Below, in pieces: positions 1 through 52,836 of a DNA stretch of 52,836 nucleotides. The stretch spans positions 1-52,836 of the forward strand of contig CAIYZV010000255.1 of NCBI GenBank assembly GCA_903930765.1. Direction: 5' to 3'. Position numbers and translations under genes: made by a program. This DNA is from an uncultured Pirellula sp. GTDB lineage: Bacteria > Planctomycetota > Planctomycetia > Pirellulales > Pirellulaceae. The notes beneath the pieces are model-generated. The model did no database searches and was not told where the DNA came from. It was given only the letters and a program-made list of their open reading frames with translations. Positions within the stretch are counted from its first letter, which is position 1, and the number at the start of each line of letters is the position of its first letter.

Positions 1-870
1 ATCGGTCATCACGAAAAAGATCGTATTTGCGAAGTCTCCGGTATCTTTCAATCGCTGCAAGATTTTTCCCACCTGATGGTCGGTGTATCGAACGCAGTCC
101 AAGTACTGAGCCCAGTCCTCGCGAATGATCGGGTCCTCAGGTAGATACGGAGGGAGTTTCACCGACGAAACCTCAGTGATCGAACCGAGTTCCTTGAGAA
201 CCCGATTCGGCCAATCCGACTTGGGTGCTTGGCCGCGGAATTTCCCGCCATGCAGCTGGATCTGGACAAAGAAAGGCTTCCCTCGATCGCGCCGCGCCCA
301 GTGTGGTTGGTCGTACGATTTCTCAGGACTCCACTCGAAGTTGTAATCCGTCTTTGCAATCTCCACACGATCGTTTTTTGCAAGCTGCTCATCGTTCTTT
401 AGGAATGCTTCCCACGTCAGATTATTGACGTGGTAGCCATGCTCATGAAACAGTTCGGTAACCAAAGGAACATCCGAGGGCAACTGAATCAAATGGCCGG
501 GAACGCTCGAACGATGATTTTGAACTCCAAGGCTGGTCTGATACCGGCCGGTGATCAGTGCCGAACGCGCAATACTGCAAATGGGGGCTGTCACAAACGC
601 TTTCGTGAATCGAACCCCAGAGGCGGACAACCCATCGATGTTCGGAGTTTGGATCGTTGTTTCCCCGTAGCAGGAGAAATGCGCGGACATATCCTCGATG
701 ATGATCCACACGATATTCGGAGAATTCGTACTTGGTCGACTCGAGTTGTTGGTATTCGTTTCGCGCAGCGCAGGCTCAACAGCGATCGTTCTTGAAAACC
801 ATGTCAGGGCGAACATGAGAACGACGGTTGCACAAACGAGAGGATCGAGGATTCGTGAACGATGCAACAT
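1..870 (-). CDS. Sulfatase family protein (partial; C-terminus runs off the window start)
   Basis: Manual reverse-complement translation from ATG at 868-870 is open to base 1 (290 codons): MLHRSRILDPLVCATVVLMFAL...NSPNIVWIIIEDMSAHFSCYGE...TPNIDGLSASGVRFTKAFVTAPICSIARSALITGRYQT. Sulfatase N-terminal signature; absent from the ORF track because it has no stop in the window. Confidence 0.9.
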   Translation of the reverse strand, partial: MLHRSRILDPLVCATVVLMFALTWFSRTIAVEPALRETNTNNSSRPSTNSPNIVWIIIEDMSAHFSCYGETTIQTPNIDGLSASGVRFTKAFVTAPICSIARSALITGRYQTSLGVQNHRSSVPGHLIQLPSDVPLVTELFHEHGYHVNNLTWEAFLKNDEQLAKNDRVEIAKTDYNFEWSPEKSYDQPHWARRDRGKPFFVQIQLHGGKFRGQAPKSDWPNRVLKELGSITEVSSVKLPPYLPEDPIIREDWAQYLDCVRYTDHQVGKILQRLKDTGDFANTIFFVMTD

Positions 871-904
871 GGGTTTGGCTTTCTCCAACTCTGTTTAAAG
901 TCCG

Positions 905-2410
905 CTATGGCTGCGTGGTACCGAATTGTTTTCGGTAAAGCGTTTTGAAAGGATTCTCATCTGGTCCGACGGCATCTTCGTTGACGAGATATCCCTGCAC
1001 CGAAACCCACCATCGATCGTAGGCTTGGGCTAATTCACGCACAACTTCCGGATGAGATGCCGCGATATTCATCGTTTGACCGGGATCGGCGAGCACGTCA
1101 AACAGTTCCCATTGCGGCATCGCTTTGCCTTTAACGCTAACCAACGTATACCGAGTATTCCGAATAGCGCACTGTGCGTACTGAAATCCCTCGGGCGACG
1201 TGCCTTTGGGCCAGCGTCCCAAGTGTGTCACCAGTGTGCGCTCCTCCCAGTTGGCATGGGGATCACGAAGGATAGGACCGAGGTCTCGGCCTTGGATTTG
1301 CGGTTTAGCACGATCGTCCAACGTTGCCTTGGCAAGCGTTGCTAGCGTAGGGAAGAAATCGATGTGGGCGGTAAGGGCATCGCATGGACCAGGATGGATC
1401 CTCGATGGCCATCTCCAGAAGGAACTGGCTCGAGTGCCTCCCAGCCACGGAGTACCCTTGGAACCGCGCATCCCCGCGTTGAACTTCGTCCCACCGATCG
1501 CAGACCCATTGTCATTCATAAAAACAATCAGCGTGTCATTCGTAATTTCCCATCGATCTAACTGCTCTAAGAGGGCTCCGATGTTCTGATCGATATTGTG
1601 GATCATTCCATAAAAATTTTTCAGCTTTTCATCCAACCCGAGCCCGTCATAAAGCGCGGCATCCTCGGGCCGAGCGTTGTAGGGATCATGCGGCGCATTG
1701 GTCGCGATCCAACAAAAGAATGGCTTGTCCGTACGCTTTTGCCCCATCCACTCGATCGCTTTTCGAAAAAAGACGTCCGTGCAGTAACCCTCCGTTTTTT
1801 CGAAAGTACCGTTATGAAGGATCGCTGGATTGAAATAGCTGTTCCCTGGAGCATCCCCGCAACTTCCCGGATACGATTGGCCGATGCCTCCTGCGCCGTG
1901 AATAAAGACCTCTTCGAATCCGCGGCGATTCGGCTGGTACGGCTCCTCGTCTCCCAAATGCCATTTGCCAAAGATCCCTGTCGCATATCCGGATCCTCGC
2001 AACATCTCTGCCACCGTCACCGCATCGAGAGACAGTCGCTCCCGTTCGAGAATGGTGTGCGTTATCCCATTGAAGAACTCGTGGCGCCCTGTCATCAGCG
2101 CCGAGCGGGTCGGGGAGCAGGTGGGAGAAACAAAAAAATTGGTGAACGAACGACTCTCTCGCTCCAAGCGATCCAGGTTGGGGGTCTTCAAAATCGGATT
2201 GCCGTGTGCGGATATATCCCCGTACCCTTGATCATCCGTGAGCACCACGATGATGTTCGGCTGGTCCTCGTTGACTCCTGCCTTCGCGCCCCCCCGCGCT
2301 GACAGATCCAGAGATTCTTCAGCCCTTCCGTTGGCAAGAAACGATCCACACACCCACCAGCACGCCAGCAGCAAACCTGCACTGCGTATTTTTACCCAAG
2401 CGGTATTCAC
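905..2410 (-). CDS. Arylsulfatase-like sulfatase
   Basis: 501 aa ORF with signal peptide, PNIIVVLTDDQGYGD, and the canonical sulfatase motif CSPTRSALMTGRH; FGKWHLGD. Confidence 0.95.
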   Translation of the reverse strand: MNTAWVKIRSAGLLLACWWVCGSFLANGRAEESLDLSARGGAKAGVNEDQPNIIVVLTDDQGYGDISAHGNPILKTPNLDRLERESRSFTNFFVSPTCSPTRSALMTGRHEFFNGITHTILERERLSLDAVTVAEMLRGSGYATGIFGKWHLGDEEPYQPNRRGFEEVFIHGAGGIGQSYPGSCGDAPGNSYFNPAILHNGTFEKTEGYCTDVFFRKAIEWMGQKRTDKPFFCWIATNAPHDPYNARPEDAALYDGLGLDEKLKNFYGMIHNIDQNIGALLEQLDRWEITNDTLIVFMNDNGSAIGGTKFNAGMRGSKGTPWLGGTRASSFWRWPSRIHPGPCDALTAHIDFFPTLATLAKATLDDRAKPQIQGRDLGPILRDPHANWEERTLVTHLGRWPKGTSPEGFQYAQCAIRNTRYTLVSVKGKAMPQWELFDVLADPGQTMNIAASHPEVVRELAQAYDRWWVSVQGYLVNEDAVGPDENPFKTLYRKQFGTTQP

Positions 2411-2670
2411 TGGAAAATTCCTGTCTTAATTGCCATTCGAGTCTTTGATTCGCAGGCCGATCATTATCGATTTCGTCGATCCGACGGTATCGAATATAAT
2501 CTTTCGAAGGGTTCAATTGCAGCACCGGCCACCGATAGCTAGAGTAGCCTTGGGTTTATCGTGAGCTGCTGATCCTTCTTGACGTAGGATTTTAGCCCCA
2601 AGGGGATCGTCGCCGACGGCGGTCCATTCCAAGACAACATCGAGAGTTAGCCCGCCTGTGAGAATGACGA

Positions 2671-3207
2671 ATGAGTGAGACGACGAGTGTGGAGCAAACC
2701 CCCAAAACCATCATCGAGCGTCTTGGGGATACCTCCAAATGCCCGATTTGCTGGTCCGATGTCCACGAAGAAGCATACCATTGCAACAAATGCAGGAACT
2801 TCTTTTGCTTCCATTGCCGCGCGCGGTTGACGGGCGCGGAATCACCGCTGCAGTGCGTGAACAAGGTCTGTGGGTATTATGGCAAACTCGTTTGCAATAA
2901 CTGTGACCCACAGCACAAAAAAGATGAATCCCCGACCGAGTACATGGAGCCTTTCGATGGGTATTGGCCGCTGTGGTTGTTGGTCACCATCATCGCTTCG
3001 ATCGTGTTTTGGTTATACACCAATTGGCTTGCAGCACTCATTGCTTTTGTCGGTTTGTATGGGGGGTTAGGGGCCATTATGCAATCCATGGGTTTGAATA
3101 TTTTTGGGATTGAGCGCAAGGTGGTGATGCAGCGAGTCTCCAACTACCACTCCTGTATTTGTTGCGAACAACCAGTCAAGGTTGTCAATCTGCACGAGAA
3201 GCATTAA
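2671..3207 (+). CDS. Hypothetical zinc-ribbon/RING-like membrane protein
   Basis: 178 aa; repeated Cys pairs (CPICW, CNKC, CFHC, CNNC) followed by two hydrophobic segments. Confidence 0.7.
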   Translation: MSETTSVEQTPKTIIERLGDTSKCPICWSDVHEEAYHCNKCRNFFCFHCRARLTGAESPLQCVNKVCGYYGKLVCNNCDPQHKKDESPTEYMEPFDGYWPLWLLVTIIASIVFWLYTNWLAALIAFVGLYGGLGAIMQSMGLNIFGIERKVVMQRVSNYHSCICCEQPVKVVNLHEKH

Positions 3208-3267
3208 TCGCTGCCTACGCACCGCCTGAACTCCGCCAGTTCTCCACTCGATACTCCCAAAGATTCC

Positions 3268-3933
3268 ATGGCCACGTTCGAAGTAAAACAACTTGAAGGA
3301 ATGCGATATGTCGATATCCATCTGGACCATGAAATGGTTCGATGTGAATCGGGCGCACTGAACTACATGATCGGAGACATCGCGATTTACTCGCAATTGG
3401 TTCCATCCGTGGGAGGTGCCGTTTCGTCGCTGCTGGCAGGTGAATCGGTCTACCGTCCGACCTATTCCGGAACAGGAACGATCACGCTCGAATCCTCGCT
3501 GGGAGGCTTCCACATCGTGGAACTCAACGGGGAATCGTGGATTCTCGAGAAAGGAGCCTACTGGGCTTCGGAAGGCTCGGTGAAACTTCAGTTTTTTAAG
3601 GAGCGATTGCTTACGTCACTATGGGCCGGAGAAGGCATCGTCTATCTCCAGACGAAAGTTGCCGGGGAAGGCAAGGTTGTTGTAACCACCAAGGGTCCCG
3701 TTGAAGAACTCTTTCTCGAGGATGGCAAAGAAGTAGTCGTCGACGGCGATTGCGTGATCGGAAGAACTGCAAGTGTTTCGTTCAAGATGAAGCGGCCGAC
3801 CAGAAACTTTATGGGGCGATTTACAGCAGGTGAGCCGTTTGTGAAAGTCTACACAGGCCCTGGAAAAATCCTTCTTAACCCCACCTTCTACTGGCGGTAT
3901 TACATGTCGATGCAAAAGCAAAAACAAAGATAG
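3268..3933 (+). CDS. AIM24/TIGR00266-like family protein
   Basis: 221 aa; pattern resembling AIM24 family (VRCESGALNYMIGDI..., GTGTITLESSLGGFHIVELNGESWILEKGAYWASEGSV, GPGKILL). Confidence 0.75.
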   Translation: MATFEVKQLEGMRYVDIHLDHEMVRCESGALNYMIGDIAIYSQLVPSVGGAVSSLLAGESVYRPTYSGTGTITLESSLGGFHIVELNGESWILEKGAYWASEGSVKLQFFKERLLTSLWAGEGIVYLQTKVAGEGKVVVTTKGPVEELFLEDGKEVVVDGDCVIGRTASVSFKMKRPTRNFMGRFTAGEPFVKVYTGPGKILLNPTFYWRYYMSMQKQKQR

Positions 3934-4018
3934 TTGCTGCTCTGCTCACCAATAACCGACTGGCCATTTGGTAAATTGAAGTTGGATACAGACCCCCTGA
4001 ATCCGTGCCAAGCCTTGA

Positions 4019-5473
4019 ATGCGTGTGAGCAACTTCATGTTTCTCGATACCCGAATTTTTGTGTTCGCAACCCTGCTCGCAGTAGGGGGCTTGGCCATTC
4101 CATGCGAACGCATTTGGGCGCAAACGCCAGCGATCGCCCAGGAGAACGAGTCGTCTGGGCTTGATAGCGAAAAAACGGAAGCTCCTTATGCCATCGCGAT
4201 TTTTTCCGCCGATGCGACCATCCCGCTAAATCACCGCTGCATGGGTGTCCTACCTCAGAAATCGGTCAGCATAACGGATCCACTGTTCGTGCATGGATTT
4301 GCAATTTTGGGTCCAGAGAAACCGATCATTGTCGTCGCTATCGATTGGTGCGAAATCCGAAATTCCTCGTACGATGCATGGCGAGATCGGCTGGCAAATG
4401 CTGCTGGGACTACGCGCGAGAGAGTGTTGGTAAGCTCCCTGCACCAGCATGATGCCCCCGTGATCGATGCCGATGCCCAGGCTCTTTTGGACAGCGTGGG
4501 TTTGGTCAGCGAACTCTTCGATCCCGAGTTCCATGAGTCGGTCTTGCAACGCGTCGAGGAAGCGTTGAAAGATGCGATTGCCACAACGACACCGATCACT
4601 CACGTGGGTTACTCGGAAAGCGTTGTTGAGGACATTGCGTCGAATCGACGCATGGTGAATTCCGAGGGGAATGTATCGTTTTCTCGCGGAAGCAGCAGTG
4701 GACGGGAACCGCTATTTCGCGATGCCGAAACGGGACTCATCGACCCGAAACTTCGAACCCTGTCTTTTTGGAATAGTGATCAATGCTTGCTGGAGTACCA
4801 CACCTACGCGACTCACCCTATGAGCTATTACGGCCGCGGCGAAGTCACCTCGGACTTTGTCGGATTGGCCCGCGAGCGGCGCAGGCGAGATGATCGCCGC
4901 GTCGCACAAGTTTATGCATCGGGGTGTAGTGGCGATGTGACCGCAGGAAAATTCAACGACGGGACTCCGGAGTCGCGGAGGAAATTGACGGATCGATTGT
5001 ACGAGGCAATGTGCCATTCCAGCGACCATATTCAGCGAATACCGATGGAGCAACTCACATTCAGAAATGAGTCCCTAGACCTCGAACCGAGCCGCGAGGA
5101 GAACCTCGGGATCGATTTTCTTACCGCCCAACTCCACGATGAAACGCTTTCCACCGAAAAAAGAATCTTGGCAGCCATGGGGTTGGCGTCTCGGAACCGT
5201 GTCGCGCGAGGCCAAACCATCGACATGCCCTGCGTCGATTTTCAAGTAGCCCGGGTTGTCGTATTCCCTGGCGAGAGTTTCGTGGGTTATCAATCGATCG
5301 CGCAGGAGTTGAGTCCAGGCAAACCGGTCCTGCCCATCGGTTACGGAGAATGCTGGACAGGATATGTCCCCACCGAATCCGCCTTTCTCGAAGGGTTTCA
5401 CGAGAGTTGGTTGTGGGTTGCCCCAGGAGCCGAAGCCCGAATTCGGTTGGCTCTCCACTCGCTATTCCAATGA
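4019..5473 (+). CDS. Secreted hypothetical protein, neutral/alkaline ceramidase-like
   Basis: 484 aa, signal peptide, THPMSYYGRGEVTSDFVGLARERR and YASGCSGDVTAGKFN resemble non-lysosomal ceramidase-like proteins. Confidence 0.65.
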   Translation: MRVSNFMFLDTRIFVFATLLAVGGLAIPCERIWAQTPAIAQENESSGLDSEKTEAPYAIAIFSADATIPLNHRCMGVLPQKSVSITDPLFVHGFAILGPEKPIIVVAIDWCEIRNSSYDAWRDRLANAAGTTRERVLVSSLHQHDAPVIDADAQALLDSVGLVSELFDPEFHESVLQRVEEALKDAIATTTPITHVGYSESVVEDIASNRRMVNSEGNVSFSRGSSSGREPLFRDAETGLIDPKLRTLSFWNSDQCLLEYHTYATHPMSYYGRGEVTSDFVGLARERRRRDDRRVAQVYASGCSGDVTAGKFNDGTPESRRKLTDRLYEAMCHSSDHIQRIPMEQLTFRNESLDLEPSREENLGIDFLTAQLHDETLSTEKRILAAMGLASRNRVARGQTIDMPCVDFQVARVVVFPGESFVGYQSIAQELSPGKPVLPIGYGECWTGYVPTESAFLEGFHESWLWVAPGAEARIRLALHSLFQ

Positions 5474-5573
5474 TCGACGATGTCGTTCTGGCGATGTCGG
5501 CCTGGTCCTGCCGATCATCGCCGATCTGCCAAGCACTTGTAATTTGGCGACGTTTAGATGGCGACGAATACGC

Positions 5574-6725
5574 TCACTCGGCATCGCCGCTTAGGACTTC
5601 ACCGCCAGCTCGCGTCCCCATAGCCCGCCAAATATTCGGTTGGATGTTGCTGTTGACCGGACGGACAGAGCCATCCATCAATAACCCGTGGACCAAACCA
5701 GCATGGTAGCTGCGAGAAGTAATTATCGCAGATGTAATTGAAGTCTGGTCGGTACCTTCACGGATTCCGCTGACGTCGATGTCATACGTTTTTCCGTCGC
5801 TGTGCTGGTACAGAAACGGGGTCTGCGGAGTGAATGTCGTAGTAAAGCCAGTGTGAATGGCTCGACCACAAACCCATTCGGTGTGACCGCTCGTCGCAGA
5901 CCAAACACCACCAACATGGCTTACCGATGCTGACTGCGGTAAGGCTGGTGGAACTGAAGGAAGCGTGGTGGCATCATGAAATCGAGGGGTGAATGCCTTC
6001 ACCTCAGCGAATCCAACCGTGTTGCTGAGACCGTCGACAAAATGTGCCGTTGCAAACCGACTGTTCGGAGCAAAAGCACCTCCACCATCTTGCCTCGTCA
6101 TCGGATTCCAGACCATGTACTCTCCGACGGACATCGCGTAGTTCAATGGATAGTGCTCGGGAATGTTGGTCGATGCATTCAACCGCGGTCGATCGTTTAC
6201 TTCGCTTGGACAAAGCAAGACCGGAACTCTCGTCGCAGCAACTCCATAGGGAGGAAACTGCGATCGGTTGTCGGGATGATGGTAGCCGACCGAAAAATCG
6301 ATCTTTCGAAAAATCGTATCCCCTTCGACGTAGGGGAGTAAAAAACTCTGGCCCGACCACGGCTGGGTGGAACTTCCTCCACGGGTGATCGCCGAAGAAG
6401 GAAACCGTTTGAAGGCACTCTCATAGTTGTGCAACGCCAGACCTAGCTGCTTCAAATTGTTGCCACAACTCATCCGGCGAGCCGCTTCTCGGGCCGCTTG
6501 GACGGCAGGCAAAAGCAACGCGACCAAGACCCCCACGATGGCGATAACGACCAGCAACTCGACCAAGGTAAATCCGGGGCGGTCCGAGGGTCGCGCCCCT
6601 CGCAACCTTCGTTGTTGCCGCATCGGGATCTTTAGAAAATGAAATTCCAGACGGAACCGTCCCGCTAGAACTTGGTTCCCTGACAGTTTTTTCAGCCTGC
6701 GCATTCCAATCGACTCCTCGATCAA
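5574..6725 (-). CDS. DUF1559 domain protein with prepilin-type N-terminal cleavage/methylation motif
   Basis: PGFTLVELLVVIAIVGVLVALLLPAVQAAREAARRMSCGNNLKQLGLALHNYE, classic planctomycete DUF1559 signature. Confidence 0.93.
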   Translation of the reverse strand: MIEESIGMRRLKKLSGNQVLAGRFRLEFHFLKIPMRQQRRLRGARPSDRPGFTLVELLVVIAIVGVLVALLLPAVQAAREAARRMSCGNNLKQLGLALHNYESAFKRFPSSAITRGGSSTQPWSGQSFLLPYVEGDTIFRKIDFSVGYHHPDNRSQFPPYGVAATRVPVLLCPSEVNDRPRLNASTNIPEHYPLNYAMSVGEYMVWNPMTRQDGGGAFAPNSRFATAHFVDGLSNTVGFAEVKAFTPRFHDATTLPSVPPALPQSASVSHVGGVWSATSGHTEWVCGRAIHTGFTTTFTPQTPFLYQHSDGKTYDIDVSGIREGTDQTSITSAIITSRSYHAGLVHGLLMDGSVRPVNSNIQPNIWRAMGTRAGGEVLSGDAE

Positions 6726-6814
6726 AAACCCAGCAAATTATTGGCTGGCTGAGGAACGCTCCACTTCGAAACGCTCCAGTCGCTTGCTCATTTCCTAACA
6801 CGGGCACCATTGTT

Positions 6815-6831
6815 ATTGAGACTCAATCTCA
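6815..6831. promoter_or_regulatory. Overlapping inverted repeats upstream of hemP (candidate metalloregulator operator)
   Basis: ATTGAGACTCAATCTCA contains ATTGAG-A-CTCAAT and TGAGA-N5-TCTCA, ~95 bp upstream of the hemP start. Confidence 0.35.
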
Positions 6832-6925
6832 CTACAATCCCTTCAGGCGTTTTTTTCGCAACAAAACATGCGAAAATGTCGCATTCAAGACGCTGGCCAG
6901 CCTGACCGCAAGCACCCAAATTGCC

Positions 6926-7132
6926 ATGAGCAAAGAGCCTGAACCGAACCCCGCCGAGGATACCTCGCTCCCGAATGCCCCCCTGCGACGCCTGCAGAAC
7001 GTAGGTTCCATTCCAAAGATCATCTCCTTTGCAGAGTTGTGCCGATGTGGAGATGAGATCTGGATCGAAAACGAAGGTGCAATTTATCGACTCCGCCGAA
7101 CGCGGCAAGGAAAACTGATCCTGACCAAGTGA
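6926..7132 (+). CDS. hemP: HemP-like hemin uptake protein
   Basis: 68 aa ending in ...IWIENEGAIYRLRRTRQGKLILTK, matching the HemP C-terminal signature (YRLRxTRQGKLILTK). Confidence 0.8.
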   Translation: MSKEPEPNPAEDTSLPNAPLRRLQNVGSIPKIISFAELCRCGDEIWIENEGAIYRLRRTRQGKLILTK

Positions 7133-7315
7133 ACCAATCGCGAGCGAGCAATACCTAGCTGCCCTCGCCGTTGAATCGGAGGTCCCGCTTTTTGGTTTTC
7201 CCCTCTTTTTTCATACTCGCTCAAAGCTCGACCACAGTATCCTAGATTCAGACGTTGTTTAGCGGTCAGGGGGCCGTTTACTTGGTTTCTCTAGAGTCGT
7301 TGGGGCTCCCGGGTC

Positions 7316-8266
7316 ATGAGCGATTGCTTGAGCCCTAAAACCGAAAAGGTTCTCAAACGCCGAGGCAAATCCCTCGCGACCTTTCGCGCTTGTGCGTTAG
7401 TCGTCCGCGATCAAATCGCATCCGTTAGGCAACTGCTCAAAGCGATTCAAAGCAAGGGCTATGACGACGCGACGCATGTTCATGAACTTCGCGTCGCTTG
7501 CCGGCGCGCTCAATCACTGGTGCTTTTCTTTGAAGCAGCAGCTCCTGTTTCTCTCCTGGATCCGATTTCAAAACGCCTTCGGAAAATACGTCGGGCAACC
7601 AATGAAGTTCGCGAACTGGACGTCTTGATCGAGAACATCCGTGACTGGCGGGTTGTTCCGAACCGAGAACGGCTTCTACGAATCCTACGGAAGCAACGCG
7701 AAGATGCAGCAAAGAGAATGTACGATGCGCTAAAACCAGACTTCCATTCGAAGACTCTTCGCAAGCTTTCGAAACAACTTTCTCTTTCCCTGAGGACGAA
7801 CAGTACCTCCACGGATGAGCCATCTCCATTACTTGAGACTCCGTTCCGTGATTTTGCAATCTCTTCCTTGCGCTGCCAACTTGAGGACTATCTCTCCCGT
7901 CGTCCATCAGCCTGGAACGATCTTGATGCGATCCATCGGTTTCGCATTCAAGGCAAACATGCTCGCTACAACCTGGAATTGGTTTCTGTTGTCATTCCAA
8001 AAAAGACTGCGATCAAAGCGCTAAAGGCATTCGTTGAGATCCAGACCGAATTGGGAGACCTGCATGACCTGGCTCAAGGCGTATCGATGGTTCAAGCCCA
8101 ACTCGAATCGGCAGGCAGTCTGACACTTGCAGCGGCATGGCAGACCATTTTTGACCGCGAGCGTCGAAAGCTCAGCAGGATGCAAAAGCAACTACCCAAT
8201 CAACTCTCCGACGCCCGGTTTCAATCGCTCCATCGGCACCTAAAAAAACTTCTCGCCAGCGACTAA
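7316..8266 (+). CDS. CHAD domain-containing protein
   Basis: VHELRVACRRAQSLVLFFE... and IHRFRIQGKHARYNLE: paired conserved His/Arg helices of CHAD. Confidence 0.85.
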   Translation: MSDCLSPKTEKVLKRRGKSLATFRACALVVRDQIASVRQLLKAIQSKGYDDATHVHELRVACRRAQSLVLFFEAAAPVSLLDPISKRLRKIRRATNEVRELDVLIENIRDWRVVPNRERLLRILRKQREDAAKRMYDALKPDFHSKTLRKLSKQLSLSLRTNSTSTDEPSPLLETPFRDFAISSLRCQLEDYLSRRPSAWNDLDAIHRFRIQGKHARYNLELVSVVIPKKTAIKALKAFVEIQTELGDLHDLAQGVSMVQAQLESAGSLTLAAAWQTIFDRERRKLSRMQKQLPNQLSDARFQSLHRHLKKLLASD

Positions 8267-8309
8267 TCGTTCAATTCTTCCCATTCAAGTCCGCGAGACT
8301 TCATCGCCA

Positions 8310-9521
8310 TCAACGCGCAACTGCTATTTGGCCTGACCCGGTCAGTTCGCGCAGTAAATGGTTCCATCGGAATGTCTCCGACATTGCAGATTGAGAAACG
8401 GCTTCTCGAGCAAATAGCTCGGCCCGCTCACTTTGTCCGTCCAAACGCAACAGCGTTGCGAGCAAAAGAATTTCACGACCGCTCGTCGTCGGCTGGGCGA
8501 GCACCCTGCGAGACAATGATTCCATCAAGCTACCGACATCAATATTGGAAGCTTCTAAGTATGCTCCCATCGTTTTCTCTCCCAGACTATCCGATTCGAT
8601 CGTTCCGCCTCGCGCGCACGCGAGTTCAAACAGGTCGAGCGCACGATCCATGTCCCTCAATCCGGCCCCAGACTCAGTGTCTAAAACAACCTGCCGGATC
8701 GCGACGAGTTCAAGCACCGCGTGTCGAATAAGGACGGAATGGTGTTTGGGCGAGTTGATCTTGTCCATGCGCCGGCATCCTTGATAGGCCGACTCCCAAT
8801 CTCCGCGTGCTACCATATCATCGATCAAGCCAACTGCGGATTCCGTCCACACAGGAGAGTAGGCCTGCAAAGGCCTGGGATTATCCGACGTGACCACCAA
8901 CGCTTTCGCCCGTGCCGAAGGTGTACTGATAGGGGCACTGATCGGGGCGGAAGCCACCCGTCGTACCATAGACTCCTGTGTGCGACTGGGCCAACGGTTC
9001 GCTCCGTTGGCTCCGTTAGTTCCGTTGCTTTCGAAGCCAACCGTGGTCACCCTAGTCCATGATTGGCCCCTACTCGATGGCTGAATGGTCGAGGCTCCGT
9101 AGAAACTTGGGGTCGCCGGCCAATCATACGGATCGAGATAGTCGGAATAAATCGGGGTTGAGTATACCGGCTCACAAGTGACGGGGGGAACGTAGGCTCG
9201 CGTTCCGTAGTAGCACGCCCGACTCGGACAGCATCGCGCTAACCCGAATGCACGGCATGACAGATAACCGCCATAGCAACTGGGCGTTGCATAGTAGGGG
9301 ACTGCATAAACCGGAGCCGCATAGATCGGTCCCGAAACCATCGCAGGCGCATAGTAAATCGAAGGACTCGAGTAAACGATAGGAGATCGACACCACGGGC
9401 GCGAAAAACAACCATACCCATAACCGAAGTAGCACCGATGCCACGCCTCTGCCGATTGGCCCCAAACGAGACACAGCAATGCCATGCCAATCATCAGCTT
9501 CGAATTCAATCGCATCGACAT
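8310..9521 (-). CDS. Secreted hypothetical protein with Tyr/Cys/Pro-rich N-terminal region
   Basis: 403 aa; signal peptide then YFGYGYGCFSRPWCRSPIVYSSPSIYYAP..., C-terminal helical repeat-like region. Confidence 0.7.
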   Translation of the reverse strand: MSMRLNSKLMIGMALLCLVWGQSAEAWHRCYFGYGYGCFSRPWCRSPIVYSSPSIYYAPAMVSGPIYAAPVYAVPYYATPSCYGGYLSCRAFGLARCCPSRACYYGTRAYVPPVTCEPVYSTPIYSDYLDPYDWPATPSFYGASTIQPSSRGQSWTRVTTVGFESNGTNGANGANRWPSRTQESMVRRVASAPISAPISTPSARAKALVVTSDNPRPLQAYSPVWTESAVGLIDDMVARGDWESAYQGCRRMDKINSPKHHSVLIRHAVLELVAIRQVVLDTESGAGLRDMDRALDLFELACARGGTIESDSLGEKTMGAYLEASNIDVGSLMESLSRRVLAQPTTSGREILLLATLLRLDGQSERAELFAREAVSQSAMSETFRWNHLLRELTGSGQIAVAR

Positions 9522-9697
9522 CGATCCGCTCCCGTGGATTGCAACCCAGTACTTGTAACCGTACTCATTCAGCCGGTGTCAGGATAAAACACCTTCGCTA
9601 TTCTAGAGCAGACTTGGTACCTCATCCATGAATTTGCTCAATTCGGCGGAAGATTCATGGGGCTGGGATCAACGTGGAATCTAACCACTTCAAAAAC

Positions 9698-9733
9698 GAA
9701 AAAACGCTGGGAGGACAATCCACCCAGCGTTTT
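9698..9733 (-). terminator. Rho-independent terminator for the VWA protein gene
   Basis: Minus strand AACGCTGGG-N11-CCCAGCGTT followed by TTTTCG; 9-bp GC-rich stem plus U-tract. Confidence 0.8.
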
Positions 9734-9794
9734 ATGGTTTGAATCGATGCGTCCGCAGTCAAGTCTTGGCAGAACCGGTCGCAATCAAGCGATA

Positions 9795-12700
9795 CTAGAA
9801 CGCTCCACCACCGCCGAAGCCACCATCACCGCGGAACCCGCCAGCGCCGCCGCCACCGCCACCGCCACCGCCGAACCCACCGCCACCGGCACCACCACCG
9901 CCGGCACCACCACCGCCGGCACCGCCGTTGGTTTGACCACTGACGAAGTTGAAGGTATCCACGGCGAGAATATCGCTGAAGAATGGGAACGAAGTGATGC
10001 GAACATAGCGGCGATCACCCGAAATCACCGCGGTGCCCATCATCATGGTTCCTTGCGGGATAACCGTGATGATTGGCTGGTAACCAACCATACCACCTCG
10101 GAAAAACGGGGGACGGAACTGACCACCTGGGAAACCTGATCCATTCCGATTTCCATTCGCGAATCGGGACAGCATCGCTTGGTACGCCAGATTCGGGTTG
10201 TACTCATCACCCATACCTGCTCCGAGCCCCGCATTGTCTTGTCCAGGTCCGACTTGAGCGAGAACCGCGTTGCTCGCAAACGATTTCTCCGCTTGAACCT
10301 TGGCCAAATGAGCTTCGGCGATCGGTTCGTTTCGATGACCGTTCTTGACCTCAGTGACGAGCATCGCATCCCGTTCGATAGCGATCTGTTGCTCGACGAT
10401 CTTTTGCTCAGGGGTACCGTAATCGGTAACCAAGTGAACCGTTACCTTGCCGCCAGCAACATCGCCCCAAACTTTCCGGATGACGATTCGATATTGACCT
10501 GCGTAGCCTTGAGCACAAGCGTAGGTCTCTGAAAAACCGTCTTTGCTCGGCTTGTCGAGCGAGGAACCATCCCCGAGGAGCAACCCACCCGCAATAGTTC
10601 TTGGGTTTGCCGAGTTGCAAACCGTGCCAGTCGGCTCTTCAACCACCAAATCGATATCGGCGTTCCCGGTCCAAGCAACACGAACTACCAAGTCTCGAAC
10701 TTGTGCCTTTTTCATGGCTTGTTCGAGGGCATAAGCCTCCATCTTGCGACCTTCGTTGGTCAATCGCACATAGGAAGCCTTGGCCGCGAGGATCGCTTTC
10801 TCGATCAAAGGCAGATGCTCATCGGTCCACGACTGGCTCAAAATCCCCGTCGAAGCCCACACAACACCGTCTTTGTCATCGAGTTCTAGGCTCAACTTCA
10901 AACCGGCATCGAGAGGAAACCGTTCCGAAGGATTCGCGCGGTGTGCATCGCGATAAATCGCGAGAGCTTCCTTCTTCATGCCTTGGGATTCTAAGTATCG
11001 AGCGATCTTCATCGCCACCGTTACATCGCCTCCGAAGTCGATGCTCGACAACATGACGCGACGAATTTCCGATCCGGGATAATCACAGCCTTGCATTGCA
11101 ATGCTGAGAGCTTCGTACATCCACGGTGCAGGGAGTGAATCTCGCATCACATCGCTCAATCGGTCGACAATCTGTTGGAACTTATCCTTGGTAACGGCAT
11201 CGTTCTTAGCATCAGCAGCCTTCTTGGCTTCGTCCATCGTGGTTCCAACCCAGCGAGCGAAAGCAGCTTCCGCCTCGGCTCGAGCGTCACCTTCGGAACT
11301 CAGGATGTTTTTCACCAACTCGGTAGCGTCCACGGCATCTGCAGGTGCTTGAGCCTTGGTCGACTTGGCAGGGGTGTCGTTGACATCCATCATGCCACCC
11401 ATGCCTCCGCCACCCATACCACCCATGCCGCCGCCGCCCATGCCACCCATGCCGCCGCCCATGCCGCCGCCGCCCATGCCTCCCATGCCGCCACCCATGC
11501 CGCCGCCGCCCATACCTCCCATGCCACCGCCCATGCCGCCGCCCATGCCGCCACCCATGCTCATCACGGGAACGACCAAGTCTCCGACGGGGTAAACACG
11601 AACAACGTTTGCGGAGTTCTTTTTATTGGTGATCTTCATGACTTCGTCTTGGATGACGTAGGTCAAGTTCAGTGGCTCAAGGATCAGCTTGAGTGCCGAG
11701 CGAAGCGAGATCTCAGGGACTTGCAACGAGATGGGCTCTTCCGGCGTAACGCTTTCTTCCTCCAATGCCTTCGTATCGATCACGATTGGGATGTTGTACT
11801 GATTCGCGAACTCCGACATCACCGTGCTCAGTGGAGAGTTGTTGAAGCTGACTTCTCCACGCTCTCGAAGCGCCCGGAAGATCCTTCGTTCAGTCTCATT
11901 ACCACCGGACAAATCGATGGTGCCGTAACGTTCCAGTCGGCGAGCACTTAAAGCCTGCCATACTTCTGCTGGTGGGTAACGGATCGGCGGTTCGTCCACG
12001 AACGGGATCAATCCGATTTCGCACAAGTACAGAGTATCGACGAATCCGCGATTACGTTGCTTGATCACATCCATGATCAAGCGATAATTTGCTAACGAGT
12101 TCGACTCGGTTTCAACAACGCGATCGATGACACTATCAGGATCCATTTCGTGAACTTGAGGAGCAATCTCATTGTTCGCTGCTGCGTAGAGTTGTTGCTC
12201 GAGAAGAGCGCTGAATCGCTCGACCAACTGCTGGATCGTCGCACCTCGGCGCTCGCGTTCTGCGAGCAATCGTCGCGATGCCGAGGCAGTCGACTGAACT
12301 GCTTCGGAACGAGCGATCCGCTCGCGCATGTCCGCTTCGGAACGAGCGACCGCTTGGATCCCTGCGGTCAATCGGGACTCCAATTGAACTCGACCTGCTG
12401 GGTCAAGCTCCGGCGTCCGTCGAACTTGATCGAGAAGCGACTTCAGAGCGATCTTGGATCCGGTCGGATCACCCGAGGTTCTAGCACGGCTCAACTCGGC
12501 GATCACTTGTCGCTCAAGGGCCTGAGCAGAAACACGCCGCATTTCTGCGTCTTTCGAAAGGAGATCTCCAGCGGTCGCCAACTCACCGAACGGGTCATTC
12601 GACGCAGGTGCCGGAGCAAAGCTGTTCTGCGGAACAGGTGCTGATGCTGCTGGGAACGGATTGGCAGGTACGCTCTCAACCCCAGCCGCAGGTGCGGTTG

Positions 12701-14207
12701 GCTGCGATTCCATCTCAGGCTCAGGAACTGCGTCGTTACCTCCGAACGCATTTCCGCCATCCACTTCAGGAACTGGCTCATTGCCTGCGGGTTCTCCGAA
12801 TGGATCGTCCGATGCTGGAGGATTCGGTTCGGTCGGCGGCTGTCCAAACGGATCGTCTTGGAACCGTGCCGAAATGAACTTCGCAATCTTTGGCGCTGCG
12901 CCATTATTCTTTGCCGGCTGAAGCTTCGAAGGTTGCTTTTCCGAAGCGGACGATTCATCTCGGTTGACCGACAGCGCGGCATCCAAAACCGATCGTGCTT
13001 CCAAGTTGTTGGGCGAACGTTGCAATGCTTCTTTGGCAATCGCAGACGCTGCCAGATTATCACCCATGTGCAGAGCGAATTTGGCCTCTTTCACCAACTG
13101 ATCCGCATTGCTCATGAGCGTATCGCCCAGTTCCCGCAACGCGTCAGAGCCCGGCGTCGGCATCAAGAGTCCACCATCCTTCGCAGCTTTGGAAACCATC
13201 GCCCCCACAAACGCGAGATCGGGATTGCTCGATTCGCTCTTGAGATTCCAAGAAATCGAAGCAGAACGGCCTTGAACCTCACCATCGATCTTCAACGATC
13301 CTTGAACCGACTCTCCCTGGAGTGTTCCGATCAAAATCGAATCGCGATCGAGTCGCATCGGAGGAACACGGGTCGGATAATGAGCAGTAATACCAACCGG
13401 CCAGCTCGTCTCCGAAGGCCAGAAAACAGGACGCGATATGACCTTCGCCAATTCGCTTCCCATCTGTTGCAAGGTAATGCCACTGATGTTTTGACGGACA
13501 AATACTCGGCCGCCGGTATGATTGGCAAGTGTCGCAAGAAACTCGCAATCGGTTCGTGGACCAATCGCCAACGAATGCACCACGCAGTGGCCTGACACCA
13601 ATTCTTCAATCAAGCTGTCGAACTCTTTCGTGTTCATCAGGTTCGACAGGTGAACACCATCGCCGATGTAAATAATGTTGCGGTCGCCACCCTCAGGCAT
13701 CGCCTTGGCAGCGGCCCGCAGTGCACTCGCAATATCGGTCGTCCCCAGCGGGAGCCGACGCTCCAGTTTTGCAAACCCATCTGCAATCTTCTCGCCGCTC
13801 GGAGCCCCCGCAGCCATCAACTGCACCGGCTCAACGTCGCACGCAAAAAGAGACACGTTGGAACCGTCCGAAAGCGATTCAATGACCGAACGAGCAATCT
13901 CGATCGATTCGCTTCGGTACTCGCCGTTTTGCGAAGCAGAAGTGTCCACCACCACCGCCACCCGTGCGTCGCGGTCTTCCTGACCCAACTCACCAGGAAG
14001 AAGACTCAAGGCGAACAGGGTTCGTCCTGAATCGTCGTAAGTCACCAGCCGACTTGCCTTTGCGACTTGGTCGGCAGAGCTGCTAGCCACCGCAACCACG
14101 GAAGTTGCTGGCACAAAACAAGAAACCGAGCCGATCGCAACCGCCGCCCCAACCGCTAAGCGTGGGAGGGTTGCTCGTGTAGCTCGTAACGCGCGATGAA
14201 TCAGCAT
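9795..14207 (-). CDS. Large secreted VWA-domain protein with STN-like domain, Met/Gly-rich tract, DUF2135-like domain and Gly-rich C-terminus
   Basis: 1470 aa; MIDAS DTSAS; STN-like VSFNNSPLSTVMSEFANQYNIPIVIDTKAL...LRSALKLILEPLNLTYVIQDEVMKITN; (GGM)n tract; WTGNADIDLVVEEPTGTVC. Confidence 0.85.
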   Translation of the reverse strand: MLIHRALRATRATLPRLAVGAAVAIGSVSCFVPATSVVAVASSSADQVAKASRLVTYDDSGRTLFALSLLPGELGQEDRDARVAVVVDTSASQNGEYRSESIEIARSVIESLSDGSNVSLFACDVEPVQLMAAGAPSGEKIADGFAKLERRLPLGTTDIASALRAAAKAMPEGGDRNIIYIGDGVHLSNLMNTKEFDSLIEELVSGHCVVHSLAIGPRTDCEFLATLANHTGGRVFVRQNISGITLQQMGSELAKVISRPVFWPSETSWPVGITAHYPTRVPPMRLDRDSILIGTLQGESVQGSLKIDGEVQGRSASISWNLKSESSNPDLAFVGAMVSKAAKDGGLLMPTPGSDALRELGDTLMSNADQLVKEAKFALHMGDNLAASAIAKEALQRSPNNLEARSVLDAALSVNRDESSASEKQPSKLQPAKNNGAAPKIAKFISARFQDDPFGQPPTEPNPPASDDPFGEPAGNEPVPEVDGGNAFGGNDAVPEPEMESQPTAPAAGVESVPANPFPAASAPVPQNSFAPAPASNDPFGELATAGDLLSKDAEMRRVSAQALERQVIAELSRARTSGDPTGSKIALKSLLDQVRRTPELDPAGRVQLESRLTAGIQAVARSEADMRERIARSEAVQSTASASRRLLAERERRGATIQQLVERFSALLEQQLYAAANNEIAPQVHEMDPDSVIDRVVETESNSLANYRLIMDVIKQRNRGFVDTLYLCEIGLIPFVDEPPIRYPPAEVWQALSARRLERYGTIDLSGGNETERRIFRALRERGEVSFNNSPLSTVMSEFANQYNIPIVIDTKALEEESVTPEEPISLQVPEISLRSALKLILEPLNLTYVIQDEVMKITNKKNSANVVRVYPVGDLVVPVMSMGGGMGGGMGGGMGGMGGGGMGGGMGGMGGGGMGGGMGGMGGGGMGGMGGGGMGGMMDVNDTPAKSTKAQAPADAVDATELVKNILSSEGDARAEAEAAFARWVGTTMDEAKKAADAKNDAVTKDKFQQIVDRLSDVMRDSLPAPWMYEALSIAMQGCDYPGSEIRRVMLSSIDFGGDVTVAMKIARYLESQGMKKEALAIYRDAHRANPSERFPLDAGLKLSLELDDKDGVVWASTGILSQSWTDEHLPLIEKAILAAKASYVRLTNEGRKMEAYALEQAMKKAQVRDLVVRVAWTGNADIDLVVEEPTGTVCNSANPRTIAGGLLLGDGSSLDKPSKDGFSETYACAQGYAGQYRIVIRKVWGDVAGGKVTVHLVTDYGTPEQKIVEQQIAIERDAMLVTEVKNGHRNEPIAEAHLAKVQAEKSFASNAVLAQVGPGQDNAGLGAGMGDEYNPNLAYQAMLSRFANGNRNGSGFPGGQFRPPFFRGGMVGYQPIITVIPQGTMMMGTAVISGDRRYVRITSFPFFSDILAVDTFNFVSGQTNGGAGGGGAGGGGAGGGGFGGGGGGGGGAGGFRGDGGFGGGGAF
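11392..11562 (-). repeat. Met-Gly low-complexity coding repeat (MGGGMGG)n
   Basis: Tandem (G)CCGCCC-ATG type units; encodes MGGGMGGGMGGGMGGMGGGGMGGG... Confidence 0.9.
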
Positions 14208-14975
14208 AGCGATTCGCTCCGAAAGTTCTCGAAGAGTCTAAATTGATCAAAATTCAACCGAGGAAACGGAAAGTTAGACCCGTCCATCCACTCCTAATCT
14301 ATTTCTGATCCCTTTTCGATGCCATCAAAAAAGGAACAAATGATCAAGAAACATGGACCGTACCCACCACCCGACGCAAGTTGTTGGATCCAACTCACCT
14401 CAGGGTTCCGCGACCGATATAACCGACCAACAGCAAAGCACGGGCCAAAAAACAAATTTGTTGCCAAAGTCGGGGGTAGGAATGCAAAAATCGAGATGGC
14501 CGTCTATTTCAAAATGAAGCCCCGTCAGATTTCCATCAGAAACGTAGCCAAAGCGACATCGACCTTTTCGAGGATCGCAGTGGAGCCTACGAAGCATCGG
14601 GAGAAAACCTGTCGTTTCTGGACAGAACCGCTGCCAAATCGCCTCAGCATGGGCTAATTCGCACACCGCGAGCGGCCGAAACGTTGCAATTTAACACATT
14701 GGTCGCTCCCTCATTCGGGACCTAATAAAGAACGGGGCATACCCGTGACGCGTGTCAGAAGGCGTTCAACAGCGTCAAAAACCGAAAAACCGTCAAATTC
14801 TACTTAACCCCCCAGCCTTTGCAGTCCGATCATTCCAAGAGACGCCCACGGATCGGCAATTCGACCGCTCCGCGTGCGTTCTGAAGAAACCCGTGACGCA
14901 TCCTCCCCACCACGCCAAAAACCGAAGGCGCTCCGGGAACTTGCTTCAAGTGCTGAGCACAAGGATTTGCAAAGA

Positions 14976-17708
14976 ATGCTACGAATAAGCCTCCTCCTAC
15001 ACAGCCTTCACGGAACCCCAATTCGAGGCATCGAGAGGAGAGGTCGACTGCACCTTTTGACCTGGTTCGTGGCGACCTCCGCTCTCGCGATTGCAGTCTC
15101 CAGTAACACGGGCTTTTGCCAGGAAGATACGTTCGAGGCGGCACCCCCACCCTCAGGCGCGGTCTCCGGGCTGTTTAGCCGGGTCTTTGCGCCCTCCGCA
15201 TCTCGGCCGAAACCCACTAAGACCGTTCGGGAATCGCCATCCAATGGCGGGCTGTTCGTTCCCTTAAAGTCATTTTCGAACGTTTTTAAGAGTCGGTCAG
15301 AGTCGGTCGAAACACCGGTAATCCCTTCGGAAAGCAGACCGCTGCTCCCACGCGTTCCCAAGGAACCGTTCCAGAATCTTACACGCCGCGACCGGCGTGA
15401 AAAAAGTGATGTCGATGTCGAGGTCCGCGAAGACAATCGCGACGATAGTACAGAGCCAGCCAACACCGCCACGGCTAGCGTCACTGCACCGCCAACATCG
15501 CAGCCTGTTTCGAAATCATTTTCCGGTTCTGCGTACACCGCAGACCAATCCAAAGCACCATCCCAGGAACCAGACACTCCAGGAGCGGCCTCTCAAGATC
15601 GTGAGACCGAAAGCTTGAACTCCGCGAGGAGCTTTGAAGCATCACCCCCGAGTAGATCCATCGATTCGAAAGGGACCAGCCGTCGCGCTGCTGGAAGTAC
15701 TGACAATGCCAGACTTCCCTCGTTGTCGAAGACATCTCCGCCTGAGATGGCGGGTTCATCAGCACCCGTTCGAAATCCTCTTCCCTTGGTCGACTCCGAA
15801 AATGTCAACTCAGCGAATGCCAACTCAGCAGCAACACCCGCTAACGCAAAGTCTCAAGACAATCCCGCCCCTCGCGGGATTGCTGGCAACCCACCAAAGA
15901 GTAAGGATGGAGGTTTGCCTCCCATCACTGCACAACCTACTGCAACCAATCGGAACTCCGCACCACAGTCCGTACAACCTCGCAGCAATATGACGACCGC
16001 GTCAGGCAGAACACAGGTCATAGGACGCAGCAACAGCGACACACCTGTTGTTTCAAAAAACGGTGCTGCTTCCGGCGCAACCGCCAATCTCGCTCCAAGC
16101 ACTGGTGGTAACACCTCGAAACTAGGGAACTCTTCTGTGCTCGCCGACAGCTCAGACAATGCTACTGACAGCACCCTTGCTGCTAATACCGTTGCTGCAA
16201 ATACCGATACGCGGTCCCCTGCGACCGCGTCCCCCAAGATCTCTATGCCAACGACGATAACCAATCCGACCAACGCTCCCCAAAGTAAAACTTCCAACGT
16301 ATCCAAACCTACTTCTGGTTTGCAGCAAACGATCCCTCAAGTGCGATTGCAAGTCCAAGGAGCGAATTCGATCCTGGTGGGCCAAGGCTCGCCGTATGAG
16401 ATCGTCGCAACCAATGAAGGCAAAGAGGTACTTCAAGGCCTGCTCGTTCGGGCATCGGTACCCAAGGGAGTGCAAATCGGTGACGTCGCCGTTACCGATG
16501 GAAATTTTGAAATCGATAGCGACGAATCCGATAATGGTGTCGTTTGGGAACTCGAGCAACTCCCCGCAGGGACCTCGAAAACACTTCGCCTGATGATCAA
16601 CGCTGTCCAAGCGGAACACTTCGCTTTGGGACTTGAATGGACAGTCACTCCTCCTTCTAGCCAGATGCAAGTCCACGTTCAACAACCGCAATTGCAGTTG
16701 GCACTCGAGGGGCCTGCCGAAGTGGACTATGGCCGACCACAGATTTATCGCATGCGTATCCGTAATCCAGGGAACGCAGATGTCCAAAAGGTTTCCGTGG
16801 AATTGACGGCCGAACCCTATGGCAGCAATCAGTCGGAAATCGGCGATGTACCCGCCGGTAGCGAACGTGTTGTCGAAGTCGAATTGACATTCCAACAAGC
16901 CGGCCGGTTGCCCATCAAGGCAAAAGCCTTCAGCACGATCTCGAATCTCGACGCATCCAGCAACATCGAAGTCAATGTGCAACAGTCGACCCTGCTTGCG
17001 ACCTGGAATGGCCCTACGGAGTTTTACCAAGGCAGCACCGCAGAGTATGACCTGACCATCGAGAACCAAAGCGGTATCGTTGCACGAGACATCACGTGCA
17101 ACATCAAACTACCCGCGGGCGTCGATGTCATCGGACTACCCCCTGGGATCACTCGATCCGGCGATCGGCTCCGCTGGGAGATCCAGTCCCTGGGTGCACA
17201 AGAACGGCTTGCGTATCCCCTCCGATTGCTGATGAACCAACTCGGGCAGAATGAGATCGGTTTCTCGTGCGAATCGATTACCGGTGAGCCGATCCAAGCA
17301 ACCATCAAGACGGCCGTCGATGCCGTCGCGGATCTACATCTTTCGGTTACCGATCCAATTGCTCCGGCACCTGTCGGCCAACCGGTAACTTATGAAATCA
17401 CCATCACTAACCGAGGTCGCAAGACAGCCGAAGATGTCTTTGTCGTAGCCCAATTCTCCGAAGGAATTGAACCTACTCGAGTCGACGGACACACGGGCAA
17501 ACTGATCCCGGGACAAGTGCTCTTCGATGCGATCCCTAAGATCCAACCGAACGAGACCATCGTCCTGAAGGTATTTGCCGAAGCGGCCAAGCCTGGTACC
17601 CACCGATTCCGCGCGAGCGTTAAATGCCAAGGCAGCGAAGACGATCTTCTCGAAGAGGAATCCACACGCTACACGGCAGCAGCCACCGTTCGTTCGGACC
17701 GTAGATAA
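14976..17708 (+). CDS. Secreted DUF11-like repeat protein with long low-complexity N-terminal region
   Basis: ORF 14874..17708; ATG at 14976 gives a better signal-like N-terminus. Repeated blocks such as ADLHLSVTDPIAPAPVGQPVTYEITITNRGRKTAEDVFVVAQFSEGIEP are DUF11-like. Confidence 0.85.
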   Translation: MLRISLLLHSLHGTPIRGIERRGRLHLLTWFVATSALAIAVSSNTGFCQEDTFEAAPPPSGAVSGLFSRVFAPSASRPKPTKTVRESPSNGGLFVPLKSFSNVFKSRSESVETPVIPSESRPLLPRVPKEPFQNLTRRDRREKSDVDVEVREDNRDDSTEPANTATASVTAPPTSQPVSKSFSGSAYTADQSKAPSQEPDTPGAASQDRETESLNSARSFEASPPSRSIDSKGTSRRAAGSTDNARLPSLSKTSPPEMAGSSAPVRNPLPLVDSENVNSANANSAATPANAKSQDNPAPRGIAGNPPKSKDGGLPPITAQPTATNRNSAPQSVQPRSNMTTASGRTQVIGRSNSDTPVVSKNGAASGATANLAPSTGGNTSKLGNSSVLADSSDNATDSTLAANTVAANTDTRSPATASPKISMPTTITNPTNAPQSKTSNVSKPTSGLQQTIPQVRLQVQGANSILVGQGSPYEIVATNEGKEVLQGLLVRASVPKGVQIGDVAVTDGNFEIDSDESDNGVVWELEQLPAGTSKTLRLMINAVQAEHFALGLEWTVTPPSSQMQVHVQQPQLQLALEGPAEVDYGRPQIYRMRIRNPGNADVQKVSVELTAEPYGSNQSEIGDVPAGSERVVEVELTFQQAGRLPIKAKAFSTISNLDASSNIEVNVQQSTLLATWNGPTEFYQGSTAEYDLTIENQSGIVARDITCNIKLPAGVDVIGLPPGITRSGDRLRWEIQSLGAQERLAYPLRLLMNQLGQNEIGFSCESITGEPIQATIKTAVDAVADLHLSVTDPIAPAPVGQPVTYEITITNRGRKTAEDVFVVAQFSEGIEPTRVDGHTGKLIPGQVLFDAIPKIQPNETIVLKVFAEAAKPGTHRFRASVKCQGSEDDLLEEESTRYTAAATVRSDRR

Positions 17709-17709
17709 T

Positions 17710-17731
17710 CCCCTACAGACTAGGGGTTCTT
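17710..17731 (+). terminator. Possible Rho-independent terminator
   Basis: CCCCTA-CAGAC-TAGGGG followed by TTCTT just after the stop of the DUF11-like gene. Confidence 0.5.
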
Positions 17732-17786
17732 CCGCACAGCACGTGTTGCCCGGCTCACTTCGCAAAGCTCTGTTAGTACGGATTGA

Positions 17787-20261
17787 TTAGTACGGATTGA
17801 TCGCATTCACCAGACGCAGCGTGGCTTTGGATCGGTCGCCGTCCGACCACTCCAACAGATCCTGCGACTGCTTGCGTTCATCGGCTCGTGGCCATCGGGA
17901 TTGAACGATCATGAATGCGTGTTCGACAATTTGCTCCCAAGGCAATCCGCTTTCCGCCAACTGCTTTGCCAAGGCGTCCGCCTTCGCGTAAGGGATTTCA
18001 TTTCCTAATTCATAGGCCACACGCTGTGCCGGCCAGCGATCCAACTCGTCCGTCGTGGGTGATTGCTTGCCCGTCGCAGATGGCTGATAAACTACCGATG
18101 GCTGTGCCAACGCAGTCCTGTCGATCGCCGTGGCATAATTCGGTCCATAGTACTTGACCAAGGTCGCCAATTCGTTGGTTGCTGCCGCTCGCTTCAGGTC
18201 TCCTGAATAGGTCGCGAACAACTGACTGTTGCGTCGTTGCTTGACGAGCGTTGCCGCGTCCAGCATAAGATAATCCGCGCCACCGAACGACGCTTCCGTT
18301 ACGGATGCCGGAGCCGACATGGCCATCCAATAGACTAAACGCCTCAAACCAACCGAATCCCGTTGGAGCTTGGAACCTAAGAATTGCAACAGATCCCGGC
18401 GTTCATCGGCTCCTTCTTCATCCGTCAAACCGAGGGGAGGGACTAAGGGTTGGCCGAACGACTGAGTCCAAACCAAATCGACTAGAGATTGCCTAGCGCT
18501 AACAGCCCCTTCAAACCACTCGCCCAACGCCACTCGACGATCTTGCTTGCTGATCACTCGCTTGCCATCCGGAAATAAAGGCGCGACAATCGCCAACCGA
18601 TCTTCTGCATCGGCCAAGAAAAAATCGGGTTTGGCAGCGCCAGCGACGGTCGACCAAACCGCAGCCAACCCCGCGAAGAGACCAGATTCACGGCCCCCGT
18701 CAAATCGAGAGAGGTTCTTCGACCACTCGGCGCGATCGCTGAGACTTTTTGAGTCCTCGGTATGACAATGACTGCACGCAGCAGTAGACTTGCCCGCCAT
18801 CTTGAAACTTTGCATAGCGAGAGTCTCAAGGGACCCCAGCTGATTCCGGTTCAGTCCAACCGCCTTGTGGGAACCAGAATCCAGAATTAGCTGCTCACTA
18901 ACTTTCCATGACTCCAGCCAATGCTTGACCCAATATGCCTCTGGGTGTGTAGAAATCTCTTCGGGATCCGCCGTTACCATCGAGCGTTCGATACCACCGA
19001 TAGGCTCATTGCGATGGATCGATTGTCGCAACCAAGAAACGAACGCTTGACGGCCTGAATCCGCGGTCGACTTGCCGCTCACTCCAACGTAATAACCCGC
19101 GAGAACATCAGCCCAGTGCTGATCAAATTCTTCGCTGGCTATCCACTTGTTGGCGAGTTGTTCAATTGCGTCTCGCGTGCTCTTCGCACTTTTGCGAACG
19201 GACTCTCTCTCTGCTGAGGTCGGAGTTCGTCCGATCACAATTCTCCCTATTCGATCTTCAAGCTGTTCTCGTTCGGTGAGGACTTTCGTCTCAATATCCA
19301 ATCGTTTCCATAAATGCTGGAACTGATCGTCAATAACGCCGATCGTCTCCGTATCTTCAGTCGCCCCTAGCGTGAACGGCTTTGCCCCAGCCGCCTTCGA
19401 TGCAATCTCGGTGCTCGAGGCTCCCTCCTTTGATTCAACCTCTGTCTTGGGTTCTCTGTTAAGATCCCTTGCGACAACAACCCCTTCAGACCCATCGCTG
19501 TCCAATTTGGCATCTGGAATTTGCACACGATCGCGAGCATCTTTTTGGCCGAGTGGGCGATTGCTGGCCCCGCCAGCAACATTGCTTGGATCCACGCTCT
19601 TCCCGGCTACCCCTCGATCATTTCCTGGGATCGCGGCAACGGATCCACCATCGAGGACTGGCCCGTTCGCGACGATCGCTTCCGTAGGGATCGGTTCTGG
19701 GTTCGCCGTCGGTTGCCCCGACACAGATTCGTTGACAGATTCGTTGGCGACCTTACGCTCCTCAGAACGCTGCCACCAAGAAATCCCTAGCAGGGTGCCA
19801 ACTAATGATGCCGCCACAGCGAGAAACACCCATCGTCCTAAATCACCGCGTTCCTCGCTCGCTACTGCCGAGGGGGTTACCGCCGAGGTTGAGTTCCTCG
19901 GGCCACTCGAAACCGCCGCACTACGAACATGGGTCAACGGCGAGCCGGCGGTAACTTGGATCGGAGGTGCAACTACAAAGCTTGGAACTCGCTCAAACTG
20001 TTTCAGATCACGTTGGGCGGCTTGTGCAGCCATTTCCAATTCTTCCACGGTAAAGAAACCGTGGTCGGTATTGGAATCAACGTTATCGAACTCAACTCGA
20101 TCCGCGATCTTTTTGGCTTGCAAGCGGGAATCCTCAGGTCGATCCCCACGAAGCATTTCGAACAGCAACGCATCGAGCGACTGTTCCGCAGCCGGGTCAA
20201 TAGGTTGCAATGACAACTCGTTCTCGTTTTCGTCGGGTGTTGAGGATTTCATGGAACTCAT
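17787..20261 (-). CDS. Single-pass membrane protein with acidic cytoplasmic N-terminus and periplasmic DUF1549-like region containing CxxCH (putative anti-sigma-like partner)
   Basis: TM WVFLAVAASLVGTLLGISWW; ACSHCHTEDS; start ATGA-overlaps the upstream sigma factor stop. Confidence 0.75.
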   Translation of the reverse strand: MSSMKSSTPDENENELSLQPIDPAAEQSLDALLFEMLRGDRPEDSRLQAKKIADRVEFDNVDSNTDHGFFTVEELEMAAQAAQRDLKQFERVPSFVVAPPIQVTAGSPLTHVRSAAVSSGPRNSTSAVTPSAVASEERGDLGRWVFLAVAASLVGTLLGISWWQRSEERKVANESVNESVSGQPTANPEPIPTEAIVANGPVLDGGSVAAIPGNDRGVAGKSVDPSNVAGGASNRPLGQKDARDRVQIPDAKLDSDGSEGVVVARDLNREPKTEVESKEGASSTEIASKAAGAKPFTLGATEDTETIGVIDDQFQHLWKRLDIETKVLTEREQLEDRIGRIVIGRTPTSAERESVRKSAKSTRDAIEQLANKWIASEEFDQHWADVLAGYYVGVSGKSTADSGRQAFVSWLRQSIHRNEPIGGIERSMVTADPEEISTHPEAYWVKHWLESWKVSEQLILDSGSHKAVGLNRNQLGSLETLAMQSFKMAGKSTAACSHCHTEDSKSLSDRAEWSKNLSRFDGGRESGLFAGLAAVWSTVAGAAKPDFFLADAEDRLAIVAPLFPDGKRVISKQDRRVALGEWFEGAVSARQSLVDLVWTQSFGQPLVPPLGLTDEEGADERRDLLQFLGSKLQRDSVGLRRLVYWMAMSAPASVTEASFGGADYLMLDAATLVKQRRNSQLFATYSGDLKRAAATNELATLVKYYGPNYATAIDRTALAQPSVVYQPSATGKQSPTTDELDRWPAQRVAYELGNEIPYAKADALAKQLAESGLPWEQIVEHAFMIVQSRWPRADERKQSQDLLEWSDGDRSKATLRLVNAINPY

Positions 20262-20830
20262 TTCGATTCGGGCGTATCTTCGTCTCGTATTTTGACGATC
20301 CGTTTTTCATCAAGACATAACTTCAATTGGGTTTTCGCGCGTTGCATTAAGTTTTTCGCACCATGCTCGGAGATACCCAGTTCCTCGGCGATTTTTTCTC
20401 GCGATGCATTCTCGGAGAACCTCAAGCGTAGCGACTGCTGCGCTCTTGGGGATAATCGGGAGAAACAATCCGTGAGCGCATCGGCAACCTCATTCCCTGA
20501 CGAATCCGCTCCAGCCCACCGGACCCAATGGCTGTCGAGAACCTCCATGTCGTCGGTCACTGCAATGCGATCCTCTCGACGCCGCAGCGTGACGAGCAAA
20601 TGGAACGCAACGCGGCGGAGGTAGGATGCGGTCGAAGCGTGGCTGAAATCCTGGAAAGGACGCCGCAACACTGCGACGAACGTTTCTTGAGTCAGATCAT
20701 CTGCCAAACTGGGATCGCAACCGATCGCGCGGAGGTACCTCCACACCCCGGCTTGATGCTCGGCGACTAGCACCGTTGCATCGAACCTATTTCCGTCAGC
20801 CTCTGGAGTGTTGGTCAATTCATCAAGCAC
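20258..20830 (-). CDS. ECF-type RNA polymerase sigma factor
   Basis: GTG start (20830-20828); LADDLTQETFVAVLRRPF (region 2) and LSPRAQQSLRLRFSENASREKIAEELGISEHGAKNLMQRAKTQLKLCL (region 4 HTH). Confidence 0.93.
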   Translation of the reverse strand: MLDELTNTPEADGNRFDATVLVAEHQAGVWRYLRAIGCDPSLADDLTQETFVAVLRRPFQDFSHASTASYLRRVAFHLLVTLRRREDRIAVTDDMEVLDSHWVRWAGADSSGNEVADALTDCFSRLSPRAQQSLRLRFSENASREKIAEELGISEHGAKNLMQRAKTQLKLCLDEKRIVKIRDEDTPESK

Positions 20831-20831
20831 G

Positions 20832-22106
20832 CTACGCGAACAGATCCTTGATCAATTTACCGCTGTTAGCAATCTTCATCGGGCGACCATTCTTGCTCGT
20901 GAAGGTTGTTTCGAGGGAAATCCCGAGAGCGTGACATACCGAAGCCATCAAATCTTCCGACGAGTATGGCTCGCCGACAACTTCGGTACCATCTTCATTG
21001 GTCGCACCAACCGCTTGGCCACCCTTGATTCCGGCCCCACCGACCACGACGCTCCAAGCTCGTGCCCAGTGATCACGGCCTGCATCTGCATTGATTCGAG
21101 GCGTGCGGCTGAACTCACCCATCCAAATGATGCAGGTATCTTCGAGCAAGCCCCTGTCGGAAAGGTCGGATGTCAGCGCAGCCATGGCCTTGTCCAATAC
21201 AGGCAATCGATCGTTCTGAAGCGTACGGAAGATGTTTTGGTGATTGTCCCAACCACCTAGATCAACCTCGACGAACGGCACGCCAGCTTCCACCAAGCGG
21301 CGAGCCAACAAGCAACCTTGGCCGAAGCCATTCTTGCCATACATCTCTTTCATCGCCTCTGTCTCTTTATCGACTTGGAACGCTTCCATTTGCTTGCTCG
21401 TGAGCAAATCAAACGTCTTGCCGAGAACCTTTCGGTGATCTTCGAGCACGCTTCCTCGCTTCTGAGCGATGAACGAGTTCTCGATCGTTTCGAGAGCAAC
21501 CCGGCGTTGCATCAATCGATCGTTGTCGACGCTCATTTCCAAATTGCGAACACGTCCATTGCTGGTGACGTTGAACGGCGCCCATGCCATCCCCAAGAAC
21601 CCTGGACCTTCGCTGGCTCCCCCGACCGAAACGAAGGGAGGGATTTCCAATTCGGGTCGTTGCGAAATCACTTCGTGTGAAATCACTGAGCCATAGCTCG
21701 GATAATCGACGTTCGCATCGGGAACATAGCCCGTGTGCATGTAGTAGCGACCGCGATTGTGATCGGCTTCGCGAGTGCTCATCGATCGAACGATCGCCAT
21801 ATGGTGCATTTGCTGCGCCATCATCGGCATATGCTCACTGATGAGAACATCTCCAGACGTACTGATCTGCTTGAACTCGCCACCGTTATCGGTTCCCGGC
21901 TTCAAATCCCAGATATCCATGCTCGAAGGGCCGCCACCCATCCACAACAGAATGCAGGACTTGCGGCTCTTCTTCAACTCGTCGGCATGCACGCGGAGCG
22001 AGTGACCGAACGACAAGGAAGCTCCCATCATCGCCCCAGCCCCTGCCGCGTGAGACATGAAGTGCCGTCGTGTCATTCCACTGGGTGTTACATATCGATT
22101 CCACAT
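20832..22106 (-). CDS. DUF1501 domain-containing protein (Tat signal)
   Basis: TRRHFMSHAAGAGAMMG Tat-type N-terminus; SCILLWMGGGPSSMDIWDLKPG; VDLGGWDNHQNIF; IWMGEFSRTPRIN. Confidence 0.95.
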   Translation of the reverse strand: MWNRYVTPSGMTRRHFMSHAAGAGAMMGASLSFGHSLRVHADELKKSRKSCILLWMGGGPSSMDIWDLKPGTDNGGEFKQISTSGDVLISEHMPMMAQQMHHMAIVRSMSTREADHNRGRYYMHTGYVPDANVDYPSYGSVISHEVISQRPELEIPPFVSVGGASEGPGFLGMAWAPFNVTSNGRVRNLEMSVDNDRLMQRRVALETIENSFIAQKRGSVLEDHRKVLGKTFDLLTSKQMEAFQVDKETEAMKEMYGKNGFGQGCLLARRLVEAGVPFVEVDLGGWDNHQNIFRTLQNDRLPVLDKAMAALTSDLSDRGLLEDTCIIWMGEFSRTPRINADAGRDHWARAWSVVVGGAGIKGGQAVGATNEDGTEVVGEPYSSEDLMASVCHALGISLETTFTSKNGRPMKIANSGKLIKDLFA

Positions 22107-22228
22107 AGTTCAATCTCGCTTGATCTGCCAAAAACGGCCGCCTAAAAAAACCTTGAATCAAAGGATCGCCAATGCACACCCGATGTCCACCTACAAGGTG
22201 CACGCAGGACACGTCACGGCGAGTACTG

Positions 22229-23989
22229 TTAGTGATTGAAAATAAACTCGTTGCTGTTCAAGATCGCCCACCACATGTCTTGCAACATGCCGCCGACCTC
22301 ACCCTTCCTCGCTGCCAATATCTGAGTTGCTACCGTCAACTCCTCAGGCTTGGGCTTGCGCCCTAGCCCCGCGATGAACAGATACTGGACCTTATCCTGC
22401 GGAGCGGCCCGATTCTGACTCAGTTGATGCAACCAAGTACCTGGTTCGAGCGATATCGCCTCTCGAATCAACTCCCCATTGAACATCATCAAGCTCTGCG
22501 GAATCGAGCCGTTGAACGTCGTCGTTTCATCCCCCTCGTCCGTACCGAAGGCGACGATAAACTGACGCATCCAATCCTCGCGCCGACGTTGTTGCTCCTC
22601 CAAATTTCCCTTTCGATTGGCTTGTGTCGCAACGGCCAACGAGGTGTACAACTGCTCCGCAGACATTTGTCGCGTGTAGAAATGAGAGAACTTCGGCAAC
22701 TCCCCAACACTCGGATCGTCGCTCTCGTTCTCCTTGCCAATCTTCGATGTCAACTGATACGGCTTGGACATAGCAATCCATACCATCAACTGCTTCAAGT
22801 CGTAGCTCGAGTTCCTAAAATCCTTTGCCAATTGCTCGAATAGCTCAATGTGCGATACTGGGCTGTGCGGCCCTAAATCGTCGATCGGCTTTGTAAAGCC
22901 ATACCCCAAGAAGTGGGACCAAACTCGGTTCACGATCGCCTTATCCAGGAAGTCGCTCTCCATCATCATCTTTCCGAGCTCTTCCCGACGGTTTACTTCG
23001 CTCACGTACCCGCTCTTGCCGATCGCAGTTCCATCGATAAAAACAGGATAAGCAACCTTGGTCACACCATTTCGCAACTGGTAGTAGATCTCCGCCTTAT
23101 CAGGATGCGACCCTTCACCCGCAAAGTCTTCGTTTACCAATTCCACGAAGTTGATATCGTTGGTCCCCTTGGTGTACCGACGCAGTGCGCGCGATTGGCG
23201 GAAGAACGCGTTGAACTCCCAGAACTTCTGTTGCTTCCACTGATTGAATGGATGGTTGTGACATTGAGTGCATTGGACCTGGAGGCCTAAGAAAATCTTT
23301 GAGACCGCAGCCGTCGCTTGAACGCCATTCTCTTCGTTCACCTTCATCGCTAAGAAATTGGCCGCACCGTTGAAACCTTCTGTCCCGGGTTTGGTAGTCC
23401 CTGTGGCGGTGACCAACTCGTACACCATTGTGTTGTAAGGCTTGTTGTTCGCGAACGAATCTCGCAGATACTTGTTCATCCCTTGGCGATCTATCAACGA
23501 CCGCTCTTCCATCCCACCGTTGCGACCGATCAAGGTATTGGTCCAGATCGTCGACCAATGGGCTGCATACTCCTCCGTGTACTGGTCGTCGTTGAGGAGT
23601 TTGTTCACCAGCGTGTACCGTTTGTCCGGCGACTTGTCCTTCGCGAACTCGGAGAACTCCTCAAAGCTAGGGATGCGTCCGATCAAATCCAAATAGACCC
23701 GGCGGCACCACTTGATCTCATCCTCCACCGCCGATGGCTTGATCTTGGCATCCGCCCAAGCCGACTCCATCGCCTTGTCGATCTTCTCGACCTGTGGCGG
23801 AAGCACCGCCCGCTTGCTCGCGCGACCAGCGGGAGCCGAAGCCCCTTCCGTCGCTTGGAAGGCGCACACGGCCGACGCCAGCCCCAACCAACCCAAAACT
23901 GCCGCACCCAAAACCACTCGGATCGTTCGGGCGAACATGGTTCGTTGCATACGATGAATCGATCGCATGAAGAGCTGAATCGATCGCAT
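22229..23989 (-). CDS. DUF1549/DUF1553 domain-containing protein
   Basis: CRRVYLDLIGRIPSFEEFSEF...; VQCTQCHNHPFNQWKQQKFWEFNAFF; FLDKAIVNRVWSHFLGYGFTKPIDDLGPHSPVSH. Confidence 0.95.
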   Translation of the reverse strand: MRSIQLFMRSIHRMQRTMFARTIRVVLGAAVLGWLGLASAVCAFQATEGASAPAGRASKRAVLPPQVEKIDKAMESAWADAKIKPSAVEDEIKWCRRVYLDLIGRIPSFEEFSEFAKDKSPDKRYTLVNKLLNDDQYTEEYAAHWSTIWTNTLIGRNGGMEERSLIDRQGMNKYLRDSFANNKPYNTMVYELVTATGTTKPGTEGFNGAANFLAMKVNEENGVQATAAVSKIFLGLQVQCTQCHNHPFNQWKQQKFWEFNAFFRQSRALRRYTKGTNDINFVELVNEDFAGEGSHPDKAEIYYQLRNGVTKVAYPVFIDGTAIGKSGYVSEVNRREELGKMMMESDFLDKAIVNRVWSHFLGYGFTKPIDDLGPHSPVSHIELFEQLAKDFRNSSYDLKQLMVWIAMSKPYQLTSKIGKENESDDPSVGELPKFSHFYTRQMSAEQLYTSLAVATQANRKGNLEEQQRRREDWMRQFIVAFGTDEGDETTTFNGSIPQSLMMFNGELIREAISLEPGTWLHQLSQNRAAPQDKVQYLFIAGLGRKPKPEELTVATQILAARKGEVGGMLQDMWWAILNSNEFIFNH

Positions 23990-24145
23990 GAAAAGCTTCC
24001 CTGACTGAAAAAAACATGAAAGACCGATAGGAGGTGGCGGATGTCCACATCTTTAGAGGACACCAATCAATAATTGTACTCAACTCCTTGAGACGCCGCT
24101 GACAAGTTTTCGAAGAGAAGGCATGCCGATTCGAAATTTCTTAAG

Positions 24146-24976
24146 TCAAGGTTCTACAAACGGTTCCGAAGGCCCAGGAGGGGGCACCGTTTCACGGGTG
24201 AGATTCTCCAACGCCTTGCGAAGTGGGCAATCCTCCATCAACGGTTTTCCAGCCCGATAGCGATCGAGCAAAAAGCGGGATTTTGCGGCCAATTCGCGAC
24301 GAACCTCGCGACGAGCACCACGTTGGCGAGGGATTTTCATGCCATCGTAAGCAGTCGTCTGATGCCGCATCCAAGCGATCACCGCGGACTCGGCTCGCTG
24401 CTCCACCGGTATCCGCTGCGTTCGGGCCACGGTCCCGCTCCCGACCGGTGTCGCATGTGCGGCGATTGCCGTCGCCATTCGTTTTTCGAGCCCGGCATAG
24501 GAAGGTGCGAACTTCAGGAATCTCGCTACTTCGGCCTCAAACTCGAGCACATAGTCACTCTGCTGTTCCGCACGACGCTCGGCCGCCTTTTCGAGTTTGA
24601 CCGCATAGCTAACCTTGGAACGCTCTTCGTCAATCTCACGCTTGACGGCAGAAATCACCTCCGATGGGGCCCACAAACCCTTGGAAAAAAGCTTGCGCCC
24701 AACTTTCTCTTGCACCAACCAGTGCTCCGCCCGAGCCTTCACCCGGCGAGTCCACATGGGATCCCCCGGAGGCAACAACACCCAACCGGCCGGAACGTCG
24801 ATAATCTTGCCCGACGCCCCCCGCACCGTTCGTTCCGATGGCCCCGGTTGATACACGTTGCTCGGGGGCGCTTTTTTGCTCGGGGAAGCTTTTACGATAG
24901 GGGGAGCTTTTGCGGAGGCCGAAACTGCTTTTCGAGTCATACAATCCCATCCACTAAATCCAGCGGGAAAATCCAC
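24146..24976 (-). CDS. DUF2293-like domain protein
   Basis: 276 aa; ESAVIAWMRHQTTAYDGMKIPRQRGARREVRRELAAKSRFLLDRYR resembles DUF2293; Lys/Ala/Pro-rich N-terminus. Confidence 0.6.
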   Translation of the reverse strand: MDFPAGFSGWDCMTRKAVSASAKAPPIVKASPSKKAPPSNVYQPGPSERTVRGASGKIIDVPAGWVLLPPGDPMWTRRVKARAEHWLVQEKVGRKLFSKGLWAPSEVISAVKREIDEERSKVSYAVKLEKAAERRAEQQSDYVLEFEAEVARFLKFAPSYAGLEKRMATAIAAHATPVGSGTVARTQRIPVEQRAESAVIAWMRHQTTAYDGMKIPRQRGARREVRRELAAKSRFLLDRYRAGKPLMEDCPLRKALENLTRETVPPPGPSEPFVEP

Positions 24977-25158
24977 CGGGCACGCGTTGAACCACGCCTC
25001 ACATTACCGAACCGTCACATTGCTGGAACACCCCATCGCGGCGGACGATACGTTCCTGCAGACGCCATCAACCGAACGTGACACCATCCACCCATGCAGG
25101 CCACCCATGCAGGCCATACTTGCAGGAGGAACAGTGCCGCTGGAATCCTGTGTCGGCC

Positions 25159-26283
25159 TTAGTTGCCAATACCCTTCAATCGCTCCGCAGCGATGGCTTT
25201 TGATTCGGCCATAACGTCTTTGACGAGAACAGGGACGCCCCCTCCGTCAGACGACTTTTGTGCCGCTTGGATAAAAGCCATGATCTCGACCGATTCTTCC
25301 GGCGACACCGGAGACACACCGCCAGCAAAAAACTCGGCAACCCGCCGCACTAACGGTTCGTAACCTTCGTACTTGGCGTCGTTCTCGATGAAATCGGCAC
25401 CGAAAACGGTCAGCCCGTATCCAGCCGATCCGTTCCGGATCCCCCGGAAAACGCCGATGCGCCCCCCCTCCCAATTCCCAACCACCACATCGGTACCTTC
25501 CGATTTGGTTCGCGTGACCTGCTCGCACCCCGTCCCCATCGCCGTGTAAAGCGCCTCCACGCCGTGAATTCCATACCATGACAAATCGACATGATGAGCC
25601 TCCAAAGCGCACGGACTCCATGCGTGCGCACCGAGGATCTTCCGGTCCACTCGCTCGCGGTAGCGGTAGATGGTCGGTGTAAATCGCAAGCTCGACGAGG
25701 TGAACCACGGTGTTTTGGTCTTTGCACCCAACTCTGCAATCGCAATGGCATCCGCCAGATCTGCTGCCAGCGGTTTGTCGATGAAAAGCCGCTTCCCCGA
25801 GGCCAAAACGGGGGCAGCTTGACGAAGGTGCGTCCGACCATCGAGGCTATGCAAGATCACCGCATCAACCTTGGGTAGCAACGCTTCGACACTTCCTACC
25901 ATCTCAACACCGGAAGCCTTCAGCTCTTGGGTGTACCCTTCGACCCGGTCAGCACTCGATGGAATATCTGGGCTTCCTCCCGGAAACGCCGCCACAACTT
26001 GCAACCTGGAAACCGGGCTACCAGCTACCGCCTCCCGAATAATCTTGGCAAAGGCGCCGGCGTGCGATGTGTCCAAACCAATCAATCCGACCCGGATTTT
26101 TTCCCCCTCAGACAATTTCTCAATCTCCTCAGCTGCGACCATCATCGGCGTACCCACCACCAAAATCCCAATCGACAATAGGCAACCACGAACCAAACGC
26201 GCGAGGAAGCGACTCCCCGTAGGCCCAAATGGTTCGGTAAAACATTCGCTACGAAACCTCAACTCAACAGGGATTTGCAACAT
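25159..26283 (-). CDS. Gfo/Idh/MocA family oxidoreductase
   Basis: ORF 25159..26439; likely start at 26283 (MLQIPVELRF... with signal/TM). IRVGLIGLDTSHAGAFAKI, VEALLPKVDAVILHSLDGRTH, KRLFIDKPLAADLADAI. Confidence 0.85.
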   Translation of the reverse strand: MLQIPVELRFRSECFTEPFGPTGSRFLARLVRGCLLSIGILVVGTPMMVAAEEIEKLSEGEKIRVGLIGLDTSHAGAFAKIIREAVAGSPVSRLQVVAAFPGGSPDIPSSADRVEGYTQELKASGVEMVGSVEALLPKVDAVILHSLDGRTHLRQAAPVLASGKRLFIDKPLAADLADAIAIAELGAKTKTPWFTSSSLRFTPTIYRYRERVDRKILGAHAWSPCALEAHHVDLSWYGIHGVEALYTAMGTGCEQVTRTKSEGTDVVVGNWEGGRIGVFRGIRNGSAGYGLTVFGADFIENDAKYEGYEPLVRRVAEFFAGGVSPVSPEESVEIMAFIQAAQKSSDGGGVPVLVKDVMAESKAIAAERLKGIGN

Positions 26284-26736
26284 GTCATGACCTTTCAACG
26301 GAACCCTTGCCGCTACCAAGCGAGCGTGGGCAATCAGCCAATGTTTAGGGAAGTACGGTGTAGGGAAGAACGGTGTAGGTAAGAACGCCAAGAGCCTTCG
26401 CTCGAACATGCCCCTTGCAAAGAACGGGGAGCTGCACAATATATCGCGAGAACCGCCAAGCAGTCACATGCCCGCAGGATCCTCCTCGATGAGGCCGAAC
26501 GAATTCCGGCCCCCAAAACCGCGAATGCGGCAGCTAAAGGAAGATAAGTCGCCGTTAGGCACACAATCGGTCCGAATAGGTGGGATCGGCCAGTTGCAAG
26601 GATCAGCAGGATTGGAGTTGCGTTGTGGGGAAAAGTCGTTACCATTCCGTGCTTCGAAGACTGTAGTTGGCCGAGTCGAGCGTGTAGTGAACGGCCTTGA
26701 GCATTGGTTGTCTGTTGTTTGTGAGTTGTTCTCTTC

Positions 26737-27006
26737 ATGACCGTTACGAAAGAGCGTAAGCAAGAAATCGTTAAAGAGTTTAGTAAGCACGAGAATGACA
26801 GCGGATCTGCTGACGTTCAAATCGCAATGCTCACTGAACGCATCAATAGCATGACCGGGCACATGCGGTCTGCGGTTCGAGATTATTCGAGCCGCCGAGG
26901 TCTGTTGAAGATGGTCAGCAAGCGGCGAAGTTTGTTGGACTACGTGCGAAAGCATGAGCCTCAGCGTTATCTCGAGCTGATCACGAAATTGAATATTCGT
27001 AAGTAG
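26737..27006 (+). CDS. rpsO: 30S ribosomal protein S15
   Basis: 89 aa: ...GSADVQIAMLTERINSMTGHMRSAVRDYSSRRGLLKMVSKRRSLLDYVRKHEPQRYLELITKLNIRK. Confidence 0.97.
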   Translation: MTVTKERKQEIVKEFSKHENDSGSADVQIAMLTERINSMTGHMRSAVRDYSSRRGLLKMVSKRRSLLDYVRKHEPQRYLELITKLNIRK

Positions 27007-27022
27007 CTCAATTGGCTTCGAC

Positions 27023-27052
27023 GGGCTGGTGTTTAGGTTCCAGCCCTGTTTT
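27023..27052 (+). terminator. Possible terminator/attenuator after rpsO
   Basis: GGGCTGG-N10-CCAGCCC followed by TGTTTTG. Confidence 0.55.
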
Positions 27053-27307
27053 GTTGCTGACTGAATCCGATCCTGGAATATTTGGTAGTTGTTGGATTCG
27101 GTGGCAGATGCGAACGTTGACTCGGAAATCGGCAGCGTGCAATGGCATGCGCCCTGAACGAGCTTGGCCGTTGGGGGGACCCGATGGCTTCCTTCGGTTT
27201 TGGTGTTATGATCCAGTTTTGGCGTTGGGATCAGCTTCGCTCACCACAAACGTTTTGGGGTTGAGGCGTCCTACACGCGGTGAGCAGGTACGAGCCTAGC
27301 CCGTGAT

Positions 27308-27402
27308 TTGTTGGCGAGTTGAGTTTTTGTTGGCGAGTTGAGTTTTTGTTGGCGAGTTGAGTTTTTGTTGGCGAGTTGAGTTTTTGTTGGCGAGTTGAGT
27401 TA
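27308..27402. repeat. 19-bp tandem repeat, 5 copies (TTGTTGGCGAGTTGAGTTT)
   Basis: Copies start at 27308, 27327, 27346, 27365 and 27384; only the last base of copy 5 differs. Confidence 0.97.
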
Positions 27403-27565
27403 TAGCGTTCCAGGTAGCTAGAACGCATCAAGATTTTTGGTAGGTAGTGTGGCTGAATGTGGTTCGATCGTTTATTCGATCGCTAGAGTTGGGATTTCTT
27501 AAGTCGGCATGATGCCCGAAGCTCGCCAGATTGGGGCGAGATTGCCGCTGCAGCTTGTTTTGTAG

Positions 27566-27605
27566 CTTGTGGTTGTTGGATTGATCTTGTGGTTGGTGGA
27601 TTGAT
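27566..27605. repeat. 20-bp tandem duplication (CTTGTGGTTGTTGGATTGAT x2, 1 mismatch)
   Basis: 27566-27585 and 27586-27605, in the pnp 5' leader. Confidence 0.9.
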
Positions 27606-27764
27606 ATCGAGTTGTTGTTTTTTGGTTTTTGGAATTGCGGGCAAGTGACCCTCGTTCGACCGTCGTTGCCATTCCTTTTCTCTTTTTTTGGCTTTTGGGA
27701 ATAGCCCATCCTTTCTAGTGGTTCTCTTTTTGTTGTGTCGTTGTGATTAAGGATTGAAATTGTC

Positions 27765-30134
27765 GTGAAGATTCGAGTTGAAAAACAAATTGGTGATTCT
27801 GTATTGTCTTTTGAAACCGGCCAGTTGGCCAAGCAGGCGACGAGCGCCGTGCTATGCCAGTATGGGGAGACGGTGGTCCTCAATGCTGCGACGTCAGGCC
27901 CATCTCGGCCTGGCACCGATTTTTTCCCGTTGACCTGCGATTATCGCGAGCGATTTGCGGCGGCTGGTAAATTCCCAGGTGGGTTCCTGAAACGAGAAGG
28001 TCGCCCGACGACCAAGGAGACGCTCACCAGCCGGTTGGTCGACCGTCCGATCCGCCCATTGTTCCCAGAAGGCTTCATCGATGAAGTCCAAATCCAGTCG
28101 ATCGTGCTCAGCAGCGACGCTCAAAACGACGCAGATGTTCTCGCGATGAACGGTGCGGCGTGCGCGCTGCTAGTGAGTACCTTGCCCTTCCAAGGCCCGA
28201 TCGCTTCGGTGCGAATCGGACGTGTCGAAGGAAAACTGCTGGCGTTCCCAACGGTTACCCAGTTGGATGAAAGCGATCTCGACATGATCGTCTCCGCCAA
28301 CGAGCGAGAAGTGGTCATGATCGAAGGTTTCTGCCATGAGATTTCCGAATCGGACATGGTGGAAGCGATCAAGTTCGCTCATGGAATTTGCCGTGAAGTG
28401 ATCGACCTGCAAAAGGAACTGCTCGAGAAGATCAAGCCGGTCAAGGTCCAGTTTGCCTCGCCAGACGATTCCGCGTTGATCGCGCAACTTAAGGACAAGT
28501 ACTACGATCGATTCCGCACGGCCAAGCAAACGGAGGGCAAACAAGCTCGCAACGAAACCTGTTCAGCCCTGCGAGATCTCGCGAAATCGGAAATGATTCC
28601 CGATTCAGCGGCTGAAGGTGCTCTCTGTCCGAACGTATTCGGTCGCGCATGGCACACACTTGAGAATCGGGTTGTTCGCGACTTGATCATGGCGGGAACG
28701 CGCAGCGACGGTCGAGACGCAACCAGCCTTCGAAACATTCACTGCGAAACCGACTTGCTCCCACGTACCCACGGAACAGCCTTGTTCCAACGGGGTGAGA
28801 CCCAAGCCTTCATCACCGTGACACTCGGTACCAACCGAGACGAGCAGCGGGTCGATGGCCTGATGGATGAGTACAGCAAAAAGTTCATGCTCGACTACAA
28901 CTTCCCTCCATTCTCCGTCGGTGAGTGCAAACCGAACCGCGGGCCTGGACGCCGTGAAATCGGACACGGAATGCTCGCCGAGCGATCGCTCGAACCCATT
29001 CTCCCAGACCCAGATGATTTCCCGTACACCATCCGCTTGATCAGCGACATCCTCGAGAGCAATGGCTCCTCCTCGATGGCCAGCGTTTGCGGTGGCTGCC
29101 TGGGATTGATGGCTGCTGGCGTTCCTATCACCAACCCTGTTGCTGGTATCAGCATCGGATTGGTTCGCGATAAAGAAGATCGCTTTGTTCTCCTCACCGA
29201 CATCCTCGGTGACGAAGACCATCACGGCGATATGGACTTCAAGATCGCCGGTACCCAAAACGGAATCACCGGGATCCAACTCGATCTCAAGATCGACGGG
29301 ATCAGCGAAGAAATCATTCGCGCATCGCTTAAACAAGCTCGCGAAGCACGGATGGAGATCCTGCGTAAGATGCTCACCTGCATTCCTCGCCCTCGCAGCG
29401 AGATCAGCCGCTACGCTCCGCGATTGCTCCGTACCAAAATCGATCCGGACAAGATCGGGTTGCTCATCGGCCCAGGTGGAAAGAATATCCGTTCGATCCA
29501 AGAGGACACCGGTGCGACGATCGATGTGGATGACGAAGGCAATGTAACCGTAGCTAGCTCCGATGCCGATGCAGCCCGCGCAGCTCTCAGCCGCGTGGAA
29601 GCATGCACAGCAACGGTACAGATCGGCAAGATCTACGACGGTGTCGTTACCAGCATTCGTGACTTCGGCGCGTTCGTCGAAATCCTCCCAGGAAAGGATG
29701 GCCTCTGCCACATCAGCGAACTGTCCAACGGGTACGTGGCCAACGTCGATGCGGTTTGCCGCGTCGGGGATCCAATGAAGGTTCTCGTCATCGATATCGA
29801 CGATCATGACCGCGTCAAACTCTCGCGACGCCGAGCCCTCGAAGAACTCGGTATCGAAGATGATCTAGCGACCGACGAAGAAGCACCACTCGATGATGAG
29901 TTCGTTGGTGATGAAGAAGGTGGCGAACGCTCGGACCGTGGTGGTGACCGTGGTGGTGATCGCGGTGAACGACGTCCTCGCGGTGGCGATGATCGCGGCG
30001 GAAGCGGTGGTGGCGGTGGCGGCGGTTTCCGACGTCGCGGCGGCCGTAGCGGAGGCGGAGGCGGTGGCGGTGGAGGTGGCGGTGGCGGACGCTCTCGCGG
30101 TGGACGCGGCGGCGATCGCGGTGACCGTCGCTAA
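27765..30134 (+). CDS. pnp: Polyribonucleotide nucleotidyltransferase (PNPase) with RGG/Gly-rich C-terminal tail
   Basis: GTG start; two RNase PH domains, KH (IGLLIGPGGKNIRSIQEDTGATIDVDD), S1 (GKIYDGVVTSIRDFGAFVEILPGKDGLCHISEL), gene order rpsO-pnp. Confidence 0.97.
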   Translation: MKIRVEKQIGDSVLSFETGQLAKQATSAVLCQYGETVVLNAATSGPSRPGTDFFPLTCDYRERFAAAGKFPGGFLKREGRPTTKETLTSRLVDRPIRPLFPEGFIDEVQIQSIVLSSDAQNDADVLAMNGAACALLVSTLPFQGPIASVRIGRVEGKLLAFPTVTQLDESDLDMIVSANEREVVMIEGFCHEISESDMVEAIKFAHGICREVIDLQKELLEKIKPVKVQFASPDDSALIAQLKDKYYDRFRTAKQTEGKQARNETCSALRDLAKSEMIPDSAAEGALCPNVFGRAWHTLENRVVRDLIMAGTRSDGRDATSLRNIHCETDLLPRTHGTALFQRGETQAFITVTLGTNRDEQRVDGLMDEYSKKFMLDYNFPPFSVGECKPNRGPGRREIGHGMLAERSLEPILPDPDDFPYTIRLISDILESNGSSSMASVCGGCLGLMAAGVPITNPVAGISIGLVRDKEDRFVLLTDILGDEDHHGDMDFKIAGTQNGITGIQLDLKIDGISEEIIRASLKQAREARMEILRKMLTCIPRPRSEISRYAPRLLRTKIDPDKIGLLIGPGGKNIRSIQEDTGATIDVDDEGNVTVASSDADAARAALSRVEACTATVQIGKIYDGVVTSIRDFGAFVEILPGKDGLCHISELSNGYVANVDAVCRVGDPMKVLVIDIDDHDRVKLSRRRALEELGIEDDLATDEEAPLDDEFVGDEEGGERSDRGGDRGGDRGERRPRGGDDRGGSGGGGGGGFRRRGGRSGGGGGGGGGGGGGRSRGGRGGDRGDRR

Positions 30135-30181
30135 GTGCGCTCGGTGGTAGTAAGTGCGCGCGGTGGTAGTCGCGGTGGTAG
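30132..30181. repeat. 19-bp tandem duplication plus 12-bp partial copy spanning the pnp stop codon
   Basis: TAAGTGCGCTCGGTGGTAG / TAAGTGCGCGCGGTGGTAG / TCGCGGTGGTAG. Confidence 0.9.
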
Positions 30182-30247
30182 TAAACTATGACCATCCGAA
30201 GCCACGTGGTCCAATGCCGGACAGTCCTCCGGCGAACATGATTTAAC

Positions 30248-30291
30248 ACCGACTGAGCGAGCGATTTTTCGCTCTCTCAGTCGGTTTTTTC
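30248..30291 (+). terminator. Rho-independent terminator downstream of pnp
   Basis: ACCGACTGAGCGAGCG-ATTTTT-CGCTCTCTCAGTCGGT-TTTTTC; 16-bp stem with one mismatch and U-tract. Confidence 0.92.
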
Positions 30292-30366
30292 TTCGAATGG
30301 ATTCGAATCGTATCCCGTTGATCTGATCCGAATAGGAACTTTTTCGAATCCCTGGTACTACCACCT

Positions 30367-32370
30367 ATGAATACCCTAAACTCGATTGCCACCCTCTCTC
30401 TTGCATCTGTATTCTCCCTCACAACCATCAGCTTACCGCTGTTCGCGCAGTCGGCCAGTAATGCCGGAACCAGTAAAGCTGCAACCGCGCCGTCGGTGAT
30501 CCGACCTGGCGATAACCTCAAGACCGATGGACTTCCAGAAGTTCCCAGCGAACTAGCCGATTCCGTTCGTTTGTACACCGAAGCTCGCGGCGCATCGATG
30601 TTTTCGTGGCATCCCAAAGAACGAGGTATGCTGATCTCCACACGATTCGCGAACTCAAACCAAGTCCACCGCGTGTCGATGCCCGGTGGCGCTCGATACC
30701 AACTCACATTCTTCAATGAGCCCGTAGGTTCCGCAGCCTATCCACCCAACGATGACTCGTACTTTCTCTACACCCGTGATGTTGGAGGTAACGAGTTCGC
30801 GCAACTGTACCGCTTCGACTTGGATTCTGGAAAATCAACGCTACTGAGCGATGGTGGACGCTCACAAAACGGCGGCTGGGTCTGGGATCGTTCCAAGTCG
30901 ATGGTCTGCTATGCCTCGACTCGACGCAATGGTGCCGATCGGGATATCTGGGGAATGAACCCGAAAGATCCCACGAGCAACCGTATCCTTTTTGAACTCA
31001 AAGGAGGCGGATGGTCTGCCCAAGACTGGTCGGAGAACAATGTCGATGTTCTGATCCGAGAAACACTATCCATCAATAAGTCCAACCTCTATCTCGGCGA
31101 AATCGCTCATGGACGACTCCGTCCTATCACCCCAGAGGACGACGAGGTATCCTATGGCGAAGCCGCCTTCGCCGCCGATGGACGCGCTATTTATGTCACC
31201 TCCGACCGCGGCAGTGAGTTCCAACAACTCTCCAAGATGGATCTCGAAACGGGCAAACTCGAGTCGATCACAAGCGATATACCTTGGGATGTCGAGAACT
31301 GGGGACTATCCGAAGACCGGAACCAAATCGCCTTGGTCGTGAATCGCGCGGGCATCTCTGATCTTTACGTCTACGACACAACGACAGGCACCCGACGCCG
31401 TGTCGAAAACCTTCCCACCGGTGTGATCAGTCTCGGCCCATGGCGAAACGACAACTCCGAGTTCGCGATTACGATCGCTTCGGCCCAAAGCTCGTCCGAT
31501 GTTTATAGCGTTCGCGCTGACTCCCTCGAGGTAACACGATGGACGGAAAGCGAAATGGGGGGACTCAAACCCGAATCGCTTGCCATTCCAAAACTGATCG
31601 AATGGAAGTCGTTCGATGATACGGCAATCAGCGGATTCCTCTACGAACCTCCATCCTCATTCGCCGGCCCACGCCCAGTAATCATCAATATCCACGGTGG
31701 ACCAGAAGGGCAGTCCCGACCGAACTTCCTCGGACGAAGCAATTACTTCATCAACGAACTCGGTTGCTCAATCATCTATCCAAATGTGCGAGGTAGCGTA
31801 GGCTATGGCAAGTCGTTTACGAAACTCGACAACGGCTTCAAACGCTTGGATTCCGTGAAGGATATCGGCGCTCTTTTGGATTGGATCGGAAACGACCCTC
31901 GTTTCGACAAAAAACGAATCATGATCACTGGCGGTAGCTACGGGGGCTATATGACCTTGGCATGCGCCGTCGAATACGATTCAAAAATCGCATGCTCCCT
32001 CGATGTCGTTGGCATCTCGCACTTCGGCACGTTTTTGAAGAACACCGAAAGCTACCGCCGCGATCTGCGCCGCGTCGAATACGGCGATGAACGCAATCCA
32101 GACATGGCGGAGTTCTTCGAGAAAATGGCCCCGCTGAACAACGCTCAGAAAATAACCAAACCTCTCTTCGTCGTCCAAGGTGGCAACGATCCGCGGGTTC
32201 CACTCAGCGAAGCTGACCAAATTGTGGCCAAGGTAAAAGGCAATCAAGGAGCTGTCTGGTACCTGATGGCGACCGACGAAGGGCATGGATTCCGCAAAAA
32301 GAACAACGCGGACTACCAGTTCTACGCCACCATCCTTTTCATCAAGAAACATTTGCTGGGGGCTCCATGA
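30367..32370 (+). CDS. S9 family (prolyl oligopeptidase-like) peptidase
   Basis: Signal peptide, WD/PD40-like propeller; IMITGGSYGGYMTLACAVEY catalytic Ser motif; VVQGGNDPRVP; ATDEGHGF. Confidence 0.95.
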   Translation: MNTLNSIATLSLASVFSLTTISLPLFAQSASNAGTSKAATAPSVIRPGDNLKTDGLPEVPSELADSVRLYTEARGASMFSWHPKERGMLISTRFANSNQVHRVSMPGGARYQLTFFNEPVGSAAYPPNDDSYFLYTRDVGGNEFAQLYRFDLDSGKSTLLSDGGRSQNGGWVWDRSKSMVCYASTRRNGADRDIWGMNPKDPTSNRILFELKGGGWSAQDWSENNVDVLIRETLSINKSNLYLGEIAHGRLRPITPEDDEVSYGEAAFAADGRAIYVTSDRGSEFQQLSKMDLETGKLESITSDIPWDVENWGLSEDRNQIALVVNRAGISDLYVYDTTTGTRRRVENLPTGVISLGPWRNDNSEFAITIASAQSSSDVYSVRADSLEVTRWTESEMGGLKPESLAIPKLIEWKSFDDTAISGFLYEPPSSFAGPRPVIINIHGGPEGQSRPNFLGRSNYFINELGCSIIYPNVRGSVGYGKSFTKLDNGFKRLDSVKDIGALLDWIGNDPRFDKKRIMITGGSYGGYMTLACAVEYDSKIACSLDVVGISHFGTFLKNTESYRRDLRRVEYGDERNPDMAEFFEKMAPLNNAQKITKPLFVVQGGNDPRVPLSEADQIVAKVKGNQGAVWYLMATDEGHGFRKKNNADYQFYATILFIKKHLLGAP

Positions 32371-33608
32371 GCGACGAACCAACCAGCGACCAATCTGCGG
32401 ATTCGATGAACCTCGGCAGCGAAACGCAAATCTCGGCAACACCCCCGATATTGGACGAAAATGCCTCGGACCGCGCAACCGTCTATCGGCTTTCTCCTAA
32501 AGTCGAAGAAAAACGCATCGCCGAGATCGCTTGCGATTTTCTGGAGAATCCCCGAAAACCTATCGGCGTTCCCGCGAGTCTCGAGGTTATCGCCATGTCC
32601 ACCGGACGAGGACAAACCGCCGAATCGATCGCGCGCCAATACGAAAATGCGCATGTGCTTCTTTGGTACATCGACCAATACCACTCGCTCCGAGCGATCG
32701 CACACTCGCAAATCCAAGAAGCACCAGCAACCGATTCCGATGCAACCGATGCCGGAGTGGTAAGCGTGGCGAGCCCAACCAATCTCGAGATCCGTTGCCT
32801 CGCAGACCTCCCTGAAAAGGAGTTCGATCTCGCACTGCTCCCTCTCCAAACCAGCGGTGAACAAGAACTCGCACGGGATTTTCTGCAACAGTGTTACGAT
32901 CGGCTTCGTGTCGGTGGAACACTGATAGCCTCCGTCGACAACCCTAAGGACCGATGGTTGCATGACCAATTGAAGGGTTACGAAAAGAGTGTCAAGGTTC
33001 GACCGTTCGAGGACGCGATGGTGTATCTCGTCGAAAAAACGAAACCCTTGAAAAAACTCAAGGACTTCAGTTGCTCACTCGCCTACCGAGACTGCGATGA
33101 ATTGATTCAGTTGATGACTCGCCCGGGTGTATTTTCGCACCGGCAACTCGATAACGGTGCACGGCAATTGCTGGATGCCGTAGACGTGTATCCCCAATCA
33201 CGGCTCATCGATATCGGTTGCGGTAGCGGATCCGTTGCTCTCGGGCTCGCCATCAGAGATCCATCTGCAATGGTTCACGCCGTCGACTCCAATGCCAGAG
33301 CCATCTGGTGTGTAGAACAAGGAAAACGTCTGAACAAACTCTCCAACATAACCACCGAACTGAACGCCACCGGCATGTATGACGGCCCAGGTTCGTTTGA
33401 TATGGCCTTGGCCAATCCACCCTACTTTGGAGATTTCCAGATCGCTGAGAAATTCATCGAGGCAGCCCACCGATCCCTTAGGCCCGGCGGACGCTTGGTA
33501 TTGGTGACCAAGCAACCAGCGTGGTACGAAGAAAATCTGGTGCGTTGGTTCCATGACACGGAAGTATTCCCGTCGCGACGTTACCATATCGCATCAGGCG
33601 TGAAATGA
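32367..33608 (+). CDS. Class I SAM methyltransferase, RsmC/RlmG-like
   Basis: LIDIGCGSGSVALGLAIRDPSAMVHAVDSNARA and MALANPPYFG (NPPY motif); ATGA overlap with upstream peptidase. Confidence 0.85.
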   Translation: MSDEPTSDQSADSMNLGSETQISATPPILDENASDRATVYRLSPKVEEKRIAEIACDFLENPRKPIGVPASLEVIAMSTGRGQTAESIARQYENAHVLLWYIDQYHSLRAIAHSQIQEAPATDSDATDAGVVSVASPTNLEIRCLADLPEKEFDLALLPLQTSGEQELARDFLQQCYDRLRVGGTLIASVDNPKDRWLHDQLKGYEKSVKVRPFEDAMVYLVEKTKPLKKLKDFSCSLAYRDCDELIQLMTRPGVFSHRQLDNGARQLLDAVDVYPQSRLIDIGCGSGSVALGLAIRDPSAMVHAVDSNARAIWCVEQGKRLNKLSNITTELNATGMYDGPGSFDMALANPPYFGDFQIAEKFIEAAHRSLRPGGRLVLVTKQPAWYEENLVRWFHDTEVFPSRRYHIASGVK

Positions 33609-33701
33609 CTTCGCTGTTGGCTAGGATCCAAGATCCAAGCGGCAGTAACGGATCTGGTTTTCGTAGCTGTTGTCGCCGTCTTTCCACCTGTCGAGTACCA
33701 A

Positions 33702-33735
33702 CAAAAAATCCACCGGGCTTTCTGCACGGTGGATT
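33702..33735 (-). terminator. Rho-independent terminator (minus strand)
   Basis: Minus strand AATCCACCG-N11-CGGTGGATT-TTTTG. Confidence 0.8.
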
Positions 33736-33781
33736 CCATCGTTTTTGAATTAGCGAACGCGGAGGGTTCCGCGTCCGAGGA

Positions 33782-34051
33782 TCAAGTCACCACTTCCTTG
33801 ATCTTTTGCAAGAAGTGGTCGTTACCGTCTTTGCTCAATTCCTTGGCATGACGTTCTGCCTTTTTGACATCTTGGTACTCAAAAACCGCTACACGCTTGA
33901 GGTGCTGGTTAAACACACCCCAATACAACTTGATCCGTGGTTCCGCGGCCGCTTTACGCGTTCGCTTTGGTTTCGCTTCGACTGCGACTGGATTCTGGTC
34001 GACTTCCGTGGCGGCCTTCTTCGTACGTTGAGCTTTCGCAACGCTTGCCAT
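33782..34051 (-). CDS. Small basic protein with Lys/Ala/Arg-rich N-terminal tail
   Basis: Likely start at 34051 (MASVAKAQRTKKAATEVDQNPVAVEAKPKRTRKAAAEPRIKLYWGVFNQHLKRVAVFEYQDVKKAERHAKELS...); followed by a good terminator. Confidence 0.75.
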   Translation of the reverse strand: MASVAKAQRTKKAATEVDQNPVAVEAKPKRTRKAAAEPRIKLYWGVFNQHLKRVAVFEYQDVKKAERHAKELSKDGNDHFLQKIKEVVT

Positions 34052-34473
34052 GATTAGGCTCCAAACTGAATGAGAAGAAAGCAAAAAAAGTAAAGTCCGC
34101 GTGGATGCAACGCCTTGGGTTACAAAGGGAAGGAAGGAGGCAACCCGGGTGGGATACGTTTCCAAGCGGCAAACCTCCATTATAAACGAAACCCGAGAAA
34201 CTCCCATCCTGTAGACTCCAACTGGAAGGAAATTACTTCTCGGGTGGCTTTGCCGATTAATGCAAGCATCCTTGCCTGACCAGCGCTCTCAAGGACGAAA
34301 AGGCTGGATTTTGCTGGGGAAAACGGCATTGAAGGGATATCCGTAATCGCCTGTCTCGTTGCCATCACCCCCCGATTGAGCCAAAAAGAAAACCGTTCAA
34401 TCAGGGCGATCTCACTATGGATGCGATCAGAACATCCACCTTGTACCGACGCCCAGGGAGTCTTAACTCCCGT

Positions 34474-36594
34474 TTAGTAACGGTACTGCAAACCGTAGTT
34501 CACGCTGTGGAGAGTGAAATTGCTTTCGGTCAGCGAGAAGCTCGGACGCGCTGCGCCCACCAAGGGATTGGTTAGGTTCGATGCAAGCTGCGGGTCGAAT
34601 TGATCTGCAGCCCTGACCACCTTGGGAAGCTCCAAGAACGAATACCCAACCGTTGCTTCGAGATTCCGAGTCAAACGATAACCTAGGGTTACATTCAACT
34701 CCGGCGAAACGACGAAAGTATCGTTGGTGTAAAACCCGTTGTTCGTGCTTCGAGCTTGCAACCCGTTGTTGGAACTGGTCACTGACGGTGGCGTGCCTGG
34801 CACTGTAATCGTCTGCGTACCGTTGATGGTGACGTTTCGTTCCATGTTCCCAAGACCCAGCTTGAACATCCCAGACAGGCTCCAGCTGCGGCCGTAGGTG
34901 ATGCTCGACACACCCAGCGTACCACCGTAAAAACGGTTGTTGGTGATGAATGTATCGTTGAGCTGCAAGAGGTTTCCTGAAGGGATGGCCGAAGTCGTCG
35001 AACTGACCGAGATGCTATCGGACAACCGTGCCGCTTGAGCTCCCGCCAGAAACTCCGTCCGACCCATGTAATTGTTTCGGATGATGCTCTTGAGAAGTAA
35101 ATCCCCCCCGTACACATCGGAGGTCGCATGGGCGAGCAACGAACCAGAAGAGACACCCGGCTCGACCACGGAGATCGATTGCTGTGTATTTGTCGTCGGA
35201 TCCAAATAGGGTCGCACAATCGACGTCGCGTTCGATTGCGTGCTATCAAAAGTCAGAGACTGCGCTCCGGAATCAAAGAATCGCAATTGCATGCTGGAAC
35301 AAAGATCGTTTCGGAACAACCAACCAAATTCCCCACGCAGTCCCTGCACCGTTTCATCCATCGGCACCGTACCTCCGAACAAATCCGAAGAACCAGCGCT
35401 CCCTACCGCACCTGTTCGCACCAAACCTGGAATCGTCGAGTCGCTCGGCCAAAAGGTCGCCGCTTCCAACCGGGCCGAGAATCGATTCAAGACAAACCCA
35501 TACGGGAACGCCAATTGGATATTCAGTGTCGGTACTTCTCCACAGCCGCATTGCCCTAGGTAGCCGCCGCAACCAGCACATCCACCACTGCTCGTTTCGG
35601 TCTCTCCTTCGATCGTTCCTTCACTGACAACCACTTCCCCTTCGGAAACGGCAACTCCATCGGATTCTGGTTGGGTATCTTGGGCATGCGAATGCGCAAT
35701 CCCCTTGTTGCAACTGGGGCACGATGCAAGCTGTACCTTGCTCGGCGATGCCGAAACGTTCGACGCTGACCGGGCGGCAGTCGGCTGGCCGGCAGTCGGC
35801 TGGCCGGCAGTCGGCTGGCCGGCAGTCGGCTGGCCGGCAGTCGGCTGGCCGGCAGTCGGCTGGGGACTAACAGTCTTCGCGACAGCGGGTTTCGTAATGG
35901 CAGACTGCCTGACAATCGTTTGCGAGGGGGTGGATTGAGTTGGTGCACTCTTAGCTGGAACCGACTTCGACGAACCCGTTGCTACAACTCCACTTGCCGG
36001 TCGATGTTGCTGAACCAGCTGAGGCGGCCGCTGGACCGCTTGGGTCGCAGGAGGCAGCGGTTGGGTGGGAACTGGTGCCGCCAACACCGATTTCGGTACC
36101 ATCTTTTTGGCTCCTGAAGCAGCAACCACGGCGCCGGCAACCGCAGGATTGCTAGTTGCTTGTCCGCGGTAACCAGAAGCATGGTTCAACGACTTCGAAT
36201 TCTCGGCCGCTTGTTGCTGCAATCGTTCGACATAGCTCGCGCGGCTTACGCGTGACCCTTCGGAAGCATTTCCTGCGGCTTGCCCTTTCGAGCGATCCGA
36301 ACCTCCCTCGTCGGTCGTCCATTCGAACCGTTCATTGACTGGGCTGGAAATCTCGAGCGAAGCCCCACTCGATGCGGCGGGCATCCCGGGCTCCGTGGTT
36401 TGTGTATCGGCGATCTGTGGCGACGTCGATGTTCCGTAAAAATCTCGACTCGATTGACGGCCTGTTCGTAATTGCGCGACCGCGTCCGACGCCATGAAAA
36501 GCGGCGAGGCGACCGCAAATGCCGCTACCAGCTTGGCGATTCTTCGGGCGCGCTGTGCGCTGTTTCGAGCGATTCTCATCTTGGATTCCACCAT
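34474..36594 (-). CDS. BBP7-like outer-membrane beta-barrel protein
   Basis: 706 aa; signal peptide, low-complexity Pro/Gln/Thr linker, C-terminal beta-barrel pattern ending ...SLTESNFTLHSVNYGLQYRY. Confidence 0.75.
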   Translation of the reverse strand: MVESKMRIARNSAQRARRIAKLVAAFAVASPLFMASDAVAQLRTGRQSSRDFYGTSTSPQIADTQTTEPGMPAASSGASLEISSPVNERFEWTTDEGGSDRSKGQAAGNASEGSRVSRASYVERLQQQAAENSKSLNHASGYRGQATSNPAVAGAVVAASGAKKMVPKSVLAAPVPTQPLPPATQAVQRPPQLVQQHRPASGVVATGSSKSVPAKSAPTQSTPSQTIVRQSAITKPAVAKTVSPQPTAGQPTAGQPTAGQPTAGQPTAGQPTAARSASNVSASPSKVQLASCPSCNKGIAHSHAQDTQPESDGVAVSEGEVVVSEGTIEGETETSSGGCAGCGGYLGQCGCGEVPTLNIQLAFPYGFVLNRFSARLEAATFWPSDSTIPGLVRTGAVGSAGSSDLFGGTVPMDETVQGLRGEFGWLFRNDLCSSMQLRFFDSGAQSLTFDSTQSNATSIVRPYLDPTTNTQQSISVVEPGVSSGSLLAHATSDVYGGDLLLKSIIRNNYMGRTEFLAGAQAARLSDSISVSSTTSAIPSGNLLQLNDTFITNNRFYGGTLGVSSITYGRSWSLSGMFKLGLGNMERNVTINGTQTITVPGTPPSVTSSNNGLQARSTNNGFYTNDTFVVSPELNVTLGYRLTRNLEATVGYSFLELPKVVRAADQFDPQLASNLTNPLVGAARPSFSLTESNFTLHSVNYGLQYRY
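35776..35865 (-). repeat. 15-bp coding tandem repeat, 6 copies (PTAGQ)n
   Basis: GGCAGTCGGCTGGCC x6 on + strand; encodes PTAGQPTAGQPTAGQPTAGQPTAGQPTA. Confidence 0.97.
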
Positions 36595-36637
36595 CTTCTT
36601 AGTTCAGGCCTGTAACGTCGAATGCTTGCAATCGCAT

Positions 36638-36669
36638 GCATCACTGCATCACTGCATCACTGCATCACT
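36638..36669. repeat. 8-bp tandem repeat, 4 copies (GCATCACT)
   Basis: gcatcactgcatcactgcatcactgcatcact immediately upstream of the BBP7-like gene. Confidence 0.95.
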
Positions 36670-36993
36670 AAGGACCGGTTCGCCGAATTGGGCATCGTTG
36701 CGCAGGAAGCCCCTGCCACGGCCTATTTGGAAAACTCTTCCTCGTGCATCGGCTATTCCGCTTGAGAAGATTGAGCAAACCTGGAAGATTTTGACGGCTG
36801 CGTTCGTTTTTGCGGCGGTAATGCTAGCGTGGCCTAAAGCATCCACCACCAAAGCTCGTGGGAAAATCTCCTGATCGTAACGGCTCTATCGCTACTTCCT
36901 TGGATCATCACCTAGGAAGGCCGAGAGCGTCGATAAGCAATGTTGGGGTCTGATGCACCCCAGCAGGAATTTCATTCGTAAAAGGATTTACCT

Positions 36994-37566
36994 ATGCGTC
37001 GCCTATGGATTGGTGGTTTGGTATTGGGATCGCTTTCGATGGCAACCCAGTCCGCTCAAGCACAATGGACCGAGGCAAAGCATCATTGTCATGTGGATTT
37101 TGCACGCAACAACTCATGGCCGCAGCCATTTCGAGGCCAAGACGCACGATCGGTAGTCGCTCCTTTCGAAGTCATGAAGAACAACGGCTGGCGCGACAAC
37201 AACACCGTCGGTAATCTGATGTTTAAGGATGGGGAGATCTCAGAAGCAGGGCGTCTCAAGATCGCTCAGATCCTCACTGTCCCCCCGCCGAGTCGCCGCA
37301 TTGTTTACATTCAGGCCGCTCCGACGGTCAAGCAAACAGAAGCTCGCATCCAAAGCGTTCAAGTCGCAATTTCGGAAATGGTCCCCACAGGACCTCTTCC
37401 TGACGTTGTCGTAACGAACGTTCCTCCGAGCACGTCATCTGGCTCCTACCAAACCTCTGTGCATCGGGCGATTGCCAACTCGACCCCTCTACCTCGCTTG
37501 CCCGCCTTCAGCGGCATCAACGCTCCGTCAGCGCAGACAACCGCTCCGCAAGACTCGGGCAACTAA
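36994..37566 (+). CDS. Secreted hypothetical protein
   Basis: 190 aa with signal peptide (MRRLWIGGLVLGSLSMATQSAQAQW). Confidence 0.75.
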   Translation: MRRLWIGGLVLGSLSMATQSAQAQWTEAKHHCHVDFARNNSWPQPFRGQDARSVVAPFEVMKNNGWRDNNTVGNLMFKDGEISEAGRLKIAQILTVPPPSRRIVYIQAAPTVKQTEARIQSVQVAISEMVPTGPLPDVVVTNVPPSTSSGSYQTSVHRAIANSTPLPRLPAFSGINAPSAQTTAPQDSGN

Positions 37567-37649
37567 CCTTTGCACTGCATGCCGATGCTGTTCGGTTATC
37601 CCCATCATCTTGGGTAACCGAGGGGGATCCGCATGGCGATCGAAGATCG

Positions 37650-38870
37650 CTAAATACGTACAAAGATGCCTTGACGGTACATCCACCTCAGGATGCACCA
37701 AAACAAGAGCAACGTGATTGCGCCCATCAACATCGGTTGCACCTGCTCAGACACGATCCGGTCCAGCAGAGCACCAAAGTGACGCTCGATCGCGTCCTGG
37801 GTCGGCTTCTCTAGCGTCCAACTCATCACGTAGGCGGCAATCGAATTGGCACCGATCACGGTCCAAAAATACGCCCATCTGGTAAATCCACCCACATCGC
37901 AGATCCAGTGCAAAGCGAGCAACCAGACGAAGCAAAGACCACCGCTCCAAAGGGTCCAGGAGGGCGTCCAAATCCGCTTTACAATCGGGCATACGCCGAC
38001 ATAGTCCAATCCCCAAGCCATCGCCAAACAGACCGCTGCTGCGAAGAGAAAAAAACGACTTCGTTCGGATTCACTAATCTCCTGCCGTAACCAACCTCCG
38101 GCAATCAGCCCCAGAGTCATCGTCGCTAACGTAGGCACAAAGCTCAGCGTGCAATAACCTCCGCCGGAAAACAAAAACGGCTTCTCGCGAGGGAACTGGT
38201 TCATCCACCAAGTATCAAACGCCCACGCCAAATTGCTGTTCTTGTTCCAATGCGCTCCGAACCCATCCGCGTGATGAGACCATGCTGATGGCACCCCGAC
38301 GGCCGCATAATCAAATTCAGATGTCGGCAATGGAAAAGCGGCAAACGCTCCCCAGACCAACCCCAAAATCACCAATACCGTTGCGATCAACCAGCGCGTA
38401 CCTAACGACGCAAACATAAAAAGAATCCAGTACCCAAGTCCAATCTGGGTGAGCGTATCGTCAAACGTGAAATTGGTTTGCGACTTGCCCAAACTGCGTA
38501 GAAAGATACCGAGGAATATCAAAATCAAGCTGCGCCAACATGCGTGCAGAAACATCCACCCCCACGTCTGCCCGGATGCAACTCGTTTGGCATACGAGAA
38601 GGCTAACGATGTTCCTACCAAAAAAGAAAAGCTCGGCTGAATCATGTCATGCAGTGAACAGCCTCGCCATTCAACGTGGGATGTATGAAACGACACCCAC
38701 TCAAATACCCCTTGGATCCACGGGGAGAAACCCTCTTTAAACTCGCGCAGTTGACTCCAATGAAGCACCTCCGCCAGCATGAGGAACATGACCATACCGC
38801 GATAGATGTCGATACTGGGCATCCGGCGACTATTGGATCGTACTGCCGCAGCCTCCGTCGCATCCACCAT
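37650..38870 (-). CDS. DUF5009/HGSNAT-like multi-pass membrane acyltransferase
   Basis: ORF 37650..38966; likely start 38870. PSIDIYRGMVMFLMLAEVLHW..., 8+ TM segments, SFLVGTSLAFSYAKR. Confidence 0.8.
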   Translation of the reverse strand: MVDATEAAAVRSNSRRMPSIDIYRGMVMFLMLAEVLHWSQLREFKEGFSPWIQGVFEWVSFHTSHVEWRGCSLHDMIQPSFSFLVGTSLAFSYAKRVASGQTWGWMFLHACWRSLILIFLGIFLRSLGKSQTNFTFDDTLTQIGLGYWILFMFASLGTRWLIATVLVILGLVWGAFAAFPLPTSEFDYAAVGVPSAWSHHADGFGAHWNKNSNLAWAFDTWWMNQFPREKPFLFSGGGYCTLSFVPTLATMTLGLIAGGWLRQEISESERSRFFLFAAAVCLAMAWGLDYVGVCPIVKRIWTPSWTLWSGGLCFVWLLALHWICDVGGFTRWAYFWTVIGANSIAAYVMSWTLEKPTQDAIERHFGALLDRIVSEQVQPMLMGAITLLLFWCILRWMYRQGIFVRI

Positions 38871-38890
38871 AAGACCACCTAAAATCCACT

Positions 38891-39220
38891 CTAACGAGTT
38901 CGGAACATCGGTACGACAAAGTCCAACAGCGGGGAACCTGCAGTCAGCAAAAACCCCCATAACCACGGCAGGTTATCCCATAGCTCAGACGGTAGCATGG
39001 TAGCGGCTGCCAACAAGCCGATCGCTGCCACCAGAAAAAATTCCGCTCGCAAAGGCCTCTGCCACGCAGAAAACCACAAGACGACCACCCAAAACGCAAT
39101 CATTAACCCAACGACCCCCATCGCCATCCAGCCGAACAGGATCAGCAGGAATAAGTGGATTAGGTAGTAGTAGGTTAGCTTGAAGGAGAATAAATTTCGA
39201 AGTTTAGCGAGTAAATTCAT
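38891..39220 (-). CDS. Small hypothetical membrane protein
   Basis: 110 aa from likely ATG at 39220 (MNLLAKLRNLFSFKLTYYYLIHLFLLILFGWMAMG...); 3-4 TM. Confidence 0.6.
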   Translation of the reverse strand: MNLLAKLRNLFSFKLTYYYLIHLFLLILFGWMAMGVVGLMIAFWVVVLWFSAWQRPLRAEFFLVAAIGLLAAATMLPSELWDNLPWLWGFLLTAGSPLLDFVVPMFRTR

Positions 39221-39239
39221 AGGCAGCTTGATTCTACAC

Positions 39240-39488
39240 CTACTTCGGTTTTTTTTCGAGTTCCAGCATGCACTCCTTCCGCGACAAACCCCCAGCACGG
39301 GCCGCCCCAGGCTTTCCTAGTCTTCTCGCCAGCTGCAGACACCTTACTGTCGCTCCATAAGGCACCTCGCACAACCGCCCCCATACGCTCTTCCGAAACG
39401 GTGCGCCGTTGCCCTCACTCGGAACATCAAATCGAGTGCGTGCAAGAGCGAAATACTCCATTACCACCTGGATACGGTCTCTCGACAA
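39240..39488 (-). pseudogene. Degraded methylated-DNA--protein-cysteine methyltransferase (MGMT/Ogt) remnant
   Basis: VVMEYFALARTRFDVPSEGNGAPFRKSVWGRLCEVPYGATVRCLQLARRLGKPGAARA|GGLSRKECMLELEKKPK aligns by eye to the MGMT DNA-binding domain on both sides of a missing VGxAxGxNP..PCHRVIG..G..GY segment. Confidence 0.75.
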
Positions 39489-39503
39489 TCGTCCAGTATC
39501 CGA

Positions 39504-40523
39504 TCACCATTCGGGCTCGGCAGTTACCAAAAAATAAATTAATGGAATCAGCATTGCACAACAAATACCTGCAGCCACGGTAGCTCGTAACCATGGGTTC
39601 AAACGTCGAGCGCATAAATCGACAATCCCCACCATCGACGGCAAAAATAGGACAAGCCAAAACCATCGACTCGGCAACGCCTCACTCACGTAGAACGTTG
39701 AAACTACCAAGCATGCAACCCCCATCCAGCTCAGCCCCAAGATGACAGGCGCTAGAGGCCACGAAAACAGCACTTCAGAAGAGCGAGTAGGTCGGAATAA
39801 CTGGACCACACTGACTCCACTAGAAACACCAACCCCCACCAGCACCCACTCACTCAACGACGCATACGACGGTAATACCATCGCAACGATACAACCAAAT
39901 TGCGCGAGCAAAACCAAGGGATACCATCGCCCTCCTGGTCCATTCGCAATCCCATCCATCGCATACGCATTCCATGCTGCGGCAACAGCGCTCGATACAG
40001 CCAATCGCCCCACCGTAGGAAGTTTGTCCTGATACCCCTCCCCCATCGGAAAAAGCAAGTAACTAGCCCCGATCCAAAACGTCAACAAACAAGGAACCCT
40101 CCATCCCTGAAAGCCTTCCGAAGATCCCAAAAAGAAGTGTTCGAGGGCTAAGGACATGATGACTGCCGGCACCAACCAAACCATCAACATCCACGGTTCG
40201 CGAGCCTCCCATCCAAACCACTCCTTCGGAGATAGCAAAATCCCCCGTTGCATAAAGTCGGACACGATGAAGGCAGAGCAAATCACAAGTGCTCCAATCA
40301 CTCCAATCCCGGTTAACCCGCGCGAGGGTGCCGGCGAATCCTGACGGCGCACAAGCAACCATGCACCGATCCATGCCAGTACCCCAGGTACCAGCAAACG
40401 TTGAATCGCAATTTGGAGCTCAAACCATACGACATCACTCACGCTCTCACTCCATGTCGACAAAATGGATGCTTTGAAATCTTCGATAGCCAAGGCTTGC
40501 GGCGAACGCCATCCCATTTGCAA
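39504..40523 (-). CDS. Hypothetical multi-pass membrane protein
   Basis: 339 aa with many hydrophobic segments. Confidence 0.7.
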   Translation of the reverse strand: MQMGWRSPQALAIEDFKASILSTWSESVSDVVWFELQIAIQRLLVPGVLAWIGAWLLVRRQDSPAPSRGLTGIGVIGALVICSAFIVSDFMQRGILLSPKEWFGWEAREPWMLMVWLVPAVIMSLALEHFFLGSSEGFQGWRVPCLLTFWIGASYLLFPMGEGYQDKLPTVGRLAVSSAVAAAWNAYAMDGIANGPGGRWYPLVLLAQFGCIVAMVLPSYASLSEWVLVGVGVSSGVSVVQLFRPTRSSEVLFSWPLAPVILGLSWMGVACLVVSTFYVSEALPSRWFWLVLFLPSMVGIVDLCARRLNPWLRATVAAGICCAMLIPLIYFLVTAEPEW

Positions 40524-40806
40524 GAACGAGTTTTGCCGAGAACCATCTTTTCCACAATGATCCTTGATAAAAAGGATTCGTAAAACCCTAGTAACTCCTG
40601 ACTCATACTGGAACCCCCTCGCTCAGAAATCACACATCTCATTGGATTTGTTCACTGCAAATCGTTTACTCCCCGCCGGAATAATTGCCGGCAGGATATA
40701 GTATGACAGGGCCTCTGGAGATATCGCATTCGATTTTCCAACACCCCAAACCCTATCGCGTGGCTGCGCCACTCTTGACGTTGCTTTTTCAAATCCAACC
40801 CTCGCC

Positions 40807-41358
40807 ATGCCTGAATCGCCATCTCCAATAACCGAACCACTGGCAATAACCGAACCACTGGCAAAAACCGAACCGCTGGCTTCGGTCTCTGTCTCCATGA
40901 CCCCTTTGGCTCGCTATGAAGAGTTCCTTCAGTCGCGAGGGCTTCGGAATACCAACCAGAAAAAGTATTTGCTCGAACAAGTCTTCAATCGGCATGAGCA
41001 CTTCGATGCCGATCAACTGATCGATCAACTTCCCTCCAAGGGTAGCCCGAATTACGTGTCCCGCCCCACCGTCTATCGCACCCTTCGTGAGTTCGTCGAC
41101 GCCGGGTTGCTTCACCGCTTCGAACTCGACGGCCGAAGCATGTATGAACTCAACTATGGATATCCCGAACACGACCATTTGTACTGTTCCAAGTGCCGGA
41201 AATTGATCGAGTTCACCTGCGAAGAGATCGTCAAAATCCGCGATGAAGTCGCTCGAACCCACCGGTTTCGAGTTCGCGACCACCGATTTATCATCCAAGG
41301 CGTTTGCGACGAGTGCGCTAAGAAACGATCTGTAGGCCGCCGGCAAGATCGCGTTTAA
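40807..41358 (+). CDS. Fur family transcriptional regulator (start may be 40897)
   Basis: RGLRNTNQKKYLLEQVFNRHEHFDADQLIDQLP...YVSRPTVYRTLREFVDAGLLHRFELDGRSMYEL...HDHLYCSKCRKLIEF...CDECAKK. Confidence 0.93.
   Translation: MPESPSPITEPLAITEPLAKTEPLASVSVSMTPLARYEEFLQSRGLRNTNQKKYLLEQVFNRHEHFDADQLIDQLPSKGSPNYVSRPTVYRTLREFVDAGLLHRFELDGRSMYELNYGYPEHDHLYCSKCRKLIEFTCEEIVKIRDEVARTHRFRVRDHRFIIQGVCDECAKKRSVGRRQDRV
40827..40880. repeat. 18-bp tandem repeat, 3 copies, at the fur-family gene 5' end
   Basis: AATAACCGAACCACTGGC x2 + AAAAACCGAACCGCTGGC; would encode (ITEPLA)n if the 40807 start is used. Confidence 0.95.
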
Positions 41359-41646
41359 GCCACGAGCAAACTTGCAAGCAGCCCGCGATTGTATTTCGAA
41401 AACTGCCAATTGCTAGCGAATCACCAGCATCTCGCTCAGCCCTTCTCCCGCTTGCATGCCTCTCTCCTGTGCCTGCTTCTGTCTTGCATAACAATCGGGG
41501 CGATTCCACCAACGCCCAATCCTAGCAGTCATCCTGGGTGACGCAGTCTCCCCAAATTGTTTCGGCCCCCCGCAAATCTCTCGAAAATCCTAACGTCCGC
41601 AACGGCTGACATTGCTTCGGATTTTCTCTTCTTGTATTCACTCCTA

Positions 41647-41690
41647 GTGAGTCCCTATTGGGAGCGGTCCCCGACGGGGAACTGCCTCAC
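41647..41690 (+). ncRNA. Candidate structured 5' leader RNA (three-way junction) of the split-bamA operon
   Basis: GTGAG|TCCC-TATT-GGGA|GCGGTCCCC-GAC-GGGGAACTGC|CTCAC: three perfectly abutting helices, followed by GTG-TACG-CAC, then AGGAGG and ATG at 41729. Confidence 0.5.
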
Positions 41691-41728
41691 GTGTACGCAC
41701 GTTCGCCCACGTTTAGGAGGTCAAGCCA

Positions 41729-43171
41729 ATGGCCCTACTGTTCATGACTAGCACCCGGCTTAAAAGTCGAAACTTGATCGGCCGAGGTATTGCGCTCGGC
41801 TTCATCGCATTCGTTATTTCGAGTGCCTTTGGTCCCAGTGCTGTTGTGCCGTGCAGTTATGGTCAAGGAGGTGCTGGTGGGGGCCAAGCGGGTATGCCTG
41901 CGTTCAATGAACCAACCTTCAAAGAGCGAATGTACGAAGCTGGCGGTCTGCCAGTTCGTGAGGTTCGCGAAGGGGCAGTCATCCTATCGGTCAAGGTCGA
42001 AGGCAACCAATCGGTCTCGGAAAACTTTATCTTGTCGCAAATGCAATCGCGCGAAGATCGCGCGTTTGACAAGGAGACTTTCAATCGCGACATCGCGGCC
42101 CTGTACCGAACCAATCTATTCCGCAAAATCGACTCGTACCCTACCGAAACCCCAGAAGGGGTCCATATTCGGCTGGTTGTTTCCGAACGACCGATCATCA
42201 AGTCGGTCGAATTTCTAGGGAACGAACGGGTCGATGAAGGCCCCCTCAAAAAGCACTCAGGGCTTCAAAAAGGTGACCCTCTCGATCCATTCTCCCTGAA
42301 CTCAGCCCGCGGACGGCTGATCGAATACTATCAAGACAAAGGGATGAACCAAGTCGACATCCAAATCATCAAGGGACTGAAACCAGGCGAGCGCGAGGTC
42401 CAATTCCTCATCAACGAAGGGCCTGTCGAACGGATCAACACCATCCGCATGATCGGAAACGTTGAGTTCAAGGAAGACCTTCTCAAACATCGCATCAAAA
42501 GTCGCGACTCCCGCATGGGGCTGACCTCATTCGCCGGCAACAAGTGCTCGGATGCCAAACTCGTCGATGACCGCGACGGTCTCCTGGGCTATTACCGGTC
42601 CCTGGGCTACTTTGACGCTCGTGTCGATTATCAAAAGGCCTACAACGAAGCTGGTGACTTCGTGGATGTTACCTTCGTGATTTCGGAAGGCAAACGCTAC
42701 TTCATCAATTCGGTTTCGATCATTGGGACCAAACGGTACCAACCGAGCGAGCTGATTCCTCACATGACGATGAAGTCTGACGCCGCCTTCCTGCAGATCA
42801 ACAAGCTGAAGGATGAAAAATTTCTTCGCGATCTGTTTGGCGCGCAAGGCCATATCTTCTGCGACGTCGAAGGTGAAGTCGTCTACCAACCGAACAACAA
42901 TCGAGTCGACATCGTCTACCACGTCCGTGAAGGTGACGTCTATCGAGCCAGCGACATTCGAGTCAACATCGACGGTGATCACACGCAGCGTCGAGTCGTC
43001 CTGCAGCCACTGCGAAATCTGCGACCCGGGCAAACCATCGATTCTCGCGAACTCGAAAACGGAGAACGCCGACTTCGTTATTCAACCATATTCAACACAG
43101 ACCCATCGCGCGGTGAATTGCCGAGCGTTTCGGTACAACCCCCTGAACGAATGGAAGACGATAGTTTCTGA
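41729..43171 (+). CDS. POTRA-domain protein (N-terminal half of a BamA/Omp85-like system)
   Basis: 480 aa; signal peptide; repeated POTRA blocks (ILSVKVEGNQSVSENFILSQMQSREDRAFDKETFNRDIAALYRTNLFRKIDSYPTETPEGVHIRLVVSERPIIKSVEFLGNERV...); no barrel. Confidence 0.9.
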   Translation: MALLFMTSTRLKSRNLIGRGIALGFIAFVISSAFGPSAVVPCSYGQGGAGGGQAGMPAFNEPTFKERMYEAGGLPVREVREGAVILSVKVEGNQSVSENFILSQMQSREDRAFDKETFNRDIAALYRTNLFRKIDSYPTETPEGVHIRLVVSERPIIKSVEFLGNERVDEGPLKKHSGLQKGDPLDPFSLNSARGRLIEYYQDKGMNQVDIQIIKGLKPGEREVQFLINEGPVERINTIRMIGNVEFKEDLLKHRIKSRDSRMGLTSFAGNKCSDAKLVDDRDGLLGYYRSLGYFDARVDYQKAYNEAGDFVDVTFVISEGKRYFINSVSIIGTKRYQPSELIPHMTMKSDAAFLQINKLKDEKFLRDLFGAQGHIFCDVEGEVVYQPNNNRVDIVYHVREGDVYRASDIRVNIDGDHTQRRVVLQPLRNLRPGQTIDSRELENGERRLRYSTIFNTDPSRGELPSVSVQPPERMEDDSF

Positions 43172-43251
43172 TCCTCGAATCGCGACCCCAAAAATCAGCC
43201 TGTTGGATCCATCAGACGTACTCGACAAACTGCCAAACCGAGCTTTTATCT

Positions 43252-44811
43252 ATGCAGCCACTTCATCCAACCATTTCGATTGCAATCGCAAAGCATGCAT
43301 CGATGCTTGGGCATAAACGATGTCTGGCAGCGCTTGCAGTATGCTCGATGGTGCTGATTCTGAATACTCGAATCGCTCACGGTCAATTCGGAGCGCCGGC
43401 ACCACCTCCTGTATCGGCAGCACCTCCCTACGGTTACGGCACCATTCCTTCCGCGGCAAACCCGCAACCCGGATACCCTGCGGTCAATCCTGCTCCCGCG
43501 GCCACCAACTTTGGACAACCGGTCGGCGCACCATCCACAACCGTCTATGGACCGGGCGTGCAACCGCCCGGCTACCCGGTTTCGCAACCGATGGCGGGGT
43601 ATCCTCAAGGCCCGGCATATCCACCATTGGTTCCTGGCCCGATGAATCAACCCGCGCCACCCTTGAATCAGCCATGGACCATCGATCCCAATATTGGCTT
43701 CATGAGCCCCCCACCCTTTGGCTATAACCCCAGGATCCGCGACGTACCGATCGATGTCACTGTCGCCGAAGGTCAAACCGGTCGGTTCTCCGTCGGTGGT
43801 GCGGTCAACAGCGATTTGGGTGTGACAGGAAATATCATTCTGGAAGAGCGTAACTTCGACATCTTCCGGCTCCCAGGTCGCCCGAGCGATATGTTCAATG
43901 GAGCCTTCCGTGGCGCTGGACAGAACTTTCGTTTGGAACTGGTTCCGGGAAACCAAGTCCAACGTTACACCGTCAACTGGACGGAACCGAGCCTCTTCGG
44001 CTACTCCCCGTTTAGCTTGTCCGTAGGTGGCTTTTACTTCACCCGTTTTTATAGTGACTGGTCGGAACAACGCTTGGGGGGGCGCGTCGCCTTGGGCTAC
44101 GACATCACACCCGACTTGTCCTTGTCCACGGAACTTCGAGGCGAGGATGTCAAGATCTTCAATCCTAGCACCAACGGGTCCGAAGAGCTAAATGCCGTCC
44201 TGGGTAGCAATGACTTGTACACGAGTCGATTCCGCCTGGCCCACAACACGCGCGACAGCCCGTTCATCCCCACCGAAGGCCATCTGCTGGAGTTGATCTA
44301 CGACCAAGTCTTTGGGGAATTCGATTTCCCGCGAGCGCAAATCAACTACAGCAAGTACTTCCTCGTTCGCGAACGAGCCGACGGCACCGGGCGTCATACT
44401 TTTACGACAGCGTTCCGAACAGGGTTTGCCGGTGACGACCAGCCGATCTTCGAAAACTTTTTTGCTGGGGGTTTTTCGACCTTCCGCGGCTTCCAATTCC
44501 GCGGTGCGAGCCCCGTACAAAATGGCGTGCAGGTCGGTGGTACGTTCCAATTCCTAGGAACGATGGAATACATGTTCCCGATCACCGCGGATGACATGCT
44601 CAGAATGGTTGCTTTCGTCGACTACGGTACGGTCGAACAAGACATCGAGATCAATTGGGATCAATTCCGCGTCGCGCCTGGTCTCGGTTTCCGCGTTGCT
44701 GTTCCAGCCCTCGGCCCGGCACCTCTCGCTTTCGACTTCGCCGTCCCAGTGGCTTACGCCGATACGGACACTCGACAGGTATTCTCATTCTCAGCAGGCT
44801 TGACGCGATAA
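43252..44811 (+). CDS. Omp85/BamA surface-antigen beta-barrel protein with Pro-rich N-terminus
   Basis: 519 aa; signal peptide CLAALAVCSMVLILNTRIAHG; Pro-rich linker; TGRFSVGGAVNSDLGVTGNIILEERNFDIF...FFAGGFSTFRGFQFRGASP...LAFDFAVPVA...FSFSAGL. Confidence 0.9.
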   Translation: MQPLHPTISIAIAKHASMLGHKRCLAALAVCSMVLILNTRIAHGQFGAPAPPPVSAAPPYGYGTIPSAANPQPGYPAVNPAPAATNFGQPVGAPSTTVYGPGVQPPGYPVSQPMAGYPQGPAYPPLVPGPMNQPAPPLNQPWTIDPNIGFMSPPPFGYNPRIRDVPIDVTVAEGQTGRFSVGGAVNSDLGVTGNIILEERNFDIFRLPGRPSDMFNGAFRGAGQNFRLELVPGNQVQRYTVNWTEPSLFGYSPFSLSVGGFYFTRFYSDWSEQRLGGRVALGYDITPDLSLSTELRGEDVKIFNPSTNGSEELNAVLGSNDLYTSRFRLAHNTRDSPFIPTEGHLLELIYDQVFGEFDFPRAQINYSKYFLVRERADGTGRHTFTTAFRTGFAGDDQPIFENFFAGGFSTFRGFQFRGASPVQNGVQVGGTFQFLGTMEYMFPITADDMLRMVAFVDYGTVEQDIEINWDQFRVAPGLGFRVAVPALGPAPLAFDFAVPVAYADTDTRQVFSFSAGLTR

Positions 44812-45626
44812 TGATTGCCTTCGATGTGGATCTTCCAGGCTATCACGGCCCACTCGATCTACTCCTCTACTTGATCCGCCGCGAGGAATTGGAGATCCAA
44901 AGTATTTCCCTCGCCAAGGTGACCAAGCAATACAGCCAGTTCATCGAAGTCCTCAGCGAACTCGATCTCGACAACATCAGCGAATTTGTCGACATCATCA
45001 GCCAACTGATCGAATGGAAGGCGGAACGGGTACTACCCACCGCTCCGGATGAATCCGACCCGCTTGCGCGAGAAGAAGACGCCCAGTCTCCGCACTTGAT
45101 CGAGCGTTTGATCCAATACAAGCGATTTCGAGACATCGCGAGCGTCCTCGACGAACAGAGCCGATTGTGGCAACTCCGGTATCCACGCCAATCCGTCGAA
45201 ATCCCGAAGCGCCGCGTACCTGCAGAAGAGCATCCTATCGCGAAAATCGAGATCTGGGATTTGGTCAGTGCTTTTGGTCGAATTCTCAAAGCCCGGCAGA
45301 CACCTCCCACCCAAGAAATTCGTTACGACGACACCCCGATCCATGTTCACATGCAGCGTATCCATGCTCGCGTTCAGGAATGCGAGCGGGTGGAACTACA
45401 GGATCTTTTCGCGCCAGGGATGCACAAAAGCGCTCTGGTAGCCATGTTCCTAGCGACGCTCGAGATGACTCGTTACCACGGCCTCATCGCTGTGCAATTC
45501 GATTGCGACGGTCCTCTTTGGCTCGAAAAAGGAGCCGGATTTCCAGCAGAGCTCGCGGTGCATCAAGTCGACTCGATGGATGCCAATGCCATCGCGAACT
45601 CCAACATGCCGGTACGGCCTCGTTAG
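44811..45626 (+). CDS. scpA: Segregation and condensation protein A
   Basis: ATG within TAATG overlap; MIAFDVDLPGYHGPLDLLLYLIRREELEIQSISLAKVTKQYSQFIEVLSELDLDNISEFVDIISQLIEWKAERVLP. Confidence 0.92.
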   Translation: MIAFDVDLPGYHGPLDLLLYLIRREELEIQSISLAKVTKQYSQFIEVLSELDLDNISEFVDIISQLIEWKAERVLPTAPDESDPLAREEDAQSPHLIERLIQYKRFRDIASVLDEQSRLWQLRYPRQSVEIPKRRVPAEEHPIAKIEIWDLVSAFGRILKARQTPPTQEIRYDDTPIHVHMQRIHARVQECERVELQDLFAPGMHKSALVAMFLATLEMTRYHGLIAVQFDCDGPLWLEKGAGFPAELAVHQVDSMDANAIANSNMPVRPR

Positions 45627-45879
45627 CCCCTTTTTTTGTTCCAGCATTGGGTTCGAGCAAGTTTCTCATGCCATTCCCTTTCGGGGTGGTTTTCGCCCGA
45701 TCCACATCTGAGAACTTTGTTTTTACTCCACGCCCCTCGAAAATGCTCCCCGGGTGTTGTCGAAATCCAGGATTTAGGTCAGCATGTTCGTTATAGCAAC
45801 GCTGGTTCGGATGCAACGAAACGAAGAAAACCATCTAGGTCCCTACACTCTCTGCAGTTAGGCCAAGTAAACTTGCGAC

Positions 45880-48800
45880 ATGGCCCCGAACAACGATTCC
45901 GAACTGGTCAGCTCATTCATTGAATCCATCCTGGCCCTCACCCCTGATCCTGAGCTAAGGCAGTTCTTGGATCGATTGCTGCGCTCGCAACTTCAAACGC
46001 TCAACAATCCGTCGCGATGCCTGGAACGACTCCGGCGGTTCGTGGAGGCTTGCCGACTCCCGAGAAATCAACTCAATCAATGGGAACGAGAACCGGACCT
46101 GCTCGGTGCGCTCCTAAGACAATTGGACGTTGATAGTCCAATGGTTGAGTGGCTCATCGCAGACCCTGATGCCGTAGATTGGTTCCGCGTCGTCGAGACA
46201 TCCAGCGAAGGAGACTCGTTCCCTCGCAAACTTCTTTTGGCAGAGCTCAAATGCCTCGAGGACGATACTCAAATCGTTTCTGCAATGCAACGATTTCGGC
46301 GACGAGAACAGCTTCGCGCTATGTTCGCGATGACGCTGCAGGATCGCTCCGCCCAGTCGGTCGAGGAACATTTGAGCAAGATCGTCGAGGATCTGGTCCA
46401 AGGAATCTTTGAAGTCGTGGTTCGCGACAACTCGGCGGATACTTCAACGTCGTCACCAATTCCAGTCGCGTTGGTCGCCACCGGCCGCCTGGGAGGAGCC
46501 GAATGCGACTTCACTAGTCCCTGTGATCTCCTGTGCATCTACGAGGAGGAATCTACCTCCCATCGCCACCGGGACCAAAAACAATCCGAAGTGGATCTTT
46601 GGCAGCGCAAACTCGAACGACTTGTCGGTTTTCTTCTAGCACTAGGACCGGACTCACCGAATGCTGGCGGCATGGATGTTCGCTTCCCGTTGCAAGCGAG
46701 AGCGGTAGTGTCCCGGTCGGGGGATGATCCATCGCCGGCCATTTACGAGTGGCATCACTGGCTCGAGATGGCTGCTTCCAACGGCAGTGCGTTGCATCGT
46801 ACTCAGTTGCTCAAAGCGCGCCCCATCGCTGGCGATCTTCGCATGGCCCAACGATTTGTAGCGGAAGCAGCCAATTTCGTTTTCCCGAAGTACCTGAGTC
46901 GCTCCGAGATCGCCTCGCTTGCAGCCTACCTCCGCAAAATCGAACGGGCTTCGAAATCCGACTTGATGAACGAAACTCCTGCATCCCTCTCCGCATATGA
47001 CCTACACGGAATCCTCTCGGAGATCCGTTCGTTGGTTCTTTTTCTCCAATTGATTCATGGCTCGGAACTTGACGAAGTCCGCTCCCGATCGACCTTGGAG
47101 GCCATCGATGCATTGCTTCGCCATGGATGTTTAACAAGCCACGAACACTCGCTACTCGTATCGACCTACGCGTTGGCCCAACGATGCTCTCTTCAGTTCC
47201 AGATACGTACCTACCCAGCACCGCTTGGAACCGACCACCAATACAATACCCAACACGATCCCGAAAAATCGCAACTATCGCTGACGGATTGCGATGGGAA
47301 CGCACGCGTGAAATTGCTCGAGGCACTCCCAAGAATTCGACAAATGGCGAACCATCTACGGGGCCAAGTCTTCTCCGCCGACGACCAGCTCAGCGTCGAT
47401 GAGTCGGATCTTATTCTCGATCCGAATCCCAATCCAGATTGGGTCCGACAGGTTCTCGAGCGATTTCATTTTCACGACATCGAACTAGCCCATCAGAATC
47501 TAAAAGCCCTAGCTGTTGAAGACGTCCGCGTTCTTTCCACGCAACGATGCCGATACTTCCTGGCCGTCATAGCGCCCAAACTGCTCGAGCGTGTTGGCCA
47601 CACGCCGTCTCCCGACCTGACTCTGAACAATTTAGTTTCCACCTGCCGATCGATCGGTGCCAAAGGCGTACTTTGGGAATTATTCAGCCTCCACGAACCC
47701 TCGATGGATCTCTATGTTCGTCTTTGCGGGGCCAGCCCTTATCTGGTGAGCATCCTCAACAGCCACCCGGGGATGATCGATGAACTTCTCGATTCTCTTG
47801 TGCTGGGAAGGCTACCGACCCAATCCCACTTGAGCCTGACGCTCGATGAACTTTGCCGCGGTGCGGAAGACATCGATGCCATCGTCCAATCCTTCAAGAA
47901 TACGGTGCACCTAAGCATCGGTGTTCGCGATATCCTCGGCAAGGAAAACGTCTCCGAAACTCACCGAACGTTAGCCGATGTCGCCGATGTTTGCTTGCAA
48001 CAAACCATTCATCACCATTTTAACACCCTCGTGAAACGGTATGGGATTCCGACTTTAGAATCGGGAAACCTCTGCCGATTCGGTGTCATCGCGCTAGGAA
48101 AACTCGGCAGTCGCGAACCGAATTACCACAGTGATGTCACCGTACTTTTTCTATTCGAAGGGCCCGGGGCCACGCGCCCCGTGGGACCTGCACGCCATCA
48201 CCAAGCGATCGGCAATGATTTCTTTTTCCATCAATTGGCCCAACGCGTTGCCCAAGGCGTCAATCGTGTTACGCGGCATGGCCGCCTTTACGAACTGCAC
48301 CACTGGCAATTCCTCCGCGAAAGGCAATCCAACCTCGCGTGGCCTGTCCATGCGTTCCTCGAGCAGTTTCTCCACGGGAACGTTGCTGCAACGCAACGCA
48401 TGCTCCTCAGTACCTCGCGCATCATCGCCGGCGACCCATCCTTCGAAGGAGGTATTCGCGATACGATCCGTCAAGTTCTTCGCGAGATCCCTTGGACGCA
48501 ATCCGACACCGACGAGGCTCTAAGTGCTCGCAGCCTCTCGGAGCAAACCGCACGGCCGGAAAATCTCAAACGAGGTGTTGGCGGCACCATGGATGTCGAG
48601 ACATTAGCTCAAATCCTTTCTATGCAGCAATCCAAATCCAATTCGCTTTTCCCTGTCCCAGGCACCATCGATTCGATCGAGCTGCTGCGCAAGGTTGGAG
48701 CGATCCCTCCCGAAGATGCACTGCAGTTAAAGGATGCTTACAATTTCCTAAGAGGGGTCGAATCAGGCTTGCGGTTGATGAACTCAAAGGCCCGGCACGA

Positions 48801-49002
48801 CCTTCCAAAGGACCCGCTTGAACTGGCCCGCCTCGCATTCGGTCTCCACATCCCAGATCCAACTCAATTGCAGGAAACCTGCGATCACTACCGCCATACT
48901 GTCCGTACGATTTTCGAGCGAGTGATCGGCAAGTCGATTCCACAGAACGACCGCTCTGCAACATCGTCCTCCCCTCCCTCCACCGAAGAGCTTCATCGAT
49001 GA
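45880..49002 (+). CDS. GlnE-like glutamine synthetase adenylyltransferase family protein with altered catalytic motifs
   Basis: 1040 aa; two nucleotidyltransferase-like domains (VATGRLGGAECDFTSPCDLLCIY; IALGKLGSREPNYHSDVTVLFLFE), KRGVGGTMDVETLAQILSMQ. Confidence 0.8.
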   Translation: MAPNNDSELVSSFIESILALTPDPELRQFLDRLLRSQLQTLNNPSRCLERLRRFVEACRLPRNQLNQWEREPDLLGALLRQLDVDSPMVEWLIADPDAVDWFRVVETSSEGDSFPRKLLLAELKCLEDDTQIVSAMQRFRRREQLRAMFAMTLQDRSAQSVEEHLSKIVEDLVQGIFEVVVRDNSADTSTSSPIPVALVATGRLGGAECDFTSPCDLLCIYEEESTSHRHRDQKQSEVDLWQRKLERLVGFLLALGPDSPNAGGMDVRFPLQARAVVSRSGDDPSPAIYEWHHWLEMAASNGSALHRTQLLKARPIAGDLRMAQRFVAEAANFVFPKYLSRSEIASLAAYLRKIERASKSDLMNETPASLSAYDLHGILSEIRSLVLFLQLIHGSELDEVRSRSTLEAIDALLRHGCLTSHEHSLLVSTYALAQRCSLQFQIRTYPAPLGTDHQYNTQHDPEKSQLSLTDCDGNARVKLLEALPRIRQMANHLRGQVFSADDQLSVDESDLILDPNPNPDWVRQVLERFHFHDIELAHQNLKALAVEDVRVLSTQRCRYFLAVIAPKLLERVGHTPSPDLTLNNLVSTCRSIGAKGVLWELFSLHEPSMDLYVRLCGASPYLVSILNSHPGMIDELLDSLVLGRLPTQSHLSLTLDELCRGAEDIDAIVQSFKNTVHLSIGVRDILGKENVSETHRTLADVADVCLQQTIHHHFNTLVKRYGIPTLESGNLCRFGVIALGKLGSREPNYHSDVTVLFLFEGPGATRPVGPARHHQAIGNDFFFHQLAQRVAQGVNRVTRHGRLYELHHWQFLRERQSNLAWPVHAFLEQFLHGNVAATQRMLLSTSRIIAGDPSFEGGIRDTIRQVLREIPWTQSDTDEALSARSLSEQTARPENLKRGVGGTMDVETLAQILSMQQSKSNSLFPVPGTIDSIELLRKVGAIPPEDALQLKDAYNFLRGVESGLRLMNSKARHDLPKDPLELARLAFGLHIPDPTQLQETCDHYRHTVRTIFERVIGKSIPQNDRSATSSSPPSTEELHR

Positions 49003-50495
49003 CCGAACAAGAATTCCTACAGCATCATCAACTGGCCCGAAACCCATTCGTCGATGAAGACGCTCAAACCGATACGGTGTTCCGAGACTTCTGCATCTCA
49101 GGTACCTTCCACCCATCCTGGAGCAAAGTCGTCGGTGATGCAAAGCAACCTGCCACCGCGATCGTCTTCGGCGCTAAAGGCTCTGGGAAGACTGCAATGC
49201 GTCTGCAGCTAATCAATCATATCGAGTCCCATAACCAGTCCCAGCCGGACCAAAAAGCGTTTTTGATCTGCTACGACGATTTCAATGCGTACCTAGGCCC
49301 TTTCGAAGAGCATCTTCCTCGACGCTCGCGTAATCATCCCGACCGGGTCCTCAGCTCTCTACGGCTATGGGACCACATGGACGCCATGCTCAGCGAAGGT
49401 GTCACGCAACTGCTCGACCAAATCCTAGTCGCTGATCTTCCATCCACCAACGCCGCAAGCCAAATCACAAACGCCCCAATACCCATCGAGCGGCTCGATC
49501 GCGGCCAAAAACGTGATCTCGCCTTGCTCGCTGCCATGTATGACCACTCCAAGTCTGGGAACCTGCAGGATCGTGTTCATGCGTTGCGGAGGAAACTTCG
49601 ATTCTGGTCTTGGTCCACGTGGAGCCCATCCATCACCGGTTACTTGCTGTCCATGTTCGCAACTTGGGCGCTGATCAGTTTGGTCAGGAACGAAACCATC
49701 TCCTTAAAATCAGCGCTCATCGCAGCCCCCATCGCGGCTTTGGTAGCCTGGGGATGGTACGGCGCTCTCTGGTTTCGCCGCCATCGACTCGCATCGCGAA
49801 TCTGCAAAAACCTCCGTATTCTCAACAGGGATTCAGGACAACTCCGACCGCTCTTGCTCGAGTTCACCTCCAAAGAAATCGATGAACAACCTGCGCCTCA
49901 GTCGCAACGTTCCGACGATCGCTATGCACTCCTCGAAAAACTACAACTCATTTTAAGAACCCTCGGATATCCCGGACTGATTGTCATCATCGATCGCGTC
50001 GATGAACCCGACTTGGTAAACGGTCAAGCCGAACGGATGAAGCAACTGGTTTGGCCACTCATGGACAACAAATTGCTCAAGCACGAGAACTTTGGGATCA
50101 AGATGCTCCTGCCCAGCGATCTACAGCCCTTTGCCGAACGCGAAACGCGAGAGTTTCATGAGCGGGCACGGCTCGACAAACAAAATGTGGTCGCTTCTTT
50201 CGATTGGACCGGTGAAGCTCTATACGACCTGCTCGGGTCGCGCATGAAGGCGTGCGCCATTCCAGGAACATCTCCCTCACCACAAAAGTTCTTCAGCACC
50301 GAGATTTCGGATTCCCGTTTTATCGCGGCCCTTCAATCGTTACGAACACCTCGAAATGTATTCCGCTTCCTGTACCAACTCATCGCTGAACACTGCAAAC
50401 GGTTTCGATCGGAATCGCCGAGTTTTCAAATCTCAAGCGAACTGTTCGAGTCGACATTGGCTCTCTATCAAGCGGAAGACCGTCGTAAAAACTAA
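48999..50495 (+). CDS. Membrane-inserted P-loop NTPase (KAP-like)
   Basis: Walker A FGAKGSGKTAMRL, two TM helices (ITGYLLSMFATWALISLV; ALIAAPIAALVAWGWYGALW), Walker B-like GLIVIIDRVDEPD. ATGA overlap with the upstream gene. Confidence 0.65.
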   Translation: MTEQEFLQHHQLARNPFVDEDAQTDTVFRDFCISGTFHPSWSKVVGDAKQPATAIVFGAKGSGKTAMRLQLINHIESHNQSQPDQKAFLICYDDFNAYLGPFEEHLPRRSRNHPDRVLSSLRLWDHMDAMLSEGVTQLLDQILVADLPSTNAASQITNAPIPIERLDRGQKRDLALLAAMYDHSKSGNLQDRVHALRRKLRFWSWSTWSPSITGYLLSMFATWALISLVRNETISLKSALIAAPIAALVAWGWYGALWFRRHRLASRICKNLRILNRDSGQLRPLLLEFTSKEIDEQPAPQSQRSDDRYALLEKLQLILRTLGYPGLIVIIDRVDEPDLVNGQAERMKQLVWPLMDNKLLKHENFGIKMLLPSDLQPFAERETREFHERARLDKQNVVASFDWTGEALYDLLGSRMKACAIPGTSPSPQKFFSTEISDSRFIAALQSLRTPRNVFRFLYQLIAEHCKRFRSESPSFQISSELFESTLALYQAEDRRKN

Positions 50496-50528
50496 TCGAT
50501 AATCCCCGCTTCCACGGGCGACCCTGGC

Positions 50529-51266
50529 ATGCAGTTCAAGAACCTCAACACCGATGGAACCACAAGAGTTGGATTTTGCTTCGATGTTTTTATCCAGACC
50601 ATGGTCATTCTGTCCTTGGTCGCTTTCTCGGTCGAAACGCTCCCGGATCTCGATCCTGCGAAGATCAACTTTCTGCGTTGGTTTGAACTCTTCTCAGTCA
50701 TTGTCTTTTCATGCGAGTACTTGGTCCGACTCTATTTCGCCAAACCTAAAAGAGAATACGTCTTCAGTGTTTTTGGAATCATCGACTTGCTGGCGATCCT
50801 TCCCTTCTTTCTGGGCCTCGCTATCGACCTTCGGTCTATTCGAATCGTTCGAGTTCTCCGGGTCTTTCGAATCCTCAAATTCGCTCGATATAGCCGCGCG
50901 ATACGCAGATTCCACATCGCACTCGATATCGCCCGCGAAGAACTCATCTTGTTCTTGTGTGTCACATTGATCCTGATCTACCTGGCTGCGGTAGGGATCT
51001 ACTACTGCGAGAATGAAGCGCAACCCAAAGTCTTTGGGTCCGTATTCCATTGCCTTTGGTGGGCAATCTCAACCCTCAGCACCGTCGGTTATGGCGACAT
51101 CTACCCGATCACCGTCGGCGGTAAAATCTTCACTTTTATCATCCTTCTGATCGGATTGGGCTTCATTTCCGTTCCCGCAGGCCTAGTCGCATCAGCGCTC
51201 GCGAAAGCCCGACAGATCGAAGATGCCGAAAATGCGTCCGCCACCACTCCAACTGAGCACGAATGA
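50529..51266 (+). CDS. Voltage-gated K+ channel-like ion transporter
   Basis: S4-like RSIRIVRVLRVFRILKFARYSRAIRRF and selectivity filter STVGYGD; 6 TM pattern. Confidence 0.9.
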   Translation: MQFKNLNTDGTTRVGFCFDVFIQTMVILSLVAFSVETLPDLDPAKINFLRWFELFSVIVFSCEYLVRLYFAKPKREYVFSVFGIIDLLAILPFFLGLAIDLRSIRIVRVLRVFRILKFARYSRAIRRFHIALDIAREELILFLCVTLILIYLAAVGIYYCENEAQPKVFGSVFHCLWWAISTLSTVGYGDIYPITVGGKIFTFIILLIGLGFISVPAGLVASALAKARQIEDAENASATTPTEHE

Positions 51267-51493
51267 GCGATCGGTGTGGGTATGGAACGCCCCCTTTTTT
51301 CGCGAAAAAACGTATCGGCTCGTTGGAAAGCAACGTTTTTACTGGCCACCGACTCCCCTTCTCAAGCCCTCCAACCACTCCAAGGCTTGCCGAAGCCCCA
51401 TTCGCGAATTACGCTTGATCGGGTTCGCGTGGATTCCAACCGCGGATTTCCCCTAGTTCTTCCATTCCAGTCCACCAGACGGTCCGTGACATC

Positions 51494-51694
51494 ATGTTTA
51501 ACCTGCTGCCCTACCTTTGGATGGCCTTCATGTTGGCGGTTATTCTCGTTCCAACCATCATGGGACTAATGAATCGACCCAAACGACAACCCAAGGTGAA
51601 ACCTGCTGACGGTGAACTCGTCGACGGTGCTGCAGAAAACCCAGAACCGGTCCTCGATTTCGGAGATGAACTCGCAGGAATCGAGAACAAGTAG
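51494..51694 (+). CDS. Small single-TM hypothetical protein
   Basis: 66 aa: MFNLLPYLWMAFMLAVILVPTIMGLMNRPKRQ... Confidence 0.5.
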   Translation: MFNLLPYLWMAFMLAVILVPTIMGLMNRPKRQPKVKPADGELVDGAAENPEPVLDFGDELAGIENK

Positions 51695-51792
51695 CGAACC
51701 ATCGGGTTTGGGTTGCAAGCATCCAAGAGCGAACGCCACGGAATATAGGGTTACCATTGCCCTCGGGAATGACGTGTTCGCTGTGGTCTGAT

Positions 51793-51822
51793 CAAGGAAG
51801 GTAATTGCAAGGAAGGTAATCG
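51793..51822 (+). repeat. 15-bp tandem duplication of the Shine-Dalgarno region
   Basis: CAAGGAAGGTAATTG CAAGGAAGGTAATCG directly followed by ATG at 51823. Confidence 0.93.
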
Positions 51823-52836
51823 ATGTTTTGGTATTGGCAGGTGGACGGTTGGATCGCACTCGCAGGCACTCTGTGCGCGATCGCATGTGCTCTGGTAGGG
51901 AACTTCCTCGTCCTTCGTCGACTCAGTTTGATCGGTGATGCGATCAGCCACGCCGTCCTCCCCGGGATTGCTGCTGCATTTCTTTGGAGCGGTTCCCGAA
52001 GCCAATTCGTCGCTCTTCTCGGCGCGGTCGCAGTTGGCATGATTACCGTGTGGCTAACCGAGTTGATCCGCCGCTTCGGCAGCGTTGAGGAAAGCGCTGC
52101 GATCGGTGTTGTCTTTACCGCGCTTTTTGCCCTCGGCATCATGATGGTCTCCCGCGCTGAACATGTCGATCTGGACCCATCCTGCGTGCTGTATGGGAAC
52201 CTAGAAACCATCATTTTAGAAATGGTCCCAACTCCCTTTGGAAAAATGCCGCTGGTCGTTGTGGAACTCGCGTGCGTCTGTTGCTTCAACGCTGCAGTCT
52301 TGTTCCTGTTCTACCGCCAATGGACACTGAGCACGTTCGATCCAACCATGGCACAGGCCCAAGGAATCCCGGTCGGTGTTTTTCATTACGCTCTCGCTGC
52401 CATGGTCGCAGTGACCTGCATCATCTCGTTTCGTGCGGTCGGCAATATCCTCGTAGTCGCCATGCTTATCGTTCCCCCGGCAACAGCATTCCTGATTTGC
52501 AATCGACTCGCACCCATGATCTGGATCAGCGCGATGGTTGCAGGCATCGCTGCTATCCTCGGCCATCTATCCGCAATAAGCTTGCCGCACACCATCGGAT
52601 TCAAATCGGCCAATTCAGCCGCAATGATCGCCGTCGTCGCAGGCCTGCTCCTTTTTCTTGCGGCCATATTCAGCCCAAAAAGTGGCGTCCTCGTCCGATG
52701 GTTGGCACAACGAAAACTCTCGCGACGTATCCTCGGAGAAGACATCCTCGCCTTCCTTTACCGCGAGTCGGAACAGTCTGCACCCGCATTGGCCACGGTA
52801 TCCATGCAGGCAATTGCAGATCGCCTCAAGATCTCA
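51823..52836 (+). CDS. Metal (Mn/Zn/Fe) ABC transporter permease, ABC-3 family, partial; C-terminal extension may begin a DtxR-like HTH domain
   Basis: ALVGNFLVLRRLSLIGDAISHAVLPGIAAAFLW...GNILVVAMLIVPPATAFLI...; extends past the final TM into RKLSRRILGEDILAFLYRESEQ...MQAIADRLKIS; open at window end. Confidence 0.88.
   Translation, partial: MFWYWQVDGWIALAGTLCAIACALVGNFLVLRRLSLIGDAISHAVLPGIAAAFLWSGSRSQFVALLGAVAVGMITVWLTELIRRFGSVEESAAIGVVFTALFALGIMMVSRAEHVDLDPSCVLYGNLETIILEMVPTPFGKMPLVVVELACVCCFNAAVLFLFYRQWTLSTFDPTMAQAQGIPVGVFHYALAAMVAVTCIISFRAVGNILVVAMLIVPPATAFLICNRLAPMIWISAMVAGIAAILGHLSAISLPHTIGFKSANSAAMIAVVAGLLLFLAAIFSPKSGVLVRWLAQRKLSRRILGEDILAFLYRESEQSAPALATVSMQAIADRLKIS

Follow-up and report, generated by a model that had tools for sequence, protein, structure and literature searches.

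A BamA encoded by two adjacent genes in Pirellulaceae, divided within its fifth POTRA domain

Introduction

BamA is regarded as a conserved single-chain core of outer-membrane biogenesis. Proteins of the BamA/YaeT family (TIGR03303) combine five POTRA domains (PF07244) with an Omp85 beta-barrel (PF01103). Here we describe a BamA locus in a 52,836-nucleotide stretch of DNA from an uncultured Pirellula sp. (contig CAIYZV010000255.1; this whole stretch is referred to as the window). It shares with BamA/YaeT the domain order, the RGF motif, an end-to-end fold match, the status of sole Omp85 and, in a relative's model, the 16-stranded barrel. It differs in occupying two genes, in having POTRA5 spread over two polypeptides, in its long disordered linker and in that each half scores below the TIGR03303 cut-off.

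Closer still are the single-chain planctomycete BamA proteins of other families of the order and class, whose barrel is about 50% identical and which carry an insert at the same position, usually with an RGQSPD motif. These are one chain with one signal peptide and a linker that lacks a lipobox signal, unlike the split pair. A lipidated Omp85 barrel, which we predict in most split genera for the barrel half, is known from TamL-type lipoproteins (NF052279). TamL, however, is a single-chain TamA relative, whereas here the lipobox sits on a BamA barrel half, and the barrel gene in the window, like the rest of its genus, has none. The noNterm Omp85 class likewise consists of barrel-only polypeptides, as described in a survey (PMC4104836), but in our case a neighbouring gene encodes the missing POTRA domains and the barrel half is not free of POTRA sequence, having kept a conserved POTRA5 beta3 strand.

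BamA has been listed for Pirellula, Blastopirellula and Rhodopirellula (Speth et al. 2012, PMC3422733), and a split BamA goes unmentioned in the searched passages of that paper, of the Omp85 survey (PMC4104836) and of a 2026 BAM review (PMC13067283). No description of one was found in the open-access literature, a scope outside which most subscription papers and preprints lie, and the two-gene layout is apparently undescribed so far. A preliminary description of this DNA had reasoned that the layout would be known, not new, if all relatives shared it. Every resolvable genus of the Pirellulaceae is indeed split, yet fused genes prevail in the order at large and in the rest of the class, and no publication was found.

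Results

Two adjacent genes jointly encode one BamA

The locus comprises the following features, all on the forward (+) strand, with coordinates counted in the window:

41729..43171, +, POTRA half of BamA, 480 aa: signal peptide, POTRA1-4 and beta1-alpha1-alpha2-beta2 of POTRA5 (Pfam, TIGR03303, AlphaFold2)
41729..41863, +, POTRA-half signal peptide, type-I-like, end approximate (..CSYG/Q), from sequence
41981..42934, +, POTRA1-4 (PF07244 matches; complete folds in the AlphaFold2 model): POTRA1 41981-42190, POTRA2 42191-42421, POTRA3 42431-42691, POTRA4 42698-42934
42935..43147, +, truncated POTRA5: beta1, two helices and beta2, without beta3 (weak PF07244 match, AlphaFold2)
43172..43251, +, intergenic gap of 80 bp with a change of frame (ORF coordinates)
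43252..44811, +, barrel half of BamA, 519 aa (Pfam, TIGR03303)
43252..43383, +, barrel-half signal peptide, type I; later start possible at 43303
43384..43737, +, Pro/Gly/Ala-rich disordered linker (sequence; homologous stretch with pLDDT below 50 in a relative's pair model)
43738..43785, +, POTRA5 beta3 running into barrel strand 1, RDVPIDVTVAEGQTGRF, supplied by the barrel half (TIGR03303 from 386 onward, conservation, pair model)
43786..44808, +, Omp85 beta-barrel with the loop 6 RGF motif, STFRGFQFRG (PF01103; 16 strands in a relative's model)

Pfam recognises four POTRA repeats in the upstream ORF (7e-40) and an Omp85 match at residues 219-518 of the downstream ORF (1e-45), and a weak fifth PF07244 match in the POTRA half covers profile positions 5-48 only. 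Coverage of the TIGR03303 model is complementary, positions 2-368 being matched by the POTRA half (208.6 bits) and 386-738 by the barrel half (138.8 bits), both under the curated cut-off of 297. The two proteins are thus jointly one BamA, cut in the beta2-beta3 loop of POTRA5 between beta2 (NTDPSRGELPSVSVQPP) and beta3 (RDVPIDVTVAEGQTGRF). This bears out the preliminary description, which had proposed a BamA/Omp85 split over these two ORFs, the first ending after the second strand of the last POTRA domain and the second resuming at its last strand behind a signal peptide and Pro-rich linker of its own. A small correction concerns the barrel-gene start, which may lie at ATG 43303 rather than ATG 43252, the signal peptide read from there (MLGHKRCLAALAVCSMVLILNTRIAHG/Q) being the more usual.

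Five N-terminal POTRA domains are present only when both proteins are taken together, four by Pfam and the fifth divided between the genes. The barrel matches PF01103, the relative's model shows 16 strands following beta3, and R250 G251 F252 of loop 6 is invariant (alignment A1). Instead of a single polypeptide there are two ORFs, which differ in frame and each carry a signal peptide; BamA identity holds for the pair and not for either protein alone. We found no second Omp85 or full-length BamA in the genome itself (5.74 Mb, 96% complete), a find that the preliminary description had named as a possible refutation. Since this is the only Omp85 found in the genome, we infer that the split BamA probably inserts outer-membrane proteins and is probably essential. 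A search of the same genome for BamD returned weak, ambiguous YfiO-like matches only.

The stop codon of the barrel gene overlaps the start of a scpA-like gene (TAATG, 44809-44813), a direct downstream neighbour found only in the window's genus and the sister genus g42. Upstream of the locus, a Fur-like ORF carries a short repeat (ITEPLAITEPLAKTEPLAS) in its N-terminus (40807-40900).

The two-gene layout is common to the Pirellulaceae

The draft assembly that contains the window has 527 contigs, and an assembly error, frameshift or pseudogene had to be considered. The nearest relative (G018, barrel half 97% identical) has the same 80-bp gap, and in 26/26 other genomes of the genus the open frame containing the barrel is too short for a full BamA. 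Together these exclude a sequencing error at 43100-43330, where the preliminary description had likewise seen no simple frameshift. The same survey gave a barrel frame under full-BamA length in all ten other sampled genera of the family, and the POTRA ORF lay just upstream on the same strand wherever the fetched DNA reached far enough. No barrel open frame exceeded 707 aa in a wider sample of 29 Pirellulaceae genomes. All 22 resolvable genera of the family are split, including Rhodopirellula, Blastopirellula and Stieleria, with differing gaps and frames. Of 80 named loci, 71 are split and six fused, and the other three are interrupted by the end of a contig. Blastopirellula marina DSM 3645, Rhodopirellula baltica, R. 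solitaria, Rubripirellula obstinata, Stieleria, Aporhodopirellula and chromosome CP036432 are all represented among the split loci.

Comparison with the nearest relative used for substitution rates (L150) gave dN/dS values of 0.05 for the POTRA half, 0.03 for the barrel and 0.28 for the signal peptide plus linker, which indicates strong purifying selection on both halves and argues against a pseudogene. An artefact is further contradicted by the occurrence of the layout throughout the genus, across the 22 genera and in genomes that are finished or consist of one contig (G005, G032, G036, CP036432), and we give this explanation next to no credence. One outlier within the phylum (G336; locus L118, contig C11) does resemble such an artefact: its open frames overlap, with a nonsense tail after POTRA5. 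We read it as probably a frameshift artefact and rejected it as a split. Split-looking cases at contig ends were left out (G081, G091, G173, G365, G239). In family f5, one genome that is 99% complete (G040) gave no match to the barrel query, and another (G058) holds two divergent split bamA loci (L056 and L057), which may represent two strains, contamination of that assembly being about 6%.

Linker first, fission later

Most other families of the order have a single-chain BamA of about 930-1500 aa, in which a Pro-rich linker occupies exactly the POTRA5 beta2-beta3 loop. The preliminary description had said as much of related planctomycete BamAs. The linker of these fused relatives measures 149-439 aa and mostly contains no signal peptide. 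Outside the order, 82 genomes of the class gave a match, 81 of them with a full-length frame and the remaining one at a contig end, and several families there have almost no linker at the loop (5-11 aa). Fused outgroups, some with so short a linker, and a long linker in fused members of the order imply that the linker came first and fission later, which supports the earlier proposal of fission inside a pre-existing disordered linker. Fused linkers have a high content of P, G, Q, S, N, A and T. Since they are almost free of Cys and mostly of low hydrophobicity, the barrel half most likely gained its signal peptide as a new element.

Splits also occur in families f3, f4, f5 and f9 and in a subclade of f17, the other genera of which are mostly fused. 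A tree built from the POTRA and barrel parts, with the linker excluded, requires five changes between the fused and split states, three of them forced by well supported branches. A single origin of all splits was ruled out: constraining them to one clade lowered the log-likelihood by 146.6 (p-AU 0.0004). A clade of f1, f3, f4 and f9 was not rejected (p 0.75), so the tree supports at least three changes in the order, and we do not claim six. A counted change alone cannot tell fission from re-fusion; with every outgroup fused, repeated fission is the simpler reading.

Signal peptides and a recurrent linker motif

The POTRA halves and the fused proteins mostly carry type I signals. By lipobox pattern, the barrel half starts with a lipoprotein-type signal in most other split genera, among them members of f1, f3, f4, f9 and f17 (LSGC, LTGC, LGGC, IAGC and similar; loci L045-L055, L058, L099, L103, L232, L234 and the named loci L165-L229). 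Under a strict pattern with a correctly placed ..GC box, 33/71 barrel halves and 4/68 POTRA halves match. Barrel-half signals are of type I in the window's genus, g36, g41 and f5.

These signals bear on whether cotranscribed genes could still yield one BamA chain by stop-codon readthrough or programmed frameshifting. Among the 71 split named loci whose POTRA ORF is complete, 17 have both ORFs in the same frame with only one stop between them. Elsewhere the relation of the genes is variable, from 4-bp overlaps to gaps of more than 200 bp, with ATGA overlaps in several families, and even inside the window's genus the spacing runs from -11 to 276 bp, depending on the start codons chosen. A single chain would moreover place the barrel half's own signal peptide, often with a lipobox, as a hydrophobic stretch inside a disordered linker, and the fused proteins mostly have no signal-type stretch there. 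Mainly because frame and spacing vary, we judge readthrough or frameshifting highly improbable.

The linkers also contain a motif, R[GA]Q[SQNT]P(D), with 65 matches compared with 0.5 in shuffles (loci L045-L058, L060-L078 and L080-L107). It usually lies 16-30 residues after beta2, and many fused proteins have a second copy later. Where the gene is split, the POTRA tail usually keeps the first copy, and a second copy, if there is one, lies in the linker of the barrel half; the motif is lost in the window's genus. Genome-wide, pattern matches fall mostly in spurious frames. The one other real family found is an unrelated planctomycete protein joining a thioredoxin to a trypsin-like protease, with R[GA]QSP[DE] in the inter-domain linker (loci L124, L133, L243-L245, L248, L255, L264, L265, L271 and L272). 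Nine of 30 of its homologues have the motif against 0.23 expected, two of the nine being the finds that prompted the search. It is possible, judging from these sequences, that RGQSPD is a shared periplasmic docking motif.

Structure models of POTRA5

AlphaFold2 folded the window's POTRA half alone (47 aligned sequences) into complete POTRA1-4, whereas POTRA5 consisted of two helices only, with no strand or sheet. The pair was modelled as a single chain in a same-genus relative (L154) whose halves lie in one frame, the TAG stop being read as Q. The alignment held 108 sequences, including six fused and 17 read-through rows, and the tethering may have helped. In this model POTRA5 comprises beta1 (400-411), helices at 417-424 and 435-447 and beta2 (462-465), and it is completed by beta3 from the barrel half (593-604), with a pLDDT of about 87-96 over the block. 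The new signal peptide and linker (472-584) fall below 50, and 16 barrel strands follow beta3. By Foldseek, the pair model aligns over both halves to E. coli BamA.

POTRA5 of BamA adjoins the periplasmic face of the barrel; the simplest mechanism would therefore be that the first strand of the barrel half completes POTRA5 of the soluble half. Strand complementation had been put forward in the preliminary description. Completion of the sheet holds in the tethered pair and not in the lone half, and binding in trans is what we infer from it. The reverse case is that POTRA5 never re-forms, leaving an Omp85 barrel without complete POTRA and a POTRA half that acts as a separate periplasmic chaperone or scaffold binding elsewhere. 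Precedents are found in PMC4104836, according to which a noNterm class without N-terminal extension exists and Sam50 is still functional without its POTRA. The beta3 segment, however, has an invariant TG and a near-invariant R across split and fused homologues and is under purifying selection in the split genes; beta1, the helices and beta2 of POTRA5 are retained as well, and the pair model completes the domain. On this evidence we consider a POTRA5 that stays open unlikely.

Discussion

We regard it as very likely that the two genes encode two subunits of one BamA, the halves rebuilding the five-POTRA protein non-covalently. An ancestral planctomycete BamA would have gained a long disordered insert in the POTRA5 beta2-beta3 loop, as the fused relatives show, and the gene would then have broken inside this insert in the ancestor of the Pirellulaceae and separately elsewhere in the order, in keeping with distribution and tree. 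The downstream part would have acquired its own start and signal peptide, so that the halves are presumably exported separately. Modelling and conservation suggest that the barrel half enters the outer membrane and that the strand at its N-terminus, on the periplasmic side, completes the soluble half's POTRA5.

A more far-reaching version is rather doubtful in our estimate: BamA as a separable two-subunit machine, its barrel lipid-anchored in most genera and its soluble POTRA arm docking by strand complementation, possibly exchangeable and quality-controlled, with RGQSPD as docking site for a common partner.

The split recurs in at least three lineages, at least two of which gained a lipoprotein-type signal, and this points to a functional cause more than to drift. 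That POTRA5 is broken in nature, stably and repeatedly, suggests that barrel and POTRA arm can do without a covalent link. It concerns widely studied genera such as Rhodopirellula and Blastopirellula, and a split BamA offers a ready-made system for asking how POTRA5 couples to the lateral gate.
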